From Desulfarculaceae bacterium (lineage in GTDB: Bacteria; Desulfobacterota; Desulfarculia; Desulfarculales; Desulfarculaceae), in assembly GCA_021737145.1 (NCBI GenBank), contig JAIPEN010000015.1:1-64000 (forward strand): a stretch of 64,000 bases of DNA, read 5' to 3'. The translations under genes were made by a program, and so were the position numbers. Below are positions 1 through 64,000 of this stretch, in pieces (positions within the stretch are counted from its first letter, which is position 1; the number at the start of each line of letters is the position of its first letter). Under the pieces are notes generated by a model. That model made no database searches. It was not told where the DNA came from and worked only from the letters and a program-made list of their open reading frames with translations.

Positions 1-19
1 CCACGCCATACATCCTTCA

Positions 20-135
20 CCCCTTCACAGCTCATACTTGTAAAAACTGTGAAAGGGGTACCAGTGGTGCATTTTTCAACCGCCCATACCTCCTCATTCA
101 AGGGCGGACACTGGTACATTTTCGCTCCGGCGCTT
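20..135. mobile_element. possible IS21-family terminal region (relic or right end)
   Basis: Two similar blocks at 65-84 and 112-132 share the pattern TGGTRCATTTT followed by a C-rich, G-rich tail. Just outside is an inverted repeat at 20-30 and 47-58 (CCCCTTCACAG / CTGTGAAAGGGG, one bulged base). Repeated TGGTRCATTTTC blocks followed by CCGCC-type tails are typical of IS21-family ends, where the transposase binds several copies. No transposase is visible; it would lie to the left of the window if the element is intact. Nothing else is recognised between 136 and 311 except the ribosome-binding site of the next gene. Confidence 0.4.
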
Positions 136-311
136 ATACGGCATTCCTGGAGTTACGCCCTGATTTTTTGGCAAAAAAACTTCAAGAACCAGTCGAGGAA
201 ATACTACAATTTTCGCGGTCCTTTTCCGGCCGCGTGCCAGGCAAGCCGGCCGGGAGGCTCTGGACCGAGGCATCGGGGCCAGGTTCAAAAGCATGGAGGG
301 AGCGTGCCAAA

Positions 312-1679
312 TTGCGCTTGAACACCTTTTTAATTTTGACCTTGGCCTTTTGGGCCGCCTTGGGGTGCGCGGACATGGCCGTGGCCGCGGGCGCCGCCCC
401 CAAGGAGAATTTCCAGCAAATCTATCTGCAGGCCCGGGAGAATGATCAAAACCTGCTGGCCGAAAAAGCCGCCTTGATGGCCATTAAAATGGGCAAGGCC
501 CAGGCCCTGGCCCGGCTGCTCCCCAAGCTGAACCTGGAGGCCACCGGCGGGCTGCACAGCTACGACGACAAGCAGTCGCCTCCTCCCGACTCCGGAGGGA
601 CGGACAACAGCGACCAGCATTACGACAGCAAGAGCTATTACCTCAGGCTTCGCCAGACCCTGGTGGACTTTTCCCAATGGGCCCAATTGTTCAAGGAGCG
701 GGCGGTCAGCCGTGGCAGTGATTACAAGCTCAAGGGGATCGAGCAGAATTTAATCCTGCAAATGGCCCGTCTTTATTTCAGGGTGGTGGAGACGCAGGTG
801 GAACTGGAACTGACCCAGTTCGAGATCGGGCTGCTGGAGCAGAGCCTGGCCTCGGCGACCCGGTCGGTGGAGTTGGGCCTGATCCCGGCCGTGGAGCAGC
901 AGAAAACCAAGGCCAGCCTGGACCTGGTCAATGCCCGGGCCATAGCCACCAAGAACAATCTGCTCAACCTGCTCGAAGACATAAGCGTAAAGACCGGACG
1001 CCAGCATCACCGGCTGGCCGGCCTGGCCGACCTGGGGCCCTTGCTGGCCCCGGACCCGCCCGATGCCCAGCACTGGATCTGGCTCTCTCTAAAGGGGAAC
1101 CCAGACCTGGCCGCCAAGAAAGAGGCGGTGGAGGCGGCCAGGATGGAGTTGAACGTGCAGAACTCCGGGCACCTGCCCTCGCTGGAGCTGGCGGCATCCC
1201 ATGGCTACAAGGACGAGCTGGGAGGCACCACCCCCACGGAAAACGACTCCAGCTATGTGATGATGCTGCTGAAGTTCCCTATTTTCGAGGGCGGCATGAT
1301 CAACGCCAAGGCCGGCGAGGCGCGCTACCGCCTGTTGGAGGCGCAGAGACGCTACAAGGAATACACCCGCAAGGTCAAGAAAAACACCCGGGCCTCATTG
1401 ACCAACATTTTTTCGTCGGTGGCCATGGTCAGGGCCCTGAATACGGCGGAGCATTCCAACCTGGTGGCCTTGCAGGGGTCTCAGCGGGGTTTTGAGTTGG
1501 GCACGGTCACCACGGTGGATTTGTTGCAGAGCATGGCGCCCTGGCGCCGCGCCCAAATGGAGCTGATCAGGGCCAAGCATCAATACATCCTGAGCTGGCT
1601 CAGACTCTACAAGACCATGGGGACCCTGGGGGAGGAGCACGTGACCTTGGTCAACAAACTGCTGCGGCCTGTAAACTAG
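312..1679 (+). CDS. TolC-family outer membrane channel protein of a type I secretion system
   Basis: About 455 residues, normal for TolC/LapE proteins that form the trimeric outer-membrane duct of type I secretion or efflux. The TTG at 312 is preferred over the ATG at 168 because it follows AGGGAG at proper spacing and directly opens a signal peptide (basic RLN, then a hydrophobic stretch ending in AVAAG). The mature protein shows two long helical halves rich in Q, E, L and A, with the C-terminal half repeating the pattern (LELAASHGYKDELG, then FPIFEGG and LLEAQRRYKEY), as expected for the duplicated OEP domain. It lies upstream of ABC exporter and HlyD-type genes, so secretion is more likely than drug efflux. 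The upstream in-frame ATG would add 48 residues with no signal-peptide character. Confidence 0.88.
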   Translation: MRLNTFLILTLAFWAALGCADMAVAAGAAPKENFQQIYLQARENDQNLLAEKAALMAIKMGKAQALARLLPKLNLEATGGLHSYDDKQSPPPDSGGTDNSDQHYDSKSYYLRLRQTLVDFSQWAQLFKERAVSRGSDYKLKGIEQNLILQMARLYFRVVETQVELELTQFEIGLLEQSLASATRSVELGLIPAVEQQKTKASLDLVNARAIATKNNLLNLLEDISVKTGRQHHRLAGLADLGPLLAPDPPDAQHWIWLSLKGNPDLAAKKEAVEAARMELNVQNSGHLPSLELAASHGYKDELGGTTPTENDSSYVMMLLKFPIFEGGMINAKAGEARYRLLEAQRRYKEYTRKVKKNTRASLTNIFSSVAMVRALNTAEHSNLVALQGSQRGFELGTVTTVDLLQSMAPWRRAQMELIRAKHQYILSWLRLYKTMGTLGEEHVTLVNKLLRPVN

Positions 1680-2003
1680 TTTGGCAATATTTTATAATGG
1701 TTGAATGTTGTCGCCGCGTCCGGGCCCTGGAGGCCGGGCGGCCGGGGTCAAGCGGGCCGCCCGAAGGACGTCCAGGGAGGCCCAAGGTGAGCGCCCCCCG
1801 TGTCCGGGGCCGGCCCGCGCGCCTTGGAAAAACTGGCCTGTTGCAATCAGCGGGAATAGGGCTTTACCCGGCCCGGCCGGCCAGATGATAATGCCTACCG
1901 GAGTACTTAGAGCGGCAAAAAACGGCCCAAGCTTTGAAGCGGTGCATTGATCGGGGCGGGTCGGCCGCCCGCGAGCCCCTCACTTTCAAGACTGGAATAA
2001 CAA
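1680..2003. other. non-coding gap in the secretion locus
   Basis: A 324-base gap between the TolC-like gene and the small unknown gene. It is GC-rich with runs of GGCC-type dyads (about 1735-1770 and 1800-1820) but no hairpin followed by a T tract. A TATAAT hexamer sits at 1693-1698 without a convincing -35 partner. No tRNA, riboswitch or further coding signal was recognised. Confidence 0.4.
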
Positions 2004-2324
2004 ATGTCTGCCAAAAGCATCTTTGCGGTCGGAATCGCCGGGGTGGGATTGCAAAGCGGGGTGGTTTACCTCGACCTGGCCAGCCTTTCCATAGACAAGC
2101 GCGACGAAAAGGGCAAGCCGGCCAGGGAGGTGGCCCTCAGGGTGTACTTGACCACCGAGGCCACCATGGAGGCCTACCAATACCTCAAAGGCGCCCTGGA
2201 CCGGCTGACCGAGATGGGCGTGCTGACCAAAAAGGATGCCGACGGACAGCCCGAGCTTGGCGAGGATGACGGAGCCGCCGGCGCCGTCCAGGGTCCCCGG
2301 AGCCCCAACTTCTCTGATTCCTGA
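2004..2324 (+). CDS. small hypothetical protein within the type I secretion locus
   Basis: A 106-residue protein of unknown family. Residues 1-25 are mildly hydrophobic (MSAKSIFAVGIAGVGLQSGV) but then run into YLDLASLSIDKRDEKGK, so this looks like a beta-rich cytoplasmic start rather than a signal peptide. The middle (about 35-75) is a mixed alpha/beta stretch ending in a helix, and the tail is acidic and low in complexity. The ribosome-binding site is weak (GGAA eight bases upstream). It sits 17 bases before the ABC exporter gene in the same direction, so it may be a chaperone-like or accessory protein for secretion; that is position-based inference only. Confidence 0.55.
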   Translation: MSAKSIFAVGIAGVGLQSGVVYLDLASLSIDKRDEKGKPAREVALRVYLTTEATMEAYQYLKGALDRLTEMGVLTKKDADGQPELGEDDGAAGAVQGPRSPNFSDS

Positions 2325-2341
2325 TCCCCGGGGCTTCCAAT

Positions 2342-4552
2342 ATGACTAAACCAGACACCGGCACGGCCCAGGCATCCCCCAAGGGCGATGCCGGGCAGAC
2401 CTCCCGCACCATGTTGCAGTGCCTGGTGTTCTGCGCCCGTTTAAAGGGGGCGGACCTGTCGGTGGACCGCCTGGTCCATGAAAACTCCATAGAACAAGAC
2501 GAAGTGGGAATCGACGACCTGGCTCTTATCGCCCGCCGCTATGGTTTCAAGGCGAGGGTCGTAAGCCCGTCATGGAAAACGCTGGTGGACCTGGGGCCGG
2601 TCTATCCGGTGGTGCTGCTGCTCAAAAACGGCCGCGGGGTGGTGCTGACCGGGGTCGGCCAGGGCGACGGTCAACGGGTGGCCCAACTGGTGGACCCCCT
2701 GGCCGACCGGCCGGGGGTGCTGGAGCTGCCCTTTGAGCGGCTGGAGGCGCAATGGAGCGGCCGGGCCTTGCTGCTCAAAATGCGGGTCAAGCCGGCGGGC
2801 GAGCGGGGGGATTTCGGCTTCTCCTGGTTCGTGACCGAATTGATCAAGGAAAAAAAGCTGCTCTCCCAGGTCCTTTTGGCCTCGCTGATTTTGCCCATCA
2901 TCGGCCTGGCGGTCCCCTTCTTCTTCCAGATAGTCATTGACCGGGTGTTGGTGCACCAAAGCCTGACCACCCTGGGCATCCTCTGCGTGGGCGTGGTGAC
3001 CGCCCTGCTGTTCGAGGCCGCCTTCGGTCTTTTGAGGCAATACTTCTTGCTCTTTTCCAGCCGCCGCCTGGACATCCGCCTGGCTCAGAGCACCTTCGCC
3101 CACCTGCTCAGCCTGCCGCTGGATTTTTTCGAGCGCCGCTATGCCGGCGTGCTCACCAAGCACATGCAACAGACCGAAAAAATCAGGAGGTTTTTCACCG
3201 GCCGGCTGCTTCTGGTGTTTCTGGACATCTTCTTTTTATTCGTGTTCCTGCCGGTGCTCTACCTTTACAGCCCCAAGCTCACCCTGTTGGTCCTGGTGTT
3301 CACGGGCATCATCGCCCTGGTGGTGGGGCTGCTGATCAGGCCCTTTCGCAAGCGCCTGCGCGAGCTCTACGCGGCCGAGGGCGACAGGCAGGCGCTGCTG
3401 GTGGAAGACATCCACGGCATCGCCACGGTGAAGGCCCTGGCCCTGGAGCCGCGCTTTCGCCAAAAGTGGGACAACAAGGCGGCCCTGGCCGTGGGCAAGC
3501 ACTACAAAGTGGGCATGATCTCCAACTTCGCCCAGAACGCCACCAAGCTTTTGCAAAGCCTCATGACCGTGGCGGTGATCGCGGTGGGCGCCCAGGACGT
3601 CATAACCGGGGCGCTCTCGGTGGGCGCCCTGGTGGCCTTCCAGATGCTGGCCGGTCGGGTGTCCGGCCCCCTGGTCTCGGTGGTCTCGCTCGTACACGAA
3701 TACCAGGAAACCGCCCTGTCCATCCGCATGCTGGGCGAGATCATGAACGCCAAGCCCGAGAGGCCGGCGCTCAAGGCCGGGCTGCGCCTGGACCTGCGCG
3801 GAGACGTCACCTTCGAGCGGGTGTCCTTCACCTACCGGGGATCGTCTTTGCCGGCCCTGAGCGACATAAGCTTCAACGCCGGGCCCGGCTCGGTGTTGGG
3901 CCTGGTGGGGCGCAGCGGATCAGGCAAGTCCACCCTGGCCAAGCTGATCCAGGGCCTCTACACCAGCCAGGAGGGGATCATCCGCCTGGACAAGGTGGAC
4001 ATACGCGAGATCGACACCGCCCACCTGCGCCGGAGCATCGGGGTGGTCCCCCAGGAGAGCTTTTTGTTCCGGGGCACCATCCGGGAAAACATCAGCATCA
4101 CCAAGGTGCACGCCTCCTTCGACGAGATCGACCGGGCCGCCAGGATGGCCGGGGCCGACGAGTTCATCGAGCGCCTGCCCCAGGGCTTTGACACCTTTTT
4201 GGAGGAAGGCGGGGTAAACCTCTCCGGCGGCCAGAAGCAACGGCTGGCCATCGCCCGCGCCCTGATCACCAACCCGCGCATCTTGATCCTGGATGAAGCC
4301 ACCAGCTCCCTGGACCCGGAGAGCGAGGCCATCATCAAGACCAACCTGGGGCGCATCGCCAGCGACCGCACCGTCATCCTCATCTCGCACCGCTTGACCA
4401 ACATGGTGGACGCCGACTCCATACTGGTGCTCAAGGAGGGCGCCCTGGTCTGCCAGGGGACCCACCGGGAGCTTTTGGAATCCTGCGAAGCGTATATGAA
4501 AATGTGGGGGCAGCAGGTGGGCAACGCCCGGGGGAGAATCGCAGAGCCTTGA
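2342..4552 (+). CDS. type I secretion ABC exporter (HlyB/LapB type) with degenerate C39-like domain
   Basis: A 736-residue inner-membrane exporter that couples ATP hydrolysis to passage of a protein substrate through the TolC duct. Order of parts: N-terminal C39-peptidase-like domain (about 15-140), six-helix transmembrane domain (about 165-450) and nucleotide-binding domain (about 490-720). Walker A GRSGSGKST lies near 525, the signature LSGGQ near 628 and Walker B ILILDE near 648, followed by the H-loop histidine (ISHR). The N-terminal domain lacks a clear Cys-His-Asp peptidase triad at the expected start, as in HlyB and LapB, so it probably binds a substrate rather than cleaving a leader. 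It overlaps the adaptor gene by four bases. No RTX-like substrate is encoded nearby. Confidence 0.93.
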   Translation: MTKPDTGTAQASPKGDAGQTSRTMLQCLVFCARLKGADLSVDRLVHENSIEQDEVGIDDLALIARRYGFKARVVSPSWKTLVDLGPVYPVVLLLKNGRGVVLTGVGQGDGQRVAQLVDPLADRPGVLELPFERLEAQWSGRALLLKMRVKPAGERGDFGFSWFVTELIKEKKLLSQVLLASLILPIIGLAVPFFFQIVIDRVLVHQSLTTLGILCVGVVTALLFEAAFGLLRQYFLLFSSRRLDIRLAQSTFAHLLSLPLDFFERRYAGVLTKHMQQTEKIRRFFTGRLLLVFLDIFFLFVFLPVLYLYSPKLTLLVLVFTGIIALVVGLLIRPFRKRLRELYAAEGDRQALLVEDIHGIATVKALALEPRFRQKWDNKAALAVGKHYKVGMISNFAQNATKLLQSLMTVAVIAVGAQDVITGALSVGALVAFQMLAGRVSGPLVSVVSLVHEYQETALSIRMLGEIMNAKPERPALKAGLRLDLRGDVTFERVSFTYRGSSLPALSDISFNAGPGSVLGLVGRSGSGKSTLAKLIQGLYTSQEGIIRLDKVDIREIDTAHLRRSIGVVPQESFLFRGTIRENISITKVHASFDEIDRAARMAGADEFIERLPQGFDTFLEEGGVNLSGGQKQRLAIARALITNPRILILDEATSSLDPESEAIIKTNLGRIASDRTVILISHRLTNMVDADSILVLKEGALVCQGTHRELLESCEAYMKMWGQQVGNARGRIAEP

Positions 4553-5886
4553 AGCCCGACAAGCCGCAAAACCCGCGCGGAATCCTGACCGGCTTTTTGC
4601 CCGATTCCGAAGCCATTCTGGCCAGCCGTCCCCCCCGGACGGTGAAATGGGTCCCCATCCTGTTGGCGCTTTTGCTGCTCTCGGCCCTGGCCTGGGCCTA
4701 TTTTTCCAAGGTTGACCGCCTGGTGACCGCCCGGGGCAAGCTGATCTCCACCACCCCGGTCATGGTGGTGCAGCCCTTGGAGCGCTCCATAATTCGCTCC
4801 CTCGACGCCCGCATGGGGCAGATAGTCCAGAAGGGGCAACTCCTGGCCACCCTGGACCCCACCTTTGCCGAGTCCGACATCGCCCGGCTCCGGGGCGAGC
4901 TGGCCGTGGTCAAGGTGAGGCTCAAACGGCTGGAGGCCGAGCTGGGCGGAAAGCCGTTTCCGGCGGGCGACCCCAAAGACCCCGAGCATCAGCTACAGGC
5001 CATTCTGCTGTTCAAGAGCCGGGCGCAACACAAGGAGCTGCTGGCCGAGATATCGGAGAACCTGGCCCGCCAGCGGGGGCTTTTGCGGGCCAAGAAGGTG
5101 GAGCTGAAGCTCCTGCGCAAACGGACCAAGAACCTCGCCGAGATCGTGCGCATGCGCTCGCTGTTGTTCAAGGAGAGGCACGAGAGCAAGCTGAAGGTGA
5201 TGGAGGCCCAGCACCAGTATCTGTTGGCCATGGAGCACCTTGAGCAGGCCATCGGGGCCGTCGAAGCCCTGGAGCACGAGATCGTGAGGCTGCAATCCAA
5301 GAAAAAGGCCATGGCCCTGGGGTGGCAGCTCAACACCGCCGAGGAGCTGGCCAAGACCAGGCAGATGCGCGACAGGCTGCGCGAGCAGCTGAACAAGGCG
5401 GCCAGGATCGGCGAGCTGGTGGAGCTCAAGGCCCCGGCGGCGGGCATGGTGATCAAGGTGGCCTCGGTGGCCCCGGGCTCGGTGGTGCAGGCGGCCCAGC
5501 CCGTGTTCACCATCACTCCCCTGAGCACGCCCCTGGAGGCGGAGATAAGCATCAAGGCCAGGGACATCGGTTTTGTGCGCGCCGATTCGCCGGTGCGGCT
5601 GAAGCTGGACGCGTTCCCCTTTCAAAAGCACGGCACTCTCCAGGCCAGGGTGCGCAGCCTGAGCGAGGACGTGGTGCCCTTTACCAATGAAAAGGGCGTG
5701 TCGGAATTCGTCTATCTCGGCCTTTTGGACATCCTCGATGCCAAGCTGCGCGCCACCCCCCCGGACTTCAGGCTCATACCGGGCATGGCCCTCACCGCCG
5801 AGATCAAGGTGGGCGAGCGCTCGGTTTTGTCCTACCTGCTCTATCCCATCATAAAGGGCCTGGACGAAGGCATACGCGAGCCCTGA
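4549..5886 (+). CDS. HlyD-family membrane fusion protein (type I secretion adaptor)
   Basis: A periplasmic adaptor that bridges the ABC exporter and TolC channel. The TTG at 4549 overlaps the exporter stop codon and follows GGGGAGA, so it is preferred; an in-frame ATG at 4504 would add 15 residues inside the exporter gene. There is one transmembrane helix (VPILLALLLLSALAWAYF) at about 31-50, a lipoyl half-motif, a long coiled-coil hairpin (about 130-290, rich in E, L, K, R), then the second lipoyl half (ELKAPAAGMVIKVASVAPGSVV) and a beta-barrel domain. The C-terminus IKVGERSVLSYLLYPIIKG is characteristic of HlyD/LapC proteins. Translational coupling with the exporter is likely. Confidence 0.93.
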   Translation: MKPDKPQNPRGILTGFLPDSEAILASRPPRTVKWVPILLALLLLSALAWAYFSKVDRLVTARGKLISTTPVMVVQPLERSIIRSLDARMGQIVQKGQLLATLDPTFAESDIARLRGELAVVKVRLKRLEAELGGKPFPAGDPKDPEHQLQAILLFKSRAQHKELLAEISENLARQRGLLRAKKVELKLLRKRTKNLAEIVRMRSLLFKERHESKLKVMEAQHQYLLAMEHLEQAIGAVEALEHEIVRLQSKKKAMALGWQLNTAEELAKTRQMRDRLREQLNKAARIGELVELKAPAAGMVIKVASVAPGSVVQAAQPVFTITPLSTPLEAEISIKARDIGFVRADSPVRLKLDAFPFQKHGTLQARVRSLSEDVVPFTNEKGVSEFVYLGLLDILDAKLRATPPDFRLIPGMALTAEIKVGERSVLSYLLYPIIKGLDEGIREP

Positions 5887-5903
5887 TCCTCCGGGCGGGC
5901 CAC

Positions 5904-5934
5904 AAAAAAGCGGCGGCCCCGAAGGGCCGCCGCC
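5904..5934 (-). terminator. intrinsic terminator of the rhodanese selenoprotein gene
   Basis: A GGCGGCCC/GGGCCGCC stem with a four-base TTCG loop (minus strand), followed on the minus strand by six T residues. It lies 20 bases beyond the stop codon of the minus-strand rhodanese gene and between two convergent genes. Confidence 0.8.
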
Positions 5935-5953
5935 TTGCGTGCGGGGTGACCGG

Positions 5954-7309
5954 CTACTTGTAGCAGCAGAACACCTGCTGTTGCAGGATGGTCACCTTGT
6001 CGTTGAGGAAGCGGGCGTTGTACCCGGCGTTGCGCAGGATGTTGTAACCCATCTCCGCGCGCAGGCCGGTGCGGCAGTGGGTGATGATCTCCTTGTCCTT
6101 GGGCAGCTCGCTCACCCGGGCCGAAAGCTCGTCCACCGGGATGTTCACCGCGCCGGGCAGCATGCCGCTGGCGGCCTCGGCCTTGGTGCGCACGTCCAGG
6201 ATCAGCATGCCCTGGGGCTTGTTGCGCACGATGTTCATGAACTCGTCGCCGGTGATCTCGCCGGGGTGAGGCCGGGGCAGGTAGAAGATCTTGGTGCTGA
6301 CCATGTCCCTCTGGGTGGGACCGCCAACCTTTTGCCAGCCCTTGAAGCCTCCCTCGAGGATGGCCACGTTGCCGTAGCCCCAGGATCCGATGGCCTTGGC
6401 CAGCTTGCCCAGCTGGTCCATGTCGGTCTGGTCCGAGTACAGGACGATGTAGGCCTTGCGGTCCAGGGGGAACTGCTCGCGCTCGGCGATGACCTTGTCC
6501 TTGGGGATGGCCACCGCGCCCTGGATGTGGCCCTTTTTGGCGGCCTCGACCCCGCGGGTGTCGATGACCACGATGTAGCCCAGGCGCTTTTTGACAAACT
6601 CTTGGGTGGTCACCACCGGCAGGCCCGCCTTTTTCCATGCGGGCAGTCCGGCGTGGAAGACCTTCACGTTGGTGTAACCCTTCTTTTCCGCCAACCTGGC
6701 GGCCATGGGCGAGAGCACTCATCTGAAGCCTTGGCAGTAGAAGATGACCAGGGCGCTCTTGTCCTTGGGAAGCTTGCCCATCATCTCGGGCATCTTGGGG
6801 AAGGGCATCATGACCGCGCCGGGGATGTGGCCCTCGTAGTAGCGGATGGGCGGGCGCGAGTCCACCAGGGTGTAGCCGCCCTTTTCCGGGCCCTTGGCCA
6901 CCAGGGCGGACAATTCCTTGACCCCCATGACCTGCTTCTCGGGCACCTTGATCTGGGGCTTGGCCACGATCTCGGTGGCCACCAGGTCCGAGCCCTGCTT
7001 CACGTAGCTCACCCGCACCGGGATGGGCTTCTTGAGCTTCTTGATGCTCGGGACGTTCTCGACCTTGGTTTGGGGGGTGAACTTGAGGATGATGGTTTTG
7101 CCCGGAGCCACCATGACCGAGATGGACTTGGCCTTGTTGGACCGGCTCTGGAAATCGCCGGCCACCAAGTTCTTCATGTCCTTGAACTCGCTGTGGCACT
7201 TCAGGCATTTTTTGGCGGACATGTTCTCGGCCGCGGCGGGCGAGGCCACCAGCCCCACCGCAAGGGCGGCCAGGCCCAGCAGGCCAGCCGTCTTCCACGA
7301 AAACTTCAT
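5954..7309 (-). CDS. exported haem-binding multi-rhodanese selenoprotein (in-frame TGA at codon 197)
   Basis: One reading frame of 451 residues interrupted by a single TGA at 6721-6719, read here as selenocysteine. It begins after GGAGG with a signal peptide (about 1-27), then a CLKCH haem c motif (35-39). Three rhodanese-like domains follow. In the first (about 125-235) the active loop is C192-QGFR-U197 followed by VLSPMAARLAEKKGYTNV, which continues the standard rhodanese fold across the TGA. The second (about 235-330) has YSDQTD where the catalytic cysteine should be and is probably inactive. The third (about 350-445) keeps a good loop, HCRTGLR with Cys412. The expected role is periplasmic sulfur or selenium transfer, or thiol redox, coupled to a haem. 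A consensus sigma-54 promoter lies 117 bases upstream. The alternative, two separate proteins, would need a GTG start directly after the stop with no ribosome-binding site. Confidence 0.85.
6688..6721 (-). promoter_or_regulatory. bacterial SECIS-like hairpin following the rhodanese TGA
   Basis: On the minus strand the TGA (6721-6719) is followed after 16 bases by CCGCC, the loop AGGTT, and GGCGG (6702-6688); an extra A-T pair can extend the stem to six pairs. The stem length, a loop carrying GGU, and a TGA-to-loop distance of 21 bases fit what is known of bacterial SECIS elements such as that of E. coli fdhF, whose loop also carries AGGU. SelB binding is inferred. Confidence 0.75.
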
Positions 7310-7425
7310 GAACTACCTCCGTTAAAAAATAGCTTGCCAGGGGGACCCTTGGCTCCCTTGGCTCATTTCTGGAGCCTTGCGCCCATGGGCCAGGGCGCGG
7401 ACTTGCTCAATTAGTTATGAATATC

Positions 7426-7442
7426 AGCAACTCCCGTGCCAT
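7426..7442 (-). promoter_or_regulatory. sigma-54 (-24/-12) promoter for the rhodanese selenoprotein gene
   Basis: The minus strand reads ATGGCACGGGAGTTGCT, matching the RpoN consensus TGGCACG-N4-TTGCW at every defined base, with exactly ten bases between the GG and GC. Transcription would start about 12 bases downstream, giving a leader of roughly 105 bases. A sigma-54 activator gene is divergently transcribed from the same gap (7310-7837). Confidence 0.85.
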
Positions 7443-7527
7443 TATGGGCGGAGTCCCTAATATTATTGTAATTCAATTGGTTGCGCCGATGAAGCCCCCC
7501 GGAAAATATTTTCACTATGGTGCAAGA

Positions 7528-7544
7528 TGTTAATTTAATTAACA
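7528..7544. promoter_or_regulatory. 17-bp palindrome, candidate activator binding site (UAS)
   Basis: TGTTAATTTAATTAACA is a perfect 7+3+7 inverted repeat, 86 bases upstream of the sigma-54 promoter at 7426-7442, a typical distance for enhancer-binding proteins. A nearly identical 17-bp palindrome lies at 35370-35386 in the promoter region of the paralogous activator. Confidence 0.65.
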
Positions 7545-7661
7545 GGTGATAAAGTTCGTATAGCGCAGGGGGTGGGAAACTGGGCCACCCGGGGCGGAGA
7601 AAGCCCCGTCCCCGCCTTAAGCCGCGCCATTTTTGGCCCGTGGCAACGGCAGGGCTGCCTT

Positions 7662-7678
7662 TTGGCAGGCGATTTGCT
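7662..7678 (+). promoter_or_regulatory. second sigma-54 (-24/-12) promoter, facing the activator gene
   Basis: TTGGCAGGCGATTTGCT has the invariant GG and GC separated by ten bases and differs from the consensus -24 box by one base. It points to the activator gene 160 bases downstream, so the activator may drive its own synthesis or respond to another enhancer-binding protein. Between 7310 and 7837 I find no convincing gene. Confidence 0.55.
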
Positions 7679-7784
7679 TTATACAAGGGCGGTTCCATTG
7701 CGGCCCGGGGGTCCCTAACACGGGCCATAAGCTCAAGGCACCGATTTTACAGTTTATTTTTCCCGCAGCCGCCTGGGGGCTCCG

Positions 7785-7826
7785 TTTAACGGGTTAAGGC
7801 TGCTTTAACAGGTGTTGATTAACACC
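7785..7826. promoter_or_regulatory. cluster of TTAAC half-sites before the activator start
   Basis: This stretch carries TTTAACGGGTTAA, TTTAACA and GGTGTTGATTAACACC (an inverted repeat at 7811-7826) within 42 bases of the activator start codon. The half-sites match those of the 17-bp palindrome at 7528-7544, so these may be extra, weaker binding sites for autoregulation. Confidence 0.4.
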
Positions 7827-7837
7827 AGGTAACGAAT

Positions 7838-9199
7838 ATGGATCTGACCAGTCATTGGAAAACGGTGATGAACACCATGCAGGACGGCCTGCTGGTGGTG
7901 GACGAGTTGGGCGCCATCGTGGCCCTTAACCCGGCCGCCGAGGAGATGACCGGCTATGGCCAGGGCGAACTCCTGGGCCAGAGTTGCGAGGTCCTGGACT
8001 GCACCGGCTGCAAGATCCTGGGCGAGGGCCCGGGCGGGCGCTGGTGCCAGCTTTTCGTGGATGGCCAGGTGCGGGCCAAGCGCTGCACCATCACCAACAA
8101 GGAAGGCCGCCAGGTGCAGGTGATCAAGCGGGCCTCGGTGCTCAAGGACGAAGGCGGCCGGGTCATCGGCGCGGTGGAGACGCTCATCGACGTGAGCGAG
8201 CTGGCCAAGAAGGAGCGGGAGATCACCGATCTGAGGCGCACCATCGAGGGCCAGGAGGACGGCCGCTTCGGCCTCCTGGGCCGCTCCGGGGAGATGCAGC
8301 GCCTGTTCTATCTGGTGGAGAACGTGGCCGCCAGCGAGGCCCCGGTCCTCATCCAGGGCGAGAGCGGCACCGGCAAGGAGTTGGTGGCCCGGGCCATCCA
8401 CCAGGCGGGCCCGCGCCACGACAAGCCCTTCATCAAGGTGAACTGCGCGGCCCTGAACCAGAGCCTGCTGGAGAGCGAGCTGTTCGGGCACGTGCGCGGG
8501 GCCTTCACCGGGGCCGAGCGCACCCGGGTGGGGCGCTTCGAGGCGGCCCACGGGGGCGACATCTTTTTGGACGAGATAGGCGACGTGCCCCTGGACACCC
8601 AGGTCAAGCTTCTGCGGGTTCTGGAAAACCGCGAGGTGGAGCGGGTGGGCGACCACCGGCCCATCGAGGTGGACGCGCGCATCATCACCGCCACCAACCA
8701 GGACCTGGAGGGGCTCATCGCCACCGGCGAGTTCCGCGAGGACCTGTTCTACCGCATCAACGTGGTGCCTTTGTCCGTGCCGCCCCTGCGCCACCGCCTG
8801 GAGGATGTCCCGCTCATCGCCAACAAGGTGATCCGGCGCATCGCCCTCAAGGGCGGCAAGCCCATCACCGGGATGACCCCCAAGGCCATGGAGCGCCTGC
8901 TGGCCTACTCCTGGCCGGGCAACGTGCGCGAGCTGATCAACGCCCTGGAGTTGGCCTTCGTGCTCTGCCCCGGCGGGCTCATCGAGGCCGAGCACCTGCC
9001 CCCGCGCATCGCCGGGGCCTCGCCCTCCGCCCCGGGCCGGCGGGGACGCCCGGCCCTGGAGCGCCAACGCCTGGTGGAGGTGCTCAGGCAGTGCGGGGGC
9101 AACCAGTCCCAGGCGGCCAGGGTGCTGGGGGTGAGCCGGGTTACGGTGTGGAAGCGGATGAAGGATTACGGCATCAACCTGAGGACGGATATAGTCTGA
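7838..9199 (+). CDS. sigma-54 enhancer-binding activator with cysteine-bearing PAS domain
   Basis: A 453-residue regulator. The PAS domain (about 5-125) carries five cysteines, C50, C55, C58, C70 and C83, with CTGC in the middle. A short linker leads to the AAA+ domain (about 145-370): Walker A GESGTGK 174-180, the sigma-54 contact loop GAFTGA 221-226 and Walker B DIFLDE 241-246. A Fis-type helix-turn-helix ([20 protein letters not shown]) ends the protein. There is no receiver domain, so signal input is probably through the PAS cysteines (metal, Fe-S cluster or thiol state; inferred). It is divergent from the rhodanese selenoprotein gene, its likely target. A paralogue with the same five cysteines is at 33975-35348. 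Confidence 0.93.
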
Positions 9200-9331
9200 G
9201 CCGGACCCTCCTCGATTTCAGCCGGTATCAGGCATTTATGGCGCAGACACGTTGCCAGAAGCCGGGTCTTGGCCTATTATGAATCCTTGCCCCCCCGGCC
9301 GGGGGCGAAGATACCCACGGCGAGAGGAATC

Positions 9332-10312
9332 ATGGATCAGCGCGCGCTAATCACCGGCATCACCGGTCAGGACGGAGCCTACCTGGCCGAACTTCTCTTG
9401 GACAAGGGCTACGAGGTGTGGGGCATCGTGCGCCGCAGCAGCCTGCTCAACCGGCAACGCATCGACCACCTGCACCAGCCGCTCCAGCCCAACGGCGACC
9501 GGCTCCATCTGGTCTACGGCGACCTGACCGACGCCTCGAGCATCAACCAGATCTTGATGAAGGTGCAGCCCACCGAGGTCTACAACCTGGGGGCCCAGAG
9601 CCACGTGGCGGTGAGCTTCGAGGTGCCGGAATACACCTGCGACACCGTGGCCATGGGCGCGCTGCGCCTGCTGGAGGGCATGCGCCAGCTGGGCATCGAC
9701 GCGCGCTACTATCAGGCCAGCTCCAGCGAGATGTTCGGCAAGACCGACAACCCGCTGCAAAACGAGGACACCCCCTTCCATCCCCGCAGCCCCTATGCCG
9801 TGGGCAAGGTGTTCGCCTACTGGATGACCATCAACTACCGCGAGTCCTACGGCTTCCACGCCGGCAACGGGATTCTGTTCAACCACGAGTCGCCCAAGCG
9901 GGGCGAGACCTTCGTGACCCGCAAGATCTCCCGGGCCGTGGCCCGCATAAAAAAGGGCCTGCAAAAAAAGCTCTACCTGGGCAACCTGGACGCCCAGCGC
10001 GACTGGGGCTATGCCGGGGACTACGTGGAGGCCATGTGGCTCATGCTGCAGCAGGACGAGCCCGACGACTACGTGGTGGCCACCGGCGAGACCCACAGCG
10101 TGCGCGACTTCGTGGAGGCGGCCTTCAACTACGTGGGCCTGGACTGGCAGGAGTACGTGGAGATCGACCCGCGCTACTTCCGGCCGGCCGAGGTGGAGTA
10201 TCTGCGCGGCGACCCCTCCAAGGCCAAGCAAAAGCTGGGCTGGGAGCCCAAGGTCAGCTTCTCCGGCCTGGTGGAGATGATGGTGGAGGCGGACCTGCAG
10301 AGCCCGGACTAG
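9332..10312 (+). CDS. gmd: GDP-mannose 4,6-dehydratase
   Basis: Converts GDP-D-mannose to GDP-4-dehydro-6-deoxy-D-mannose, the entry to GDP-fucose, GDP-rhamnose or GDP-perosamine synthesis, in the cytoplasm. The ATG at 9332 follows GAGAGGAA and opens directly into the NADP-binding motif [12 protein letters not shown]; an upstream in-frame ATG adds 21 unlikely residues. The extended SDR features are present: the Ser-Ser-Glu and YAVGKVFAY segment and the family-specific [16 protein letters not shown]. Length (326 residues) is slightly short but complete. It is monocistronic here, ending at a good terminator; no fucose synthase follows. Confidence 0.94.
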
Positions 10313-10339
10313 GCCCGGGCCCGGCCTTTTTGGCCCATG

Positions 10340-10374
10340 AATTCGCTCTTCTAAAAAGGAGGGCGAATTTTTTA
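10340..10374 (+). terminator. intrinsic terminator after gmd
   Basis: AATTCGC (10340-10346) pairs with GCGAATT (10363-10369), with further partial pairing inside, followed by a T run. It separates gmd from the ArsR operon. Confidence 0.75.
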
Positions 10375-10375
10375 C

Positions 10376-10411
10376 TTGACATATTTGGTTATTTGGCCAA
10401 ACTTGCAAATA
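10376..10411 (+). promoter_or_regulatory. promoter and nested dyad operator of the ArsR-permease operon
   Basis: A -35-like TTGACA (10376-10381) is followed by two inverted repeats with the same centre (10396.5): outer TATTTG 10382-10387 with CAAATA 10406-10411, and inner TTTGGCCAAA 10392-10401. This 30-bp dyad covers the expected -10 region (poor match AAACTT) and ends 15 bases before the ArsR start. It fits an ArsR/SmtB-type operator giving autorepression. Confidence 0.65.
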
Positions 10412-10425
10412 AGGAGGCCATACCC

Positions 10426-10746
10426 ATGGAAGCAAACAGACAGAGCAGGCTGGAGGCCCGGGCGCGCATCCTCAAGGCCCTGGGCCACGCCTCCCGGCTG
10501 ATGATCGTGGAGGAGCTGGCCGACGGCGAAAAGTGCGTGGCCGAGCTCACCCAGACGGTGGGCAGCGACATGTCCACCGTGTCCAAGCACCTGTCGCTGC
10601 TCAAGTCGGTGGGCCTGGTGCAGGACCGCAAGGAGGGCACCCAGGTCTTTTACCGCCTGCTGGCCCCCTGCGTGCTGGGCTTTTTCCAGTGCGTGGAAAA
10701 CGTGATGGATGTTCAAGTGCAACGCCAGATACTTCTGGCCAAGTAG
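10426..10746 (+). CDS. ArsR/SmtB-family transcriptional repressor
   Basis: A 106-residue winged-helix protein beginning after AAGGAGG. The core ILKALGHASRLMIVEELADGEKCVAELTQ...SDMSTVSKHLSLLKSVGLVQDRKEGTQVFYRL is typical of ArsR proteins. Cys46 falls in the helix after the first recognition elements (EKCVAEL), and two further cysteines lie near the C-terminus (APCVLGFFQCVE), which could make a trivalent metalloid or thiol sensor site. It is the first gene of an eight-gene operon and has a dyad over its promoter, so it is probably the local repressor released by a metal, metalloid or reactive sulfur signal. Confidence 0.92.
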   Translation: MEANRQSRLEARARILKALGHASRLMIVEELADGEKCVAELTQTVGSDMSTVSKHLSLLKSVGLVQDRKEGTQVFYRLLAPCVLGFFQCVENVMDVQVQRQILLAK

Positions 10747-10763
10747 GAGCGGAGCGGCCCGCC

Positions 10764-11939
10764 ATGCTAAAGGAACGCTACAAGCTGGTAATCATCGCGG
10801 CCCTGTTCGCGGCCGCCTATTTCGTGCCCTGGGGCAGCGAGGTGGTCAGGCGCTCGGGCCTGGAGGCCTTCCTCATGCTGCGGGAGTACGCCCGCGAGCA
10901 TGTGCTCACCTGCCTGGTGCCCGCCTTTTTCATCGCCGGGGCCATCAGCGTGTTCGTGTCCCAGGCCGCGGTGCTCAAGTATTTCGGGGCCACGGCCAAG
11001 AAGATCCTGTCCTACTCGGTGGCCTCGGTGTCCGGCTCGGTGCTGGCGGTGTGCTCCTGCACCGTGCTGCCCCTGTTCGCGGGCATCTACACCCGGGGCG
11101 CTGGAATAGGCCCGGCCACGGCCTTTCTCTACTCCGGCCCGGCCATCAACGTGCTGGCCATCGTGCTCACCGCCCGCATCCTGGGCTGGGAGCTGGGCCT
11201 GGCCCGGGCCATCGGCGCGGTGGTATTCGCGGTGATCACCGGCCTGCTCATGGCCTTCATCTTTCGCAAGGACGACGCGGCCCGGGCCTCCGGCGAGATA
11301 TACCTGCCCGAGGACGAGGGCGCCGGCCGCTCCCTGGGCCAGGAGTCCCTGTTCATGCTCACCCTGGTGCTGATCCTGGTCTTCGCGGCCTTTGCCCGCC
11401 CGGCCGAGGGCGAGGCCGGAGTGTGGGCGGCTCTGTTCGCGGCCAAGTGGTGGATCACCGCCGGGCTGCTGGTGGTGCTCATGTTCATGCTGCGCGCCTG
11501 GTTCCAGCGCGAGGAGCGGGTGGAGTGGGTGCAGTCCACCTGGGGTTTCATGAAGCAGATACTGCCGCTGTTGGGCGCGGGGGTGCTGGTGGCCGGCTTC
11601 ATGCTGGGGCGTCCCGGCCACCCCGCCCTGATCCCGCCGGAGTGGATCTCGGGCGCCCTGGGGGGCAACGGCCTGGGGGCCAACCTCTTCGCCTCGGTGG
11701 CCGGGGCCCTGATGTACTTCGCCACCCTCACCGAGATACCCATTTTGCAGGGGCTCATCGGCGCGGGCATGGGCAAGGGCCCGGCCCTGGCCCTGCTGCT
11801 GGCCGGCCCGGCCCTCAGCCTGCCCAACATGCTGGTGATCGGCGGGGTCATGGGCTGGAAGAAGACCGCGGTGTTCTCCGGGATCATCGTGATCATGTCC
11901 ACCATCGCCGGCCTGATCTACGGTTCGGTGTTCGCCTGA
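10764..11939 (+). CDS. COG0701-family permease (ArsP / UPF0718 type)
   Basis: A 391-residue polytopic inner-membrane protein with about ten hydrophobic segments. The hallmark motif AVCSCTVLPLFAGIY (Cys97, Cys99) and the GPAINVLAI segment identify the COG0701 permease family, which includes organoarsenical exporters (ArsP) and proposed Cu/Zn exporters. A second hydrophobic half follows a charged loop (residues about 165-195) and repeats the fold (ATLTEIPILQGLIGAGMGKGPALALLLAGPALSLPN). It follows the ArsR gene by 17 bases. The substrate cannot be told from sequence; metal or metalloid thiolates fit the context of thioredoxin-fold neighbours. Confidence 0.9.
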   Translation: MLKERYKLVIIAALFAAAYFVPWGSEVVRRSGLEAFLMLREYAREHVLTCLVPAFFIAGAISVFVSQAAVLKYFGATAKKILSYSVASVSGSVLAVCSCTVLPLFAGIYTRGAGIGPATAFLYSGPAINVLAIVLTARILGWELGLARAIGAVVFAVITGLLMAFIFRKDDAARASGEIYLPEDEGAGRSLGQESLFMLTLVLILVFAAFARPAEGEAGVWAALFAAKWWITAGLLVVLMFMLRAWFQREERVEWVQSTWGFMKQILPLLGAGVLVAGFMLGRPGHPALIPPEWISGALGGNGLGANLFASVAGALMYFATLTEIPILQGLIGAGMGKGPALALLLAGPALSLPNMLVIGGVMGWKKTAVFSGIIVIMSTIAGLIYGSVFA

Positions 11940-11958
11940 GCGGCGGGGAGCGCGGCGC

Positions 11959-12453
11959 ATGGACGGCATAAAGAAGATAAACGTGGGCGGCGACACCATC
12001 GGCATCCGGGGCCTGGACGCGGCCATCGAGGAGCTGAAGGCGCACTACGCCGACAAGAGCGACCCCGAGGTGGCCCAGGCCATGCTGGCCCGCTTGGAAA
12101 AGATCAACTACTTCGCGCCCACGGCCCGGGATGAATACGCCGCCGCCCTGCTGCGCGAGTTCCGCAAGGCCCTGGGCCAGCCCTTCGAGGCCGGGGAAAG
12201 CGGCGGGCTCAGCGTGCGGGTGCTGGGGCCGGGCTGCCCCCGCTGCGAACAGCTTTTCCAGCGGGTGACCAAGGTGCTGGCCGAGCTGAACCTGCCGGCC
12301 GACCTGGAGGCAATCAAGGACACCAAGGAAATAGCGGCTTCCGGGGTGCTGGTCACTCCGGGGCTGATGATCAACGGCCAGGTGAGGAGCACGGGCAAGC
12401 TGCCCACCGAACAGCAGCTGAGCCAATGGCTCGGCCAGGCCGCGAAGGAATAA
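11959..12453 (+). CDS. two-domain thioredoxin-fold protein with CPRC motif
   Basis: A 164-residue cytoplasmic protein. An N-terminal helical region (1-85) resembles a small four-helix unit (IRGLDAAIEELKA...INYFAPTARDEYAAALLREF). The C-terminal 75 residues form a small TM0996-type thioredoxin fold with VLGPGCPRCEQLF and the cis-proline loop GVLVTPGLMINGQV. The helical N-terminus is like the small domain found fused to or beside such thioredoxins in ArsR-permease operons. It starts after GGGGAG, 19 bases after the permease, and is probably a reductant or metalloid-thiol carrier for it (inferred). Confidence 0.82.
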   Translation: MDGIKKINVGGDTIGIRGLDAAIEELKAHYADKSDPEVAQAMLARLEKINYFAPTARDEYAAALLREFRKALGQPFEAGESGGLSVRVLGPGCPRCEQLFQRVTKVLAELNLPADLEAIKDTKEIAASGVLVTPGLMINGQVRSTGKLPTEQQLSQWLGQAAKE

Positions 12454-12472
12454 ACCAAAAGGAGCGAGGATC

Positions 12473-12706
12473 ATGGAGATAAAGGTTTTGGGCCCTGGCT
12501 GCCCCAAATGCCACCAGACCGAACAGATCGTGCGCGAGGCGGTGGCCGAGGCCGGGGTTGAGGCGGACATCGAGAAGGTCACCGGCACCATGGACATCGC
12601 CGCGGCCGGCGTCTTCGGCACCCCGGCGGTTATCATCGACGGCGAGGTGAAGATCGTGGGCAAGGTGCCCGGCAAGGACCAGGTCAAGTCCTGGCTGGGC
12701 TCGTAG
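12473..12706 (+). CDS. small thioredoxin-like protein (TM0996 family), CPKC
   Basis: A 77-residue glutaredoxin/thioredoxin-fold protein of the TM0996/MtH895 type, starting after AAAAGGAG. VLGPGCPKCHQTE carries the active-site CPKC and FGTPAVIIDGEV the cis-proline loop. It is about 45% similar by eye to the C-terminal half of the preceding protein, suggesting duplication. Such proteins often travel with COG0701 permeases. The direct redox partner is unknown. Confidence 0.9.
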   Translation: MEIKVLGPGCPKCHQTEQIVREAVAEAGVEADIEKVTGTMDIAAAGVFGTPAVIIDGEVKIVGKVPGKDQVKSWLGS

Positions 12707-12727
12707 CCAGGGGGAAAGGAGCACGCC

Positions 12728-13057
12728 ATGCGGTTGCTGGAGGAATGGTTTCCCGAGTTCGCGGCCGAGTTCGACCGGATCGACGAGCTCTACAAGGAAA
12801 AGCGCAGCATCGATGAGAAGACCTATCAGTTCATCTGCTTCGCCCTGTCCATAAAAAACCGCTCCAAGCCGTGCCTGCTCAAGCACTTCTTCGGGGCCCT
12901 GGAGGCCGGGGCCACGGTAAAGGAGCTGGCCTACATCATGGCCCTCACCTTCCGGGAAAGCGCGGGCGGCGACGACTGCTGGACCCACGATGCCCTGGGC
13001 GACTACAAGCAACTCATGGCCGAGGGCATCGGCAGCCGGGAATGCTGCGCCAAGTGA
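12728..13057 (+). CDS. carboxymuconolactone decarboxylase / AhpD-like protein
   Basis: A 109-residue all-helical protein, translated from an ATG after AAAGGAG. The segment KTYQFICFALSIKNRSKPCLLKHFFGALEAGATVKELAYIMAL matches the CMD/AhpD core, but the usual CxxC of AhpD is SKPC here: the first cysteine is replaced by serine while the second cysteine and the following histidine remain. Extra cysteines occur at GDDC and at the C-terminal ECC. A role as a thiol peroxidase partner or a thiol-dependent metalloid-handling protein would fit the operon; the family is functionally broad and no reaction is assigned. Confidence 0.8.
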   Translation: MRLLEEWFPEFAAEFDRIDELYKEKRSIDEKTYQFICFALSIKNRSKPCLLKHFFGALEAGATVKELAYIMALTFRESAGGDDCWTHDALGDYKQLMAEGIGSRECCAK

Positions 13058-13083
13058 GGCCGAGCAAAAAAGAGGAAAAACAC

Positions 13084-13482
13084 ATGCTGAAGAAATTCTG
13101 TGGCTGGGGCCTGCTGCTCCTGGCCCTGTCTTTGTTGACGCCCGCGGGAGCCGGGGCCAGCGGCGCCGCGCCGCCGGCCATCCCGGTCAAGGGCATGGTC
13201 ACCCTGGTGGATCTGGGGGCGGACAAGTGCATCCCCTGCCGCATGATGGCCCCCATCCTGGAAGAGCTGAAGCAGGAGTACAAGGGCAAGGCGGCCATCG
13301 TGTTCCTGGACGTGTGGAAGGACCGCAGCCTGGCGCCCCGCTTCGGCATCCGGGCCATTCCCACCCAGGTTTTCTATGACCGCCAGGGAAAAGAGACCTT
13401 CCGGCACGAAGGCTTTTTGAGCAAAGAGCAAATCGAGCTGGTCCTGGAAAAGCTGGGCGTTGCCAAGCCGGCCGCCAAATAA
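13084..13482 (+). CDS. exported thioredoxin-like protein
   Basis: A 132-residue protein with an N-terminal signal sequence (LLLLALSLLTPAGAGASG, cleavage near 26). The thioredoxin fold follows with active site KCIPC (Cys49, Cys52), the buried aspartate region DVWKDRSLAPRFGIRAIPTQVFYD and the cis-proline in AIPT. It should act outside the cytoplasmic membrane, accepting electrons from the CcdA-like protein encoded 25 bases downstream and passing them to periplasmic disulfides, possibly in the selenocytochrome two genes on. Confidence 0.9.
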   Translation: MLKKFCGWGLLLLALSLLTPAGAGASGAAPPAIPVKGMVTLVDLGADKCIPCRMMAPILEELKQEYKGKAAIVFLDVWKDRSLAPRFGIRAIPTQVFYDRQGKETFRHEGFLSKEQIELVLEKLGVAKPAAK

Positions 13483-13507
13483 ACCGTAAGCGGGCGAGGC
13501 GGGGTTT

Positions 13508-14215
13508 ATGTGGGAGCAGTGGTTCCTGACGCTGAACTCTTGGATCACCAGCGGCAGCCTGGCTGCCCTGGCCGGGGCTTTGTTGTGGGGCGTGATCAGC
13601 GTGGCCCTCAGCCCCTGCCACCTGGCTTCCATTCCCCTGATCGTCACCTATGTGGCCGGGCAAGAGGTGGCGGTGCGGCCCCGGCGGGCGGCCCAGTACG
13701 CCGGGTTGTTCACCCTGGGGCTGTTCATCACCATCGCCCTGGTGGGCGTGGTCAGCTCCCTGCTGGGGCTGATGCTGGGCGGGGTGGGGCCTTACTGGGC
13801 CCTGCTGGTGGGGGCGCTTCTGCTCTGGGTGGCCCTGGACATGATGGGGATCAAGGCCCTGCCCCTCTCGGGCGCCTTGCTGGCCCGCTTGCGGGTGAAG
13901 GGCCGCGGCGGGGCCTTTGTCCTGGGCCTGGGGTATGGGGTGCTCTCGGGCTCCTGCACCTTTGGCTTTATCGCGCCCATCCTGGCCGTCATCACGGTGC
14001 AGAAGGACATCGTGGCCGGCTCGGCCATGATCCTGCTCTTCGGGCTGGGCCATTGCCTGCCCATCGCCCTGGCGGGCAGCTCCACCGCGGCGGTGGGCAA
14101 GCTCTTGGAAAACGCTTCATTCCAGAAGGGCAGCCTGTGGTTCAAGCGCGCCGCCGGAGCGGGCATCGCCCTGCTGGGGGTCTATTTCATTCTTTCGCCT
14201 TGGATGGGTGCTTAG
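13508..14215 (+). CDS. CcdA/DsbD-like transmembrane electron carrier
   Basis: A 235-residue integral membrane protein with six hydrophobic segments. The two cysteines of the DsbD-type transmembrane domain are seen in SPCHLASIP (first half) and SGSCTFGFIAPI (second half), each followed by a proline-containing helix as in CcdA. A third cysteine lies in GLGHCLPIAL. It moves electrons from cytoplasmic thioredoxin to periplasmic thiol proteins. It sits between an exported thioredoxin and a multihaem cytochrome, matching roles in either periplasmic thiol reduction or cytochrome c maturation. The operon setting favours supply to local targets. Confidence 0.9.
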   Translation: MWEQWFLTLNSWITSGSLAALAGALLWGVISVALSPCHLASIPLIVTYVAGQEVAVRPRRAAQYAGLFTLGLFITIALVGVVSSLLGLMLGGVGPYWALLVGALLLWVALDMMGIKALPLSGALLARLRVKGRGGAFVLGLGYGVLSGSCTFGFIAPILAVITVQKDIVAGSAMILLFGLGHCLPIALAGSSTAAVGKLLENASFQKGSLWFKRAAGAGIALLGVYFILSPWMGA

Positions 14216-14240
14216 CCCGTCCGGGACAAGAGGTGCCAAG

Positions 14241-15464
14241 GTGAATAAAGGACATTTGGCCAAGGCGGGCCTGTCGGCCCTGACGCTGGGGTTGATGGTC
14301 CTGATGACCATGGGGGCCTCGGCCGGGTCGCCGCCGGCCATACAAAGCCTGGCCCAACTGGTGGAGCATTACGACTCGGCCCGCTGCGCCGAGTGCCACG
14401 AGGAAATCCACCAGCAGTGGTCCCGCTCCCACCACGCCCGCTCCCTCATGGGCCTGAACAACTTCAGCTTCATGTCCAAGTACCTCAAGAAGGGTCCGCT
14501 GTCGGTCAAGAGCCCCGGGGAGGCCACCCTGGCCAACTTCTCCTGCGCCAAGTGCCACCTGCCCCAACTGCTGGACACCAACGACCAGGTGGCCAAGGAG
14601 CTGGCCGAGGTGATCCGGCGGGATGACAAGACCGTGATCGCCAAGCTCAACATCGGCTGCCTGGTGTGCCACCAGGACAAGGCGGTGGCGCACCACAAGC
14701 CCGCATCCGGGGTGCTCTACGGCGGCCGCGAGGTGAAGGAGCACGAGGGGGCCTTCAAGCAGGTTCGGAAGAGCCGCTTCATGTCCTCGCCCGCCTTCTG
14801 CGGTCAGTGCCATGGCCTGGGCCCCAACTTCGAGTTCACCCCGCCCATCCAGTGCGCCACTCTTTACGGCAGCTATTTGCACGCCTACGTGCCCGGGGGA
14901 GGCTCCCAGACCTGCCTGGACTGCCACAAGCAGGGATCGGACCATACCTTCGCGCCCGACTTCAGCGACAAGGCGGCCACCGGCAAGCTGTACGCCCGGG
15001 CTTTGCCCATGAGCGTGGAGGTGTTGCCCTACACCTTCCATCCGGGGCACGGCGAGAATCATCCCCGGGTGGTGGTGACCGCCTCCATCCGCAACCTGGC
15101 CGGCCACCGCCTGCCCGACGGCTGACCCTCCCGGGCTCAAGCGGTGCTGTACGCCACCGCCACCGACGAGAACAAAAAAACCGTGTACAGCCGCGAGCGC
15201 ATCTACATGCCCCAGTGCGGCAACAGCTTGGGGCAGGTGATGGTGCTGGGGCCGGACAAGAAGCTGGGCATCATCCGAGACACCACCTTCCAGCCCTGGG
15301 CCACCAAGCGCGAGGTGTTCGACATTCAACTGAACAAGCCGGCCCGGCGCCTGAAGCTCAATCTCCGGCTGGTCTACCGCCTGCGGCCGGGCGACGAGAT
15401 CCCCGTGCATGACTGGACCCGCACGGTGGACGTGGCGGGCTTGTTCCCCCAAGCGGCCCACTAA
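14241..15464 (+). CDS. periplasmic five-haem cytochrome c selenoprotein (in-frame TGA at codon 295)
   Basis: One open frame of 407 residues with a single TGA at 15123-15125, read as selenocysteine. The GTG at 14241 follows AGAGGTG and opens a signal peptide; an in-frame ATG at 14208 lies inside the previous gene. Five CxxCH motifs are visible: 49-53, 102-106, 140-144, 187-191 and 225-229. After the haem region comes a beta-rich domain whose motif AGHRLPDG ends exactly at the TGA (U295) and continues as PSRAQAVLYATATDENKKTVYSRERIY, the same fold. GHxxPTG-like motifs are known in C-terminal domains of multihaem cytochromes. A SECIS-like hairpin follows the TGA. Read as a stop, the second half would have no ribosome-binding site. 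It probably carries electrons to a selenium-centred reduction of an unknown substrate. Confidence 0.82.
15123..15160 (+). promoter_or_regulatory. bacterial SECIS-like hairpin following the cytochrome TGA
   Basis: After the TGA (15123-15125) and a 15-base spacer, GCGGTG (15141-15146) pairs perfectly with CACCGC (15155-15160). The eight-base loop CTGTACGC holds a GU and begins 21 bases after the TGA, the same distance as in the rhodanese gene. The longer loop is less like E. coli fdhF, so this one is the weaker of the two SECIS candidates. Confidence 0.6.
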
Positions 15465-15498
15465 AAAAGGCCGGCCCGGGGACGCCCCCGGACCGGCC
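15463..15498 (-). terminator. terminator between convergent genes
   Basis: A long GC stem (GGCCGG...CCGGCC extended by CCCGGGG/CCCCCGG around ACG) is flanked on its left by six A residues, so it is followed by T residues on the minus strand. It should end the dehydratase-family transcript and lies just after the cytochrome stop codon. Confidence 0.75.
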
Positions 15499-15521
15499 TG
15501 ACCTTGCCTCGTTGATTGGGA

Positions 15522-16799
15522 CTAGGCGATCATTTCCAGGAAGGCCTCGACCCTGGTCTTGAGCTGCTCGGCGTCTTCCATGCTGTAGTCGGTATCGATG
15601 CGCAGCACCGGCAGGTCGCCCTCCTCCACCTTTTTCTCCACCGGGATGGCCTCCATGGCATAGGGCTGGCAGAACTGCAGGCCGTAGTGGATCACCCCCT
15701 GGGCCTTGTAGTCGGCGGCCATCTGCTTGATGTGCTCGGGCCGCTCGGGGTTGGGGGTGAACACCGCGCAGTCGATCTTCCAGTAGCGGTCCACGATGGC
15801 CGTCATCAGCTCCTCGACGGTCTCGCCCGAGGCCTCGGTGAGGTTGCGGGTGCCGCGTTCGCCCACGCAGGACTCCTCGCCCACCACCACCGCGCCGGCG
15901 CTCTCCACCACCCAGGGCAGCTTCCAGTTGGGCACCGCCATGGGACAGCCCGAGAAGAGCAGGCGGGGAGCCCCCTTGGCCGTGGCCCCCTCGCCCTGGG
16001 CGATGCGCTTTTCCAGCTCATCGCAGAGCTTGTTCACCGAGCCGGTGAAACGCACCGGGTCGTCGTAAAAGGCCACCTGATTGATCAGCAGGGCGTCCAG
16101 GCCGGAGATGGGGGCCGGGTCGGAGGCCCTGAGCTTGTACAACCGGTGCATGGCGGCCCGCCGGTTGTTCACGATGGCGATGCCCTCCTTGAGGCGCTCG
16201 GCGGTTATCTCCACCCCGGTCAGCTCCTCCATGGCCTTTTTGAAGCGGTCATACTCCGCGGCCAGCAGGGCCTTGCCCTCTTTGGTGTGCATCTGGGGCA
16301 GGTCCATGACGTAGAGGTTGGGCACCAGGTCGTTGAGGGTCTCGTAGGACTTCTTCTTGCCGTCGCAGGTGTTCTCGCCCACGATCATGTCGGCCGATTC
16401 CAGATAGGGACATACCTTGCCCAGCTTGAAGCCGAAGGCGCTCTTGATAAGGGCGCAGGTGTTGCGGGGCAGGTACTTGTCCACCTCCTCGGTGGCGAAG
16501 TCGGCCCCGGTGCACAGGCCCACCAGGGTGGCCCCGGTGGCCCTGACGATTTCCTCGGGCACGAACACGCAGAACGAGCCCACCACTTTCTTGCCCTCGG
16601 CCTGGCCGTCGATCAGCTCCTTGATGCGCAGGCCGTGCACCTCGCTCATCACGAAGTTGAAATACTCCATGCCCTCGGGCCGGGCTTGCTGGCTGAGGAA
16701 TATGTCCTGGTATCCCTGGCCCAGCACCTCCAGGAGTTGGTCGTGGGCGGCCAGGTCTAGGCCCAGGCTCTGCCACATGGCTTTGTAATCTTCGCTCAC
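15522..16799 (-). CDS. 2-hydroxyacyl-CoA dehydratase-family (double-cubane cluster type) protein
   Basis: A 425-residue HgdB/FldC-superfamily protein, starting at GTG after GGGGAGG. Conserved segments include VGENTCDGKKK, FSGCPMAVPNWKLP and HYGLQFCQPY, which carry cysteines for Fe-S binding. Being a single subunit without a paired second subunit, it resembles the YjiM / double-cubane cluster protein group, reductases thought to use an ATP-driven activator, rather than classical two-subunit 2-hydroxyacyl-CoA dehydratases. No HgdC-like activator is adjacent, so it must be elsewhere if required. Monocistronic; substrate unknown. Confidence 0.85.
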   Translation of the reverse strand: MSEDYKAMWQSLGLDLAAHDQLLEVLGQGYQDIFLSQQARPEGMEYFNFVMSEVHGLRIKELIDGQAEGKKVVGSFCVFVPEEIVRATGATLVGLCTGADFATEEVDKYLPRNTCALIKSAFGFKLGKVCPYLESADMIVGENTCDGKKKSYETLNDLVPNLYVMDLPQMHTKEGKALLAAEYDRFKKAMEELTGVEITAERLKEGIAIVNNRRAAMHRLYKLRASDPAPISGLDALLINQVAFYDDPVRFTGSVNKLCDELEKRIAQGEGATAKGAPRLLFSGCPMAVPNWKLPWVVESAGAVVVGEESCVGERGTRNLTEASGETVEELMTAIVDRYWKIDCAVFTPNPERPEHIKQMAADYKAQGVIHYGLQFCQPYAMEAIPVEKKVEEGDLPVLRIDTDYSMEDAEQLKTRVEAFLEMIA

Positions 16800-16992
16800 T
16801 ACTGCCTCCCCTAATCAGGTGGTTGGGTTTTATCTGGCTAGAATTTTGAGCATAGCCGGGGAGGGCCGGGCGGACAAATCGTTAGATTAGCTGGGCAATC
16901 AGTATAAGAATAGATCAGGCCGATACAGGGCCGGCCATCGCTTTTCGGGCAGGCCGGACGCACTGGCCACATGAAATACGCGAACAAAACAC

Positions 16993-17024
16993 AAAAACCC
17001 CGTCCCGGTGGTCCGGGACGGGGT
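16993..17024 (-). terminator. terminator of the RRM protein gene
   Basis: ACCCCGTCCCGG and CCGGGACGGGGT pair around TGG, with an A run on the left that becomes a T run on the minus strand. It lies about 40 bases beyond the RRM gene stop. The rest of the 16800-17063 gap shows no gene. Confidence 0.85.
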
Positions 17025-17063
17025 TCACGCCTAGATTCGTCTAGGCCGGCAGGAGCCTAGGGC

Positions 17064-17327
17064 CTACCAAGAGTTGCGGGGCTTGCGCTCCTGGGCCTCG
17101 TTGACCCTGAGGGCACGGCCGCCCATCTCGACGCCGTTGAGGGCCTCGATGGCCGCGTTAGCCGCCGATTCGTCCATCTCCACGAAGCCGAAGCCCCGGG
17201 AACGGCCGGTCTCACGGTCAGTGATGACCCGGCTGGAAATAACGTCGCCGTGTTGGCTGAACAGTTCGGCCACGTCTTCGTCGGTGGCGGACCAGGGCAG
17301 GTTACCCACATAGATCTTCTTGCTCAC
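17064..17327 (-). CDS. RRM-domain RNA-binding protein
   Basis: An 87-residue protein consisting of one RNA recognition motif: RNP2 is IYVGNLPW near the start and RNP1 is RGFGFVEM near 45-52. Its GTG start follows GGAGAG. Small single-RRM proteins of this type (Rbp family) bind RNA and are often cold-induced in cyanobacteria and proteobacteria. It has its own terminator and a structured leader, so it is likely post-transcriptionally controlled. The C-terminal tail ERKPRNSW is short and basic. Confidence 0.93.
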   Translation of the reverse strand: MSKKIYVGNLPWSATDEDVAELFSQHGDVISSRVITDRETGRSRGFGFVEMDESAANAAIEALNGVEMGGRALRVNEAQERKPRNSW

Positions 17328-17345
17328 GTATCACTCTCCAAACAA

Positions 17346-17378
17346 AAGAAAAACCGGTCACCCCACCAATGAGGTGAC
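17346..17378 (-). promoter_or_regulatory. possible attenuator hairpin in the RRM gene leader
   Basis: On the minus strand, GTCACC and GGTGAC (17378-17357) form a six-base-pair stem with a ten-base loop, directly followed by GGTTTTTCTTTT. It lies between the promoter region and the start codon, about 20 bases upstream of it, so it has the form of a leader terminator. Autoregulation by the RRM protein or temperature control would fit but is inferred. The stem is short for a strong terminator. Confidence 0.45.
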
Positions 17379-17561
17379 ATCTGCGATCCTAGTCAGGCCT
17401 TGAATATGCAGGCTGTAATTTGGCGCGGTCGCGCCTGTTTAGACCAGTGCAATCTCGGGCTCCAAGTTGGATCAGTGCCTTAGGCAATACCACTAGTGCA
17501 TATGGTTGTCAAATGGGGATTTATAATTTTTTTAACCGAATCAGGGCAGGTTACAATTTTT

Positions 17562-19385
17562 TTAGACGTTCTTGCGGGCCCCGCCCAGCTTCATGACTTC
17601 TTTTTTGCGCAGCCGGATGGACTTGGGAGTCACCTCCACCAACTCGTCCTCGGCGATGTACTCCATGGCCTGCTCCAGGGTGAAGCGCCGCGGCGGGATG
17701 AGGCGCAGGGCCTCGTCCGAGGCCGAGGCCCGGATGTTGGTGAGCTTCTTTTCCTTGGTGATGTTCACCGCGATGTCGGTGCTGCGCGAGTTTTGCCCCA
17801 CGATGAGCCCGGGGTAGGAGGGGTCGCCGGGGTTGACGAAGATGGAGCCCCGGGGCTGCAAATGGAAGATGGCGTAGGCCACCGCCTTGCCCGACCGGTC
17901 GCTGACCAGCGAACCGTTGCCCCGCCCGGCGATTCCCCCGGCGTGGGGGGTGTGGCCGATGACCAGGGTGGTGAGGATGCCCGCCCCCCGGGTGTCGGTG
18001 AGGAACTGGGAGCGGTAGCCGATGAGACCCCGGGTGGGCACCTCGAACTCCAGGCGAGCCCGGCCCAGGCCGTTGTTGAGCATCTTGGTCATCTTGCCCC
18101 GGCGGGCCGAGAGCTTTTCGGTGACCACCCCCACGAACTCGTCGGGCACGTCGACCACGGCCAGCTCCAGGGGTTCCATCAGCTTGCCGTCGATGGTCTG
18201 GGTGATGACCCTGGGCTTGGACAGGGAGAGCTCGAAGCCCTCGCGGCGCATGGTCTCCACCAGCACGGCCAGTTGCAGCTCGCCCCGGGCGCTGACCTTG
18301 AAGGTATCGGTGCCCTCGCCGGGCGCCACCCTGATGGAGACGTTGTACAGGGTCTCCTTTTCCAGGCGGGCCTTGATCTGGCGGCTGTTGACCAGCTTGC
18401 CCTCGGTGCCGGCCAGGGGCGAGGTGTTGATGGAGAACTCCATGGACATGGTGGGTTCTTCCACGTTGATGGTCGGCAGGGGGCGCGGGTCGTCGGGGTC
18501 GGCCAGGGTGTCGCCGATAAAGGCATCCTCCACCCCGGCCACGGCCGCGATGTCCCCGGCTTGGACCTCCTCGGCCGCCACCCGCTCCAGGCCCTGGTAG
18601 GTGTAGAGCTGGCTCAGGTTGAAGTTGCCCGCGTTCTCGCCCTTTTTGAGCAGGGCCACCGGCTCCCCGGCCCGTAAGGCGCCGCCCACGATCTTGCCCA
18701 CCGCGATGCGCCCCACGTAGTCCGAGTAGTCCAGGTTGGTCACCAGGAAGCGCAGGGGGTCGTCGGGGTCGTAGCTGGGGGCGGGGATGTGCTCCAGGAT
18801 GGCTTCGAACAGGGGCTCCAGGTTGCGGCCGGTGCCGTCGGGCTCGGTCAGGGCGATGCCCGCCTTGGCGTTGGTGTATAAGACCGGGAAGTCGAGCTGG
18901 TCCTCGTTGGCGTCCAGGTCGATGAGCAGGTCGTAAAGCTCGTCGAGCACCTCGTTGATGCGCCGGTCGGGCCGGTCGATCTTGTTGATCACCGCGATGA
19001 GCGGCAGGCCCTTGGCCAGGGACTTGGAGAGCACGAAGCGGGTCTGGGGCAGGGGGCCCTCGCTGGCGTCCACCAAAAGCATCACCCCGTCCACCATGTT
19101 CAGGGTGCGCTCCACCTCGCCGCCGAAGTCGGCGTGGCCCGGCGTGTCCACGATGTTGAACTTCACGCCGCTGTAGGTCACGGCCGTGTTCTTGGCCATG
19201 ATGGTGATGCCTTTTTCCCGCTCCAGGTCCATGGAGTCCATGACCCGCTCGGCCACCTGCTCGTTGTCCCGGAACACCCCGCTCTGCCAGAGCATGGCGT
19301 CCACCAGGGTGGTCTTGCCGTGGTCCACGTGGGCCACAATGGCCAGGTTGCGCAGGTCCTCGCGAATGATCTTGCCGGTGCTCAT
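17562..19385 (-). CDS. typA: ribosome-associated GTPase TypA/BipA
   Basis: A 607-residue translational GTPase. The G motifs are HVDHGKTT near the start, DTPGHADF and NKID, followed by EF-G-like domains and the TypA C-terminal domain ([21 protein letters not shown], and the end [17 protein letters not shown]). It helps 50S assembly at low temperature and stress adaptation. The ATG at 19385 is chosen because family members begin close to [18 protein letters not shown]; an upstream in-frame start adds 26 unlikely residues. It is the neighbour of the RRM RNA-binding gene, another cold-type function, on the same strand. Confidence 0.96.
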
Positions 19386-19634
19386 GGCTTTTTTGTCCGT
19401 CCTTAACAAAGCAGCAAGCCCCTGGGCCGGTGTAGGACCAGGGGCGGTAAAGACACGACTCAACCCTTACCACAAAACCTCCCTTTGCGCCCCCCGCGCA
19501 CGGCGGTTGGCCGGCGAAAGGCGTTTCTCTCCGGCGTACGTTATATTTTGCAAACTATAGCGATAGCCGATACGTCAGCGGGTGGCCGGGGTATGGACGC
19601 TTTCACAGATATTTCATTAAATGTGAAATTTGTG
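19386..19634. other. non-coding spacer between divergent typA and GntR genes
   Basis: The gap (338 bases with the GntR promoter below) should hold the minus-strand typA promoter. A TATAAC hexamer on the minus strand near 19545 is the only candidate -10 box, with a weak -35. No gene, RNA or repeat was recognised. Confidence 0.35.
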
Positions 19635-19672
19635 TTGACTTCATGGGTGTAACCGATATGTAATGGTTACAC
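19635..19672 (+). promoter_or_regulatory. promoter with overlapping operator for the GntR gene
   Basis: TTGACT at 19635-19640 and a TATGTAAT -10 region at about 19657-19664 form a sigma-70-type promoter. A perfect eight-base inverted repeat with a ten-base spacer, GTGTAACC 19647-19654 and GGTTACAC 19665-19672, spans the -10 region. It is 51 bases upstream of the GntR start, as expected for an autorepressor site. Confidence 0.7.
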
Positions 19673-19723
19673 GGCAAGAACATCGGATCACCCTATGAAC
19701 CCTCCCTGGGAGGCGCCGTCCCC

Positions 19724-20404
19724 ATGCCCCAGCCCCTCAAGCGCAACACTCTGAAAGAACAAGCCTATCAGGCGTTGCGCGACATGATTGCCAGCCACCG
19801 CTTTTCCTCGGGAACCTGGATCAACGCCGAGCAGTTGGCCAAGGAGCTGGGGGTCAGCCGCACCCCGGTTTGGCAGGCCCTCAAGCAATTGGAGGCCGAG
19901 GGCCTGGTCAAGCATGAGCCCAACCGTGGGGTGCGCATGGTGGAGATGACCCCGGAGATGGCCGTGGATCTCTATGAAGTACGCGGGGTTCTGGAGGGAC
20001 TCGCCGCCAGCCTCATGGCGGCCAACCCCCCGGGCGCCGCGCTGGGACGCATGGAGAAGATCCTGGCCCGCCAAAAGCGCTCCGTGGATCAGGGTGACTC
20101 GGTGGCCTATTCCCGCACGGACTTCGAGTTCCATCAGGTGCTCTACGAGGCCTGCGGCAACTGGCTGCTAGGGGAACAACTGGACAACATCAAGAGCAAG
20201 GCACGCCCCTTTGTACGCGACATCTCTCCTATTCTTCCTGATCTCTTCCAGGACCACTCCCTCTTGGTGCAGGCCCTGAAAAAGGGCGATGCGGCGGCGG
20301 CTTCCCAGGCCATGGTGGAGCACAACCGCCGGATGCGCAGGCTGGTGGAAAACGCCCAGCTGGGCAAAAACGGCAACATGCCGGCCAGTAATCGGGCAGG
20401 TTGA
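19724..20404 (+). CDS. GntR-family (FadR/FCD subfamily) transcriptional regulator
   Basis: A 226-residue regulator. The N-terminal winged helix (about 1-70) contains INAEQLAKELGVSRTPVWQALKQLEAEGLV, and the C-terminal all-helical FCD effector domain contains the metal/ligand-binding pattern DFEFHQVLYEACGN and ...DHSLLVQALKKGDAAAASQAMVEH. FCD regulators bind organic acids, often with a metal. It lies directly upstream of a LacI regulator and a molybdenum hydroxylase/ABC importer cluster, so it may control that catabolic cluster or only itself. The promoter dyad supports autoregulation. Confidence 0.92.
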   Translation: MPQPLKRNTLKEQAYQALRDMIASHRFSSGTWINAEQLAKELGVSRTPVWQALKQLEAEGLVKHEPNRGVRMVEMTPEMAVDLYEVRGVLEGLAASLMAANPPGAALGRMEKILARQKRSVDQGDSVAYSRTDFEFHQVLYEACGNWLLGEQLDNIKSKARPFVRDISPILPDLFQDHSLLVQALKKGDAAAASQAMVEHNRRMRRLVENAQLGKNGNMPASNRAG

Positions 20405-20407
20405 TGG

Positions 20408-20461
20408 TTGACAACAGATTGGCAAATTTGATACTAAACCGTTTTAGTAAAACGGTTTAGT
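20408..20461 (+). promoter_or_regulatory. promoter and perfect palindromic operator of the LacI gene
   Basis: TTGACA (20408-20413) and GATACT (20430-20435, 16-base spacer) form a sigma-70 promoter. Overlapping the -10 box is a 29-base perfect inverted repeat, 20433-20461: thirteen-base arms beginning ACTAAACCG around a central AGT. The arms contain AAACCG/CGGTTT, similar in kind to LacI/GalR operators. It begins 29 bases after the GntR gene stop. Confidence 0.8.
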
Positions 20462-20526
20462 AGACCGCTTCACCAAAACACTCGACCGCGGGGCGGGAGT
20501 CCGGCGGCCTGCCCTAATTGGGGAAT

Positions 20527-21579
20527 ATGGCCAACACGCCTAAAAAAGTGACCATCAAGGACATCGCCCGCATCGCGGAGGTGTCGCCCACCACGGTCTC
20601 CCTGGTGCTCAACAACAAGAAAGGCGTGGGCAAGGAAACCCGCTACCGCATTCTGCGCGTGGCCAGCGAACTCAAATACACCCCCAACCTCATGGCCCGC
20701 TCCCTGGCCAAAAGCCACTCCGACATCATCGCCCTGACCATCCTGCAGGCGCGCAACGCCCTGTTCATGGAGATCGCCGACGGCGCGGCCGAGGCGTTCA
20801 ATGAAAACGGCTATTCCATCATGATGGCCTCCACCTACGACGACCCGGACCTGGAAACCAAGGAACTGGCCAGCGCCCGGGCCCGGGGAGTGGACGGCTT
20901 TTTGATCACCTCGGCCCAGGTGGAGAGCCCGGGCATCTGGGAGCTGGTGGAGGACGGGGTGCCCCTGGTCTCGGTGCTCAGGCGGGTGCCGGGACTGAGC
21001 AACCTGAACTACATCATGGAAGACAGCTTCAAGGGGGGCTACCTGGCGGCCGAGCACCTGATCAAGCTGGGTCACAAGCGCATCGGCATTGTCAAGGGCA
21101 CCCCCAACACCACCACCGGCATCGGGCGCTTCGAGGGGGCCGTCGCGGCCATGAAGGATAATCGCGTGCCCGTGGACGACAAGCTCATCGCCCCGGGCGA
21201 GTTCGCCCGGGGGGCGGCCTACCTGGCCACCCTGGCCATGCTGCACCTGCCGGACAAGGAGCGGCCCACGGCCATTTACGCCTGCAACGACGACATGGCC
21301 ATGGGCGTCTACGAGGCCACCCTGGACACCGGCCTCAGGGTGCCCGAGGACATGGCCCTGGTGGGCTTCAACAACGCGCCCTACACCTCGCTGCCCACGG
21401 TGGCCCTGACCACCATCGACGTGCAGGCCCACGAGATGGGCCGCCTGGGGGCGGAGCGACTGATCGACATCATCAACAAGAAGCGGGGCCACACCAAGCC
21501 CTTGCAAGTGATTATGGAGCCCAAGCTCATCGTACGAAACAGCTGCGGCGCCCGGAAAGAGGACGAGCCCGCCTCCTGA
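20527..21579 (+). CDS. LacI-family transcriptional regulator
   Basis: About 350 residues. The helix-turn-helix VTIKDIARIAEVSPTTVSLVLNNKKGVGKETRYRI is at the N-terminus, followed by the hinge helix (PNLMARSLA) and a periplasmic-binding-protein-like effector domain. The ATG at 20527 is used; a TTG nine bases upstream in frame is also possible. The motif SPTTVSLVLN differs from sugar LacI regulators only mildly. It precedes the molybdenum hydroxylase genes by 53 bases and has a perfect palindrome at its own promoter, so it probably represses the cluster until a purine-like or other heterocyclic substrate (inferred) binds. Confidence 0.93.
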   Translation: MANTPKKVTIKDIARIAEVSPTTVSLVLNNKKGVGKETRYRILRVASELKYTPNLMARSLAKSHSDIIALTILQARNALFMEIADGAAEAFNENGYSIMMASTYDDPDLETKELASARARGVDGFLITSAQVESPGIWELVEDGVPLVSVLRRVPGLSNLNYIMEDSFKGGYLAAEHLIKLGHKRIGIVKGTPNTTTGIGRFEGAVAAMKDNRVPVDDKLIAPGEFARGAAYLATLAMLHLPDKERPTAIYACNDDMAMGVYEATLDTGLRVPEDMALVGFNNAPYTSLPTVALTTIDVQAHEMGRLGAERLIDIINKKRGHTKPLQVIMEPKLIVRNSCGARKEDEPAS

Positions 21580-21632
21580 AGAGGGGCGGCGCCGGCTTCC
21601 GGTGCCCGGCCGACAAATGAGGATGTAATAAA

Positions 21633-22550
21633 ATGGCACTCGCCTTTGAAAAGCTGCATTGGCACAGCAAGCTGGAGGTGGCCGAGTATCTGGTCCCCGC
21701 CAGCCTGACCGAGGCCCTGGACATGCTGGCCTCCCACGGGGGCAAAGCCCGGGTCATCGCCGGGGGCACCGACGTGATCCCCGAGCTGCGCAGCAGAAAA
21801 CTCGACGTCTCGGTGCTGGTGGACGTGTCGCGCCTGCCGGACATGGACGGCATCGAGGCCGACGGGGACGACATCGTCATCGGCGGGGGCGTCACCCACG
21901 CCGCGGCCGCGGCCTCGCCCCTGATTCAGGACAAGGCCTCCGCCCTGGCCACCGGCTGCGGCTGGGTGGGCTCGCCCCAGATCCGCAACGTGGCCACCCT
22001 GGCCGGCAACCTGGTTTCCGGCCAGCCCGCGGCCGACGCCTCGGTGCCTCTTTTGGCCCTGGACGCCGAGGTGACCATCGCCTCGGCCAAGGGCGAGCGG
22101 GTGGTGCCCTTGAGCGAGTTTTTCCTGGGGCTGGGCCAGACCGCCCTGGACCCCGGCCGGGAGATTCTGACTTCCATCCGCTTCCAGGCCCTGGCGGACA
22201 ACCAAGGCTCGGCCTATCTCCGGCTGGCCAAGCGCAAGGCCCTGAACCTGCCCATCCTGGTCTGCGCGGTAAAGGCAACGGCCGACGGCGGCAACATCGC
22301 CTCCGCGGCCATCGCCCTGGGCCCGGTGGCCCCGGTGCCCTTCCGGGAGCGGGCCGCCGAGGAGTTCGTGGCCGGCAAACCGGCCACCATGGAGACCCTG
22401 ACCCAGGCGGGCGAAACCGCCACCGCCACCTGCAATCCCCGCGACAGCCTGCTGCGGGGCTCCTGCGACTACCGCACCGAGATGGTCAAAGTATTCGTGC
22501 GCCGCGGCCTGACCGCCGCCTTGGCCCAAGCCGGCTGCACCGTGAAATAA
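21633..22550 (+). CDS. molybdenum hydroxylase FAD-binding subunit (CoxM/XdhB type)
   Basis: A 305-residue medium subunit that passes electrons from the 2Fe-2S subunit to FAD. The FAD-binding PCMH fold carries the pyrophosphate-binding loop VIAGGTDVIPEL near 40 and the second motif ATLAGNLVSGQPAADASVPLLALDAEV (TxxGNxxxxxPxSD-like), followed by a CO dehydrogenase flavoprotein C-terminal domain. It is the first of three genes ordered FAD, Fe-S, Mo, with ten bases to the next. The xanthine dehydrogenase superfamily gives no substrate by itself. Confidence 0.93.
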   Translation: MALAFEKLHWHSKLEVAEYLVPASLTEALDMLASHGGKARVIAGGTDVIPELRSRKLDVSVLVDVSRLPDMDGIEADGDDIVIGGGVTHAAAAASPLIQDKASALATGCGWVGSPQIRNVATLAGNLVSGQPAADASVPLLALDAEVTIASAKGERVVPLSEFFLGLGQTALDPGREILTSIRFQALADNQGSAYLRLAKRKALNLPILVCAVKATADGGNIASAAIALGPVAPVPFRERAAEEFVAGKPATMETLTQAGETATATCNPRDSLLRGSCDYRTEMVKVFVRRGLTAALAQAGCTVK

Positions 22551-22560
22551 GGGGACTCTC

Positions 22561-23034
<474 letters not shown>

Positions 23035-23059
23035 GGAACCCTTTAAGGGGAAAGCCGTC

Positions 23060-25456
23060 ATGCAAGACAAGACCCAGGAAAAGACCAAGACCCAGGTGCT
23101 GACCAGGGAAGAGAACGAACTGGCCCGCCGGCTGCGCACCGCCGACAAGCCCCTGACCGTGGCCGGAACCTCCATCGGCCGGCGCGACGATCCGCTCAAG
23201 GTGACCGGCAAGCTCAAGTACGGGGCGGACTATTCGGCCGAGGGCTTTTTGTTCGGCAAGATTCTCAGGAGCCCCCATGCCCACGCCCTGATCAAGTCCA
23301 TCAACGTCAAGAAGGCCCAGGAGCTCGAAGGCGTGGCCGCGGTGCTCACCGCCGAGGACCTGCCCGGGCGCAACGGCTTCGGGGCCATCATCCCCGACCA
23401 GCCGGTTATCTGCGGGGACAAGGTGCGCTTCGTGGGCGACGGCGTGGCCCTGGTGGCCGCCGAGACCGAGACCATCGCCCACCAGGCCCTGAAGCTCATC
23501 GAGGTGGAGTACGAGCCCCTGCCCGGGATCTTCGACCCCCGCGACGCCATGGCCGAGGACGCCCCCAAGATTCACGAGGGCGGCAACATCCTCTCCGACG
23601 ACAAGATGGTCAAGGGCGACGTGGACGCCGGCTTCGCCGAGGCCGACGTGATCCTGGAGCGCACCTATCAGGTGCCCTTTTTGGAGCACGCCTACCTGGA
23701 GCCCGACACGACCATGGCCATCCCCCAGCCCGACGGGGTGATGCTCATCGAGGGGCCCATGCAGGCTCCCTTCACCACCCGGCGCAACGTGGCCCCGGTG
23801 CTGGGCGTGCCCATCAATCAGGTGCGGGTGCGCCAGATCCACATGGGCGGCGGCTTCGGGGGCAAGGAAGACTCGCCTATCGATCTGAGCTGCCGGGCTG
23901 CGGTGTTGGCCCAGGCCACCGGCCGCCCGGTGAAGATCACCCTGGAGCGCGAGGAGGTCACCATCCAGACCGCCAAGCGCCATCCCATGATCATGGAGCT
24001 GAAGGTGGGGGTCAAAAAGGACGGAACCCTCACCGCCTTCCAGGGAGTGATCTACGACGAACAGGGGGCCTATGCCTCCCTGGGGCCCAAGATTCCGCCG
24101 GCCGGCGGCAGCCACGTGCATGCCATGGTCATGATGCCCGGGCCCTATGAGATCCCCAACGTCAAGGTGGACGCCTACCTGCTCTACACCAACCATCCCT
24201 ACGGCGGGGCCATGCGCGGCTTCGGCGCGCCCCAGGTGCACATCGCCCATGAGCAGATGATGGACGAGCTGGCCGCCGAGCTGGGCATCACCGCGGTGGA
24301 CATCCGCGAGAAAAACGCCTTCAGGCTGGGTTCGCAAACCGCCACCGGCCAGGTGCTGAGCCAAAGCGTGGGCCTCCGGGAGACCCTGGAATCCTGCGCC
24401 GACCGCTTCAAGTGGGACGAGCGCCTGGCCGCCACCGGCTGGGTGGACCAGGCCCACACCAAGCGCCGCGGAGTGGGCGTGGCCATGGGCTGGTACCGCA
24501 CCAGCATCGGCACCAACGGCGACGGCTGCGGCGCGGCGGTGCACCTGCACGAGGACGGCTCGGTTCTGCTGTACTCGGGCATCACCGAGATGGGCCAGGG
24601 CGCCTTCACGGTTCTGCCCCAGATCTGCGCCGAGGAGCTGGGCATCATGCCCGAGGACGTGCGCCTGGTCAAACCGGACACCGACCTGGTGCCCGAGTCC
24701 GGCCCCACGGTGGGCAGCCGCTCCACCACCCTGATGGGCAACGCCATCATCCTGGCCGCCCGCCAGGTGAAGGAGTCGCTCATGGACACCGCCTCCATGA
24801 TGCTCATGGTGCCCACCGAGCGCCTGGATGCCAAGGGCCGCAAGATCTACGACCGGGAGAACCCGGACAAGAGCCTGGACTTCGCGGCGGTGGCCGCCCG
24901 GGCCATGGCCGCGGGCAAGCGCATGATCGGCCAGGGCTGGTGGACCCCGCCGGTGCCCAGCCTGGACGGCCACACCGGCCAGGGCAGCCCCTATCACGTC
25001 TACACCTACTCCACCCACATGGTGCAGGTGGTGGTGGACGTGGAGACCGGCGAGGTTGAGTTGGAGGACTACGTGGCCGCCTTCGACGTGGGCAAGGCCA
25101 TCAACCCCAAGGCCCTGGAAGGCCAGATCGAGGGCGGCGTGGCCATGGGACTGGGCTACGCCCTGATGGAAGAGGTGGTGCTGGTGGAGGGGGTGACCCA
25201 AAACCCCAGCCTACAGGGCTACCTGGTTCCCACCATGCTCGACGTACCCGACATCCAGCCGGTGATTCTGGAAGTGACCAACGAGCTGGGGCCCTACGGG
25301 GCCAAGGGCATCGGCGAGATGCCCAACATCCCGGCCACTCCGGCCATCATCAACGCCATCGCCCAGGCCAGCAACGGCAGGGTGCGCCGTCTGCCGGCCG
25401 ATCCGGAGAGGATCTTCTGGGCCATCAAGGAGGCCGGGGGCCCGCCCCAGGACTAG
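23060..25456 (+). CDS. molybdenum hydroxylase large (Mo-binding) subunit, probably selenium-dependent
   Basis: A 798-residue xanthine dehydrogenase superfamily catalytic subunit. After an N-terminal extension of about 40 polar residues come the ald/xdh a-b hammerhead domain (about 50-160) and the Mo-cofactor domains. Cofactor motifs include GGGFGGKED, RGFGAPQ and the catalytic base E753 in GAKGIGEMP. It hydroxylates an aromatic heterocycle or aldehyde at carbon next to nitrogen or oxygen. The presence of a YqeB gene in the same cluster suggests the labile selenium-containing form seen in Clostridium and Enterococcus purine or nicotinate hydroxylases; this Se is not selenocysteine. Substrate unknown; purine or nicotinate is plausible from context. 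Confidence 0.92.
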   Translation: MQDKTQEKTKTQVLTREENELARRLRTADKPLTVAGTSIGRRDDPLKVTGKLKYGADYSAEGFLFGKILRSPHAHALIKSINVKKAQELEGVAAVLTAEDLPGRNGFGAIIPDQPVICGDKVRFVGDGVALVAAETETIAHQALKLIEVEYEPLPGIFDPRDAMAEDAPKIHEGGNILSDDKMVKGDVDAGFAEADVILERTYQVPFLEHAYLEPDTTMAIPQPDGVMLIEGPMQAPFTTRRNVAPVLGVPINQVRVRQIHMGGGFGGKEDSPIDLSCRAAVLAQATGRPVKITLEREEVTIQTAKRHPMIMELKVGVKKDGTLTAFQGVIYDEQGAYASLGPKIPPAGGSHVHAMVMMPGPYEIPNVKVDAYLLYTNHPYGGAMRGFGAPQVHIAHEQMMDELAAELGITAVDIREKNAFRLGSQTATGQVLSQSVGLRETLESCADRFKWDERLAATGWVDQAHTKRRGVGVAMGWYRTSIGTNGDGCGAAVHLHEDGSVLLYSGITEMGQGAFTVLPQICAEELGIMPEDVRLVKPDTDLVPESGPTVGSRSTTLMGNAIILAARQVKESLMDTASMMLMVPTERLDAKGRKIYDRENPDKSLDFAAVAARAMAAGKRMIGQGWWTPPVPSLDGHTGQGSPYHVYTYSTHMVQVVVDVETGEVELEDYVAAFDVGKAINPKALEGQIEGGVAMGLGYALMEEVVLVEGVTQNPSLQGYLVPTMLDVPDIQPVILEVTNELGPYGAKGIGEMPNIPATPAIINAIAQASNGRVRRLPADPERIFWAIKEAGGPPQD

Positions 25457-25549
25457 GGGGCGGCGGGGCAAGGAAACCAAACGGGCGCGAGGAGCGCCCG
25501 CGAGACAAACGGGACAACCGAGAACCTACACCCTTACGGGAGGGAAAAC

Positions 25550-26794
25550 ATGAGCCGAAAATGGATGATCATCGCAACCTGCCTGGTGGCCTTCAGCATG
25601 CTGCTGGCCGTGCCCGGCGTGGGCGCCGCCGCCGACAAGGTCAAGATCGGCCTGATGTTCGGGCTTACCGGCCCGGCTTCGCCAATCGGTCCGGTGCAGA
25701 TGAAGGGCGCCCAGATGGCCATCGACGAGGTCAACGCGGCCGGTGGCATTAAGCTAAACGGCAAACAGGTCATGATCGAGGCCGTGGTCAAGGACGACGA
25801 GACCAAGGGCGACGTGGCCGTGCGCCGGTTCAAGGAGCTGCGCAACGAGGACAAGGTCGCGGGCATCGTGGGCTCCACCTTCGCCGGCATCGCCAAGGCG
25901 CTCAACAACCAGGTGCGCCGCATGCCCATCCCCTACATCTCCGCCTGCGTGGCCCCCATGGACATGTTCGAAAAGGGCAAGCTGGCCCCCACCACCTTCG
26001 GCATCCACGGCACCGCCTACTCCATCGGCTTTTCGGGCGCGGCCTACATCGCCACCAAGCTGAAGCTGAAGAAGGTCTACTTCCTGGCCCCGGCCTATTC
26101 CTTTGGCCGCGACCAGTACAAGGGCGCCAAGGCCGCCTTCGACAAGTACGGCGTCGAGGTGATCTACGACGAGGCCCCGGTCAAGACCGCCGACTACACC
26201 CCCTACATCCAGAAGATCGCCCAGGCCAAGCCGGACATCTGCATGATGGCCCAGTGGGGCACCGGCGCCATCCAGGTGCTCAAGCAGGCTCATGAGCTGG
26301 GCCTGAAGAAGGACACCAAGATCTGGTTCAACTGGATGACCAACGTCTTCGGTTCCGGCGTTCCCGCCGAGGCCCTGGAAGGCGTCTACAGCCTGATGAG
26401 CTGGTACTGGAACCTGGAAGGCTTCGCCGACAAGGCCGTCATCGCCGAGGGCAAGGCCTTTGTGGACAAGTACACCAAGGTCTACGGCGACCCGCCCGAT
26501 CCCTATGCCGGCATGGCCTACGTGGGCTGCAAGGAGCTGATCCGCGGCATCGAGCAGGCCCAGAGCACCGACCCCATGAAGATCGCCAAGGCCATCATGG
26601 CCAACCCGACCTTCCCCAGCATGAAGGGCCCGGGCACCTGGCGCATCGACCACCAGCCCGTGTTCAAGTACGGCGCCTTCGTGGTGCAGGGCAAGAGCCC
26701 GGCCGACCGCAAGGGCAAGTGGGACCTGGTCAAGGTGATCGGCGCCTACACCGGCGACGACTACCTGCCCCCGCTCAAGACCGAAGGCTACTAG
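25550..26794 (+). CDS. branched-chain-type ABC transporter periplasmic substrate-binding protein
   Basis: A 414-residue type I periplasmic binding protein with a cleavable signal (MIIATCLVAFSMLLAVPGVGA). The fold markers VKIGLMFGLTGPASPIG, the hinge region around FLAPAYSFGRDQYKG and the tail are typical of LivJ/urea/amide-type receptors. It begins after GGGAGG, 93 bases past the hydroxylase gene, and starts the ABC operon with ATPases and permeases following. Ligand unknown; relatives bind amino acids, urea, amides, or aromatic acids. Confidence 0.93.
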   Translation: MSRKWMIIATCLVAFSMLLAVPGVGAAADKVKIGLMFGLTGPASPIGPVQMKGAQMAIDEVNAAGGIKLNGKQVMIEAVVKDDETKGDVAVRRFKELRNEDKVAGIVGSTFAGIAKALNNQVRRMPIPYISACVAPMDMFEKGKLAPTTFGIHGTAYSIGFSGAAYIATKLKLKKVYFLAPAYSFGRDQYKGAKAAFDKYGVEVIYDEAPVKTADYTPYIQKIAQAKPDICMMAQWGTGAIQVLKQAHELGLKKDTKIWFNWMTNVFGSGVPAEALEGVYSLMSWYWNLEGFADKAVIAEGKAFVDKYTKVYGDPPDPYAGMAYVGCKELIRGIEQAQSTDPMKIAKAIMANPTFPSMKGPGTWRIDHQPVFKYGAFVVQGKSPADRKGKWDLVKVIGAYTGDDYLPPLKTEGY

Positions 26795-26815
26795 GAAACA
26801 TCGTGAGCATAACTC

Positions 26816-26839
26816 GGGGGGGCGGCGACGCCGCCCCCC
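26816..26839 (+). other. GC-rich hairpin between receptor and ATPase genes
   Basis: A stem of about ten GC pairs (GGGGGGCGGC and GCCGCCCCCC) closed by GAC, without a T tract. Such hairpins after receptor genes often protect the upstream mRNA, giving more binding protein than transporter. That role is inferred. Confidence 0.55.
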
Positions 26840-26867
26840 CGTTCAACCCCAACCGGACGTAAGGATC

Positions 26868-27638
26868 ATGGGCGAGTCCATACTGGCAACCTCCGGAGTC
26901 ACCAAACGCTTCGACGGCCTGGTGGCGGTGGACGACATCACCTATCAGGTGAGCGAAGGCGAGACCGCGGGCATTATCGGGCCCAACGGCGCGGGCAAGA
27001 GCACCTTTTTCAACCTGCTGACCGGATATTTCCGGCCCAGCGAGGGGCAGGTGCACTTCAAGGGGCGCGACATAACCAAGCGCCCCTCCTATGAACGGGT
27101 GATGATGGGCATTGCCCGCACCTTCCAACTGGTCAGCGTGTTCGATTCCATGAGCGTGATGGAGAACATGATGCTGGCCCGGGTGCGGCAAGGGCAGGAC
27201 TACAAGTCCAAGACCCGCTTCTTTTTCAAAAACGCCCATTACCGCGGGCTGGAAAAGGAATGCGCCGACGCCCTGGACACCCTGGGCATCGCCGACAAGG
27301 CCGACGCCCTCACCGGCGACATGGGTTACGGCGAAAAGCGCGAGCTGGAGATAGCCATCGCCCTGTCGCTCAACCCCAAGATCCTGCTCCTGGACGAGCC
27401 CTTCGCCGGGCTGAGCCTGGTGGACATCGCCCATATTTCAGAGGTGATCAAGAAAATCAAAGGACAATTCACCATTGTGATCATTGAACACAAGATATCC
27501 AAATTGATGGACCTGGTGGAAAGTCTGTGCGTGATAAACGAGGGGGCCTTGGTCTGTAACGGCAACCCCCAGGAAGTGATCTGCGACGCCAAGGTCAAGG
27601 AGTGCTACTGGGGCAAGGAAGACATGGTATGTTACTGA
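26868..27638 (+). CDS. branched-chain-type ABC transporter ATPase (LivG-like)
   Basis: A 256-residue nucleotide-binding subunit. Walker A is GPNGAGKST, Walker B ILLLDEPFAG, followed by the H-loop IIEHKI; the signature region reads MGYGEKRELEIAIAL, the LivG-type variant of LSGGQ. It energises uptake with the LivF-like subunit, whose gene overlaps by ten bases. Part of the five-gene importer. Confidence 0.94.
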   Translation: MGESILATSGVTKRFDGLVAVDDITYQVSEGETAGIIGPNGAGKSTFFNLLTGYFRPSEGQVHFKGRDITKRPSYERVMMGIARTFQLVSVFDSMSVMENMMLARVRQGQDYKSKTRFFFKNAHYRGLEKECADALDTLGIADKADALTGDMGYGEKRELEIAIALSLNPKILLLDEPFAGLSLVDIAHISEVIKKIKGQFTIVIIEHKISKLMDLVESLCVINEGALVCNGNPQEVICDAKVKECYWGKEDMVCY

Positions 27639-28321
27639 GCGTCGAAAACCTCGACGTCTGCTACGGCCACGCCCAGGTGCTGCACGGCGTATCCATGCAT
27701 CTCAACGAGGGAGAGCTGGTGTGCGTGGTGGGGCGCAACGGAGCGGGCAAGACCAGCCTGCTCAGGACCATCGGCGGCTTCATGAAGCCGGCCGGCGGCA
27801 CGGTGGACTTCGATGGCCAGCGCATCGACGGCCAGCCTCTGGAGCAGGTGGCATTGTCGGGGCTCAAATACGTCTACCAGGACAAGCGGGTCTTCGGCGA
27901 GCTGACCGTGCGCGAGAACATCGAGCTGGCCGCCTATCCCACCCAGGTTGGCCTGGACGAGGCCATCGCCAAGGTGGTGGACATCCATCCCAAGATGAAT
28001 AAGCTCCTGGACGCCAAGGCCAAGGGCCTCTCCGGCGGGGAGCGCCAGATCCTCTTGATCGGCCGGGCCCTGATCGGCGATCCCAAGCTCTTGTTGATCG
28101 ACGAGCCCACCGAGGGGCTGGCCGCCATCATCATCGGCGAGATCATCAACATCCTGGCCGCCATGAAATCCAAGATCACCATGGTGGTGGTGGAGCAGAA
28201 CCTGGCCACCGTCTCTCGTCTGGCCGACCGGGTCTACGTGATGAAGGAGGGCGTGTTCTCGCGGGAGATAACCGACGCCGCCTCCATCGCCGACCCGTCC
28301 ACCTACGAAGACGAGCTGTAG
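27629..28321 (+). CDS. branched-chain-type ABC transporter ATPase (LivF-like)
   Basis: A 230-residue nucleotide-binding subunit. The ATG at 27629 is chosen because it begins MLLSVENLDVCYG, the normal LivF start; the in-frame ATG at 27602 lies deeper in the livG-like gene. Walker A GRNGAGKTS, signature LSGGERQ, Walker B LLLIDEPTEGL and the H-loop VVVEQN are intact. It overlaps the preceding gene by ten bases, so the two are translationally coupled. Confidence 0.94.
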   Translation: MLLSVENLDVCYGHAQVLHGVSMHLNEGELVCVVGRNGAGKTSLLRTIGGFMKPAGGTVDFDGQRIDGQPLEQVALSGLKYVYQDKRVFGELTVRENIELAAYPTQVGLDEAIAKVVDIHPKMNKLLDAKAKGLSGGERQILLIGRALIGDPKLLLIDEPTEGLAAIIIGEIINILAAMKSKITMVVVEQNLATVSRLADRVYVMKEGVFSREITDAASIADPSTYEDEL

Positions 28322-28339
28322 GCAAGGGGGGTAGCAAGC

Positions 28340-29260
28340 ATGTTCAGCAAGATAGAAAAAAGCCCCATCCTGACCTTGGCCCTGGTGACGGTGCTGTTTC
28401 TGCTCTACGGCTACGCCACCAGCCTGCCCAAGATCACCGACTTCATCATCTTCTGCATCTTCGTCATAGGCTTCGACCTGCTCTACGGGCACATGGGCCA
28501 GCTCAGCTTCGGCCACATGCTCTATCTGGGAGCCGGGGCCTATGGCTGCGGGATGTTCGCCTATCACGTATACCCCGACCCCTTCCTGTCCATCCTGGTG
28601 GGGGTGCTGTTGGGCGCGGCCCTGGCCGCCCTGCTGGGGACGGTGGTGGTCAAGACCTCGGCGGCGGCCTTCGCGCTTTTGAACCTGGCCCTCAACGAGG
28701 TGGGGGCCTACCTGGCCCTGAGCCCGCTGCACGAATGGACCGGCGGCGAGGACGGCCTGAGCCTGTTCTTCGAGAGCTACGGCTGGGTCGACTTCAACGA
28801 CTCCACCTTCCGCTTCTACTTCTGCCTGGGCGCGCTGCTGTTGGTCATCCTGGTGGTGACCGCCTTCGTGCGCTCGCCCTACGGCATCCTGCTCAAGTCC
28901 ATCAAGGAAAACGAGACCCGGGTCAAGTTCTTGGGCTACAACACCTTTGTCTACAAGTACGTGACCTTCATCATCTCCGGGGCCATCGTGGGCTTCGCCG
29001 GCGCCCTGACCAGCGTGAACCTGGCCTACTGCAACACCAGCCTCATCGCCCCCACCCGCAACGTGGAGGTTATCTTCGCGGCGCTCATGGGCGGGGCGGG
29101 CACGGTGCTGGGCGCGGTGGTGGGCGGCACCGCCTTCATGACCATCAGCAACTACCTGGCCTCCTACATCGTGCGTTGGGAGATGTTCCTGGGCGTGGCC
29201 CTGCTGGCCTTCGCCTTCTGGTTCCGCAAGGGGATATGGGGTTATGCGCGCAAACTGTAG
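28340..29260 (+). CDS. branched-chain-type ABC transporter permease (LivM-like)
   Basis: A 306-residue membrane protein with about nine hydrophobic segments. The family signature appears as FGHMLYLGAGAYGC near 60 and the coupling loop as SPYGILLKSIKENETRVKFLGYNTF near 180, which contacts the ATPases. It ends with EVIFAALMGGAGTVLGAVVGG and a short cytoplasmic tail. It forms the translocation pore with the LivH-like protein encoded 36 bases downstream. Confidence 0.93.
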   Translation: MFSKIEKSPILTLALVTVLFLLYGYATSLPKITDFIIFCIFVIGFDLLYGHMGQLSFGHMLYLGAGAYGCGMFAYHVYPDPFLSILVGVLLGAALAALLGTVVVKTSAAAFALLNLALNEVGAYLALSPLHEWTGGEDGLSLFFESYGWVDFNDSTFRFYFCLGALLLVILVVTAFVRSPYGILLKSIKENETRVKFLGYNTFVYKYVTFIISGAIVGFAGALTSVNLAYCNTSLIAPTRNVEVIFAALMGGAGTVLGAVVGGTAFMTISNYLASYIVRWEMFLGVALLAFAFWFRKGIWGYARKL

Positions 29261-29296
29261 CTCATACGATCACGGCCAAAGACAAGGCATGCAGCC

Positions 29297-30148
29297 ATGA
29301 TTAACTTCATTCAGTCCATACTCTACGGCCTGACCATAGGGGGCATCCTCTATATCATCTCCATCGGCCTGTCGCTGACCTTCGGGGCCATGGGCATAGT
29401 CAACTTCGCCCACGGGCTGATCTACGCGGTGGGGGCCTACGCCCTGTACACCGTGGCCACCCTGCTGGGAGCCAACTTCCTGATGGGGGCCATCGGGGCC
29501 ATCGCGGTGTCCATTCCCCTGGCCTACCTCATCGAGCGCTTCATCATCAGGCGGCTCTACGGCCAGAGCATCGACTACGCCATCATCGCCACCTACGCGG
29601 TGCTGCTCATCGGGGCCGACGCCCTCAAGTGGTTCTTCGGAGCCAGCCCCCTGCCCATCAGCGACCCCATCGGCAAGCTGTGGTACTTCGGCGGCCTGCA
29701 AATGCCTGCCTACCGGGTGATCATCATCATCCTGGCCGGGCTGGTGTTCGTGGGGCTCAGCCTGTTCTTCAAAAAGACCCTGGTGGGCAAGATCGTGGTG
29801 GCCGGCCTGCAGGACCGCGAGGCGGTGCGCAGCCTGGGCATCAAGGTGGAAAAATACTTCGCCATCGTGTTCATCATCGGCAGCGCCCTGGCCGCCCTGG
29901 GCGGGGTGCTCTACGCCCCCCTGTCCACCCTGGACCCCTACATGGGCTTCGAGATCATCATCCTGTGCTTCGCGGTGGTGATCGTGGGGGGCATGGGCAA
30001 CCTCAGGGGAACCGCCATCGCCGCCTTCACCCTGGGCCTGGTGCACTCGCTCACCGCGGTGTACCTGGTCTCCTCGGCGGCGGACGCCATGGTCTACGTG
30101 GTCATGGCCGTGGTGCTAATCTTCCGGCCCATCGAGGCCTCCGCCTAG
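29297..30148 (+). CDS. branched-chain-type ABC transporter permease (LivH-like)
   Basis: A 283-residue membrane protein with about eight transmembrane segments. It shows the LivH pattern SLTFGAMGIVNFAHGLIYAVGAY near the N-terminus, the coupling loop VAGLQDREAVRSLGIKVEKYF near 180 and the conserved VVIVGGMGNLRGTAIAAF near the end. It completes the importer with the receptor, two ATPases and LivM-like permease encoded upstream in one operon. Confidence 0.93.
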   Translation: MINFIQSILYGLTIGGILYIISIGLSLTFGAMGIVNFAHGLIYAVGAYALYTVATLLGANFLMGAIGAIAVSIPLAYLIERFIIRRLYGQSIDYAIIATYAVLLIGADALKWFFGASPLPISDPIGKLWYFGGLQMPAYRVIIIILAGLVFVGLSLFFKKTLVGKIVVAGLQDREAVRSLGIKVEKYFAIVFIIGSALAALGGVLYAPLSTLDPYMGFEIIILCFAVVIVGGMGNLRGTAIAAFTLGLVHSLTAVYLVSSAADAMVYVVMAVVLIFRPIEASA

Positions 30149-30167
30149 GCGGAAGGGAGAAGCTCTC

Positions 30168-31079
30168 ATGCAAACACCCATGGACGCCTACCTCAAGATG
30201 GGCATCGTCCACTTCATGGCCTATCCCCAACTGGGCGGCGGCGAGGGCCCCTGGGCCGAGACCGCGGCCCGCATAGGCCGGGACCCCTTCTTCACCGCCA
30301 TCGAGATAACCCACATCGCCGATCCGGCCGAGCGGGAGCGGGTGCGCGACCTGTGCCGCCTGGCCAAGCTCTCGGTGGGCTTCGGGGCCCATCCCCCCAT
30401 CCTGGGCGGCGGGCTGGACATCAACTCCCTGGACGAGGACGAGCGCCTGGCCGCGGTGGCCCGCCTGGAGGAGCTGATCGACGAGGCGGTGTTCATGGAG
30501 GCCGAGAGCTTCGTGGTGCTCTCGGGCAAGGACCCGGGCGAGGACAAGCGCGACGAGGGCGTGGAGGCCCTGGTGGACTCGCTGGGCCGGCTGTGCGCCT
30601 ATTCGGCCCGGCTGGGAGGCCCCCCGGTGATCGCCGAGGTGTTCGACTGCGACATCGACAAGTGCTGCCTGCTGGGTCCGGCGCCCCTGGCCGCCCGGGT
30701 GGCCGAGATGGTCAAGGCCAAGCACGACAACTTCGGCCTGCTGGTGGACCTGAGCCACATCCCCCTGTTGGGCGAGAGCCCCATCCAGGCCCTGGAGCCG
30801 GTGGCCCCGTATCTGATGGCCGCCCACCTGGGCAACGCGGTGACCGTGGAGGGCATGCCCGGCTACGGCGACTATCATCCCATTTTCGGCACGCCGGGCT
30901 CGGCCAACGACGTGCCCGAGATGGTGGAGTTTTTGCGGGTGCTCCAGGACATCGGTTTCCTGGACGGAATCAAGCGGCCCATGGTCAGCTTTGAGATCAA
31001 GCCCATGGAGGGCCAGGACCCGGAGCTGGTGATCGCCAACGCCCAAAGAGTCATGAACCTGGCCTGGGCCCAACTGTAA
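30168..31079 (+). CDS. xylose isomerase-like TIM-barrel protein (sugar phosphate isomerase/epimerase family)
   Basis: A 303-residue cytoplasmic TIM-barrel protein of the AP endonuclease 2 / xylose isomerase-like superfamily. Candidate metal ligands are the glutamate in VIAEVFDCD, histidines in DLSHIP and AAHLGNAV, and the final glutamate in VSFEIKP. Members are isomerases or epimerases of small sugars and hydroxyacids (for example hydroxypyruvate isomerase, IolE). It is 19 bases from the LivH-like gene and precedes a hydroxyacid dehydrogenase, so it probably works on a product of the imported compound. The reaction is not assigned. Confidence 0.75.
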   Translation: MQTPMDAYLKMGIVHFMAYPQLGGGEGPWAETAARIGRDPFFTAIEITHIADPAERERVRDLCRLAKLSVGFGAHPPILGGGLDINSLDEDERLAAVARLEELIDEAVFMEAESFVVLSGKDPGEDKRDEGVEALVDSLGRLCAYSARLGGPPVIAEVFDCDIDKCCLLGPAPLAARVAEMVKAKHDNFGLLVDLSHIPLLGESPIQALEPVAPYLMAAHLGNAVTVEGMPGYGDYHPIFGTPGSANDVPEMVEFLRVLQDIGFLDGIKRPMVSFEIKPMEGQDPELVIANAQRVMNLAWAQL

Positions 31080-31099
31080 AAAGCCTTAGGAGGCTTGTT

Positions 31100-32080
31100 A
31101 TGAAACCTAAGATTTTCGTTTGCCGCCGCCTGCCCGAGGGGGCTATGCAAGCTCTGGAAAACGAGTTCGACGTGGAGTGCAACCCCGAGGACCGGGTGCT
31201 CTCCCGCAAGGAGCTCCTGGCCGGCGTGGCCGGCAAGGACGGCGTGGTCTCCCTGCTCACCGACCGCATCGACGACGAGGTTCTGGACGCGGCCGGCCCC
31301 CAGCTCAAGATCATGGCCAACTACGCGGTGGGCTACAACAACGTGGACGTGGCCGCCTGCACGGCCCACAAGGTGGCGGTGACCAACACCCCCGGGGTGC
31401 TCACCGACACCACCGCCGACCTCACCCTGGCCCTGCTGCTGTGCACCGCCCGCCGCTTGTGCGAGAGCGACGTCTACGCCCGGGCCGGCAAGTACGAGGG
31501 CTGGGCGCCCCTGCTTTTCCTGGGCACCGACGTGCACCACAAGACCCTGGGCCTCATGGGCTTCGGCCGGGTGGGCTACGCCGTGGCCCAGCGGGCGGCC
31601 GGTTTTGACATGAAGATCCTCTACCACGACGCCCATCCCTGCCCGGCCGAGCTGGAGCAGAAGGTGGGCGCCACCTGCGTGGACAGGGAGACCCTCCTGA
31701 AGGAGTCGGACTTTATCTCCATGCACGTGCCCCTGACCCCGGAGACCCACCACCTGATGGGCCCGGCCGAGTTCGCCCTGATGAAGCCCACCGCCTACGT
31801 GATCAACACGGCGCGCGGCGAGGTGATCGACGAGGCGGCATTGGCCGAGGCCGTCAAGACCGGCCAGATCGCCGGGGCCGGGCTGGACGTGTTCGAGAAC
31901 GAACCGGCCATCCACCCCGACCTGATGGCCAACCCCTCGGTGGTGCTGCTGCCCCACATCGGCAGCGCCTCCATCGAGACCCGCACCGCCATGGGCATGT
32001 TGGACTACGACAACCTCAAGGCCTGCCTCATCGATGGCGCGGTGCCGCCCAACTGCCTCAATCCGGAGGTGTTCGACTAA
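31100..32080 (+). CDS. D-2-hydroxyacid dehydrogenase (glyoxylate/hydroxypyruvate reductase-like)
   Basis: A 326-residue NAD(P)-dependent dehydrogenase starting after AGGAGG. The catalytic domain begins KIFVCRRLPEGAMQALE; the nucleotide-binding Rossmann motif is GLMGFGRVGYAVAQRA. The catalytic Arg is in NTARGEV, the Glu in FENEP and the His in LPHIGSAS. Closest in pattern to glyoxylate and phosphoglycerate dehydrogenases. With the neighbouring isomerase-like protein it could process a C2-C3 hydroxyacid released from the heterocycle that the hydroxylase attacks (inferred). Confidence 0.92.
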   Translation: MKPKIFVCRRLPEGAMQALENEFDVECNPEDRVLSRKELLAGVAGKDGVVSLLTDRIDDEVLDAAGPQLKIMANYAVGYNNVDVAACTAHKVAVTNTPGVLTDTTADLTLALLLCTARRLCESDVYARAGKYEGWAPLLFLGTDVHHKTLGLMGFGRVGYAVAQRAAGFDMKILYHDAHPCPAELEQKVGATCVDRETLLKESDFISMHVPLTPETHHLMGPAEFALMKPTAYVINTARGEVIDEAALAEAVKTGQIAGAGLDVFENEPAIHPDLMANPSVVLLPHIGSASIETRTAMGMLDYDNLKACLIDGAVPPNCLNPEVFD

Positions 32081-32089
32081 GCCCCCCAA

Positions 32090-32147
32090 CGCCGGACGTG
32101 GCGGCCCGCCCGCCTTTAAATTTAGGGCCTGGCCGCCACGCCCGGCG
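32090..32147 (+). repeat. long imperfect hairpin between dehydrogenase and yqeB-like genes
   Basis: Seventeen-base arms at 32090-32106 and 32131-32147 pair at all but one position (CGCCGGACGTGGCGGCC and GGCCGCCACGCCCGGCG). The 24-base loop contains the AT-rich palindromic TTTAAATTTA. It fills most of the 88-base gap. It lacks a T tract, so it is not an ordinary terminator; an RNA-processing or attenuation role is possible. Confidence 0.55.
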
Positions 32148-32168
32148 ATCTAAGCAAGGAGTTTTTTC

Positions 32169-32984
32169 GTGAGCCCGCTGATCACCAGCTTCAAGGCGAT
32201 GCCCGTATTGATACGGGGAGCCGGCGAGATGGCCACCGGCGTGGCCTTCCGCCTGCACCGGGCCGGTCTGCGCCTGGCGCTCACCGAGGCGCCCAACCCC
32301 ATGGCGGTTCGCCGGGCGGTCAGCTTCTGCGAGGCGATCCACGACGGGACCAAGACCGTGGAGGGCCTCACCGCCCGCCGGGTGGCCGGGCCGGAGGATT
32401 TCGACGCGGTGTGGGCCGCGGGCGAGCTGCCGGTGCTGGTGGACCCGGACACCTCCTGCCGCCACGCCATGAAGCCTGTGGTCATCGTGGACGCCCTGCT
32501 GGCCAAGAAGAACACCGGCCTCGCGCCGGACATGGCCCCCCTGACCATCGGGCTGGGGCCCGGCTTCAGCGCGCCCCAGGACGCCCACCTGGTAATCGAG
32601 ACCAACCGGGGCCACAACCTGGGGCGGCTCATCTACCAGGGCCAAGCCGAGCCCAACACCGGCCAGCCGGGCAACATCGCCGGCTACACCCACCAGCGGG
32701 TGCTGCGCTCGCCCGCGGACGGCGCCTTCGAGGCCCTGGCCGAGCTGGGCCAGGCCGTGGCCCAGGACGAGACCGTGGCCCGGGTGGCGGGCCAGGAGAT
32801 CAAGGTGGCGGTGGGCGGGGTGCTGCGCGGCCTGATCCGGCCGGGCACCCAGGTGGAAAAGGGCTGGAAGGTTGGCGACGTGGACCCGCGCGGCCAGCTG
32901 GAGTATCTGAACACCATCAGCGAGAAGGCCCGCGCCATCGGCGGCTCGGTGCTGGAAGGCATCCTGCACCAGTTCAACAAATAA
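32169..32984 (+). CDS. yqeB: selenium-dependent molybdenum hydroxylase maturation protein YqeB (EF2563 family)
   Basis: A 271-residue protein starting at GTG after AAGGAG. It opens PVLIRGAGEMATGVAFRLHRAGLRLALTE, a Rossmann-like motif typical of YqeB, and continues with the conserved VIVDALLAKKN, LGPGFSAPQDAHLVIETNRGHNLGRLIYQG and the C-terminal biotinyl/lipoyl-like stretch. YqeB family genes are known markers of selenium-dependent (non-selenocysteine) molybdenum hydroxylases. Its presence after the hydroxylase genes and importer in one strand block supports Se dependence of the enzyme at 21.6-25.5 kb. The companion genes yqeC, ygfJ-like and selD are not in the window. Confidence 0.85.
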   Translation: MSPLITSFKAMPVLIRGAGEMATGVAFRLHRAGLRLALTEAPNPMAVRRAVSFCEAIHDGTKTVEGLTARRVAGPEDFDAVWAAGELPVLVDPDTSCRHAMKPVVIVDALLAKKNTGLAPDMAPLTIGLGPGFSAPQDAHLVIETNRGHNLGRLIYQGQAEPNTGQPGNIAGYTHQRVLRSPADGAFEALAELGQAVAQDETVARVAGQEIKVAVGGVLRGLIRPGTQVEKGWKVGDVDPRGQLEYLNTISEKARAIGGSVLEGILHQFNK

Positions 32985-32987
32985 ACA

Positions 32988-33113
32988 GGCCGGCTTCGCC
33001 AGAGGGCGGGATGCCGCGTTGCCGGCATCGCTCCGGCCTCGACGTGGCCAACACCAGGCCCCCGGCTGCCGCCCGCCGGGCGCCTTGCCCGCCGCCGCCC
33101 GGCTGTGCCGGGT
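32988..33113 (+). repeat. dispersed intergenic repeat, copy A
   Basis: About 126 bases related to copies at 33843-33969 (minus) and 47838-47966 (plus). Shared blocks, in order: CGGCTTCGCC, TGTTGC/CGTTGCC-like, GCCTCGACGT, a central CGGC stretch, CGCCTTG, GGCGGC-like and GGCTGTGCCG. The blocks form internal dyads. It lies just past the yqeB-like gene; copy A is the most diverged, lacking the GTAG/CTAC pair around its middle. Confidence 0.65.
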
Positions 33114-33175
33114 GGGTTCCGCCTGCTGCCTGGTCCGCGGCCCATCTCCGGGCCGGAAACAATCGACCGACTGTT

Positions 33176-33760
33176 TTACTTGCCCCGCAGCTTGTCCAGC
33201 TCGGCCATCAGCTTGCCCAGGTCCGGGCGCTGGTTGATGTCGTGCACGTCGATGTAGCGGATGACGCCCTGCTTGTCGATGACGAATAGGGCGCGCTCGG
33301 TGGTGCCGTTGGAGCGCAGCACGCCGTAGGCTTCGGCAACCTTGCCGTGGGGCCAGAAGTCGCTGAGCACCGGGAACCACAGGCCGCCCATGGCCTCGAC
33401 CCAGGCGAACTGGGAGGGGGTGTTGTCCGTGGTGATGCCCAGCAGCGCCGCGCCGCGCTTGGCGAACTCCGGCCGGGCCAGGTTGTAGCCCGGCCATTGG
33501 CCCGAGCACACCGGGGTGAAGGCGGCGGGCACAAAGGACAGCACCACGATCTTTTTGCCGCGATAATCGGCCAGGCTCACCTTCTTGCCGCTGATGGCGG
33601 GCAGGGTGAACTCAGGCGCCTGGTCGCCCGGCTTGAGCTTGGTGTGGCTGTCCACGGCCTGGAGCTTGCCGGGGTTGTAGATGCCCTTCACCTCGGCGGA
33701 AGAGGGCAGGGCCAGGCCCAGGCCCAAGGCCAATGCTAGCATGATGGCGGCGGTCTTCAT
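33176..33760 (-). CDS. exported peroxiredoxin (AhpC/TSA family)
   Basis: A 194-residue peroxiredoxin with a signal sequence (IMLALALGLGLALPSSA, about 1-22). The ATG at 33760 follows GGAGGGAC; an ATG eleven codons upstream is less likely. The active site is PAAFTPVCSGQ with the peroxidatic Cys85; no second resolving cysteine is obvious. It reduces peroxides, probably in the periplasm, with an unidentified reductant. It is a cysteine, not a selenocysteine, enzyme. Neighbours on the minus strand are the sigma-54 activator and a repeat copy. Confidence 0.9.
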   Translation of the reverse strand: MKTAAIMLALALGLGLALPSSAEVKGIYNPGKLQAVDSHTKLKPGDQAPEFTLPAISGKKVSLADYRGKKIVVLSFVPAAFTPVCSGQWPGYNLARPEFAKRGAALLGITTDNTPSQFAWVEAMGGLWFPVLSDFWPHGKVAEAYGVLRSNGTTERALFVIDKQGVIRYIDVHDINQRPDLGKLMAELDKLRGK

Positions 33761-33842
33761 GGCTTGTCCCTCCATCAGGTCAGTCCCCCTCACTCCTTCA
33801 GAATAACAGAGTCGGCTTTGGCAGTTCGGAGCTCAGGCGCAC

Positions 33843-33969
33843 CGCCCGGCGGCACAGCAAGCCGCCGCCGGACAAGGCGTCCGGCTGGCGACAGCCGGAG
33901 GCGTAGCTGAAACTACGTCGAGGCTGGAGCGCGGCCGGCAACGCAGCATGGCGGCGGCTTGCGAAGCCC
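33843..33969 (-). repeat. dispersed intergenic repeat, copy B
   Basis: Minus-strand copy, 127 bases. It reads GGCTTCGC, TGCGTTGC, GCCTCGACGTAG, CTACGCCT, CGGC, GACGCCTTGTC, GGCGGC and TGCTGTGCCG in order. It is closest to copy C: the GTAG and CTAC arms and the GACGCCTTGTC block are shared. It lies between the peroxiredoxin and the activator gene ends. Confidence 0.75.
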
Positions 33970-33974
33970 TGCAC

Positions 33975-35348
33975 CTAAAGGTCTCGTTCTAAATCCAACC
34001 CGCACCGGTTGATGCGGTTCCACACCGTAACCCGGCTGACCCCCAGCAGCTCGGCGGCCCGGGTCTGGTTGCCCCCGGTGGCGCGCAGGGCCTCCAAGAG
34101 CTCGGCGCACATGTCGCGGCGCTTGGGGGCGTTGCGGGCTGACTCCCGGGGGGCCGGGCGCGGTTCGCCCAGCACCTTGGGCGGCAGATGCTCCGGCCCC
34201 ACCGCGTCGCCCGGGCAGAGCACCGCGGCGTACTCCATGGCGTGCTTGAGCTGGCGCACGTTGCCCGGCCAGGAATAGGCCTCCAGGGCGCGCATGGCCT
34301 CCGGGGACAGGGCGGTGATGGCCTTGCCGTTCTTGGCCGCGGCCCGCTGCAAAAACTCCGAGGCCAGCAGGGGGATGTCCTCCGGCCGCTGGCTAAGCGA
34401 CGGCACCAGGATGGGCACCCCCTCGATGCGGTAGAAAAGGTCCTCGCGGAAGCGGCCCTGGTTGATCAGCTCGGGCAGGTCGCGGTGGGTGGCGGCGATG
34501 ATGCGCACGTCCACCGGGATGGGCTGGTGGTCGCCCACCCGTTCGATCTCTTTTTCCTCCAGCACCCTGAGCAGCTTCACCTGGGTGGCCAGGGGCAGGT
34601 CGCCCACCTCGTCCAGCAGGATGTCGCCCCCCTGGGCGGCCTCGAAGCGGCCCATCCGGTCGCGGTCGGCCCCGGTAAAGGCGCCCTTCACGTGGCCGAA
34701 AAGCTCGCTCTCCAATAGGTCCTGGTTCAGGGCCGCGCAGTTCACCTTTATATAGGGGCCTTCGGCGCGGGGGCCCAGCTTGTGGATGGCCTGGGCCACC
34801 AGCTCCTTGCCGGTGCCGCTCTGGCCCTGGATCAACACCGGGGCCGCGCTCTTGGCCACCGTTTCCACCAGGCGGTAGAGGCGGCGCATGGCCGGGGACT
34901 GGCCTGTCATGCCCTGGAAGCCGTCGGCCCCCTTGAGGGTGCGGCGAAGCTGGTTGATCTGCTGGTCGCGGCGCATCAGCTCGCTGAGGTCGGTGAGGGT
35001 CTCCACCGCGCCGATGGCCCGCCCCGTGTCGTCCTTGAGCACCGAGGCCCGCTTGAGCACGTTCACCGGCTGGCCGTCCGCGTTGGTGATGGTGCAGCGC
35101 TTGGAGGCCACCGAACCCGCCTGGAACAGGCCGCAGTAGTCCTCGCCCCGGCCCTGGCCGATGAGCTTGCAGCCGGTGCAGTTGAGTATGCGGCAGTTGC
35201 GGCCCACCAGGTCTTCCTTCTTGTAGCCGGTCAGCTCCTCGCCGGCCGGGTTGACCGCCACGATGTTCCCGCCATCGTCCACCACCAGCAGGCCGTCGTG
35301 CAGGGTGTCGGCCACGGTGGCCCAATGCTCGCCAAGATCAATGCTCAT
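33975..35348 (-). CDS. second sigma-54 enhancer-binding activator with cysteine-bearing PAS domain
   Basis: A 457-residue paralogue of the activator at 7838-9199. The ATG at 35348 is chosen by alignment to that start (SIDLGEHWATVADTLHDGLLVVDD versus [22 protein letters not shown]). The PAS cysteines C52, C57, C60, C72 and C85 correspond one for one. The AAA+ domain has Walker A GQSGTGK, GAFTGA and Walker B DILLDE; a Fis-type helix-turn-helix closes the protein ([20 protein letters not shown]). It is divergent from the DsrE/TusA/HdrD operon, whose leader region has a sigma-54 promoter and a 17-bp palindrome. It is therefore the likely activator of that operon. Confidence 0.93.
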   Translation of the reverse strand: MSIDLGEHWATVADTLHDGLLVVDDGGNIVAVNPAGEELTGYKKEDLVGRNCRILNCTGCKLIGQGRGEDYCGLFQAGSVASKRCTITNADGQPVNVLKRASVLKDDTGRAIGAVETLTDLSELMRRDQQINQLRRTLKGADGFQGMTGQSPAMRRLYRLVETVAKSAAPVLIQGQSGTGKELVAQAIHKLGPRAEGPYIKVNCAALNQDLLESELFGHVKGAFTGADRDRMGRFEAAQGGDILLDEVGDLPLATQVKLLRVLEEKEIERVGDHQPIPVDVRIIAATHRDLPELINQGRFREDLFYRIEGVPILVPSLSQRPEDIPLLASEFLQRAAAKNGKAITALSPEAMRALEAYSWPGNVRQLKHAMEYAAVLCPGDAVGPEHLPPKVLGEPRPAPRESARNAPKRRDMCAELLEALRATGGNQTRAAELLGVSRVTVWNRINRCGLDLERDL

Positions 35349-35369
35349 AATCGCTATCCGTTTAATCGT

Positions 35370-35386
35370 TGTTAAATTGTTTAACA
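35370..35386. promoter_or_regulatory. 17-bp palindrome, candidate UAS for the activator
   Basis: TGTTAAATTGTTTAACA, a perfect 7+3+7 inverted repeat, sits 22 bases before the activator start and about 100 bases upstream of the sigma-54 promoter of the divergent operon. It differs from the one at 7528-7544 at only two arm positions per side plus the central base. This could serve both activation of the operon and autoregulation. Confidence 0.7.
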
Positions 35387-35485
35387 GTATACTCGAACAT
35401 TTAAACACCTACCACCAACATAGGCGATAATTTATTTGCTACTTAATTCGTAGGGTTGCCGACTATTTTCAGGCCTTGGCCCGCT

Positions 35486-35502
35486 TTGGCACGGGTGGTG
35501 CT
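35486..35502 (+). promoter_or_regulatory. sigma-54 (-24/-12) promoter of the sulfur-redox operon
   Basis: TTGGCACGGGTGGTGCT contains a perfect -24 box (TGGCACG) and a -12 box GTGC instead of TTGC. GG and GC are ten bases apart. Transcription would begin near 35513, 52 bases before the proposed ArsR-like start. The 35349-35564 gap has no gene. Confidence 0.75.
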
Positions 35503-35525
35503 CTGAAATATCGTGAATTCGCGAC

Positions 35526-35541
35526 ATGCAAAACTTTGCAT
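35526..35541. promoter_or_regulatory. palindrome just downstream of the predicted start site, candidate ArsR-like operator
   Basis: ATGCAAAACTTTGCAT, perfect seven-base arms around AC, lies about 13-28 bases after the expected transcription start and before the ribosome-binding site (AAAGGGGAG at 35546-35554). A repressor bound here would block transcription started from the sigma-54 promoter. Confidence 0.6.
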
Positions 35542-35564
35542 ATCTAAAGGGGAGCATATCCGCA

Positions 35565-35858
35565 GTGAACTCGCTGGCCGCCAACCAACAGAGAGCCGAA
35601 AGCCTGGCCGAAGTGGTCAAGGCCCTGGGGCACCCCATGCGCCTGAGGATCGTGGCCATGCTCTGCGACGGCGATCAGCGGGTCATCGGAATGGCCCGCG
35701 GCATGGACCGGCCCCAGTCGGCGGTAAGCCAGCAGCTCAGGATCCTGCGCATGAGCGGCCTGGTAAGCGCGGTCAAGACCGGGGGCGAACTGCGCTACAC
35801 CCTGGCCGAACCCCGCTTGAAGGACCTGGTCAACTGCCTACAGGGATGTTCGCGCTAG
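35565..35858 (+). CDS. ArsR-family winged-helix regulator
   Basis: About 97 residues from the GTG at 35565, which follows AAAGGGGAG. An ATG at 35526 is in frame but lies in the palindromic operator and has no ribosome-binding site. Core: LAEVVKALGHPMRLRIVAMLCDGDQRVIGMARGMDRPQSAVSQQLRILRMSGLVSAVKTGGELRYTLAEP. Two cysteines (CDG near 34 and the C-terminal NCLQGC pair) could sense thiol or sulfur state, as in BigR/SqrR-type ArsR regulators, although the spacing differs. It is the first gene of the operon and may repress it while the divergent activator promotes it. Confidence 0.88.
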   Translation: MNSLAANQQRAESLAEVVKALGHPMRLRIVAMLCDGDQRVIGMARGMDRPQSAVSQQLRILRMSGLVSAVKTGGELRYTLAEPRLKDLVNCLQGCSR

Positions 35859-35905
35859 GCGAAAGACCTTTTTTAACCCAACGATTGTTAATCGAGGAGT
35901 GTGAG

Positions 35906-36496
35906 ATGAACGCCGAAGCCGCCGTCAATCTTGACGCCAACCAGGACCAAGGCATGGCCGCCTTGCAGGGCCAGCTGGACGAGATCAAAAAGCAGGTCGC
36001 GGGCATCAAGCCCGGGCCGGAGAACAAGCTGTCCATGGTGGTGTTCTCGGGCGACCTGGACAAGATGCTGGCCTCCATGATCATCGCCACCGGCGCGGCG
36101 GCCATGGGCATGAAGGTGGTGATGTTCTTCACCTTCTGGGGCACCGCCGCCCTGCGCGACGCCAAGAAGCAGGCCGGGGGCAAGGACTTCATGTCCAAGA
36201 TGTTCGGCTGGATGCTGCCCAAGGGCAGGGGCGAGCTCAAGCTGTCCCAGATGAACATGGGCGGCATGGGCACCGCCATGCTCAAGGGCCTGATGAAAAA
36301 GAAGAACGCTCCCACCCTGGACCAGCTTTTCGACATCGCGGCCCAGCTGAACGTGGAAATCAAGGTGTGCGAGATGTCCATGGACCTGATGGGCTTCAAG
36401 CACGAGGAGCTTATCGACTATCCCGGCATGGACTACGTGGGTGTGGCCACCTTCCTGGCCCATGCCAAGAACTCCGCCAACCAGCTTTTCATATAA
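35906..36496 (+). CDS. DsrE2-like (DsrE/DsrF/DrsH family) sulfur-transfer protein
   Basis: A 196-residue protein. An N-terminal segment of about 45 residues is helical and polar, and the DsrE-type domain begins SMVVFSGDLDKMLASMIIATGAAAMGMKVVMFFTFWGTAAL. The C-terminal part has MNMGGMGTAMLKGLMKKK and KVCEMSMDLMG, whose cysteine is the likely sulfur-carrying residue. It may relay sulfane sulfur with the TusA-like protein encoded 31 bases downstream. Direction of transfer (toward reduction or biosynthesis) cannot be told from sequence. Confidence 0.88.
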   Translation: MNAEAAVNLDANQDQGMAALQGQLDEIKKQVAGIKPGPENKLSMVVFSGDLDKMLASMIIATGAAAMGMKVVMFFTFWGTAALRDAKKQAGGKDFMSKMFGWMLPKGRGELKLSQMNMGGMGTAMLKGLMKKKNAPTLDQLFDIAAQLNVEIKVCEMSMDLMGFKHEELIDYPGMDYVGVATFLAHAKNSANQLFI

Positions 36497-36527
36497 ACCA
36501 AGCCGAGCAATTACTGGAGGAATAGCA

Positions 36528-36764
36528 ATGTCCGATTACGCCGCTGACAAGGTTCTGGATCTCAAAGGTCTTCCCTGCCCCATGCCCGTGGTCAAGATGA
36601 GCCAGGAGATCGGCTCGGTGGACGTGGGCCAGATCATCGAGGTGCACACCACCGATCCCGGCTCCCTGAGCGACTTCCCGGCCTGGGCCGAGACCTCGGG
36701 CAACGAGGTGCTGGGCTCCGAGCAGGGCGAGTTCATCAAGATTTTCATCAAGCGCAATAACTAG
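36528..36764 (+). CDS. TusA-family sulfur-carrier protein
   Basis: A 78-residue protein. The hallmark CPxP is in LDLKGLPCPMPVVKMSQEI, with the persulfide-bearing cysteine at 17. The C-terminal SGNEVLGSEQGEFIKIFIKRN matches the SirA/TusA two-layer sandwich. It starts after CTGGAGG. It should carry sulfane sulfur between the DsrE2-like protein and the redox module encoded next. Confidence 0.93.
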   Translation: MSDYAADKVLDLKGLPCPMPVVKMSQEIGSVDVGQIIEVHTTDPGSLSDFPAWAETSGNEVLGSEQGEFIKIFIKRNN

Positions 36765-36782
36765 CCCCGAGGCAGGACGAGC

Positions 36783-37496
36783 ATGGTCAACCAGATCTTC
36801 TACCTAATCACCGTGCCCATGGTCTACGTGGCCGTGGCCTGGTGCATCGTGGGGATCGTGGTGAAGGTGGCGCGGGTGGCCAAGGCCCCCGCCCATCCCT
36901 TCACCCTCAAGGTGTTCCCGGACAAGGACCACCCCGTGCCCAGCCCCGTTTGGGGAGCCCTGAGCATGCCCACCGTGCGCCGCCACAACCCGACCTTCTG
37001 GGTGTTTTTGATCCTGTTCCATCTGGGCATAGCCGTGCTCATCCTGGCCCACCTGGATCTATTGCCTTGGTTCAACATCTATCCCGAGGACTCCGAACAC
37101 ATGATCGGCAACGGGGCGGTGGGGGTGGTGGTCACCACGGCCATCCTTTATTTCCTGCTGCGCCGCTTCGCCTCTCCCCTCAGGGAGATCTCGGTGCCGG
37201 CTGATTATCTGCTGCTGTTCCTGCTGTTTTGCACGGCCATGAGCGGGGACATCATCTCCTGGGCCAACTCCTGGAGCGAGAACGGTTTCGTGCTCACCAA
37301 GCAGGACTTCGGCGCCTACCTGAACGGCCTGTTCCACTTCTCCTGGGCCGACCCGGCCGAGGCGATAGACGGCGGCCACTACGTGGTGCTGGTGGTGCAC
37401 GTGTTTTTGGCCAACCTCTTTCTGATGGTGCTGCCCTTCAGCAAGATAATGCACACCTTCTTCGCCATCCCGCTGAACAAGCTGAGGAGGGGCTAG
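36783..37496 (+). CDS. NarI/DsrM-like membrane cytochrome b
   Basis: A 237-residue integral membrane protein with five hydrophobic segments. Histidines in helix pairs (FHLGIAVLILAH, NGLFHF, HYVVLVVHVFL) could ligate two b haems across the membrane, as in NarI, DsrM and TmcC. The C-terminal IMHTFFAIPLNKLRR is a DsrM-like end. It should exchange electrons with menaquinone and with the Fe-S protein encoded immediately downstream. Confidence 0.85.
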   Translation: MVNQIFYLITVPMVYVAVAWCIVGIVVKVARVAKAPAHPFTLKVFPDKDHPVPSPVWGALSMPTVRRHNPTFWVFLILFHLGIAVLILAHLDLLPWFNIYPEDSEHMIGNGAVGVVVTTAILYFLLRRFASPLREISVPADYLLLFLLFCTAMSGDIISWANSWSENGFVLTKQDFGAYLNGLFHFSWADPAEAIDGGHYVVLVVHVFLANLFLMVLPFSKIMHTFFAIPLNKLRRG

Positions 37497-37501
37497 TCAT
37501 C

Positions 37502-38749
37502 ATGGAAGCCAAGCTGAAGCAAGAACTGATCGAAACCTTTGGCGAGCGCCTGACCAAGGCGGCCAAGATGTACCTGGACAACTGCTCGCGCTGCGGGCTG
37601 TGCATCGAGGCCTGCCACGCCTATGCCTCCTCGCCCGAGACCCGCTACACCGCGGTGGGGCGCGCCCAGAACATCCGCCGTCTCTACGAGGAGTACTTCA
37701 AGAAAGGCAAGATCGCCAAGAAGCTCAACGAGGCGGTGGAGTTGGACGACCACTGGATGGAGAAGGTCTACGAGACCGCCTACACCTGCACCGGCTGCCG
37801 CCGCTGCATGACCTATTGCCCCTTTGGCATCGACACCGGCGTGATCCAGGGCATCGCCAAGATGCTCTTGATCACCGCGGACCAGGAGCCCAAGACGCTC
37901 ACCATGCTGGCCGACATGTCCATCGCCAAGGCCAAGACCATCGAAAAGACCAAGGAGAACTTCGCCGCCGCGGCCAAGAACCTGGAGGCCGAGGTGCTGC
38001 AGCGCTGGCGCTCCGAGGGCGGCGAGGAGGTGGTGCCCCTGGACGTGCAGGACGCCAACGTGCTCTACGTGGCCCTGGCCGGCAAGCACTCCATCATCCC
38101 GGCCGCGGCCATCATGAACGCGGCCAAGGAGAAGTGGTCCCTGAGCTACTTCGAGGCGGTGAACTTCGGGGCCTTCGTGGGCAACCCGGCCAAGACCAAG
38201 GAGATCGCCGGGCGCATCATCGAGGAGGCCAAGCGCCTCAACATTAAGGAAGTGGTGATCTGCGAGTGCGGCACCGCCTATAGGGTGATGAAGCACATGT
38301 CCGGCGAAAAGCCCTTCAAGGTCATCACCTTCGCCGAGCTGATCGCGCGCTACGTGGAGCAGGGCCGCATAAAGCTGGACAAGAGCAAGCTGCCCGCCAA
38401 GGTCACTTATCACGATCCCTGTCAGATCGCCCGCCAGGGCGGCATCTACGAACAGCCCCGCTACGTGCTGGGCCAGCTCACCGACAACTTCGTGGAGATG
38501 ACCCCCAACCGCCAGGCCAACTGGTGCTGCGGCGGTGGCGGCGGCCTGGTGGCCATGGGCGAAAAGGACTTCCGCATGAAATCGGCCAAGGTGAAAGCCG
38601 ACCAGGTGAAGGCCACCGGGGCCGAGGTGCTCTGCACCGCCTGCGAGAACTGCCACACCCAGCTTTCCGACCTGAACGAACACTACGGCCTGGGGGTAAA
38701 GGTGGAGTATCTCTCCGACCTGACCGCCAAGGCCCTGGTGCAGGACTGA
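37502..38749 (+). CDS. HdrD/DsrK-like iron-sulfur (heterodisulfide reductase type) protein
   Basis: A 415-residue cytoplasmic-face protein. Two 4Fe-4S motifs are present: C28xxC31xxC34xxxC38 followed by HAYAS, and C96xxC99xxC102xxxC106P. Two CCG-like cysteine-rich domains follow: the first has VVICECGTAYR, and VTYHDPCQIARQGG; the second NWCCGGGGGLVAMG and CTACENCHTQL, suggesting a non-cubane catalytic cluster. With the cytochrome b it forms a DsrMK/HdrED-like module linking menaquinone to thiol/disulfide or persulfide chemistry. The upstream DsrE2 and TusA-like genes suggest sulfane sulfur as the substrate (inferred). Confidence 0.88.
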   Translation: MEAKLKQELIETFGERLTKAAKMYLDNCSRCGLCIEACHAYASSPETRYTAVGRAQNIRRLYEEYFKKGKIAKKLNEAVELDDHWMEKVYETAYTCTGCRRCMTYCPFGIDTGVIQGIAKMLLITADQEPKTLTMLADMSIAKAKTIEKTKENFAAAAKNLEAEVLQRWRSEGGEEVVPLDVQDANVLYVALAGKHSIIPAAAIMNAAKEKWSLSYFEAVNFGAFVGNPAKTKEIAGRIIEEAKRLNIKEVVICECGTAYRVMKHMSGEKPFKVITFAELIARYVEQGRIKLDKSKLPAKVTYHDPCQIARQGGIYEQPRYVLGQLTDNFVEMTPNRQANWCCGGGGGLVAMGEKDFRMKSAKVKADQVKATGAEVLCTACENCHTQLSDLNEHYGLGVKVEYLSDLTAKALVQD

Positions 38750-38862
38750 GTCCGGGCGGGGCGCGAAGCCGGGCCCGGCCCGCGTAGAGCAGCGCTGGCC
38801 GAACCTCCGGGGCCCGAGCGGCAAGCCCCATCCGGACCCGCCTCCGCACTCCTCAATGCGGC

Positions 38863-38893
38863 GGGGCGCCCCAAACGGGGCGCCCCTTTTTTT
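38863..38893 (+). terminator. strong terminator of the sulfur-redox operon
   Basis: A perfect ten-base stem GGGGCGCCCC around AAAC (38863-38886), then seven T. It ends the operon and separates it from the convergent MltF-like gene. The stretch 38750-38862 shows no gene. Confidence 0.92.
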
Positions 38894-38911
38894 CGGCCCA
38901 GCGGGGCCGGG

Positions 38912-40411
38912 CTATTTCTTCTTGAGCAACTTTTTCCGCTCGTCGCGCTGCTTGATGATCTGGCGGTAGGCGATGTAGTACTTGTAGATATTGGCCACGT
39001 ACTGCACCGTCTCCCGGCCGATGACCCGCGCCGCCGCCTGCTCCACGTTGCGGAACCAGATGTTGGGGTCGAGCCCCATCTTCTTGGTCCGCTGCCTCAG
39101 CTGCTCCACCCGGGCCGGGCCCGCGTTGTAGGCGGCAAAGGTGAACAGCACCTTGTTTAGCTGGTCCACCTGCTTGTCGTTTTTGAAGTAGCGGTCGTAG
39201 ACGAAGCGCAGGTACTTGACCCCGGCGTGGATGTTGCGGTCCAGGATGGTGATCTGCTTGATCTCCACCGGCTTGCTGGCTGCGGTGGAGGGCAATATCT
39301 GCATCACCCCGACGGCCCCGGCCGGGCTCTTGAGCTTCTGGTTCAGGCGCGACTCCTGATAGGCCAGGGCGGTGATCATCAGCCAATCGAAGCCATACTG
39401 GTCGGCGTACTTGCGGAAGTACTTGATGGTCTTTTTGAAGCGTTTGATCTCCTCGGGCTCCATCATGTTGCGCACCCACTTGGTGTTTTGCAGATAGCGG
39501 TTTATGAGCATGTTGCCCATAAGGGTGCCCTGTTTGTGGCTCTTGACGAATCGGTTGAGCATCTTCAAAAGCTGGGGGCTTTTCTTGCGCAGGGCCCAGG
39601 CGATGGCCCCGCCGCGGTCGATGGACAGCTTCTGGTGCACCTTGATCTTCTTGAATATCTTGGCCCAGAAATGGGCCAGGTGGTCGTCGGCCACGGTGAT
39701 GGGTATCAGGCCGGCGTTGACCATCTCCAGGATGTCCTCGGTCTCCAGGTTCTCGTCGGCCTCTTCTATCTTGATGGGGGCCAGCCCCTTTTTCTTGAAC
39801 TTGCGGTTTAGCTGCTTGAGGTGCTCGGCGTAGCTGCTGGACAGGCGCACGAACACCTGCTTGCCGGCAAGGTCGTCCAGCTTGGTGATCTTGGGCGCGC
39901 CGGGCCCGGTGACCACCAGCTCATGGACGTTCTTGCTGAAGGGATTGCTGAAGGCCACCAGCTTCTGGCGGGCCGGGGTGACGGTGAGCATGGCCGCGGC
40001 GATGTCGCCCTTGCCCTCCATCAGGTAGGGGATGAGCTTGTCGCGGGAAACGGGGAATAGGACCACGTGCACCTTGAGGTGCTTTTTCTTCTTGCCCGCC
40101 TTGCGAAGCTGCTTGTTCAGATACTTTTCGAACTGCTGCATGGCCTCGTAGGTGAGGCCGCGCTCCTTGAGCCCGTCCAGGAAGTAGTTGGTCTTGCTGT
40201 AGACCACCAGGGCCCGGATGGCCCGGCGCTCGATCATGCCGTCCAGGTCGCCCGTCCAGGGCGCCTTGATGGCCGTAAGGAAATCTTGGTGGGTCATGTC
40301 GTCCACCGCAGCGGCGGCGGGAGGGGCCCAGGCCGCGGCTGCCCAGCCCAGGGCCAGCAGGACAATCAGCGCCCCCAGGGCGCGGGATGGTGCGAAATCG
40401 TGTCTAATCAT
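38912..40411 (-). CDS. MltF-like lytic transglycosylase with solute-binding domain
   Basis: A 499-residue exported protein. The signal peptide is at 1-35 (LIVLLALGWAAAAWAPPAAAA). A periplasmic solute-binding type 3 domain occupies about 65-285, and the SLT catalytic domain about 300-450: catalytic Glu in ITALAYQESRLNQ, with PAGAVGVMQILPSTA and AAYNAGPARVEQL. It cleaves peptidoglycan to anhydromuropeptides; the N-terminal domain regulates it allosterically in MltF. The tail is rich in lysine (KKLLKKK). It is monocistronic and starts after GGGAGAAAG. Confidence 0.93.
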   Translation of the reverse strand: MIRHDFAPSRALGALIVLLALGWAAAAWAPPAAAAVDDMTHQDFLTAIKAPWTGDLDGMIERRAIRALVVYSKTNYFLDGLKERGLTYEAMQQFEKYLNKQLRKAGKKKKHLKVHVVLFPVSRDKLIPYLMEGKGDIAAAMLTVTPARQKLVAFSNPFSKNVHELVVTGPGAPKITKLDDLAGKQVFVRLSSSYAEHLKQLNRKFKKKGLAPIKIEEADENLETEDILEMVNAGLIPITVADDHLAHFWAKIFKKIKVHQKLSIDRGGAIAWALRKKSPQLLKMLNRFVKSHKQGTLMGNMLINRYLQNTKWVRNMMEPEEIKRFKKTIKYFRKYADQYGFDWLMITALAYQESRLNQKLKSPAGAVGVMQILPSTAASKPVEIKQITILDRNIHAGVKYLRFVYDRYFKNDKQVDQLNKVLFTFAAYNAGPARVEQLRQRTKKMGLDPNIWFRNVEQAAARVIGRETVQYVANIYKYYIAYRQIIKQRDERKKLLKKK

Positions 40412-40573
40412 GGGCTTGCTCTTTCTCCCTTGAGCCTAGTGACCTTCTGGCTTCCAATTTTGCCTGTCCCGGGGAACAAAGCCAAGCTTCAACTTGACGG
40501 CCCCCTTGGCGGGCAGCGGCGGCTTGTCATAAGCTAGGGGGCGAATTACCCAACCCTTGCCTCCGGAGAAGCC

Positions 40574-41449
40574 GTGCCCCAGCCGCGCAAACCCGTCTGG
40601 CTCAAGCGCCGCCTGCCCCCGGCCGGAGAGGTGGGCGCGGTGCGCGCCGGCCTGGCCGCCCGGGGACTGGCCACCATCTGCCAGGAGGGCGACTGCCCCA
40701 ACCAGGGGGAGTGTTTCGGCCGGGGGGTGGCCACCCTGCTGGTCATGGGCCGGGTCTGCACCCGGGCCTGCCGCTTTTGCGCCGTGGCCGGCGGCCGCCC
40801 CGGGCCCCTGGACCCGGACGAGCCCCGGCGGGTGGCCGTGCAGGTGGCCGAGCTGAAGCTCAAGTTCGTGGTGATAACCTCGGTGACCCGCGACGATCTG
40901 CCCGATGGCGGGGCGGCCCATCTGGCGGCCACGCTGGCCGCGCTCAGGGAGCGCTGCCCCGGAGTGGGGGTGGAGCTGCTGGTCCCGGATTTCGGCGGCT
41001 CGGCCCGGGCCCTGGGCACGGTGTTGGCCGCCGGGCCCGAGGTGCTGGCCCACAACCTGGAAACCGTGCCCCGGCTCTATGCCACAGCCCGCCCCGGCGC
41101 CGGCTACCGCCGCTCCCTGGAGCTGCTGGAGCGGGCGGCACGGGCGGGCGGCACGGTGAAATCGGGGCTCATGCTGGGCCTGGGCGAAGGGCCGGAGGAG
41201 GTGGAGGCGGTGCTGGCCGACCTGCGGGCGGCCGGGGTGCATATCCTCACCCTGGGGCAATACCTCTCCCCCGGGCCGAAACACCTGCCGGTGGAGTCCT
41301 ATCCGACGCCCGGGGAGTTCGCCGCCTGGGAGAAAAAGGCCCTGAACATGGGTTTTTCGGCCGTGGCGGCGGCTCCCCTGGTGCGTTCCTCCTATTTGGC
41401 CGAGCATTATTGGCGAATGAGCCGCTCCGGCGGGGCCTCCGGCGAATGA
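40574..41449 (+). CDS. lipA: lipoyl synthase
   Basis: A 291-residue radical SAM enzyme inserting two sulfurs into octanoyl-protein. The auxiliary cluster cysteines are C36, C41, C47 in CQEGDCPNQGEC; the radical SAM cluster is C62xxxC66xxC69 in CTRACRFC. The C-terminal serine ligand is in LVRSSYLAEHY. Start is a GTG with a weak ribosome-binding site (CCGGAGAAG). No lipB or lipoylated dehydrogenase gene is beside it, although a dihydrolipoyl-dehydrogenase-like flavoprotein is at 60.6 kb. Confidence 0.95.
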   Translation: MPQPRKPVWLKRRLPPAGEVGAVRAGLAARGLATICQEGDCPNQGECFGRGVATLLVMGRVCTRACRFCAVAGGRPGPLDPDEPRRVAVQVAELKLKFVVITSVTRDDLPDGGAAHLAATLAALRERCPGVGVELLVPDFGGSARALGTVLAAGPEVLAHNLETVPRLYATARPGAGYRRSLELLERAARAGGTVKSGLMLGLGEGPEEVEAVLADLRAAGVHILTLGQYLSPGPKHLPVESYPTPGEFAAWEKKALNMGFSAVAAAPLVRSSYLAEHYWRMSRSGGASGE

Positions 41450-41600
41450 CCACCGGTTTTCTTAACACCTACTGCGCATTAGCCCTTGTCACCTGGTTAG
41501 GGCCTACGGTACAAATAGCCTGTTTGTGGTAATGTGTTGCCGTTGAGCCGCCCCTCGCAGGGGCCGGTTTGCCGGCAGTTGGCTCCTCGGGGAGTAGGGC

Positions 41601-42137
41601 ATGAACGCACTTAGAAGCATCGCCAAGTTCATCGACATGATCAACGAGTATGTGGGCCGGGGGGTGTCCTGGGTCACCGCCCTGCTGGTGGTGGTGGTGT
41701 TCACCGACGTGGTCATGCGCTATGCCTTAAACATCAGCTTCGTGTTCACCCAGGAGCTGGAGTGGCACCTGTTCGGCTTCATCTTCCTGGTCGGGGCCGG
41801 CTACACCCTGCTGCACGATGGGCACGTGCGGGTGGACATCATCTACCAAAGGTTGAGCACCAAGGCCCAGGCCTGGGTCAACCTGGTGGGCACCCTGCTG
41901 TTTTTGTTCCCCGGCTGCTATTTGATCATCGTCACCTCCATGGGCTTCGTGGACAACTCCTTCACCATCTTCGAAGGCTCGCCGGACCCGGGCGGCATCC
42001 CCCTGCGCTTCATCATCAAGAGCATGATCCCCCTTGGCTTCGCCCTGGTTTGGCTACAGGGCTTCAGCCTGCTGATCAAGAGCTTCCTGACCTTGGCCGG
42101 GGCCGAGCAGCCCGGGCAGGATGGGGAGGCCGCCTGA
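41601..42137 (+). CDS. TRAP transporter small permease (DctQ)
   Basis: A 178-residue protein with four hydrophobic segments; GRGVSWVTALLVVVVFTDVVMRYALN and TQELEWHLFGFIFLVGAGYTLLHDGHVRVDIIY are standard DctQ features. It starts after GGGGAG and its stop codon overlaps the large permease start in TGATG, so the two are coupled. Part of a sodium-driven importer with the DctM and DctP genes downstream. Confidence 0.94.
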   Translation: MNALRSIAKFIDMINEYVGRGVSWVTALLVVVVFTDVVMRYALNISFVFTQELEWHLFGFIFLVGAGYTLLHDGHVRVDIIYQRLSTKAQAWVNLVGTLLFLFPGCYLIIVTSMGFVDNSFTIFEGSPDPGGIPLRFIIKSMIPLGFALVWLQGFSLLIKSFLTLAGAEQPGQDGEAA

Positions 42138-43468
42138 TGTTCGAGGAATACCTAGCGGGATGGATGTTCCTGGCCCTGACCGTCTGGCTGATGTTCGGCT
42201 TCCCGGTCACCTTCACCCTCATGGGCACCGCCCTTTGCTTCGGGCTCATCGGCTCGGGCTTCGACTTCTTCTTCCTGCTGCCCATGCGCATCTGGGGGGT
42301 GATGCAGAACGTGGTGCTGATCGCGGTGCCCCTGTTCATCTTCATGGGGGTGACCCTGGAGCGCTCCGGCCTGGCCGAGGAGCTCCTGGACACCATGGGG
42401 CGGCTGTTCGGCCGCCTCAGGGGCGGCCTGGCCATCAGCGTGGTGGTGGTGGGCGCCTTGCTGGGAGCCTCCACCGGCATCGTGGGGGCCACGGTGGTGA
42501 CCATGGGCCTGTTGGCCGTGCCCACCATGCTCCGGCGCAATTATCAGAAAGAGCTGGCCTGCGGCACGGTGGCCGCCTCGGGCACCCTGGGCCAGATCAT
42601 CCCGCCGTCCATCGTGCTGGTGCTGTTGGGCACCATCGTGCAGGTGCCGGTGGGCGATTTGTTCATGGCCGCCATCTTCCCGGGCCTGATCCTGGTGGCC
42701 CTGTACGTCATCTACATCCTCATCGTGGTCAACGTTAAAAAGGACATCGCCCCGCCCATCCCCCGCGAGGAGTTCGCGGACATGACCATCGGCCAGTTCG
42801 CCTGGCGGGTGATCAAGGCCCTGGTGCCGCCGCTGTTTTTGATCGTGGCCGTGCTGGGTTCCATCTTCGCCGGGGTGGCCTCGCCCACCGAGGCGGCGGC
42901 GGTCGGGTCCGTGGGGGCCATGATCCTGGCCATCGCCAATCACCGGTTCAATCTGGGGATGCTTCGGGAGGTGATGCAGACCACCACCAAGCTGACCTGC
43001 ATGGTGTTCATCATCCTGGTGGGCGCGGCGGCCTTCGGCCTGACCTTCCGGGAGCTGGACGGCGACGACCTGGTGCGCACCTTCCTGACCCACATGGCCC
43101 ACGAGTACTCCCACACCATGGTGCTGATCATCGTCATGGGGGTGATCTTCCTGGTGGGCTTCGTCTTGGACTTCATCGAGATCACCTTCATCCACGTGCC
43201 GGTGCTGGTGCCCATCCTCATCCAGGAGTTCCACTTCGACCCCCTGTGGATCTGCGTGCTCTTGGCCGTGAACCTGCAAACTTCCTTCATGACCCCGCCC
43301 TTCGGCTTCAGCCTGTTCTATCTAAAGGGGGTGACCCCGCCAGAGGTGAAGACCGGCCACATATACCGTGGCATCATTCCCTTCGTGTTCCTGCAGCTCG
43401 TGGGCCTGATCCTGGTGGCCTACTGGAGCGAGCTGGCCACCTGGTTGCCCTCCGTGGTCTACGACTAG
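42137..43468 (+). CDS. TRAP transporter large permease (DctM)
   Basis: A 443-residue membrane protein with about twelve hydrophobic segments. DctM markers: LMGTALCFGLIG, the GALLGASTGIVGATVVTMGLLAVPTM hairpin, ASGTLGQIIPPSIVLVLLG and DFIEITFIHVPVLVPILIQ near the end. It carries the solute by sodium symport. The receptor gene follows after a 168-base spacer holding a separate ribosome-binding site (AGGAGGAGAGG). Confidence 0.95.
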   Translation: MFEEYLAGWMFLALTVWLMFGFPVTFTLMGTALCFGLIGSGFDFFFLLPMRIWGVMQNVVLIAVPLFIFMGVTLERSGLAEELLDTMGRLFGRLRGGLAISVVVVGALLGASTGIVGATVVTMGLLAVPTMLRRNYQKELACGTVAASGTLGQIIPPSIVLVLLGTIVQVPVGDLFMAAIFPGLILVALYVIYILIVVNVKKDIAPPIPREEFADMTIGQFAWRVIKALVPPLFLIVAVLGSIFAGVASPTEAAAVGSVGAMILAIANHRFNLGMLREVMQTTTKLTCMVFIILVGAAAFGLTFRELDGDDLVRTFLTHMAHEYSHTMVLIIVMGVIFLVGFVLDFIEITFIHVPVLVPILIQEFHFDPLWICVLLAVNLQTSFMTPPFGFSLFYLKGVTPPEVKTGHIYRGIIPFVFLQLVGLILVAYWSELATWLPSVVYD

Positions 43469-43636
43469 CCCAAGCGCCTTACAAAAATGTCGGGTTGTCT
43501 ACGGGCCCTCTTTTGTATTAAAAAGATAGAGTATGTCCATACATATCCCCACCGGCCCCGCCGCGAGGCAGGGCGCGGCGGGCGGAGCTTGTCTCCGTTT
43601 GTGTTACGCAGGGCATTAACCCCAGGAGGAGAGGTT

Positions 43637-44740
43637 ATGAAACGCAGAGACTTTCTGAAGAAGGCCGGCGTTGGTGCGGCCGCGGCGGCGGCGGCCACCA
43701 CGGTCAGCGCGCCTGCCGTATTGGCCAAGAAAAAGATCAAATGGAAGATGGTCACCACTTGGCCGCCAAACCTGCCCTATCTGCAGACCGGCGCGGTGCG
43801 CTTTGCCAAGCGCATCAAGGAAATGTCCGGCGGACAGTTCGACATCAAGGTCTACGCGGCCGGCGAGTTGGTTCCGGCCTTCGGCTCCTTCGAGGCGGTG
43901 AGCAACGGCACGGTGCAGGCCGGCAGCGGCGCGGCCTATTACTGGGCCGGCAAGGCCCCGGCCACCCAGTGGTTCGCGGCGGTGCCCTTCGGCCTCAACG
44001 CGGTGGGCATGGCCGCCTGGTTCTGGGGCGGCGACGGCCTCAAGCTGTGGGAAGAGGTCTACAAGCCCTTTAACCTGATCCCCCGCCCGGCCGGCAACAC
44101 CGGCGTGCAGATGGGCGGCTGGTTCAACAAGAAGATCAACTCCATCAACGACTTCAAGGGCCTGAAGATGCGCATCCCCGGCCTGGGCGGCAAGGTGCTG
44201 GCCAAGGCCGGCGGCACCGTGGTGCTGACCCCGGGCGGCGAGATCTTCACCAACCTGGAGCGCGGCGTGATCGACGCCACCGAGTGGGTGGGCCCGTTGC
44301 ACGACTACATCATGGGCTTTTACAAAGTGGCCAAGTACTACTACTACCCCGGCTGGCATGAGCCGGGAACCGTGCTGGAGAACTTCTTTAACAAGAAGGC
44401 CTACGAGGCGCTTCCCAAGGAGTACCAGCTCATGATCGACATGGCCTGCGCCGAGACCTACAACTGGATGTTGGCCGGCTTCAACGCCGACAACGGCGCG
44501 GCCCTGCAGAAGCTGATCACCAAGCACCACGTGAACCTGGTGCGCTTCCCGGCCGACGTGTTGGCCCAGCTTCGCAAGATGGCCTACGAGACCCTGGACG
44601 AGATCGCGGCCAAGGACAAGCAGGCCGGCAAGGTCCACGCTGCCTTCAAGAAGTTCCAGAAGCAGGTGGGCACTTGGGGCGAGGTCTCCGAGAAGGCCTA
44701 CTACGACGTCATCGCGGAGAAGTTCAGCCTCAAGAGCTAG
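43637..44740 (+). CDS. TRAP transporter substrate-binding protein (DctP/TakP type), Tat-exported
   Basis: A 367-residue periplasmic receptor. The signal begins MKRRDFLKKAGVGAAAAAAATTV, a clear twin-arginine motif. The fold shows WKMVTTWPPNLPYLQTGAVRFAKRIKEMSGGQ and LKMRIPGLGGKVLAKAGGT; the GATEWVGPLHDYIMGFY-like segment (DATEWVGPLHD) is typical of the TakP/DctP7 subgroup that binds alpha-keto acids. The ligand is a candidate 2-oxoacid or similar carboxylate. It ends at a strong terminator. Confidence 0.93.
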   Translation: MKRRDFLKKAGVGAAAAAAATTVSAPAVLAKKKIKWKMVTTWPPNLPYLQTGAVRFAKRIKEMSGGQFDIKVYAAGELVPAFGSFEAVSNGTVQAGSGAAYYWAGKAPATQWFAAVPFGLNAVGMAAWFWGGDGLKLWEEVYKPFNLIPRPAGNTGVQMGGWFNKKINSINDFKGLKMRIPGLGGKVLAKAGGTVVLTPGGEIFTNLERGVIDATEWVGPLHDYIMGFYKVAKYYYYPGWHEPGTVLENFFNKKAYEALPKEYQLMIDMACAETYNWMLAGFNADNGAALQKLITKHHVNLVRFPADVLAQLRKMAYETLDEIAAKDKQAGKVHAAFKKFQKQVGTWGEVSEKAYYDVIAEKFSLKS

Positions 44741-44759
44741 AACCTCACCCTTTTGCAAC

Positions 44760-44797
44760 CAAAGCCGGGAGTCCCGTTCGGGGCTCCCGGCTTTTTT
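44760..44797 (+). terminator. terminator of the TRAP operon
   Basis: AAGCCGGGAG and CTCCCGGCTT pair around CCCGTTCGGGG, then a T run. It separates the TRAP operon from the convergent MFS gene and may act on both strands, since the left flank is A-rich. Confidence 0.9.
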
Positions 44798-44815
44798 GGG
44801 TGTGAAAGAACCAGG

Positions 44816-46015
44816 CTAGGCGGGATCCATCTTGGGGGTGCGCCAGATGAGCACCGCGATTGCTCCCACCAGGACCAGGGTGACGCAGCCGATGCCCAGA
44901 TAGATGGCTCCCAGGCCCCAGGCGATTTCCACCCAGCCGGCCGCCTTGACCGCGAAGGCCCCCACCCCGAAGGTGAGGACGAACTTGGTGCCATAGGCGG
45001 TGTGCTGGAAGGCCGGCGGGCTCAAACGGCTGACCAGGGTGTTTTCCATGGGCTGCATGCCCAGCAGGAAGAAGACGTAGATCATGGCCAGCACCACCAG
45101 GGGCAGGTTGGCCGCCCAGGCCATGAAAAACACCGCCGGGATGCTGATGGCGTGAAAGGTTAGGTAGCCCCAGCGCGGATCCACCCGTTCGCCCACCCAG
45201 CCGCCGAAGTACTGGCCCGCCGCGCCCACCGTGAAGATGAAGGCGGTGATCAGGGTGGCCATGAGGTTGCCCGAGATTCCGGCCCCGCCCACGGCCTGGA
45301 ACCACACGAGCAGGTCCGGCGCGTTGATCTCCAGGTAGGTGGGCAGGCTCACGGTGAGGCCCCGGTAGGTGATGCCGCCGAGCATCATGGCGGTCAGCAG
45401 GATGACGAAGGGCCCCACCAGGCCCTTGGCGCTGCGGGCCGAATCGCCCTGGGCCCTCACGGGCTCGTCCACCCTGAGGGCGGCCATGAGCCCGAAGCCG
45501 GCCAGGTTGAGCACTCCCAGGGCCACGAAGCCGGCCCGCGGCCCCCACAGCCACACCACCAGCCCGGTGATCAGCGGCGAGGCCCCCAGGCCCAGGTTGC
45601 CGAAGATGCCGTTAAAGGCCATGCCCCGGGCGATGCGCTTGACGCCCCGGGCCACCAGGCCCAGCCCGGCGGGGTGGTAGCAGCCGGAGAACAGGCCCAC
45701 CCCGGCCAGGGACAAGCTGAGCAGCAGGGGGTCGTCCACCACGGCGGCGGCAGCCAGGCCGCAGAGCCCGGCCCCCAGGAAGAACGTCATCAACAGGGGT
45801 TTGGCCCCGAAACGGTCGCAGGCCAGGCCCCAGGGCAGGGCGGTGAGGCCGAACAAGAGGTATTGCCACAGGCTCAGCCCCAGCACCGCGGCCAGGGGCA
45901 GGTTGAGCAGGGCGGCCAGGGGCAGCACCACCGAGGGGAAGACCAGCATGTTGTAGTGGCTCAGGAAGTGGCCAAAACAGGTCACCGCCAGGATGCGACG
46001 CTCTTCGGGGTTCAA
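44816..46015 (-). CDS. major facilitator superfamily transporter
   Basis: About 399 residues with twelve predicted helices. The TTG at 46015 is chosen because it follows GGAG by eight bases and starts NPEERRILAVTCFGHFLSHYN; an upstream in-frame TTG would add 19 residues. MFS motif A appears as ALPWGLACDRFGAKPLL, and the second half begins near GPFVILLTAMMLGGITYRG. The histidine in CFGHFLSHYN and the segment YHPAGLGLVAR resemble the fosmidomycin-resistance/ sugar-phosphate-like MFS group. Substrate unknown. Confidence 0.87.
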   Translation of the reverse strand: MNPEERRILAVTCFGHFLSHYNMLVFPSVVLPLAALLNLPLAAVLGLSLWQYLLFGLTALPWGLACDRFGAKPLLMTFFLGAGLCGLAAAAVVDDPLLLSLSLAGVGLFSGCYHPAGLGLVARGVKRIARGMAFNGIFGNLGLGASPLITGLVVWLWGPRAGFVALGVLNLAGFGLMAALRVDEPVRAQGDSARSAKGLVGPFVILLTAMMLGGITYRGLTVSLPTYLEINAPDLLVWFQAVGGAGISGNLMATLITAFIFTVGAAGQYFGGWVGERVDPRWGYLTFHAISIPAVFFMAWAANLPLVVLAMIYVFFLLGMQPMENTLVSRLSPPAFQHTAYGTKFVLTFGVGAFAVKAAGWVEIAWGLGAIYLGIGCVTLVLVGAIAVLIWRTPKMDPA

Positions 46016-46119
46016 GGCGCTATCTCCATAAAACAGCCGCTCCCAAGGCGGCGGCTGCAAAGTACATGGCAAAGATTTAAATTTACCCCCCTAGCTCCCC
46101 GCGGGCAAGCCGGGCGGGC

Positions 46120-46899
46120 CTAATAGGCGTAGGGCTCCTGGGAGCGGGTCTGGAACATGTAGGGCGGGGACGGGGCCGGGATGGGGGCCACCTCCTCGCT
46201 CTGGAAAAAGCAGCGCTCGTTGATGGCGGTCAGGCGGTTGGTGACCTTGTCCATCACCGCCTCGCTCTGGTCCGGGGCGGCCGGACGGGGCTCCAGGCGG
46301 CCGTAGAGCCGCACCCATTGGCCCTGGGCGGGGGGCTCGGCCCCGGGCGGCAGGGAGACCGAGAAGCCCACCCACACCGCGTCGGCCAGGCAGCACCACA
46401 CGCTGAGCCGCACCACCGCGAAGCGGCCCTTGGCCTCGAGGGCCGGGGTGTTAACCACCTGGCCCCGGAACACATAGCGCTTGCCGGCCCAGGCCGGGGG
46501 CTTCTTTTCGGCCAGCAGGAACAGCTCGGCCAGGTTGATCTTGATGTACTCGTGGCCGCCGTGGCTCAGGCGCGAGGCGATGCGCTGGCGCTGCTGGGGG
46601 TTGAAGGCCGCGCCCCCGGTGCCCACCCCGGGCTGGGACCAGGCCCCCAGATCCCAGCCCAGGCCCACCACCAGCAGGGCGGCCAGGAGCAGGGGGCGCA
46701 GGGGCCCCGCCCGCCGGCCAGGGGCCAGGGCGATGGCCAGGCCGCACAGGGCCAACAGCCCCCCGGCCGAGCCGGTGAGCCAGCGGAACTTGGGGTTCAG
46801 GAGCATCCAGTAGTCCTGGCTGAAGGCCAGCATGAGCATGCACAGGCCCAGCCCGGCCACGGCCAGGCCCTCGGCCAGCGCCCAGAATCGCGACCTCAC
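46120..46899 (-). CDS. TIGR03943 / DUF1980-family membrane protein (YcgQ-like partner of a COG0701 permease)
   Basis: About 259 residues. The GTG at 46899 overlaps the permease stop codon (GTGA); GTG at 46905 is also possible. The N-terminal half has two to three membrane segments (LAVAGLGLCMLMLAF, LRPLLLAALLVVGLGW); the C-terminal half is a soluble beta domain with KRYVFRGQVVNTP, VRLSVWCCLADAVWVGFSV and WVRLYGRLEP. This pairing is known as YcgR/YcgQ in Bacillus. The CC pair in VWCCLADA is a possible metal site. It functions with the permease, probably in metal transport. Confidence 0.85.
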   Translation of the reverse strand: MRSRFWALAEGLAVAGLGLCMLMLAFSQDYWMLLNPKFRWLTGSAGGLLALCGLAIALAPGRRAGPLRPLLLAALLVVGLGWDLGAWSQPGVGTGGAAFNPQQRQRIASRLSHGGHEYIKINLAELFLLAEKKPPAWAGKRYVFRGQVVNTPALEAKGRFAVVRLSVWCCLADAVWVGFSVSLPPGAEPPAQGQWVRLYGRLEPRPAAPDQSEAVMDKVTNRLTAINERCFFQSEEVAPIPAPSPPYMFQTRSQEPYAY

Positions 46900-47822
46900 C
46901 AGCACAGCCACCCCCACAGCAACGACAGCGCCCCCACCAGCAGGGTGGGCAGCAGGGCCAGGGCCAGCACCGCTCCCTTGCGGAAGGCGCCGCCCCACAT
47001 GGCCAGGAGCTTCAGGTCCACCATGGGCCCCAGGGCGATGAAGGCCAGTTGGGAGGCGGGCGGGAAGCCCAGGAAAGATGCGGCCACGAAGGCGTCGGCC
47101 TCGGAGCAGACCGACAAGAGCACGGCCAGGGCCATCATGGTCCCCACCGAGAGCAGAAGGTCGCCCCGCACCGCGCCGAGGATCTCCAGGGGCAAAAAGG
47201 CCTTGACCGCCGCGGCGGCCACCGCCCCGGCCAGCAGATACACGGCCATCGAGGAAAACTCCTCACCGGTGCGCACCAGGATGGACCAGGGGGTCCGCCC
47301 CGGCGGGGAGTGATCGTGGCCGCAGCCGCAGGCCGCCTCGGCCGGGGAGGAAAGCAGGGGCACGGGCAGGGGCTTGTCGGGCTTGAGCAGGCCGCCCCCG
47401 GCCCGCCGGCCCAGCCACAGGCCCACCGCCGCCGCGCTGAGCCCCACCACCACCACCCGTCCCAGGATCATGGACCAGCGGCCCTGGAAGGCCACGTAGG
47501 TGGAGATGAGCACCACCGGGTTGATCACCGGCCCGGCCAGCATGTAGGTCAGTGCGGTGGAGGGGGGCACGCCCCGCTCCAGCAAACGCCGGGCCACGGG
47601 CACCACCCCGCACTCGCAGGTGGGCAGCAGCATGCCCGCGCCCAGGCCCAGGCCCACCTGGGCCAAACGGCTGCGGGGCAGGCGGCGGGCCAAAAGCTCC
47701 GGGCTCAGGAAGGCCTCCACCAGGGCCCCCACCAGCGAGCCCAGGAGCAGGAAGGGGGCCGCCTCCCAGAACAGGGCCAGGACCAGGGAAAAGAAAAGCT
47801 CGATCTGATCGGGTTGGTTCAT
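46896..47822 (-). CDS. COG0701-family permease (YcgR/YraQ type)
   Basis: A 308-residue permease with about eight hydrophobic segments. The family motif LLPTCECGVVPVARRLLERG contains the two cysteines, and GPVINPVVLISTYVAF the NPV motif. A central cysteine/histidine-rich loop (ACGCGHDHSPPGR) is a plausible metal-binding element. A second half with SVCSEADAFVAASF repeats the fold. The adjacent DUF1980 partner and ZnuA-like protein suggest zinc or another divalent metal. A second, distinct COG0701 permease is at 10.8 kb. Confidence 0.9.
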   Translation of the reverse strand: MNQPDQIELFFSLVLALFWEAAPFLLLGSLVGALVEAFLSPELLARRLPRSRLAQVGLGLGAGMLLPTCECGVVPVARRLLERGVPPSTALTYMLAGPVINPVVLISTYVAFQGRWSMILGRVVVVGLSAAAVGLWLGRRAGGGLLKPDKPLPVPLLSSPAEAACGCGHDHSPPGRTPWSILVRTGEEFSSMAVYLLAGAVAAAAVKAFLPLEILGAVRGDLLLSVGTMMALAVLLSVCSEADAFVAASFLGFPPASQLAFIALGPMVDLKLLAMWGGAFRKGAVLALALLPTLLVGALSLLWGWLCW

Positions 47823-47837
47823 CCCCGCGTCCAGTGT

Positions 47838-47966
47838 CCGGCTTCGCCAGCCACCGGCATACGGTGTTGCTGGCTGCGCTTGGGCCTCGACGTAGCTCGG
47901 GCTACGCCTGCGGCCCTAGCTTGCCAGACGCCTTGTCTGCCGGCGGCTGGCTGTGCCGGGCCTGGG
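47838..47966 (+). repeat. dispersed intergenic repeat, copy C
   Basis: A 129-base copy in the 47823-48074 gap. It reads CGGCTTCGCC, CGGTGTTGC, TGCGCT, GCCTCGACGTAG, CTACGCCTGCGGC, GACGCCTTGTC, GGCGGC and TGGCTGTGCCG in order. It and copy B share most blocks; the block order is the same in all three. The rest of the gap shows no gene. Confidence 0.75.
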
Positions 47967-48074
47967 TGCAAGCCGTAGCCCGACAATGCCGGTTCTTTTT
48001 TCATAAAGACCCCATGAACCCTAGTTCGTTGTTTAATTGTCACCCAACCCTCGTGAAATATGCGGGCTGGAATC

Positions 48075-48950
48075 CTACTCCAGGCCCTTGGCTAAGGCCT
48101 CGGCCATGGCCTTCAGGTTGGCCGGGTAGTCCCGGGCCAGGGGGTCCAGGGACACCACCACCCCGTTGATGGCCCGGGCCAGGGCCCGGGCGCTGGCCGG
48201 GGAGAACTGGGGCTGCACGAAAATGACCCGGATGCCCTCTTTCTTGGCCTCGCTGACGATGGCGGCCAGACGGCGGGGGCCGGGCTCCTTGCCCTCCAGC
48301 TCCACCGCCTCCTGCTTGAGACCGTAGGTATCCAGCAGATAGCCGTAGGCCGGGTGGTAGACCAGCACGGTGTGGCCCTTGAGCGGGGCCAGGATATGGG
48401 CCAGCCTGGCGTCCAGGCCCTTGAGGCGGGCCTGAACCCGGGACAGGTTGGCCGCGAACTCATCGGCGTGGGCCGGGTCCAGGGCGCTCAGGGCGCGGGC
48501 GGTGTTGGCGGCCAGGGTCATCATCTGGCCGGGGCCCAGCCACACGTGGGGGTCGGGCGCGCCGGGCTCGTGGCCGGGCAGGTGCTGCTGGTCACGGCCG
48601 CGATGGTGGCCTTTCAAACGGCGCAGCTTTATGCCCGCCTGCATGGGCGCCACCTTGAGCTTGGGGAAGCTGGCGGCCAGGCGGGGCAGCAGCGATCTTT
48701 CAAAGGGCACCCCGATGCTCAGGTAGAGACGGGCCCCGCCCAGGGAGGCCAGCTGGCGGGGGCCGGGCTCGTAGGTGGCCGGCGAGGCCCCGGGGGGCAG
48801 CAGGACCAGGGGCTTTACGTAAGGCCCTCCAACGGCCGAGACCAGCCAGGCCTGGGGCGGGATGGACACCCCCACCAGGACGGGCGGCGCGGCCAGGGCG
48901 GCCGGGCACAGCAGGGTCAGCAGCAGGCAGGCCAGTAATACGCGGCGCAT
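48075..48950 (-). CDS. ZnuA-like metal ABC transporter substrate-binding protein
   Basis: About 291 residues. The ATG at 48950 follows GGGGAGAGG at good spacing and starts the signal peptide MRRVLLACLLLTLLCPAALA. The cluster-A-I fold has PQAWLVSAVGG, a His-rich loop (GHHRGRDQQHLPGHEPG) and ligand histidines in DPHVWLGPGQM and LVYHPAYGYLL. The first canonical ligand motif PHxY is PATY here, so one usual histidine is absent. No permease or ATPase for it is adjacent. An AT-rich stretch at 48968-48990 with two GTAATA repeats is a candidate promoter or Zur-type site. Confidence 0.87.
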   Translation of the reverse strand: MRRVLLACLLLTLLCPAALAAPPVLVGVSIPPQAWLVSAVGGPYVKPLVLLPPGASPATYEPGPRQLASLGGARLYLSIGVPFERSLLPRLAASFPKLKVAPMQAGIKLRRLKGHHRGRDQQHLPGHEPGAPDPHVWLGPGQMMTLAANTARALSALDPAHADEFAANLSRVQARLKGLDARLAHILAPLKGHTVLVYHPAYGYLLDTYGLKQEAVELEGKEPGPRRLAAIVSEAKKEGIRVIFVQPQFSPASARALARAINGVVVSLDPLARDYPANLKAMAEALAKGLE

Positions 48951-49181
48951 GGTCATCCTCTCCCCAGAAAAAGTATTACATATTATTACCACAGGGAGGC
49001 GCTTCTCGCCCGCGCCGGGCCGCCTTGGGGGAGGGCGCGGAAGCAGGATCAGGCTTCATGGTGGCACGGGCTTCGGGGCAAGGCAAGCGAGGGCCGAGCC
49101 GGCGGGGCGTCTTGAGGCTTGAGCGCCGCTGTCCGGCGGAGTAAAGTGGCTGCTGAATCCATGCACCGGAGAAAGCAGCCC

Positions 49182-50291
49182 ATGATCCGCGTTTCGCAGC
49201 CGCTCACCGACCAAGCCGAGATCGAAGCCCTTGCCCAGGCCATGGACCTGGCCTACTTCGGGCACGGGGCCAAGGTGGTGGAGTTCGAAAAGGCGCTCCA
49301 GGATTATTTCGGAGACCCCGCCTACGAGGTGGTCTGCGTCAGCTCGGGAACCGCCGCCCTGCAACTGGCCCTGGAGGCCCTGGGCATCGGGCCGGGCGAC
49401 GAGGTGCTGGCGCCTTCGCTCACCTTTGTGGCCAGCTTCCAGGCCATCGGGGCCACGGGAGCCGCGCCGGTGGCCTGCGACGTTCGCGAAAAAGATCTGC
49501 TCCTGGACCTGGCCGACGCACACCGGCGCCTGACCCCCCGCGCCAAGGCGGTGATGCCGGTGCACTACGCGGGCAACCCCGGCGACCTGGCGGAGCTCTA
49601 CGCCTGGGCCGGGGAGCGCGGCCTGAAGGTGGTGGAAGACGCGGCCCACGCCTTTGGCGGCGAGCACGGCGGGCGCAAGGTGGGGGTCACCGGCGAGGTG
49701 GCCTGCTTCAGTTTCGACTCGCTGAAAAACATCACCTGCGGAGAAGGCGGGGCCGTGGTGTGCCGCGATCCGGAGGTGGCCCGGCTGGTGCGCATCAAGC
49801 GGGCCCTGGGCATGGACCGCAAAGGGGCCACCGGCGCGCCGGGAACCTCGCCCTATGACGTGGTCACCTCGGGCTGGCGCTATCACATGAGCAACCTCAA
49901 CGCGGCCATGGGCCTGGTGCAGCTGGGCAAGGCGCCCGAGTTCATCGCCCGCCGCCGGGAGATCGCCAAGCGCTACGATCAGGCCTTCGCCGCTCTGGAC
50001 GGCGTGGCGACCCTGAGCGCCGATTACGGCCAGGTGGCGCCGTTCATCCACACCATAAGGGTGCTGGACGGGCGCAGGCCGGAGCTGCAGACCCACCTGG
50101 GGGAGCGGGAAATCGAATCCGGGGTCTACTACCCCGCCTGCCATTTACACAGCCACTACAGGGTGGAGGGGCAAAGCCTGCCTGTCAGCGAAAGACTGGA
50201 ACAGGAGATTCTGAGCCTGCCCCTGCACTGCGCCCTGAGCGACGATGAGGTCGGGGTGGTCATCCGCGCCCTGCAAGAATTCTCGGCATAA
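49182..50291 (+). CDS. DegT/DnrJ/EryC1/StrS-family sugar aminotransferase
   Basis: A 369-residue PLP enzyme that transaminates nucleotide-linked keto sugars. The ATG at 49182 follows GGAGA and starts IRVSQPLTDQAEIEAL; in-frame ATGs further upstream are less well placed. Key features: VSSGTAALQLAL near 50, VVEDAAHAFGGEHGGRKVGVTGEVACFSFDSLKNITCGEGGAV with the PLP-binding K182, and RYHMSNLNAAMG-like WRYHMSNLNA near the end. It probably contributes to an O-antigen or capsule sugar with the nucleotide-sugar dehydrogenase at 53.9 kb and gmd at 9.3 kb. Confidence 0.93.
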   Translation: MIRVSQPLTDQAEIEALAQAMDLAYFGHGAKVVEFEKALQDYFGDPAYEVVCVSSGTAALQLALEALGIGPGDEVLAPSLTFVASFQAIGATGAAPVACDVREKDLLLDLADAHRRLTPRAKAVMPVHYAGNPGDLAELYAWAGERGLKVVEDAAHAFGGEHGGRKVGVTGEVACFSFDSLKNITCGEGGAVVCRDPEVARLVRIKRALGMDRKGATGAPGTSPYDVVTSGWRYHMSNLNAAMGLVQLGKAPEFIARRREIAKRYDQAFAALDGVATLSADYGQVAPFIHTIRVLDGRRPELQTHLGEREIESGVYYPACHLHSHYRVEGQSLPVSERLEQEILSLPLHCALSDDEVGVVIRALQEFSA

Positions 50292-50341
50292 TACCCAGGC
50301 GTGCTCCCGGGCCCGGTGGCCCGGGGTTTTGCGCGCGGCGC

Positions 50342-52978
50342 TCAGGAGCGGGGCGGGGCCGGCTGCTGGAGGGCCTGGCGGGCCGGTTCGGCCCACCGGC
50401 TGGCCGGGAAGCGGCCGACCAGCTCGCCCCACACCATGCGGGCCTGGGCCGTCTGTCCGGCCCGTTGCCAGCAAAGCCCCGCGTGGTACAGGGCCTCGGG
50501 GACCAGGCGCGACTCGGGTAGGTGGGTGACCAGCCCCAGGAAGGCCTCGGCCGCCCGGGCGTTTTGCTCTAGCCGCATCAGGCTCAAGGCCCGGTGATAT
50601 AGGATGTGGTCGATCATCAGGGAGCGGGGATAGCGCCGGGCCGCCTGGCCCAAGAGCTCGGCCGCGCGGGCGTAGTCCTTGGCCGCGAAGGCCTCCTTGC
50701 CCCGGTTGAAGGCCACGGTGGAGTCGGCCTTGAGCCCCAGCCCCACATAGGCCGCCGCTCCGGCCCCCAACACCAACAGCCCGGCCAGGGCCAAAAGCCC
50801 GGCGTGGCGCGAGGCCCAGCCCAAAGGCCGGGCCAGGCCGCGCTCCAGCCAACGGGCCAGGGCCTCCAGGGGCCGGTTCAGCCCGCCGCGCGCGGCCCGG
50901 CTCCAGGCGGTGCGCCGCACTCCGGGCAGGCAGGCCAGCCCGGCCAGGCAGGCCAACCCGAACAACACTTGCCCCAAATAGTTGGGCCAACTCTGGCCGA
51001 AATACAGGCGCACCTTGTTTCGGGTGGGGTAGATGATCATAAAGGCCGGGCTGGCCAAAAAGACCCGCTCGGCCCCCTCCACCTTCCAGTTGGGGTGATA
51101 GGACATCTTCACCAGCAGGGGGGTGCGCCGGTCGGTGCTTATGTTTATCTCCTGCCAGCCCACCCGGGAGCTGACCCGGGCCGGGGGCAGAGGCTGGCGG
51201 GGCGCTTCGGCCAGGGCGCGGGGGACCACCGCCGCGAAGCGTTCCGGATCGCCGGCCTGGCCCTGGGGCGCGAAGATCAGGGGCACTTCCAGATCGCCCC
51301 GCCGGTACCACTCAAAGGCCTGGCTCTTCCAGTCCCCCCCGGTAACCAGCATCGGCTTGTACTTCAGGGGCGTCACGTAGCCCGTGCCGGCGCCCGCCAC
51401 CCGGTAGACGCCGTAGGGGCCGATGCGGGCCTGGCGCGTGAAGCCGGGGTCCGCCTCCACCAGGCGGCGCACCCGCTGGCTGATCACCACCATCTGGCTG
51501 GCGTTGTAGAGCCTCAGCCGGGCGCGGGCCCGGGCCAGGTCGAAGCGGGCGTAGTTGTAGCCGGTGATGGGGGTGCTGGGGGTCAGGCTGGTGAGGGACT
51601 GCAAGTAATAGATGAAGGGCGAGTTGGGCGAGGACTGGATGTAGAGCCCTTCCAGGGTGGAGCGGCCCGAGAACAGGGGCAGGTTCTCCATGGCCCGCAC
51701 CGTGCCCGCCCGGCGGTGGAGGATGGAGTGCTCGTAGAGCACCCGGGGATCGGCCGGGCCGCCGCGCAGGAAACGGTTGAGCCCGCGGTAATCGTCCCAG
51801 CCGGGCGCGGCCTGGAAGCCTGAGTAGTTCCAGGTGATCCAGCGGGGGATGTAGCTGACCGCGTGGCCCACGCTAAGCACCACCAGCACCAGGGCCAGGA
51901 GCGGGGCCAGGGACCGGCCCGGCACGCGGCTCAGCCAGCCGCCCAGGGCCCAGGCGGCCCACAGCACCACCCCCAGCCAGGCAAAGGGCAAGAAGCGGAT
52001 GTCGATCACGTTGATGTGGTAGGCCACCAGGTAGAGCAGCGAGGCCAGCACCACCTGGCCGCCGAAAAAGGCGGCCGGCCCCAGGGGGACGCCCCGCCGC
52101 AGGCGGGCGGCCAGGCCCAACAGCAGCGAGACCAGGGCCACGGCCATGAGCGGCCAGAGCAGGGGAGGCAGCACCGCCTTCCAGTCGGTGATGATCCACA
52201 CCATGTTGTGGGGGCTGTTGTAGGGCGCGAAGACCAACAGGGGCACGATCCAGAAGCCCAGGAAGGCAAAGGCCAGGACATAGACCTTGCCCAGATAAAG
52301 GGTCCGTTGGGCCAGGGAGCGGTGGAACAGGAGCAGGCCCCCGGCCAGCACCCCGAACAGCAGGGGCCCGCCGTGGCAAAGGCCGGTGGCGGCCAGGCAC
52401 AGGGCGGCGCGCACCGGGTGGCGGCGCTCGTCCCGGTCGCCCCACAGGGCCCCCAGGAACACCGCCATCAGGGCCAGGCTGTAGGAATAGGTGAACTCGC
52501 CGGCCAGCAGGCTGGGCAGGTTGCCGCCATAGGCGGAGTTGGTCTGGTTGAACAAAAACAACAGGCTGAACACCGCGCCCAAGGGCGGGGCCGGAAAGGG
52601 GGCCCGGGCCAGGCGCAGCCCCAGCCACAGGCCCAGGGGCAGGGCAAAGGCCCCGCCCGCGGTGACGAGCTTGAAGGCCGCTTGCAGGGGCATGAGCCAG
52701 GACAGGGCGGCCATGCCCAAAAAGGGCAGGGGGAAGTAGAACTGGAAGATGGGATATCCGGCCAGGTTGCCCGGGCACCAGCCCAGGATGCGCCCCGAGG
52801 GCAGGAGCACGTTTTTCAGATACCAGGCCGCGTATACGTGGCTGCCGGTGTCGCCGCCGGTGGTCACTCCGGGGCTGGCGAGCAGCTCCGGCCGGAAGTA
52901 GAGCAGCAGATAGGCCCAGCAGGCGGCCAGGACCGCCAGCTCCAGGGCCAGGCGGCCGCGGTTTTTCCGGGCGCTCAT
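50342..52978 (-). CDS. large polytopic membrane protein with C-terminal tetratricopeptide-like repeats
   Basis: An 878-residue protein with about a dozen hydrophobic segments in the first half (glycosyltransferase-like layout: RPELLASPGVTTGGDTGSHVYAAWYL), a long soluble region (about 410-640) and further helices near 660 and 745. The C-terminal 120 residues form TPR-like helices (GKEAFAAKDYARAAELLGQAARRYP). The first part resembles the 6-pyruvoyl-tetrahydropterin synthase-related membrane domain found in uncharacterised cell-surface enzymes. The ATG at 52978 overlaps the stop of the preceding gene in ATGA. It is co-transcribed with the exported protein upstream. Function unknown. Confidence 0.8.
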   Translation of the reverse strand: MSARKNRGRLALELAVLAACWAYLLLYFRPELLASPGVTTGGDTGSHVYAAWYLKNVLLPSGRILGWCPGNLAGYPIFQFYFPLPFLGMAALSWLMPLQAAFKLVTAGGAFALPLGLWLGLRLARAPFPAPPLGAVFSLLFLFNQTNSAYGGNLPSLLAGEFTYSYSLALMAVFLGALWGDRDERRHPVRAALCLAATGLCHGGPLLFGVLAGGLLLFHRSLAQRTLYLGKVYVLAFAFLGFWIVPLLVFAPYNSPHNMVWIITDWKAVLPPLLWPLMAVALVSLLLGLAARLRRGVPLGPAAFFGGQVVLASLLYLVAYHINVIDIRFLPFAWLGVVLWAAWALGGWLSRVPGRSLAPLLALVLVVLSVGHAVSYIPRWITWNYSGFQAAPGWDDYRGLNRFLRGGPADPRVLYEHSILHRRAGTVRAMENLPLFSGRSTLEGLYIQSSPNSPFIYYLQSLTSLTPSTPITGYNYARFDLARARARLRLYNASQMVVISQRVRRLVEADPGFTRQARIGPYGVYRVAGAGTGYVTPLKYKPMLVTGGDWKSQAFEWYRRGDLEVPLIFAPQGQAGDPERFAAVVPRALAEAPRQPLPPARVSSRVGWQEINISTDRRTPLLVKMSYHPNWKVEGAERVFLASPAFMIIYPTRNKVRLYFGQSWPNYLGQVLFGLACLAGLACLPGVRRTAWSRAARGGLNRPLEALARWLERGLARPLGWASRHAGLLALAGLLVLGAGAAAYVGLGLKADSTVAFNRGKEAFAAKDYARAAELLGQAARRYPRSLMIDHILYHRALSLMRLEQNARAAEAFLGLVTHLPESRLVPEALYHAGLCWQRAGQTAQARMVWGELVGRFPASRWAEPARQALQQPAPPRS

Positions 52979-53787
52979 GCCCCGGCCCTCCGGCGCGCGG
53001 CCCAGGCCAGGCCCAGCATGGCCGCCAAGAGCGCCCCGGCCAAGGCCCACAGCCAGGGCCGCCAGGCATGGAGCGGGTCGCTCAGGGCGCTCACCGTGAC
53101 CAGGGCCTGGGCGGCGGCGGCGTGGTGGATGCCCCGGCGCTCATAGCTCACCAGCCCGGCCAGGGGGTAGGTGGAGCCGCTCAGGGCGGCCCGGTTGGCC
53201 AGCTCCAGCGGGACCTCGGTCCGGGCCCCGGGGGCCAGCTCCAGGCCGCGCCGCATCCGGGCCGGCTCGAACTCGGCCGGGGCCAGCACCTCCAGCTCCA
53301 CCTTTAGGGGCTGGTCATAGGGGTTGGCGAGCAGCAGGGCCGGGGGCCGGCCGGGCAGGGGATGGCCCCGGCGGCCTTGCAGGCCCAGGGCCGCAGCGGC
53401 GGAGCTCCCCTTGGCGAACAGGCCCCAGGACACCGCGCTCAGGGGATAGCCGTTGGGGTCGTGGTAATCCACCCGCACCGTGAAGCCGTAGCTTCCCGGC
53501 AGCTCGGCCCGGAAGGGCAGGCTCAACTCCACCCGGTCCTGGGCGCCCCGGGCCAGCAGGTCCGCGCCCGCGCTGCGCGCCGTTTCCTTTCCCAGAAAAA
53601 GGCTGTAGCTCAGGCGGCGGGCGGTTTCCGGGCCTTGGTTAAGGGTGGTGATGGTGGCGCGCAGGGTTTCGCCGTCCAGGGCGGAGCGCACCATTACCCG
53701 CAGGCTTATCCCGGCCCGGGCTGGGCCGGCCCCGGCCAGGCCCAGGAGCAAAATCAACAAGCAGGCGATGGCACGGTGTCTGAGCAT
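52975..53787 (-). CDS. exported protein with C-terminal membrane anchor (function unknown)
   Basis: A 270-residue protein: signal peptide 1-25 (ACLLILLLGLAGAGPARA), a beta-rich extracytoplasmic part (about 26-225) with two immunoglobulin-like stretches (LRATITTLNQGPETARRLSYSLFLG; EVLAPAEFEPARMRRGLELAPGARTEVPLELANRA), and one C-terminal helix (LWALAGALLAAMLGLAWAA) with a basic tail. It resembles NEW3-type domains in layout. It overlaps the large membrane protein gene by four bases; the pair is probably a functional unit at the cell surface. Confidence 0.75.
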   Translation of the reverse strand: MLRHRAIACLLILLLGLAGAGPARAGISLRVMVRSALDGETLRATITTLNQGPETARRLSYSLFLGKETARSAGADLLARGAQDRVELSLPFRAELPGSYGFTVRVDYHDPNGYPLSAVSWGLFAKGSSAAAALGLQGRRGHPLPGRPPALLLANPYDQPLKVELEVLAPAEFEPARMRRGLELAPGARTEVPLELANRAALSGSTYPLAGLVSYERRGIHHAAAAQALVTVSALSDPLHAWRPWLWALAGALLAAMLGLAWAARRRAGA

Positions 53788-53940
53788 GGGCTTTAGTCTG
53801 CCCGCAACTTGGCCTGGGGGTCAATTTGCTAATTTATGGTAAGAAGATATCCGATGGCCCCAGGGCGGACAGTGCTTGACTAGCGACATGCTGGAGGGTA
53901 TCCATTTAGTTTGTCTTGTTGAGCTTGTTCAGCCCCTAAC

Positions 53941-55626
53941 ATGGCCAACAAAGCCGGGAGCGACCGTAAGGATATGGAGCAGGAACAACCGCAGGTTAGC
54001 TTGAGCCCGGAGGGCGAGACCTTCCCCTTGCCCGGTCCGGCCGAGTATGAGGCCGAGAACCGGCGCCTGGCCGATCTGGTGGCCGCCCAGCGGGAGTTGG
54101 GCCGCGAGATCGTGGTGGTAATGGGGGTGGGCTTCGTGGGCGCGGTGATGGCCGCGGTGGTGGCCGACAGCGTGGGCCCGGACGGCCAGCCCGGCAAGTT
54201 CGTCATCGGCATGCAGCGGCCCAGCACCCGCAGCTATTGGAAGATCCCCTACCTCAACCGGGGGACCGCCCCGGTGAAGGCCGAGGACCCCGAGGTGGAC
54301 GTGACCATCGAGCGTTGCGTCATCGACAAGAAGACCCTTACCGCCACTTTTTCCTACGAGGCCCTGACCCACGCCGACGTGGTGGTGGTCGATGTGCAGT
54401 GCGACTACTCCAAGGAGGCGCTGGCCGACGTGGTCAACGGCACGGTGGAGATGGCCGCCCTGGAGGACAGCCTGGGCATCATCGGCCAGAAGGTGCCGGC
54501 GGGCTGCCTGGTGCTCATCGAGACCACGGTGCCGCCGGGGACCACCGAGTACGTGGCCCATCCCATAATGAAGAAGGCCTTCGAGAAGCGGGGCATAGAC
54601 GGCGAGCCCCTGTTGGCCCACTCCTTCGAGCGGGTGATGCCCGGCCGGGAGTACGTGCGCTCCATCCGCGACTTTTGGCGGGTGTGCTCGGGCATAAACC
54701 GCGAGAGCCGCGACAAGGTGGAGAAGTTCCTCTCCGAGGTGCTCAACGTGGCCGAGTATCCCCTGACCGTGTTGGACCGGCCCATGGAGAGCGAGACCAC
54801 CAAGATCGTGGAGAACAGCTTCCGGGCCTCCATCCTGGCCTTCATGGACGAGTGGAGCACCTTTGCCGAGAACAACGGGGTGGACATCGTCAAGGTGATC
54901 GACGCCATCCGCATGCGCCCCACCCACAGCAACCTCATCTTCCCGGGCCCGGGCATCGGCGGCTATTGCCTGCCCAAGGACGGCGGCCTGGGAGTGTGGG
55001 CCTATCACCACCTCATGGGCTTCCAGCAGCCCCTTTTCAAGATGACCCCCATGGCCATCGACATCAACGACGGCCGGGCCCTGCACGCGGCCGGGCTGGT
55101 GCGCGACGCCCTCAGGAACATGGGCACCCTGGTGCCCAACAGCCGCATCGTGGTTTTGGGCGCGGCCTACCGCGAGGACGTGGGCGACACCCGCTACTCC
55201 GGCTCGGAGCTGGTGGTGCGCCGCCTGGCCGAGATGGGGGCCGAGCTGGCGGTGCACGATCCCTACGTGCTCAAGTGGTGGGAGTTCGCCAAGCAGGGCG
55301 AGTATCCGGCCACCAGCGCGGGGCGGGCCCGTTTTTTCCGCAACCAGGAGGGGCTCAAGGACCTGGAGGTGAGCCAGGACCTGGCCGCGGCCCTCAAGGG
55401 GGCCGACGCGGTGGTATTGTGCGTGCGCCACGCCGAGTACATGGGCCTGGACCCGGACTGGGTGGTGGAGGCATGCGGGGGGCCGGTGGCCGTGGTGGAC
55501 TGCTTCGCCCTGCTGGACGACCAAGGCATCCGGCGCTATCTGGAGCTGGGTTGCGAGGTAAAGGGCCTGGGGCGGGGCCATATCAAGCGCATCAAGGAAG
55601 AGTTGAAAGCCGAGCAGGCTGGTTAA
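53941..55626 (+). CDS. nucleotide-sugar dehydrogenase (UDP-glucose/GDP-mannose dehydrogenase superfamily)
   Basis: A 561-residue enzyme, longer than the usual 400-450 through an N-terminal extension of about 50 polar residues and an insertion near 460. The Rossmann motif is VVVMGVGFVGAVMA near 60, the catalytic Cys343 is in PGIGGYCLPKDGG, and the UDP-binding C-terminal domain has SRIVVLGAAYREDVGDTRYSGSELV. It oxidises a nucleotide sugar to the uronate with NAD. The start codon lacks a clear ribosome-binding site; ATG at 53974 is an alternative. It is followed after 13 bases by a TPR protein. Confidence 0.88.
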   Translation: MANKAGSDRKDMEQEQPQVSLSPEGETFPLPGPAEYEAENRRLADLVAAQRELGREIVVVMGVGFVGAVMAAVVADSVGPDGQPGKFVIGMQRPSTRSYWKIPYLNRGTAPVKAEDPEVDVTIERCVIDKKTLTATFSYEALTHADVVVVDVQCDYSKEALADVVNGTVEMAALEDSLGIIGQKVPAGCLVLIETTVPPGTTEYVAHPIMKKAFEKRGIDGEPLLAHSFERVMPGREYVRSIRDFWRVCSGINRESRDKVEKFLSEVLNVAEYPLTVLDRPMESETTKIVENSFRASILAFMDEWSTFAENNGVDIVKVIDAIRMRPTHSNLIFPGPGIGGYCLPKDGGLGVWAYHHLMGFQQPLFKMTPMAIDINDGRALHAAGLVRDALRNMGTLVPNSRIVVLGAAYREDVGDTRYSGSELVVRRLAEMGAELAVHDPYVLKWWEFAKQGEYPATSAGRARFFRNQEGLKDLEVSQDLAAALKGADAVVLCVRHAEYMGLDPDWVVEACGGPVAVVDCFALLDDQGIRRYLELGCEVKGLGRGHIKRIKEELKAEQAG

Positions 55627-55639
55627 AGGAAGGCAAACC

Positions 55640-56338
55640 ATGGCCAAGGTGGACCGCAAGAAGCTCCTCAAGGAGCCCGACGAGTTCCTGACCATCAGCG
55701 ACCGGGTGATCCGCTGGGGCAAGGACAACCTGAACAAGGTGCTCTGGGGGGCCACGGCGGTGGCCTTGGTGGCGGCGGCCATCCTGGGGGCCAGGGCCTA
55801 TTTCGACTGGCAGGAAAACCGGGCCGCCGCCGAGCTGGCCCCGGTGATGACCGCCTATCTCGCGGCGGTGGAGGGCCGGGCGAAAAAGGCCGATCTGGGC
55901 AAGCTGGCCGACCAGCTCCAGCGGGTAACCGCCGAGTACGGCTCCACTCCAGCCGGGTTGCAGGCCCGTTTGGCCCTGGGCGACCTGCGCCTGTCCATGG
56001 GCGAGTTCGCCCAGGCGGCCGAGACCCTGCACGCCCTGACCCAGGAGGGCGACCTGGGGCCCGAGCTGGCCCCCATGGCCTGGCACGGCCTGGGTCAGGC
56101 CCTGGAAGGCCAGAAGAACTACGCCAAGGCGGCCGAGGCCTATGCCCGGGCCATCAGCCTGTCCGGCCCCAACCTGGGGGTGATGTACAAGCTGGACCGG
56201 GCGCGGGTGTTGGCCGCGGCCGGTGACAAGGACGCCGCGGCCCAGCTATACCGCGAGCTGGCCACCCAGGCCGCGGCCCCGGCCGTGGCCGAACAGGCCC
56301 GCTCCGCCCTGGCCGCCATGGGCCAGGAGGCCGGCTAG
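55640..56338 (+). CDS. membrane-anchored tetratricopeptide-repeat protein
   Basis: A 232-residue protein with one N-terminal transmembrane segment (LWGATAVALVAAAILGARAYF, about 35-55) after a basic cytoplasmic stretch. Four helical hairpins of the TPR type follow (GLQARLALGDLRLSMGEFAQAAETL; AWHGLGQALEGQKNYAKAAEAYARA). The layout is that of YfgM, a periplasmic chaperone partner of the SecYEG translocon, although members vary. It starts after AAAGGAAGG, 13 bases after the dehydrogenase gene. Confidence 0.82.
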   Translation: MAKVDRKKLLKEPDEFLTISDRVIRWGKDNLNKVLWGATAVALVAAAILGARAYFDWQENRAAAELAPVMTAYLAAVEGRAKKADLGKLADQLQRVTAEYGSTPAGLQARLALGDLRLSMGEFAQAAETLHALTQEGDLGPELAPMAWHGLGQALEGQKNYAKAAEAYARAISLSGPNLGVMYKLDRARVLAAAGDKDAAAQLYRELATQAAAPAVAEQARSALAAMGQEAG

Positions 56339-56357
56339 CCACGGCGTTTGAATCGAA

Positions 56358-56396
56358 GAAAGAGCGCCCCGCTGAAAAGCGGGGCGCTCTTTTGTT
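56358..56396 (+). terminator. terminator between convergent transcripts
   Basis: AGAGCGCCCCGCT and AGCGGGGCGCTCT form a perfect 13-pair stem around GAAA (56361-56390), followed by TTTGTTT. The left flank AAGAAA makes it usable on the minus strand too. It ends the dehydrogenase-TPR transcript. Confidence 0.93.
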
Positions 56397-56446
56397 TGAT
56401 GCCGGTGGGGCGGCCGGGAACTGACGGGCGCGGCCCGGCCTACGCC

Positions 56447-56911
56447 TTAGGGCTTTTGGCTGTCCAAGGCATACTGCACGTAGGTCTCGCTGGTGGTCAG
56501 CTTTGGCCGGTGCCCCGCGAAACAGTAATAGCCCGGTTTCTCGTCATAGGAAACCTCGTTGGCCATCTTGAACTTTTTGACGCCGGCTTCATATAGCAGG
56601 CCCACGGACACCACGTAGCGGTCCTGCTGGCTTTTCCAGGCCTCGTTCTCGAATTTGTAATGAAGCCTTGTTCCGCACTTGCCGCAAAAATGCCAGGTCG
56701 CCCAGGCGGCGGGCTTATACTTTTTGACCAGCTCCGCCCCTTGCACGACCTTCACGTCATTGCATCTCGCCCCGAAACCGGGGCCGCTGTGCATGAACTG
56801 GCACGTGTCGCAGTGGCAGGCCGTGAATCCCGGGTCCAGTCCCGATATTTCAAGCACCACTCCATGGCAGGCGCATTTCGCGGCGGCTTTGGGTATTCTC
56901 TCGACGGGCAT
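56447..56911 (-). CDS. GFA/CENP-V-fold zinc protein
   Basis: A 154-residue protein starting after AGAGGTG. Zinc-binding cysteine sets of the glutathione-dependent formaldehyde-activating fold are present: KCACHG, ACHCDTCQ and HFCGKCGTRLHY. Unlike GFA enzymes it has no obvious glutathione site to be sure of, and many relatives have unknown function. It is about 40% similar by eye to the exported protein encoded upstream on the same strand (32 bases away); the pair arose by duplication. Confidence 0.85.
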   Translation of the reverse strand: MPVERIPKAAAKCACHGVVLEISGLDPGFTACHCDTCQFMHSGPGFGARCNDVKVVQGAELVKKYKPAAWATWHFCGKCGTRLHYKFENEAWKSQQDRYVVSVGLLYEAGVKKFKMANEVSYDEKPGYYCFAGHRPKLTTSETYVQYALDSQKP

Positions 56912-56942
56912 ATCGCACCTCTTTCAAGCTAGAAGAACCGGC

Positions 56943-57557
56943 TCACATCTTGAAGGTTTTCAGGGCCTCGCCGGATGAAAGTTTTTTGGTTTCATGGAAG
57001 CTGTAATAGGCCGGCTTCATGTCAAAGAAGAGTTCGTTCTCCATCATCAAGTAGTCGCCGCAAACGGGATTAAGCAGTCCCGCGGAAACATTATATTTGT
57101 CGTTGACGTTTTTTAAGATCTTGTCGTCAAAGCTGTAATAAAGCCTGGAGCCGCAATTTGAACAGAAATGCCAGGCCGCCCAGCCCTTGGGCATGGTGGG
57201 GCTTTTGTCCCCGCCCCCGTGTTCCTTGATGAACTCGGTTATGTACTGCTTGCCGTCGATAATTTTAAGGTCGCTGCAGTTTGCCCCGTACCAGGGGCCG
57301 TTGTGTATCAGTTGGCAGGTGTCGCAATGGCAGACAGTGAACCTGGGGTCCAGGCCGATAAGTTTGAGCACCACCTTTTTGCAGTGACATGAGGTGATGA
57401 TCTCGGGCCTTCTCTCTCCAGGCGTGCTTTCTTCCTTGTTGCCCTGCCCGCTGGCCCAGGCCTTTGGAACCTGGGTGAAAACGGCGTTACCCAAGCCCAA
57501 TACAGCGCCGCCGATGGCCACATTCTTGATGAAGTTCCTTCGGTTGATTTTTCCCAC
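56943..57557 (-). CDS. Tat-exported GFA/CENP-V-fold zinc protein
   Basis: About 204 residues. The GTG at 57557 follows GGGAGGG and gives MGKINRRNFIKNVAIGGAVLGLGNAVF, a twin-arginine signal; an ATG at 57581 adds eight residues. The mature part has TSCHCKK, VCHCDTCQ and HFCSNCGSRLYYSF, the same cysteine sets as the downstream paralogue, plus an inserted loop (KEHGGGDKSPTMPKG). Export folded via Tat is unusual for this normally cytoplasmic fold. The base composition looks less GC-rich than the neighbours, which may mean recent transfer. Confidence 0.82.
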   Translation of the reverse strand: MGKINRRNFIKNVAIGGAVLGLGNAVFTQVPKAWASGQGNKEESTPGERRPEIITSCHCKKVVLKLIGLDPRFTVCHCDTCQLIHNGPWYGANCSDLKIIDGKQYITEFIKEHGGGDKSPTMPKGWAAWHFCSNCGSRLYYSFDDKILKNVNDKYNVSAGLLNPVCGDYLMMENELFFDMKPAYYSFHETKKLSSGEALKTFKM

Positions 57558-57581
57558 AAAGCCCTCCCTGTTAATCCGCAT

Positions 57582-57792
57582 GCGCGGTGGCTGCCGGTCT
57601 TGGCCGCATTTGGAGCCTTTTGATCCCAGGAAACCCGTGTTTCTAGCATTTTATGGAGTTTTAACTTGCCCGGTCAACCCGGCCTCCCCCAAGACGGGGG
57701 CCATGATCTCCCGGCATGGGCAGGGCGCACGTCCCCTCGGCCGCGCCGGCCTCGGTCCGGAAGATTTTGGGGATCATGCCCGAGCCGCCGGC
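57582..57792. other. non-coding spacer
   Basis: A gap of 211 bases upstream of the Tat-exported GFA gene and downstream of the GGDEF gene (both minus strand). It should hold the GFA-pair promoter; I find no clear sigma-70 or sigma-54 match, and no hairpin with a T tract. No coding potential recognised. Confidence 0.35.
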
Positions 57793-59604
57793 TCAGGCCA
57801 CCTCGACCCGGTTGCGGCCCGCGGCCTTGGCCAGGTACAGGGCTTCGTCGGCCCGGTTGAGGATGGTCTCGATGCTGTCGCCGGGCATCTGGCGGGTGAC
57901 CCCGAAGCTGGCGCTGTAGTCGATGTCGACCCCGTTGTAGGTGGCCGGGCTGGTGGCCACCACCTGGCGGATGCGCTCGGCCAGGGCCACGGCCTCATCC
58001 GGGGTGGCCTCGGGCAGCACCAGGCCGAACTCTTCGCCGCCCAGGCGGCCCATCAGGTCGTGGCTGCGTTTTTCGAGGCTCAGGATGCCGGCCAAATGCC
58101 TGAGCACCTCGTCGCCCGCCGCGTGGCCGTGGGTGTCGTTGATGGACTTGAACAGGTCGATGTCCAGCATGATCAGCGAGACCATGCGGCGGTAGCGGGC
58201 GGCGCGCCCCAGCTCGCGGCCGGCCTCCTCGTAAAAGGCCCGCCGGTTGGGCAGGCCGGTGAGCATGTCGGTGCGCGAGGCCCTGACCGCCTGGCGGTGC
58301 ATGCACTCGATCTCGGCGGTGCGTTCCCTGACCTGCCGCTCCAGCTCCAGCTTGTCCTGCCTGAGGGCGTTCAAATAGCTCTTCTCGGCCCGCTCCTTTT
58401 GCTCCCTGAGCAGCTTGATGCGGTCGGTCAGGGCCAGGGACAACAGCAGGGCCTCCACCAGCATGAACACCGAGGGCATGATGCCGGTGAAGAAGTCCTG
58501 CCGGATCAGGCCGAAGTAGCGCAGGATCACCAGGGTGGTGGCCACCATCCAGAAGGTCCAGGCCACGGTGTAATAGCGGGCCTCGCGCCGTCCCTTGAGC
58601 CACAGGTTGAGCCCCAGCAGGGGAAAGACCAGGCCGATGGAGCTGATGCATATGGAGATGATGATGGCCTCGCGCCGGAAGCCCAAAAACAGCCCGGCCA
58701 TTAGCACCAGGGTGAAGACGATGTAGCCCTTGAGGACCTTGTCCATGCGGGGCATGGTCTGCTTGAGCTTGAGGAAGGAGCGGGTGAACTGGGCCGCTAG
58801 GGCCAGGCCGAGGATGGGGAACACCACCGGCGCGTTGTCGGTGAACCATCCCCAGCCGTGCCACAGGAAGCGGTAGCCCAGGCCCTGGTAGGCCAGGCTG
58901 GTGATGGCCACGGCCAGCACGTAGAGCACGTACCACACGTATTCCTGGGCCCGGGTGGAAAAGGCGATGAACAGGTTGAACAGGGCGATCATCAGGTAAC
59001 CGCCGATCATCAGGCCCATGGCCGCCACGTGGGCCGCCTGGGCGTGGGAGAACGGCTTGGGTGACCAGATGCGCAGGCGCACGTCGGCGATGCCCGCGTC
59101 CACATAGGCCAGGCGCACGTAGACCACGGCGCTCTGGCCGGGGCCCAGCTTCAGGGGGAAAAGGCTGGTCTGGTGGGGGATGGGCCGCTGGGCAAAGGGC
59201 AGGTGGTCGCCCAGGTGAAAGGAGGCCGCCTGGCCGGAGGCGGGGAAAAAGAACATGGAGACCTGGTCGAACTGGGGGTGGGTGGGCTGCAGCAGCCAGG
59301 TGTGGGACGCGGGGGAGATGTTTTTCACCTCCAGGCGCAGCCAGCAGGCCCCGGAGGCCACCCCCAAGTGGGCGCGTCCCTTGTAAAAGGGATGGAAGCG
59401 GCCCGCATAGGGCGCGGCGCGCACCTGATCGATGGTCAGCTGGCCGGTGGGATCGCGCAGGACCGTGGTCCAGGGGTTGGTGTCCTGGCCGCTCAGGCCC
59501 GGCCGCAGGGGCATGGCCCCGGCTCCGGCCGGGGCGGTCACGGCCAGGCAAAGCAACAGCGCCGCGCCGTAACACCAAAGCCTGCGATACACGGTGCGCG
59601 CCAC
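57793..59604 (-). CDS. membrane diguanylate cyclase with 7TMR-DISM sensor
   Basis: About 603 residues. The GTG at 59604 follows AGCGAGGTA at good spacing; an in-frame TTG five codons upstream is the alternative. Signal peptide, then a 7TMR-DISM extracellular domain (about 40-190), seven membrane helices (about 200-410), a coiled-coil linker (EQKERAEKSYLNALRQDKLELERQVRERTAE) and a GGDEF domain (about 445-600) with the active-site GGEEF in LMGRLGGEEFGLVLPEA. It makes cyclic di-GMP in response to an external ligand, likely a carbohydrate-like compound. A control link to the type I secretion locus would be typical but is unproven. Confidence 0.93.
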   Translation of the reverse strand: MARTVYRRLWCYGAALLLCLAVTAPAGAGAMPLRPGLSGQDTNPWTTVLRDPTGQLTIDQVRAAPYAGRFHPFYKGRAHLGVASGACWLRLEVKNISPASHTWLLQPTHPQFDQVSMFFFPASGQAASFHLGDHLPFAQRPIPHQTSLFPLKLGPGQSAVVYVRLAYVDAGIADVRLRIWSPKPFSHAQAAHVAAMGLMIGGYLMIALFNLFIAFSTRAQEYVWYVLYVLAVAITSLAYQGLGYRFLWHGWGWFTDNAPVVFPILGLALAAQFTRSFLKLKQTMPRMDKVLKGYIVFTLVLMAGLFLGFRREAIIISICISSIGLVFPLLGLNLWLKGRREARYYTVAWTFWMVATTLVILRYFGLIRQDFFTGIMPSVFMLVEALLLSLALTDRIKLLREQKERAEKSYLNALRQDKLELERQVRERTAEIECMHRQAVRASRTDMLTGLPNRRAFYEEAGRELGRAARYRRMVSLIMLDIDLFKSINDTHGHAAGDEVLRHLAGILSLEKRSHDLMGRLGGEEFGLVLPEATPDEAVALAERIRQVVATSPATYNGVDIDYSASFGVTRQMPGDSIETILNRADEALYLAKAAGRNRVEVA

Positions 59605-59774
59605 TGGTACCTCGCTCAATCTTGATTTGCTTTGAGCGCAGAGTATTCCATATGAATTCAGATGGTCAAGCTCCGGGAAGCTTTTGGGGGCAGGGAAATA
59701 AATACCGGAAAGCTAATGGTAATAGTGTCTTGTCTCAAGTGGGGCTCCTCTGGCTTGCCGCGGAGGCGCCGGGC

Positions 59775-60641
59775 CTAGTCACCCTTGAAAAGCACTCCAG
59801 CGCCCTGTTGCCAGAACCGGTGGTTCAGGCCGAGGCCGAAGCTCCGCGCCTGCTGGCCGGGGTTGGCCAGCAGGCCTTCCACCCGGGGCGGGCCGCTCAG
59901 GGGCAGGCGGACCAGGAAGCTGGCCAGGGTGCGGGTTTTGGTGGGGGTGCCGCCCGTGCGCCACAGGCTGTTGTCCGGTCCGTTGCTTTGGTCCTGGCTG
60001 TAGGACCAGAAGTCGGCCAGGGCGAAGGGAGCGGGGTGCCCGGTCAGGAGCTTTTGGATGAAAGCCAGGCGGGCCCGGCTGCTCCGGGCGGGCTTGCGGT
60101 TGTGGTCCCCCAATGCCTGGTTCAGGTAATGGTTGGTGTGGGCCAGCACCCCATCGCGCAGGCAGCGCACCTTCCAGGTCCCGTCCGGGGCCACCTCCAC
60201 CAAGGCCAGTTGGCGGGCATCGGCCAGCAGATAAAAAGCCGGGCGGGCCCGGGCGAAGAGCTCCGGCTCGGCCAGCACCGCTTGCACCGATGCGAAGCCG
60301 GAGAGCAGGCGGCGGTTGCGGCCCTTGCCTTGGGTCCGCAGGGCCTTGGGCAGGCTGGAGGCCGCGGCCGAGAGCACGCAAAGCCCGGCCCGGTTTACCC
60401 CGGCCCGCACCCCCCAGCCCTTGGGTCCCAGGGCGGTGAGGGCCAGGTAGGGGTGGCCCTGCCCGGGCTTGACCAGCTCCAGGCGGCCCGGGCTGTCCGG
60501 GGTCCAGTCGCGGTTTTTGGCGGCCAGGGCCCCGCCCCCGGCCGCGCGGGAGCCCACCGCGCCCCACAGGGTGCAGGCCTGGCCCGTGGCGGCGGCCAGC
60601 AGCAGGGCGGCCAGGGCCAAGGCGGCCAGCAGGCGGCTCAA
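59775..60641 (-). CDS. exported Ntn-hydrolase (peptidase C45 / acyltransferase-like)
   Basis: A 288-residue protein. TTG at 60641 follows AGGTGGAG and starts two bases after the stop of the upstream gene, so it is coupled. The signal peptide ends at about residue 22, which exposes Cys23 (CTLWGAVGSR) as the N-terminal nucleophile. NRDWTPD near 43 and GVNRAGLCVLSAAAS near 80 match the Ntn (choloylglycine hydrolase / C45) fold; NHYLNQALGDHN is the conserved second motif. It hydrolyses or transfers an amide bond in the periplasm; the substrate is unknown. Confidence 0.85.
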   Translation of the reverse strand: MSRLLAALALAALLLAAATGQACTLWGAVGSRAAGGGALAAKNRDWTPDSPGRLELVKPGQGHPYLALTALGPKGWGVRAGVNRAGLCVLSAAASSLPKALRTQGKGRNRRLLSGFASVQAVLAEPELFARARPAFYLLADARQLALVEVAPDGTWKVRCLRDGVLAHTNHYLNQALGDHNRKPARSSRARLAFIQKLLTGHPAPFALADFWSYSQDQSNGPDNSLWRTGGTPTKTRTLASFLVRLPLSGPPRVEGLLANPGQQARSFGLGLNHRFWQQGAGVLFKGD

Positions 60642-60642
60642 G

Positions 60643-62013
60643 TCAGGGCTCCACCTGGCGGGCCAGGCGGCCGGCCGCGAACTCGCCGGCCTCGGACAGG
60701 CAGGGGTGGATGTAGGGGATGGCCGCGATGTCGGCCGCGGTGCCCCCCAGCTTGAGGGCCACGGCCATGTCGTGGATCATCAGGGAGGCCTCGGGCGCCA
60801 CCAGCTCGGCCCCGATGAGGCGGCCGCCCCGCCTCAGGGCCCGCAGGGTGAGGAAGCCCTTGACGGGCCGGGGATAGGTGCGGGCCACGGCCATCTCGCC
60901 CAGGTCCTCGCTGGCCTCGATGAAGTCCAGGCCCCCGGCGTGGGCCTCGGCGTGGTTCAGGCCCACCCGGGCGAACTGGGGGTCGCTGAAGATGGCCCGG
61001 GGCAGCACCTGGTCCTCCACCTCCTCGGGCTGATCGTGGCTGGCGTTGTATCCGGCCGCCTTGCCCTGCTGGATGGCCAGGTTGACCACCATGGGCCCGC
61101 CGGTCACGTCGCCGGCCGCGAAGATGCCGGCCAGGCTGGAGCGCATGTGGCGGTCCACCACGACCTGGCCCTTGGGGCCCAACTCCACCCCGGCCTCGGC
61201 CAGGCCCAGGCCCTCGGTGTTGGCCACCCGCCCCAAAGACAAGAGCAGGGCCTCGGCGGTGACCGAGCGGGCCCGCCCCCCCTGCTCGAACTCGGCGGTC
61301 ACCCGGCCGTCCTGGCGGCGCACCTGCTTGAGCTCCGTGCCGGTGAGCACCGTGGCTCCGTCGGCCTCCAGGGACTCGGCGATGAGCTGGCCCACCCGGG
61401 GGTCCTCGTCGCTGATCAGATGGTCCGAGCGCTGGACGACGGTCACCTCCAGGCCCATGCGCGCGCTGAACTGGGCCAGCTCCACCGCCTGGGTGCCCCC
61501 GCCCAGCACGATGAGCGAGGAGGGCAGGGCCTCCAGGCGCATGAAGGCGTCGGAGTCCAGATAGCCGCTTTCGGCCAGGCCGGGCACCGGGGGCACCTGC
61601 TCCACGCTGCCCGTGGCGATGACGATGCTTTGGGCGCTGATGGCGCGGCCGCCGACCATGACCTCGTGGGGGCCGCTCAGGCAGGCGCGGCCCTCGATGA
61701 CCTTCAGGCCCTTGGCCTGCTTGGTCTTGACCGCCTCTGAGCGGCCGGTGGCCAGGTAGTCCACCACCCCCCGGGTGTACTGGTGTATCTCGCCGTAGGC
61801 CGCCATTCCGTCCACCCGCAAGCGCGACACCTCGGCCGCGCTGTGCAGCAGGGTTTTGGAGGGCATGCACCCGGCCAGGATGCACAGGCCGCCCAGGCGG
61901 CCGCTCTCCACCATGGCCACCTTGGCCCCGCTCTTCATGGCCGTGGTGGCCGCGGTGAAGCCGGCGCTGCCTCCGCCGCCGATGATCAGAAGGTCATAAT
62001 CAAAGGTGCTCAT
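60643..62013 (-). CDS. FAD-dependent pyridine nucleotide-disulfide oxidoreductase (dihydrolipoyl dehydrogenase-like)
   Basis: A 456-residue class I flavoprotein. The FAD motif is LLIIGGGGSAGF; the redox-active pair is C44ILAGC49 in GGLCILAGCMPSKTLLH; the NAD motif is IVLGGGTQAVELAQFSARMG. The second FAD contact is FAAGDVTGG and the C-terminal interface motif is YIHPCLSEAGE, where the usual HPTxSE threonine is cysteine. It may be a dihydrolipoyl, mercuric or other disulfide reductase; no companion complex genes are present. The CNNM/CorC gene ends one base into its start (TGATG). Confidence 0.92.
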   Translation of the reverse strand: MSTFDYDLLIIGGGGSAGFTAATTAMKSGAKVAMVESGRLGGLCILAGCMPSKTLLHSAAEVSRLRVDGMAAYGEIHQYTRGVVDYLATGRSEAVKTKQAKGLKVIEGRACLSGPHEVMVGGRAISAQSIVIATGSVEQVPPVPGLAESGYLDSDAFMRLEALPSSLIVLGGGTQAVELAQFSARMGLEVTVVQRSDHLISDEDPRVGQLIAESLEADGATVLTGTELKQVRRQDGRVTAEFEQGGRARSVTAEALLLSLGRVANTEGLGLAEAGVELGPKGQVVVDRHMRSSLAGIFAAGDVTGGPMVVNLAIQQGKAAGYNASHDQPEEVEDQVLPRAIFSDPQFARVGLNHAEAHAGGLDFIEASEDLGEMAVARTYPRPVKGFLTLRALRRGGRLIGAELVAPEASLMIHDMAVALKLGGTAADIAAIPYIHPCLSEAGEFAAGRLARQVEP

Positions 62014-63056
62014 CAGTCATCTTCCCGGCTGGCCTTCAAGACGGCCTTGGCCCGGCGGCGGGCCGCCTCCTGCAGGTCAACTTCCTCGTCGGTTTCGTCC
62101 ACGATTTCCGAGCCCACCAGGGACTCGATCACGTCCTCCAGGGTCACCAGGCCCATGACCCCGCCGTACTCGTCCACCACCACCACCAGGTGATCCTTGG
62201 AGCCCAAAAAGCTGGCCAGCAGCTTGAGGGCGTTGGCCCCCGGCGGCACGAAGCGCACCGGCTTGGCCAGCTCGAACAGGGTCTTTTCCTGGTCCGTAGC
62301 CACGGCCCGGAGGATGATGTCTTGCAGCACGTAGCCCACCACCTGGTCCGGATTGTCGCGCCACACCGGCACCCGGGTGTGGGGCCAGTGGCGGGACTCC
62401 AGCTCCACCTCGTCCACGGTCAGGGCTCCGTCCAAGGACATCATCACCGTGCGCGGGGTCATGATGTCCTCGGCGGTGATCTCCTCGAGCTGGATGATGT
62501 TGTTGATCAGCTCGGCTTCCATGCGGCTGATCTCCCCCCCGCTGGCCCCCAGGCGGGCGGCGGCCACGATCTCGTCCTCGCTGACCGGGGAGCCCTTTTT
62601 GCGGTGGGCGGTGATGAGCCCGGTGATGGCCTGGGTCATCCAGATGAAGGGCTTGAGCACCAGGACCATGATCTTGAGGGGATAAATGGAGGGGCCCCAC
62701 AGCACCCGCCAGAACACCGCGCCCACGGTCTTGGGGATGATCTCGCTGAAGATGAGGATGGCCAGGGTGAAAAAAGCCGAAAAGGCCCACAAAGAGCCGG
62801 CCCCCCACACCTGGCCCGCCGCCCAGCCGGCCAGGGCCGCGCCGGCGGTGTTGGCCGCGGTGTTGAGAATGAGGATGGCCGCCAGGGGGCGGTCCACCTG
62901 GGTCTTGAAGGCGCGCATGGCCCGGGCCAGGCGGTTGCCTTGGGCCGCCGCCGCCTCCAGGGTTATCACCCGGGTGGAGTAGAGCACCGACTCCAGCAGG
63001 GAGCACAAGGCCGACACCAGAATGGAGGCGCAGACCGCGATTATCAGGGTGGTCAT
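62013..63056 (-). CDS. CNNM/CorC-family membrane protein (hemolysin C-like) with CBS domains
   Basis: A 347-residue protein with an N-terminal DUF21/CNNM domain of four hydrophobic segments (ILVSALCSLLESVLYSTRVI; SLWAFSAFFTLAILIFSEIIPKTVG) and two CBS domains (about 200-310), ending in an acidic tail. CNNM/CorC relatives take part in magnesium or cobalt extrusion. It is coupled to the flavoprotein gene by a TGATG overlap. Confidence 0.92.
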   Translation of the reverse strand: MTTLIIAVCASILVSALCSLLESVLYSTRVITLEAAAAQGNRLARAMRAFKTQVDRPLAAILILNTAANTAGAALAGWAAGQVWGAGSLWAFSAFFTLAILIFSEIIPKTVGAVFWRVLWGPSIYPLKIMVLVLKPFIWMTQAITGLITAHRKKGSPVSEDEIVAAARLGASGGEISRMEAELINNIIQLEEITAEDIMTPRTVMMSLDGALTVDEVELESRHWPHTRVPVWRDNPDQVVGYVLQDIILRAVATDQEKTLFELAKPVRFVPPGANALKLLASFLGSKDHLVVVVDEYGGVMGLVTLEDVIESLVGSEIVDETDEEVDLQEAARRRAKAVLKASREDD

Positions 63057-63111
63057 TTTTTCTCCCGCCGGCGGCAGGGGCCAAACCGGTTACTGGCCCC
63101 AAGAATACCAT

Positions 63112-63143
63112 GGCCGGGACCGGAATATTAACCGGTCCCGGCC
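63112..63143. repeat. perfect 12-pair palindromic hairpin
   Basis: GGCCGGGACCGG and CCGGTCCCGGCC around an eight-base AT-rich loop, in the 118-base gap between the TRAP receptor and CNNM genes. It has no T tract on either strand on the downstream side that would make it an intrinsic terminator. Possibly an RNA stabiliser, a REP-like unit or a protein-binding site. Confidence 0.6.
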
Positions 63144-63144
63144 A

Positions 63145-63172
63145 TAAAAAACGCCGCCGAACGGGAGGCGGA
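63145..63172 (-). terminator. short terminator of the TRAP receptor gene
   Basis: CCGCC and GGCGG pair around TCCCGTTC on the minus strand (63168-63151 region), followed by six T. It lies just after the TRAP receptor gene stop. Confidence 0.6.
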
Positions 63173-63174
63173 GG

Positions 63175-64000
63175 CTACTTGTCCAGGGGGCGGGCAGCTT
63201 CCTCGCGGGCGGCCTTGAGCGCGGCCGCGCCGTCCAGGCCCTTTTTGGTGACCTGCTGGGCATAGCCGGTGAGCACCGGCTCCACCGCCTTTTTCCAGCG
63301 GGCGGCCTCGGCCGGGCTCAGGGGGATGAGCTTGCGGCCCTTGAGCGAGAGGAAGAACTCCCTGCCCTGGCGGTCGGCCTCGTCCCAGGCCTGGCCGGTC
63401 TTGGCGATCCAGCGCTGGTTGACCTTGGCGATGGCCTCCTTGGCCTTGGGGGACAGGGCGTTCCAGCGGTCCTTGTTCATCACCACGAAGAAGGTGGTGG
63501 TGTAGCCCACGGGGTAGCACAGGGTGCCGCGCTGAACCACCTCGCCCAGGCGCCAGCCCTTGTTGGACTCCATGGGGTAGATGGAGCCGTCCACCACCCC
63601 CCGGGAAAGGGACTGGTAGCTCTCGGGCATGGGCATGGCCACCGGGGTGCCGCCCAGGGCGCTGACCGTGCGGGCCGAGGTGCCGGTGGCCCGGATCTTA
63701 AGGCCCTTCAGGTCCTCCAGCTTGGCCACCGGCCGGGTGCGGGTGAACAACAGTCCTGGCCCGTGGGCGTGCAGGTACATGACCTTCACGTCCTTGAGCT
63801 CCTTGGGGTTCATGCGCTTGAAGAAGCGGTTGACCGCCTGGGTGGCCTGGCCGCCGCTGGTGTAGCCCAGGGGCAGGTCCACCGCCTCCATCACCGGGAA
63901 GCGGCCCCGGGTGTAGGCCAGGCAGCCCATGGCCAAATCGGAGATGCCGTTGACCACGCCGTCGTAGGACTGGTTGGCCTTGGTCAGGGTCTGGCCGGGG
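63175..64000 (-). CDS. TRAP transporter substrate-binding protein (DctP), N-terminus beyond window
   Basis: At least 275 residues in frame to the right edge (PGQTLTKANQSYDGVVNGISDLA...). The frame stays open to the last base, so the gene is cut. DctP motifs are visible: LHAHGPGLLFTRTRPVAKLEDLKGLKIRATGTSARTVSALGGTPVAMPMPESYQSLSRGVVDGSIYP. It is a second TRAP receptor, unlike the Tat-exported one at 43.6 kb; its permeases must lie outside the window. Ligand unknown. Confidence 0.92.
   Translation of the reverse strand, partial: PGQTLTKANQSYDGVVNGISDLAMGCLAYTRGRFPVMEAVDLPLGYTSGGQATQAVNRFFKRMNPKELKDVKVMYLHAHGPGLLFTRTRPVAKLEDLKGLKIRATGTSARTVSALGGTPVAMPMPESYQSLSRGVVDGSIYPMESNKGWRLGEVVQRGTLCYPVGYTTTFFVVMNKDRWNALSPKAKEAIAKVNQRWIAKTGQAWDEADRQGREFFLSLKGRKLIPLSPAEAARWKKAVEPVLTGYAQQVTKKGLDGAAALKAAREEAARPLDK

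Follow-up and report, generated by a model that had tools for sequence, protein, structure and literature searches.

The ExtKL family of multihaem cytochromes was first noted in Geobacter, where GSU2937-2936 is predicted to encode a five-haem cytochrome containing selenocysteine (Sec), and where the surrounding ext gene cluster has been tied to selenite and tellurite reduction, as an extI mutant is impaired in this respect (PMC5877670; PMC6148476). ExtKL is included among the prokaryotic selenoproteins in a 2026 review (PMC13188914). Structures have been deposited for a relative named "Multiheme cytochrome c selenoprotein (MccSep)" (PDB 9wt8, 9wta and 9wtb) and for its U325A mutant, in which Sec is replaced by Ala (9wt9 and 9wtc). 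The selenium in MccSep is given by the deposited name and the sequence, and the literature searched contained no paper on this protein. A different line of work concerns arsenic resistance (ars) operons, in which Castillo and Saier (2010) described a set composed of CcdA, thioredoxin and "redox-active disulfide protein 2"; no cytochrome is mentioned in this context (PMC2963123). As ArsC is a cytoplasmic protein, these authors considered electron flow across the membrane less likely, and what an exported thioredoxin and a membrane-spanning thiol carrier do in ars operons was left open (PMC2963123).

The window, i.e. the whole stretch of 64,000 nucleotides from a Desulfarculaceae bacterium that was analyzed, contains at positions 14241-15464 (+) a single reading frame of 407 codons, which starts with GTG, encodes five CxxCH motifs and is interrupted by an in-frame TGA at 15123-15125. 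This TGA is codon 295 and 112 further codons follow it; the sequence around it reads GHRLPDG-U-PSRAQAVLYATATDEN. Translation of the frame reproduced exactly the coordinates, the five haems, the TGA at 15123 and the GHRLPDG-U motif that had been given by a preceding sequence-only reading. The encoded protein scores 414.3 bits with the NCBIfam model NF040886, "multiheme c-type cytochrome (seleno)protein ExtKL", covering profile positions 9-422 of 423, while the curated cut-off is 250 bits. Its five haem c attachment sites (14385-14927, +; first codons at 14385, 14544, 14658, 14799 and 14913) sit at the positions typical of the ExtKL family and are invariant among the homologues. A signal peptide, recognized by eye at about residues 1-28, suggests export, making a periplasmic location very probable. 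In the AlphaFold model (mean pLDDT 88.6), the haem domain is helical and the C-terminal domain is of the beta type.

To obtain homologues, whole genomes of the order and the phylum were searched with NF040886 and each hit was translated through the TGA; a peptide-pattern scan of the genome contigs gave no match. Among the 54 homologues aligned, the Sec column is encoded by TGA in 48, by a Cys codon in four and by an Ile or Val codon in two, the latter being paralogues. The sequence-only reading had pointed to Cys or U at codon 295, and this is what the column largely holds (48 U, 4 C, 1 I, 1 V). Replacement of Sec by Ile or Val (PDS-I/V) is seen in the ExtKL copies at loci L083 (8556-11259) and L086. 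In one genome such an Ile/Val copy directly adjoins a Cys copy and, therefore, Sec was lost after duplication. Another locus (L105; G106 C8:94530-95026) carries a second, broken ExtKL copy, in which the Sec motif is present and a further stop follows soon after.

Downstream of the TGA, a hairpin resembling bacterial SECIS elements is located at 15141-15160 (+). The perfect six-pair stem that had been noticed 15 bases after the TGA is indeed present (GCGGUG/CACCGC; arms GCGGTG at 15141-15146 and CACCGC at 15155-15160) and encloses the loop CUGUACGC. Taken alone, this hairpin is unremarkable: among sequences that encode the same protein with the codon usage of the region, about 25% form a six-pair Watson-Crick stem somewhere in the stretch by chance, and folding of the RNA gives a z-score of -1.0. 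We therefore set aside any judgment based on the window alone, and the weight of the hairpin as evidence derives from its conservation in homologues. The same helix with at least five of six pairs is kept at the same distance in 43 of the 48 Sec homologues, whereas the five Cys, Ile or Val copies examined retain only two to four of the six pairs. Across the family, pair counts exceed those of shuffled controls, the best score is obtained at zero slide, and changes on both sides occur in four of seven pairs. The loop-closing pair is G-C in the window and its nearest relative versus C-G in the family, and on the 5' side this swap amounts to a synonymous Val codon change. The genome also encodes the machinery for selenium incorporation, namely SelA, SelB, SelD and tRNA-Sec (73 bits). 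The gene of its own SelD (C19:137897-138823, -; L114) has an in-frame TGA, as in the selenoprotein forms of SelD.

A GTG at 15144 opens a frame of 106 amino acids, and the TGA could accordingly be an ordinary stop, leaving 15144-15464 as a separate gene or a remnant. However, the Cys copies read straight through this position, the SECIS-like hairpin is kept only together with the TGA, the selenium machinery is present, and the C-terminal domain is conserved and belongs to a single chain in the solved MccSep. The homologues and the hairpin rule out this reading, to which we give practically no chance. Taken together, NF040886, the 54-homologue alignment and the match to MccSep make it nearly certain that the gene product is a five-haem cytochrome c of the periplasm that belongs to the ExtKL/MccSep family, with UGA codon 295 predicted to be read as Sec. 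The call of a five-haem selenoprotein made from the bare sequence is upheld by the NF040886 score, the Sec column of the homologues, the SECIS-like hairpin and the selenium machinery. Its statement that no named function was known for this arrangement did not hold, since the family is named in NCBIfam (ExtKL), a relative has been solved (MccSep) and a gene cluster has been tied to selenite/tellurite reduction. The protein itself is thus a new member of an already named family.

The window protein shares with G. sulfurreducens ExtKL the five haems, the C-terminal domain, the AGHxxPDG-U motif and the UGA followed by a hairpin. In contrast, it belongs to a separate clade and shares about 35% identity with the long proteins of the ext type. 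It aligns with MccSep over residues 34-363 (E about 1e-61), with Sec295 corresponding to U325, but MccSep is an ext-type sequence carrying longer inserts. The best match in a structure library was the pentahaem cytochrome c552 of Thermochromatium tepidum (PDB 5ze8), aligned over 438 columns with E = 3.9e-15. This cytochrome keeps the His of the GHxxP motif but reads PHAMPTGAP, with Ala for Sec, and lacks selenocysteine.

Alignments with homologues and paralogues also highlight the residues around the Sec site, which lies in the motif (G)HRLPDGU (His289 to Sec295; 15105-15125, +). Judging from 12 Sec-less paralogues, all members of the wider haem family have the GHxxP His, whereas Sec is confined to ExtKL; the paralogues have Val, Ser, Ile, Ala, Leu or Met at this position and one has a gap. 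As this His is also conserved in clades I and II of the ExtKL tree (see below), His289 is probably a haem ligand, with Sec six residues further on. A Cys outside the haem motifs, Cys205 (IQCATLYGSY; 14853-14855, +), is invariant in all 54 homologues and absent from the 12 Sec-less paralogues. It is a possible thiol partner of Sec or, alternatively, the sixth ligand of the fifth haem. The latter role is suggested by the fact that clades I and II offer only four conserved candidates for distal His ligands outside CxxCH (H65, H168, H235 and H289) for five haems, H151 being nearly conserved. The view of Cys205 as a proven partner of Sec was set aside because the Ile/Val copies retain Cys205 too.

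The extKL gene forms the end of an operon on the plus strand, which opens with an ArsR/SmtB metalloregulator (10426-10746; NF033788, 86 bits, cut-off 55) and an ArsP_1-family permease (10770-11939; PF03773, 250 bits) scoring below the cut-offs of the NCBIfam SaoE and SO_0444 models. These are followed by a protein with a C-terminal MTH895/ArsE-type thioredoxin domain (11959-12453; TIGR00412, 79 bits) and an MTH895/ArsE-type thioredoxin, i.e. a "redox-active disulfide protein 2" (12473-12706; TIGR00412, 95 bits, cut-off 62). Next comes a carboxymuconolactone-decarboxylase/AhpD-like protein (12728-13057; PF02627, 23.8 bits, barely above cut-off), which shows a weak, below-cut-off likeness to the GSU3128 (seleno)protein family; in the congeners examined, probing around ExtKL detected no close copy, but a close relative (81%) occurs at locus L142. 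An exported thioredoxin with a CIPC motif (13075-13482; PF00085, 53 bits; signal peptide by eye) and a CcdA/DsbD_TM transmembrane thiol-electron carrier (13508-14215; PF02683, 52.8 bits) precede extKL, the latter ending 25 nt upstream of it. The sequence-only reading was right to see extKL as the last gene of a thioredoxin/CcdA operon but missed the ArsR/ArsP genes at its start and with them the arsenic context. Past the stop codon, a strong hairpin at 15468-15499 (-29.4 kcal/mol, z -5.5) is a probable bidirectional terminator between convergent genes. The convergent neighbor is a separate gene at 15522-16799 (-) for an anaerobic reductase containing a double-cubane cluster (NF040772, 472 bits).

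The neighborhood thus differs from that of Geobacter extKL, which is flanked by extHIJ and extMNOPQS: when the genes next to the window extKL were probed for the ext cluster (extHIJKLMNOPQS), none of the neighbors matched, the surrounding genes being arsR, arsP, trx and ccdA. Location in an ext cluster, although typical of Geobacter ExtKL, is not part of the NF040886 model. The three redox proteins of the module of Castillo and Saier are present together with ArsR and ArsP, and the window operon adds to them a periplasmic Sec/haem protein. An ars operon would be expected to combine an ArsR-type regulator with a reductase or an exporter of arsenicals; the window has ArsR and the ArsP_1 permease, and Acr3 and ArsC are absent from this operon and appear only in the versions of relatives. 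The Acr3 of the genome is encoded on another contig, beside an ArsC-like neighbor.

The ExtKL tree has three main clades, i.e. the long ext-type proteins (I), the clade of the window protein (II) and the "ULW" type (III). Probing the neighborhoods by tblastn revealed Acr3, ArsP or ArsC near 16 of 27 clade-II loci, from five families, in contrast to 0 of 18 loci of clade I and 0 of 12 of clade III (30 together). The Fisher p for this association is 2e-7 by locus, which ignores relatedness, and about 0.001 by family as tallied by hand. No ars genes were found near the clade-II loci of two families (f79 and f17) and of one congener (G005). In close relatives the typical order is arsR, arsP, ArsE-type thioredoxin, DGC protein, arsC, acr3, exported thioredoxin, ccdA and extKL, with extKL following ccdA directly and, in most of them, at a spacing similar to that in the window. 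Curated models assigned the relatives' Acr3 (472 bits) and DGC protein (115 bits), while ArsC reached 139 bits, below its equivalog cut-off. ArsR, thioredoxins and CcdA recur around clade-II ExtKL in several differing gene orders. As far as literature searches show, this tie of a whole ExtKL clade to ars operons is seemingly undescribed and looks new.

The converse does not apply. Close relatives of the operon's CcdA (at least 54% identity) are encoded in about 65 of 395 genomes of the phylum, most of which lack clade-II ExtKL, and among 20 such CcdA loci that were read none had clade-II ExtKL nearby, although many are ars operons as well. These data rule out that CcdA in ars operons generally has ExtKL as its partner. 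As the CcdA/thioredoxin module is widespread in ars operons without ExtKL, the latter is an optional addition, and the periplasmic Sec/haem protein could serve as electron acceptor of the module in a minority of such operons only. In a related arsenic operon (L161; G381), the place after ccdA is taken, as judged by eye, not by extKL but by an apparent arsenite methyltransferase gene.

The genomic context argues that clade-II ExtKL works, on balance, in an ArsR-controlled operon for detoxification of metalloids, i.e. arsenic. We propose the window protein as a putative periplasmic selenol/haem reductase of this pathway. Thioredoxins inside the cell would pass electrons to CcdA, through which they would cross the membrane and reach the exported thioredoxin; this protein would keep the Sec295 site reduced by direct transfer to Sec. 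The selenol, the nearby haem and possibly Cys205 might then exchange electrons in the periplasm with an oxidized metalloid or metalloid-thiol compound; the chain of haems would couple this exchange to the periplasmic cytochrome pool. As a net result, a toxic metalloid would be reduced outside the cytoplasm; both the reductive direction and the metalloid substrate are suppositions. That reduction occurs at a selenium center outside the membrane, as the sequence-only reading had suggested, is plausible, the reaction of ExtKL being putative. Typical low-potential multihaem cytochromes have potentials below those of the As(V)/As(III) and Se(IV)/Se(0) couples. Owing to these generally known potentials and to the impaired selenite/tellurite reduction of the Geobacter extI mutant (PMC5877670), the reductive direction is favored. 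The arsenic reading is weakened by the lack of Acr3 and ArsC in the window operon, by clade-II loci without ars genes and by the optional nature of ExtKL; moreover, not all PF03773 permeases are arsenic exporters. A more specific idea is that clade-II ExtKL is devoted to arsenic detoxification and acts as a selenol/haem reductase in the periplasm, with the CcdA-thioredoxin relay as its electron supply; this is put forward as tentative and less likely than not.

Other functions must be weighed against it. CcdA and the exported thioredoxin may merely keep the cysteines of haem attachment sites or other periplasmic cysteines reduced, in cytochrome c maturation or in the repair of arsenite-damaged proteins, in which case ExtKL would be an electron-transfer protein that is not fed by them. 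CcdA/ResA-type pairs keep cysteines reduced in system II cytochrome maturation, which speaks for this possibility, as does the frequency of the CcdA/Trx module in ars operons without ExtKL. However, cytochrome-less ars operons with CcdA/Trx imply that the module is not there to mature a cytochrome; moreover, ExtKL follows right behind CcdA (25 nt, similarly in most close relatives) and stays with the module in other families despite different gene orders. We regard this explanation as rather unlikely. Less credit still is given to a function identical to that of Geobacter ExtKL, i.e. reduction of selenite and tellurite; the arsenic genes would then be neighbors by chance or through co-selection. 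The family, the Sec motif and the five haems are all shared, and ArsR/ArsP systems are able to respond to several metalloids, but clade II lacks ext neighbors and has ars neighbors in several families.

Electrons might also flow in the opposite direction. Sec/Cys would bind trivalent arsenicals after their export by ArsP or Acr3, and electrons would be withdrawn by the haems to yield the less toxic pentavalent forms. Selenols bind As(III) strongly, and the association of ExtKL with exporters of arsenite and organoarsenicals would fit; yet low-potential haems in an anaerobic setting reduced by CcdA favor reduction, and reduction is also what the Geobacter relative has been tied to (PMC5877670), rendering oxidation improbable.

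If the tentative assignment of clade-II ExtKL as a dedicated arsenic-detoxification enzyme is true, ars operons with clade-II ExtKL would gain a periplasmic arm that cytoplasmic ArsC lacks. For the operons bearing ExtKL, this may answer why they have an exported thioredoxin and a membrane-spanning thiol carrier although arsenate reductase is cytoplasmic. One Sec-haem scaffold would then serve for selenite and tellurite in one lineage and for arsenic in another.
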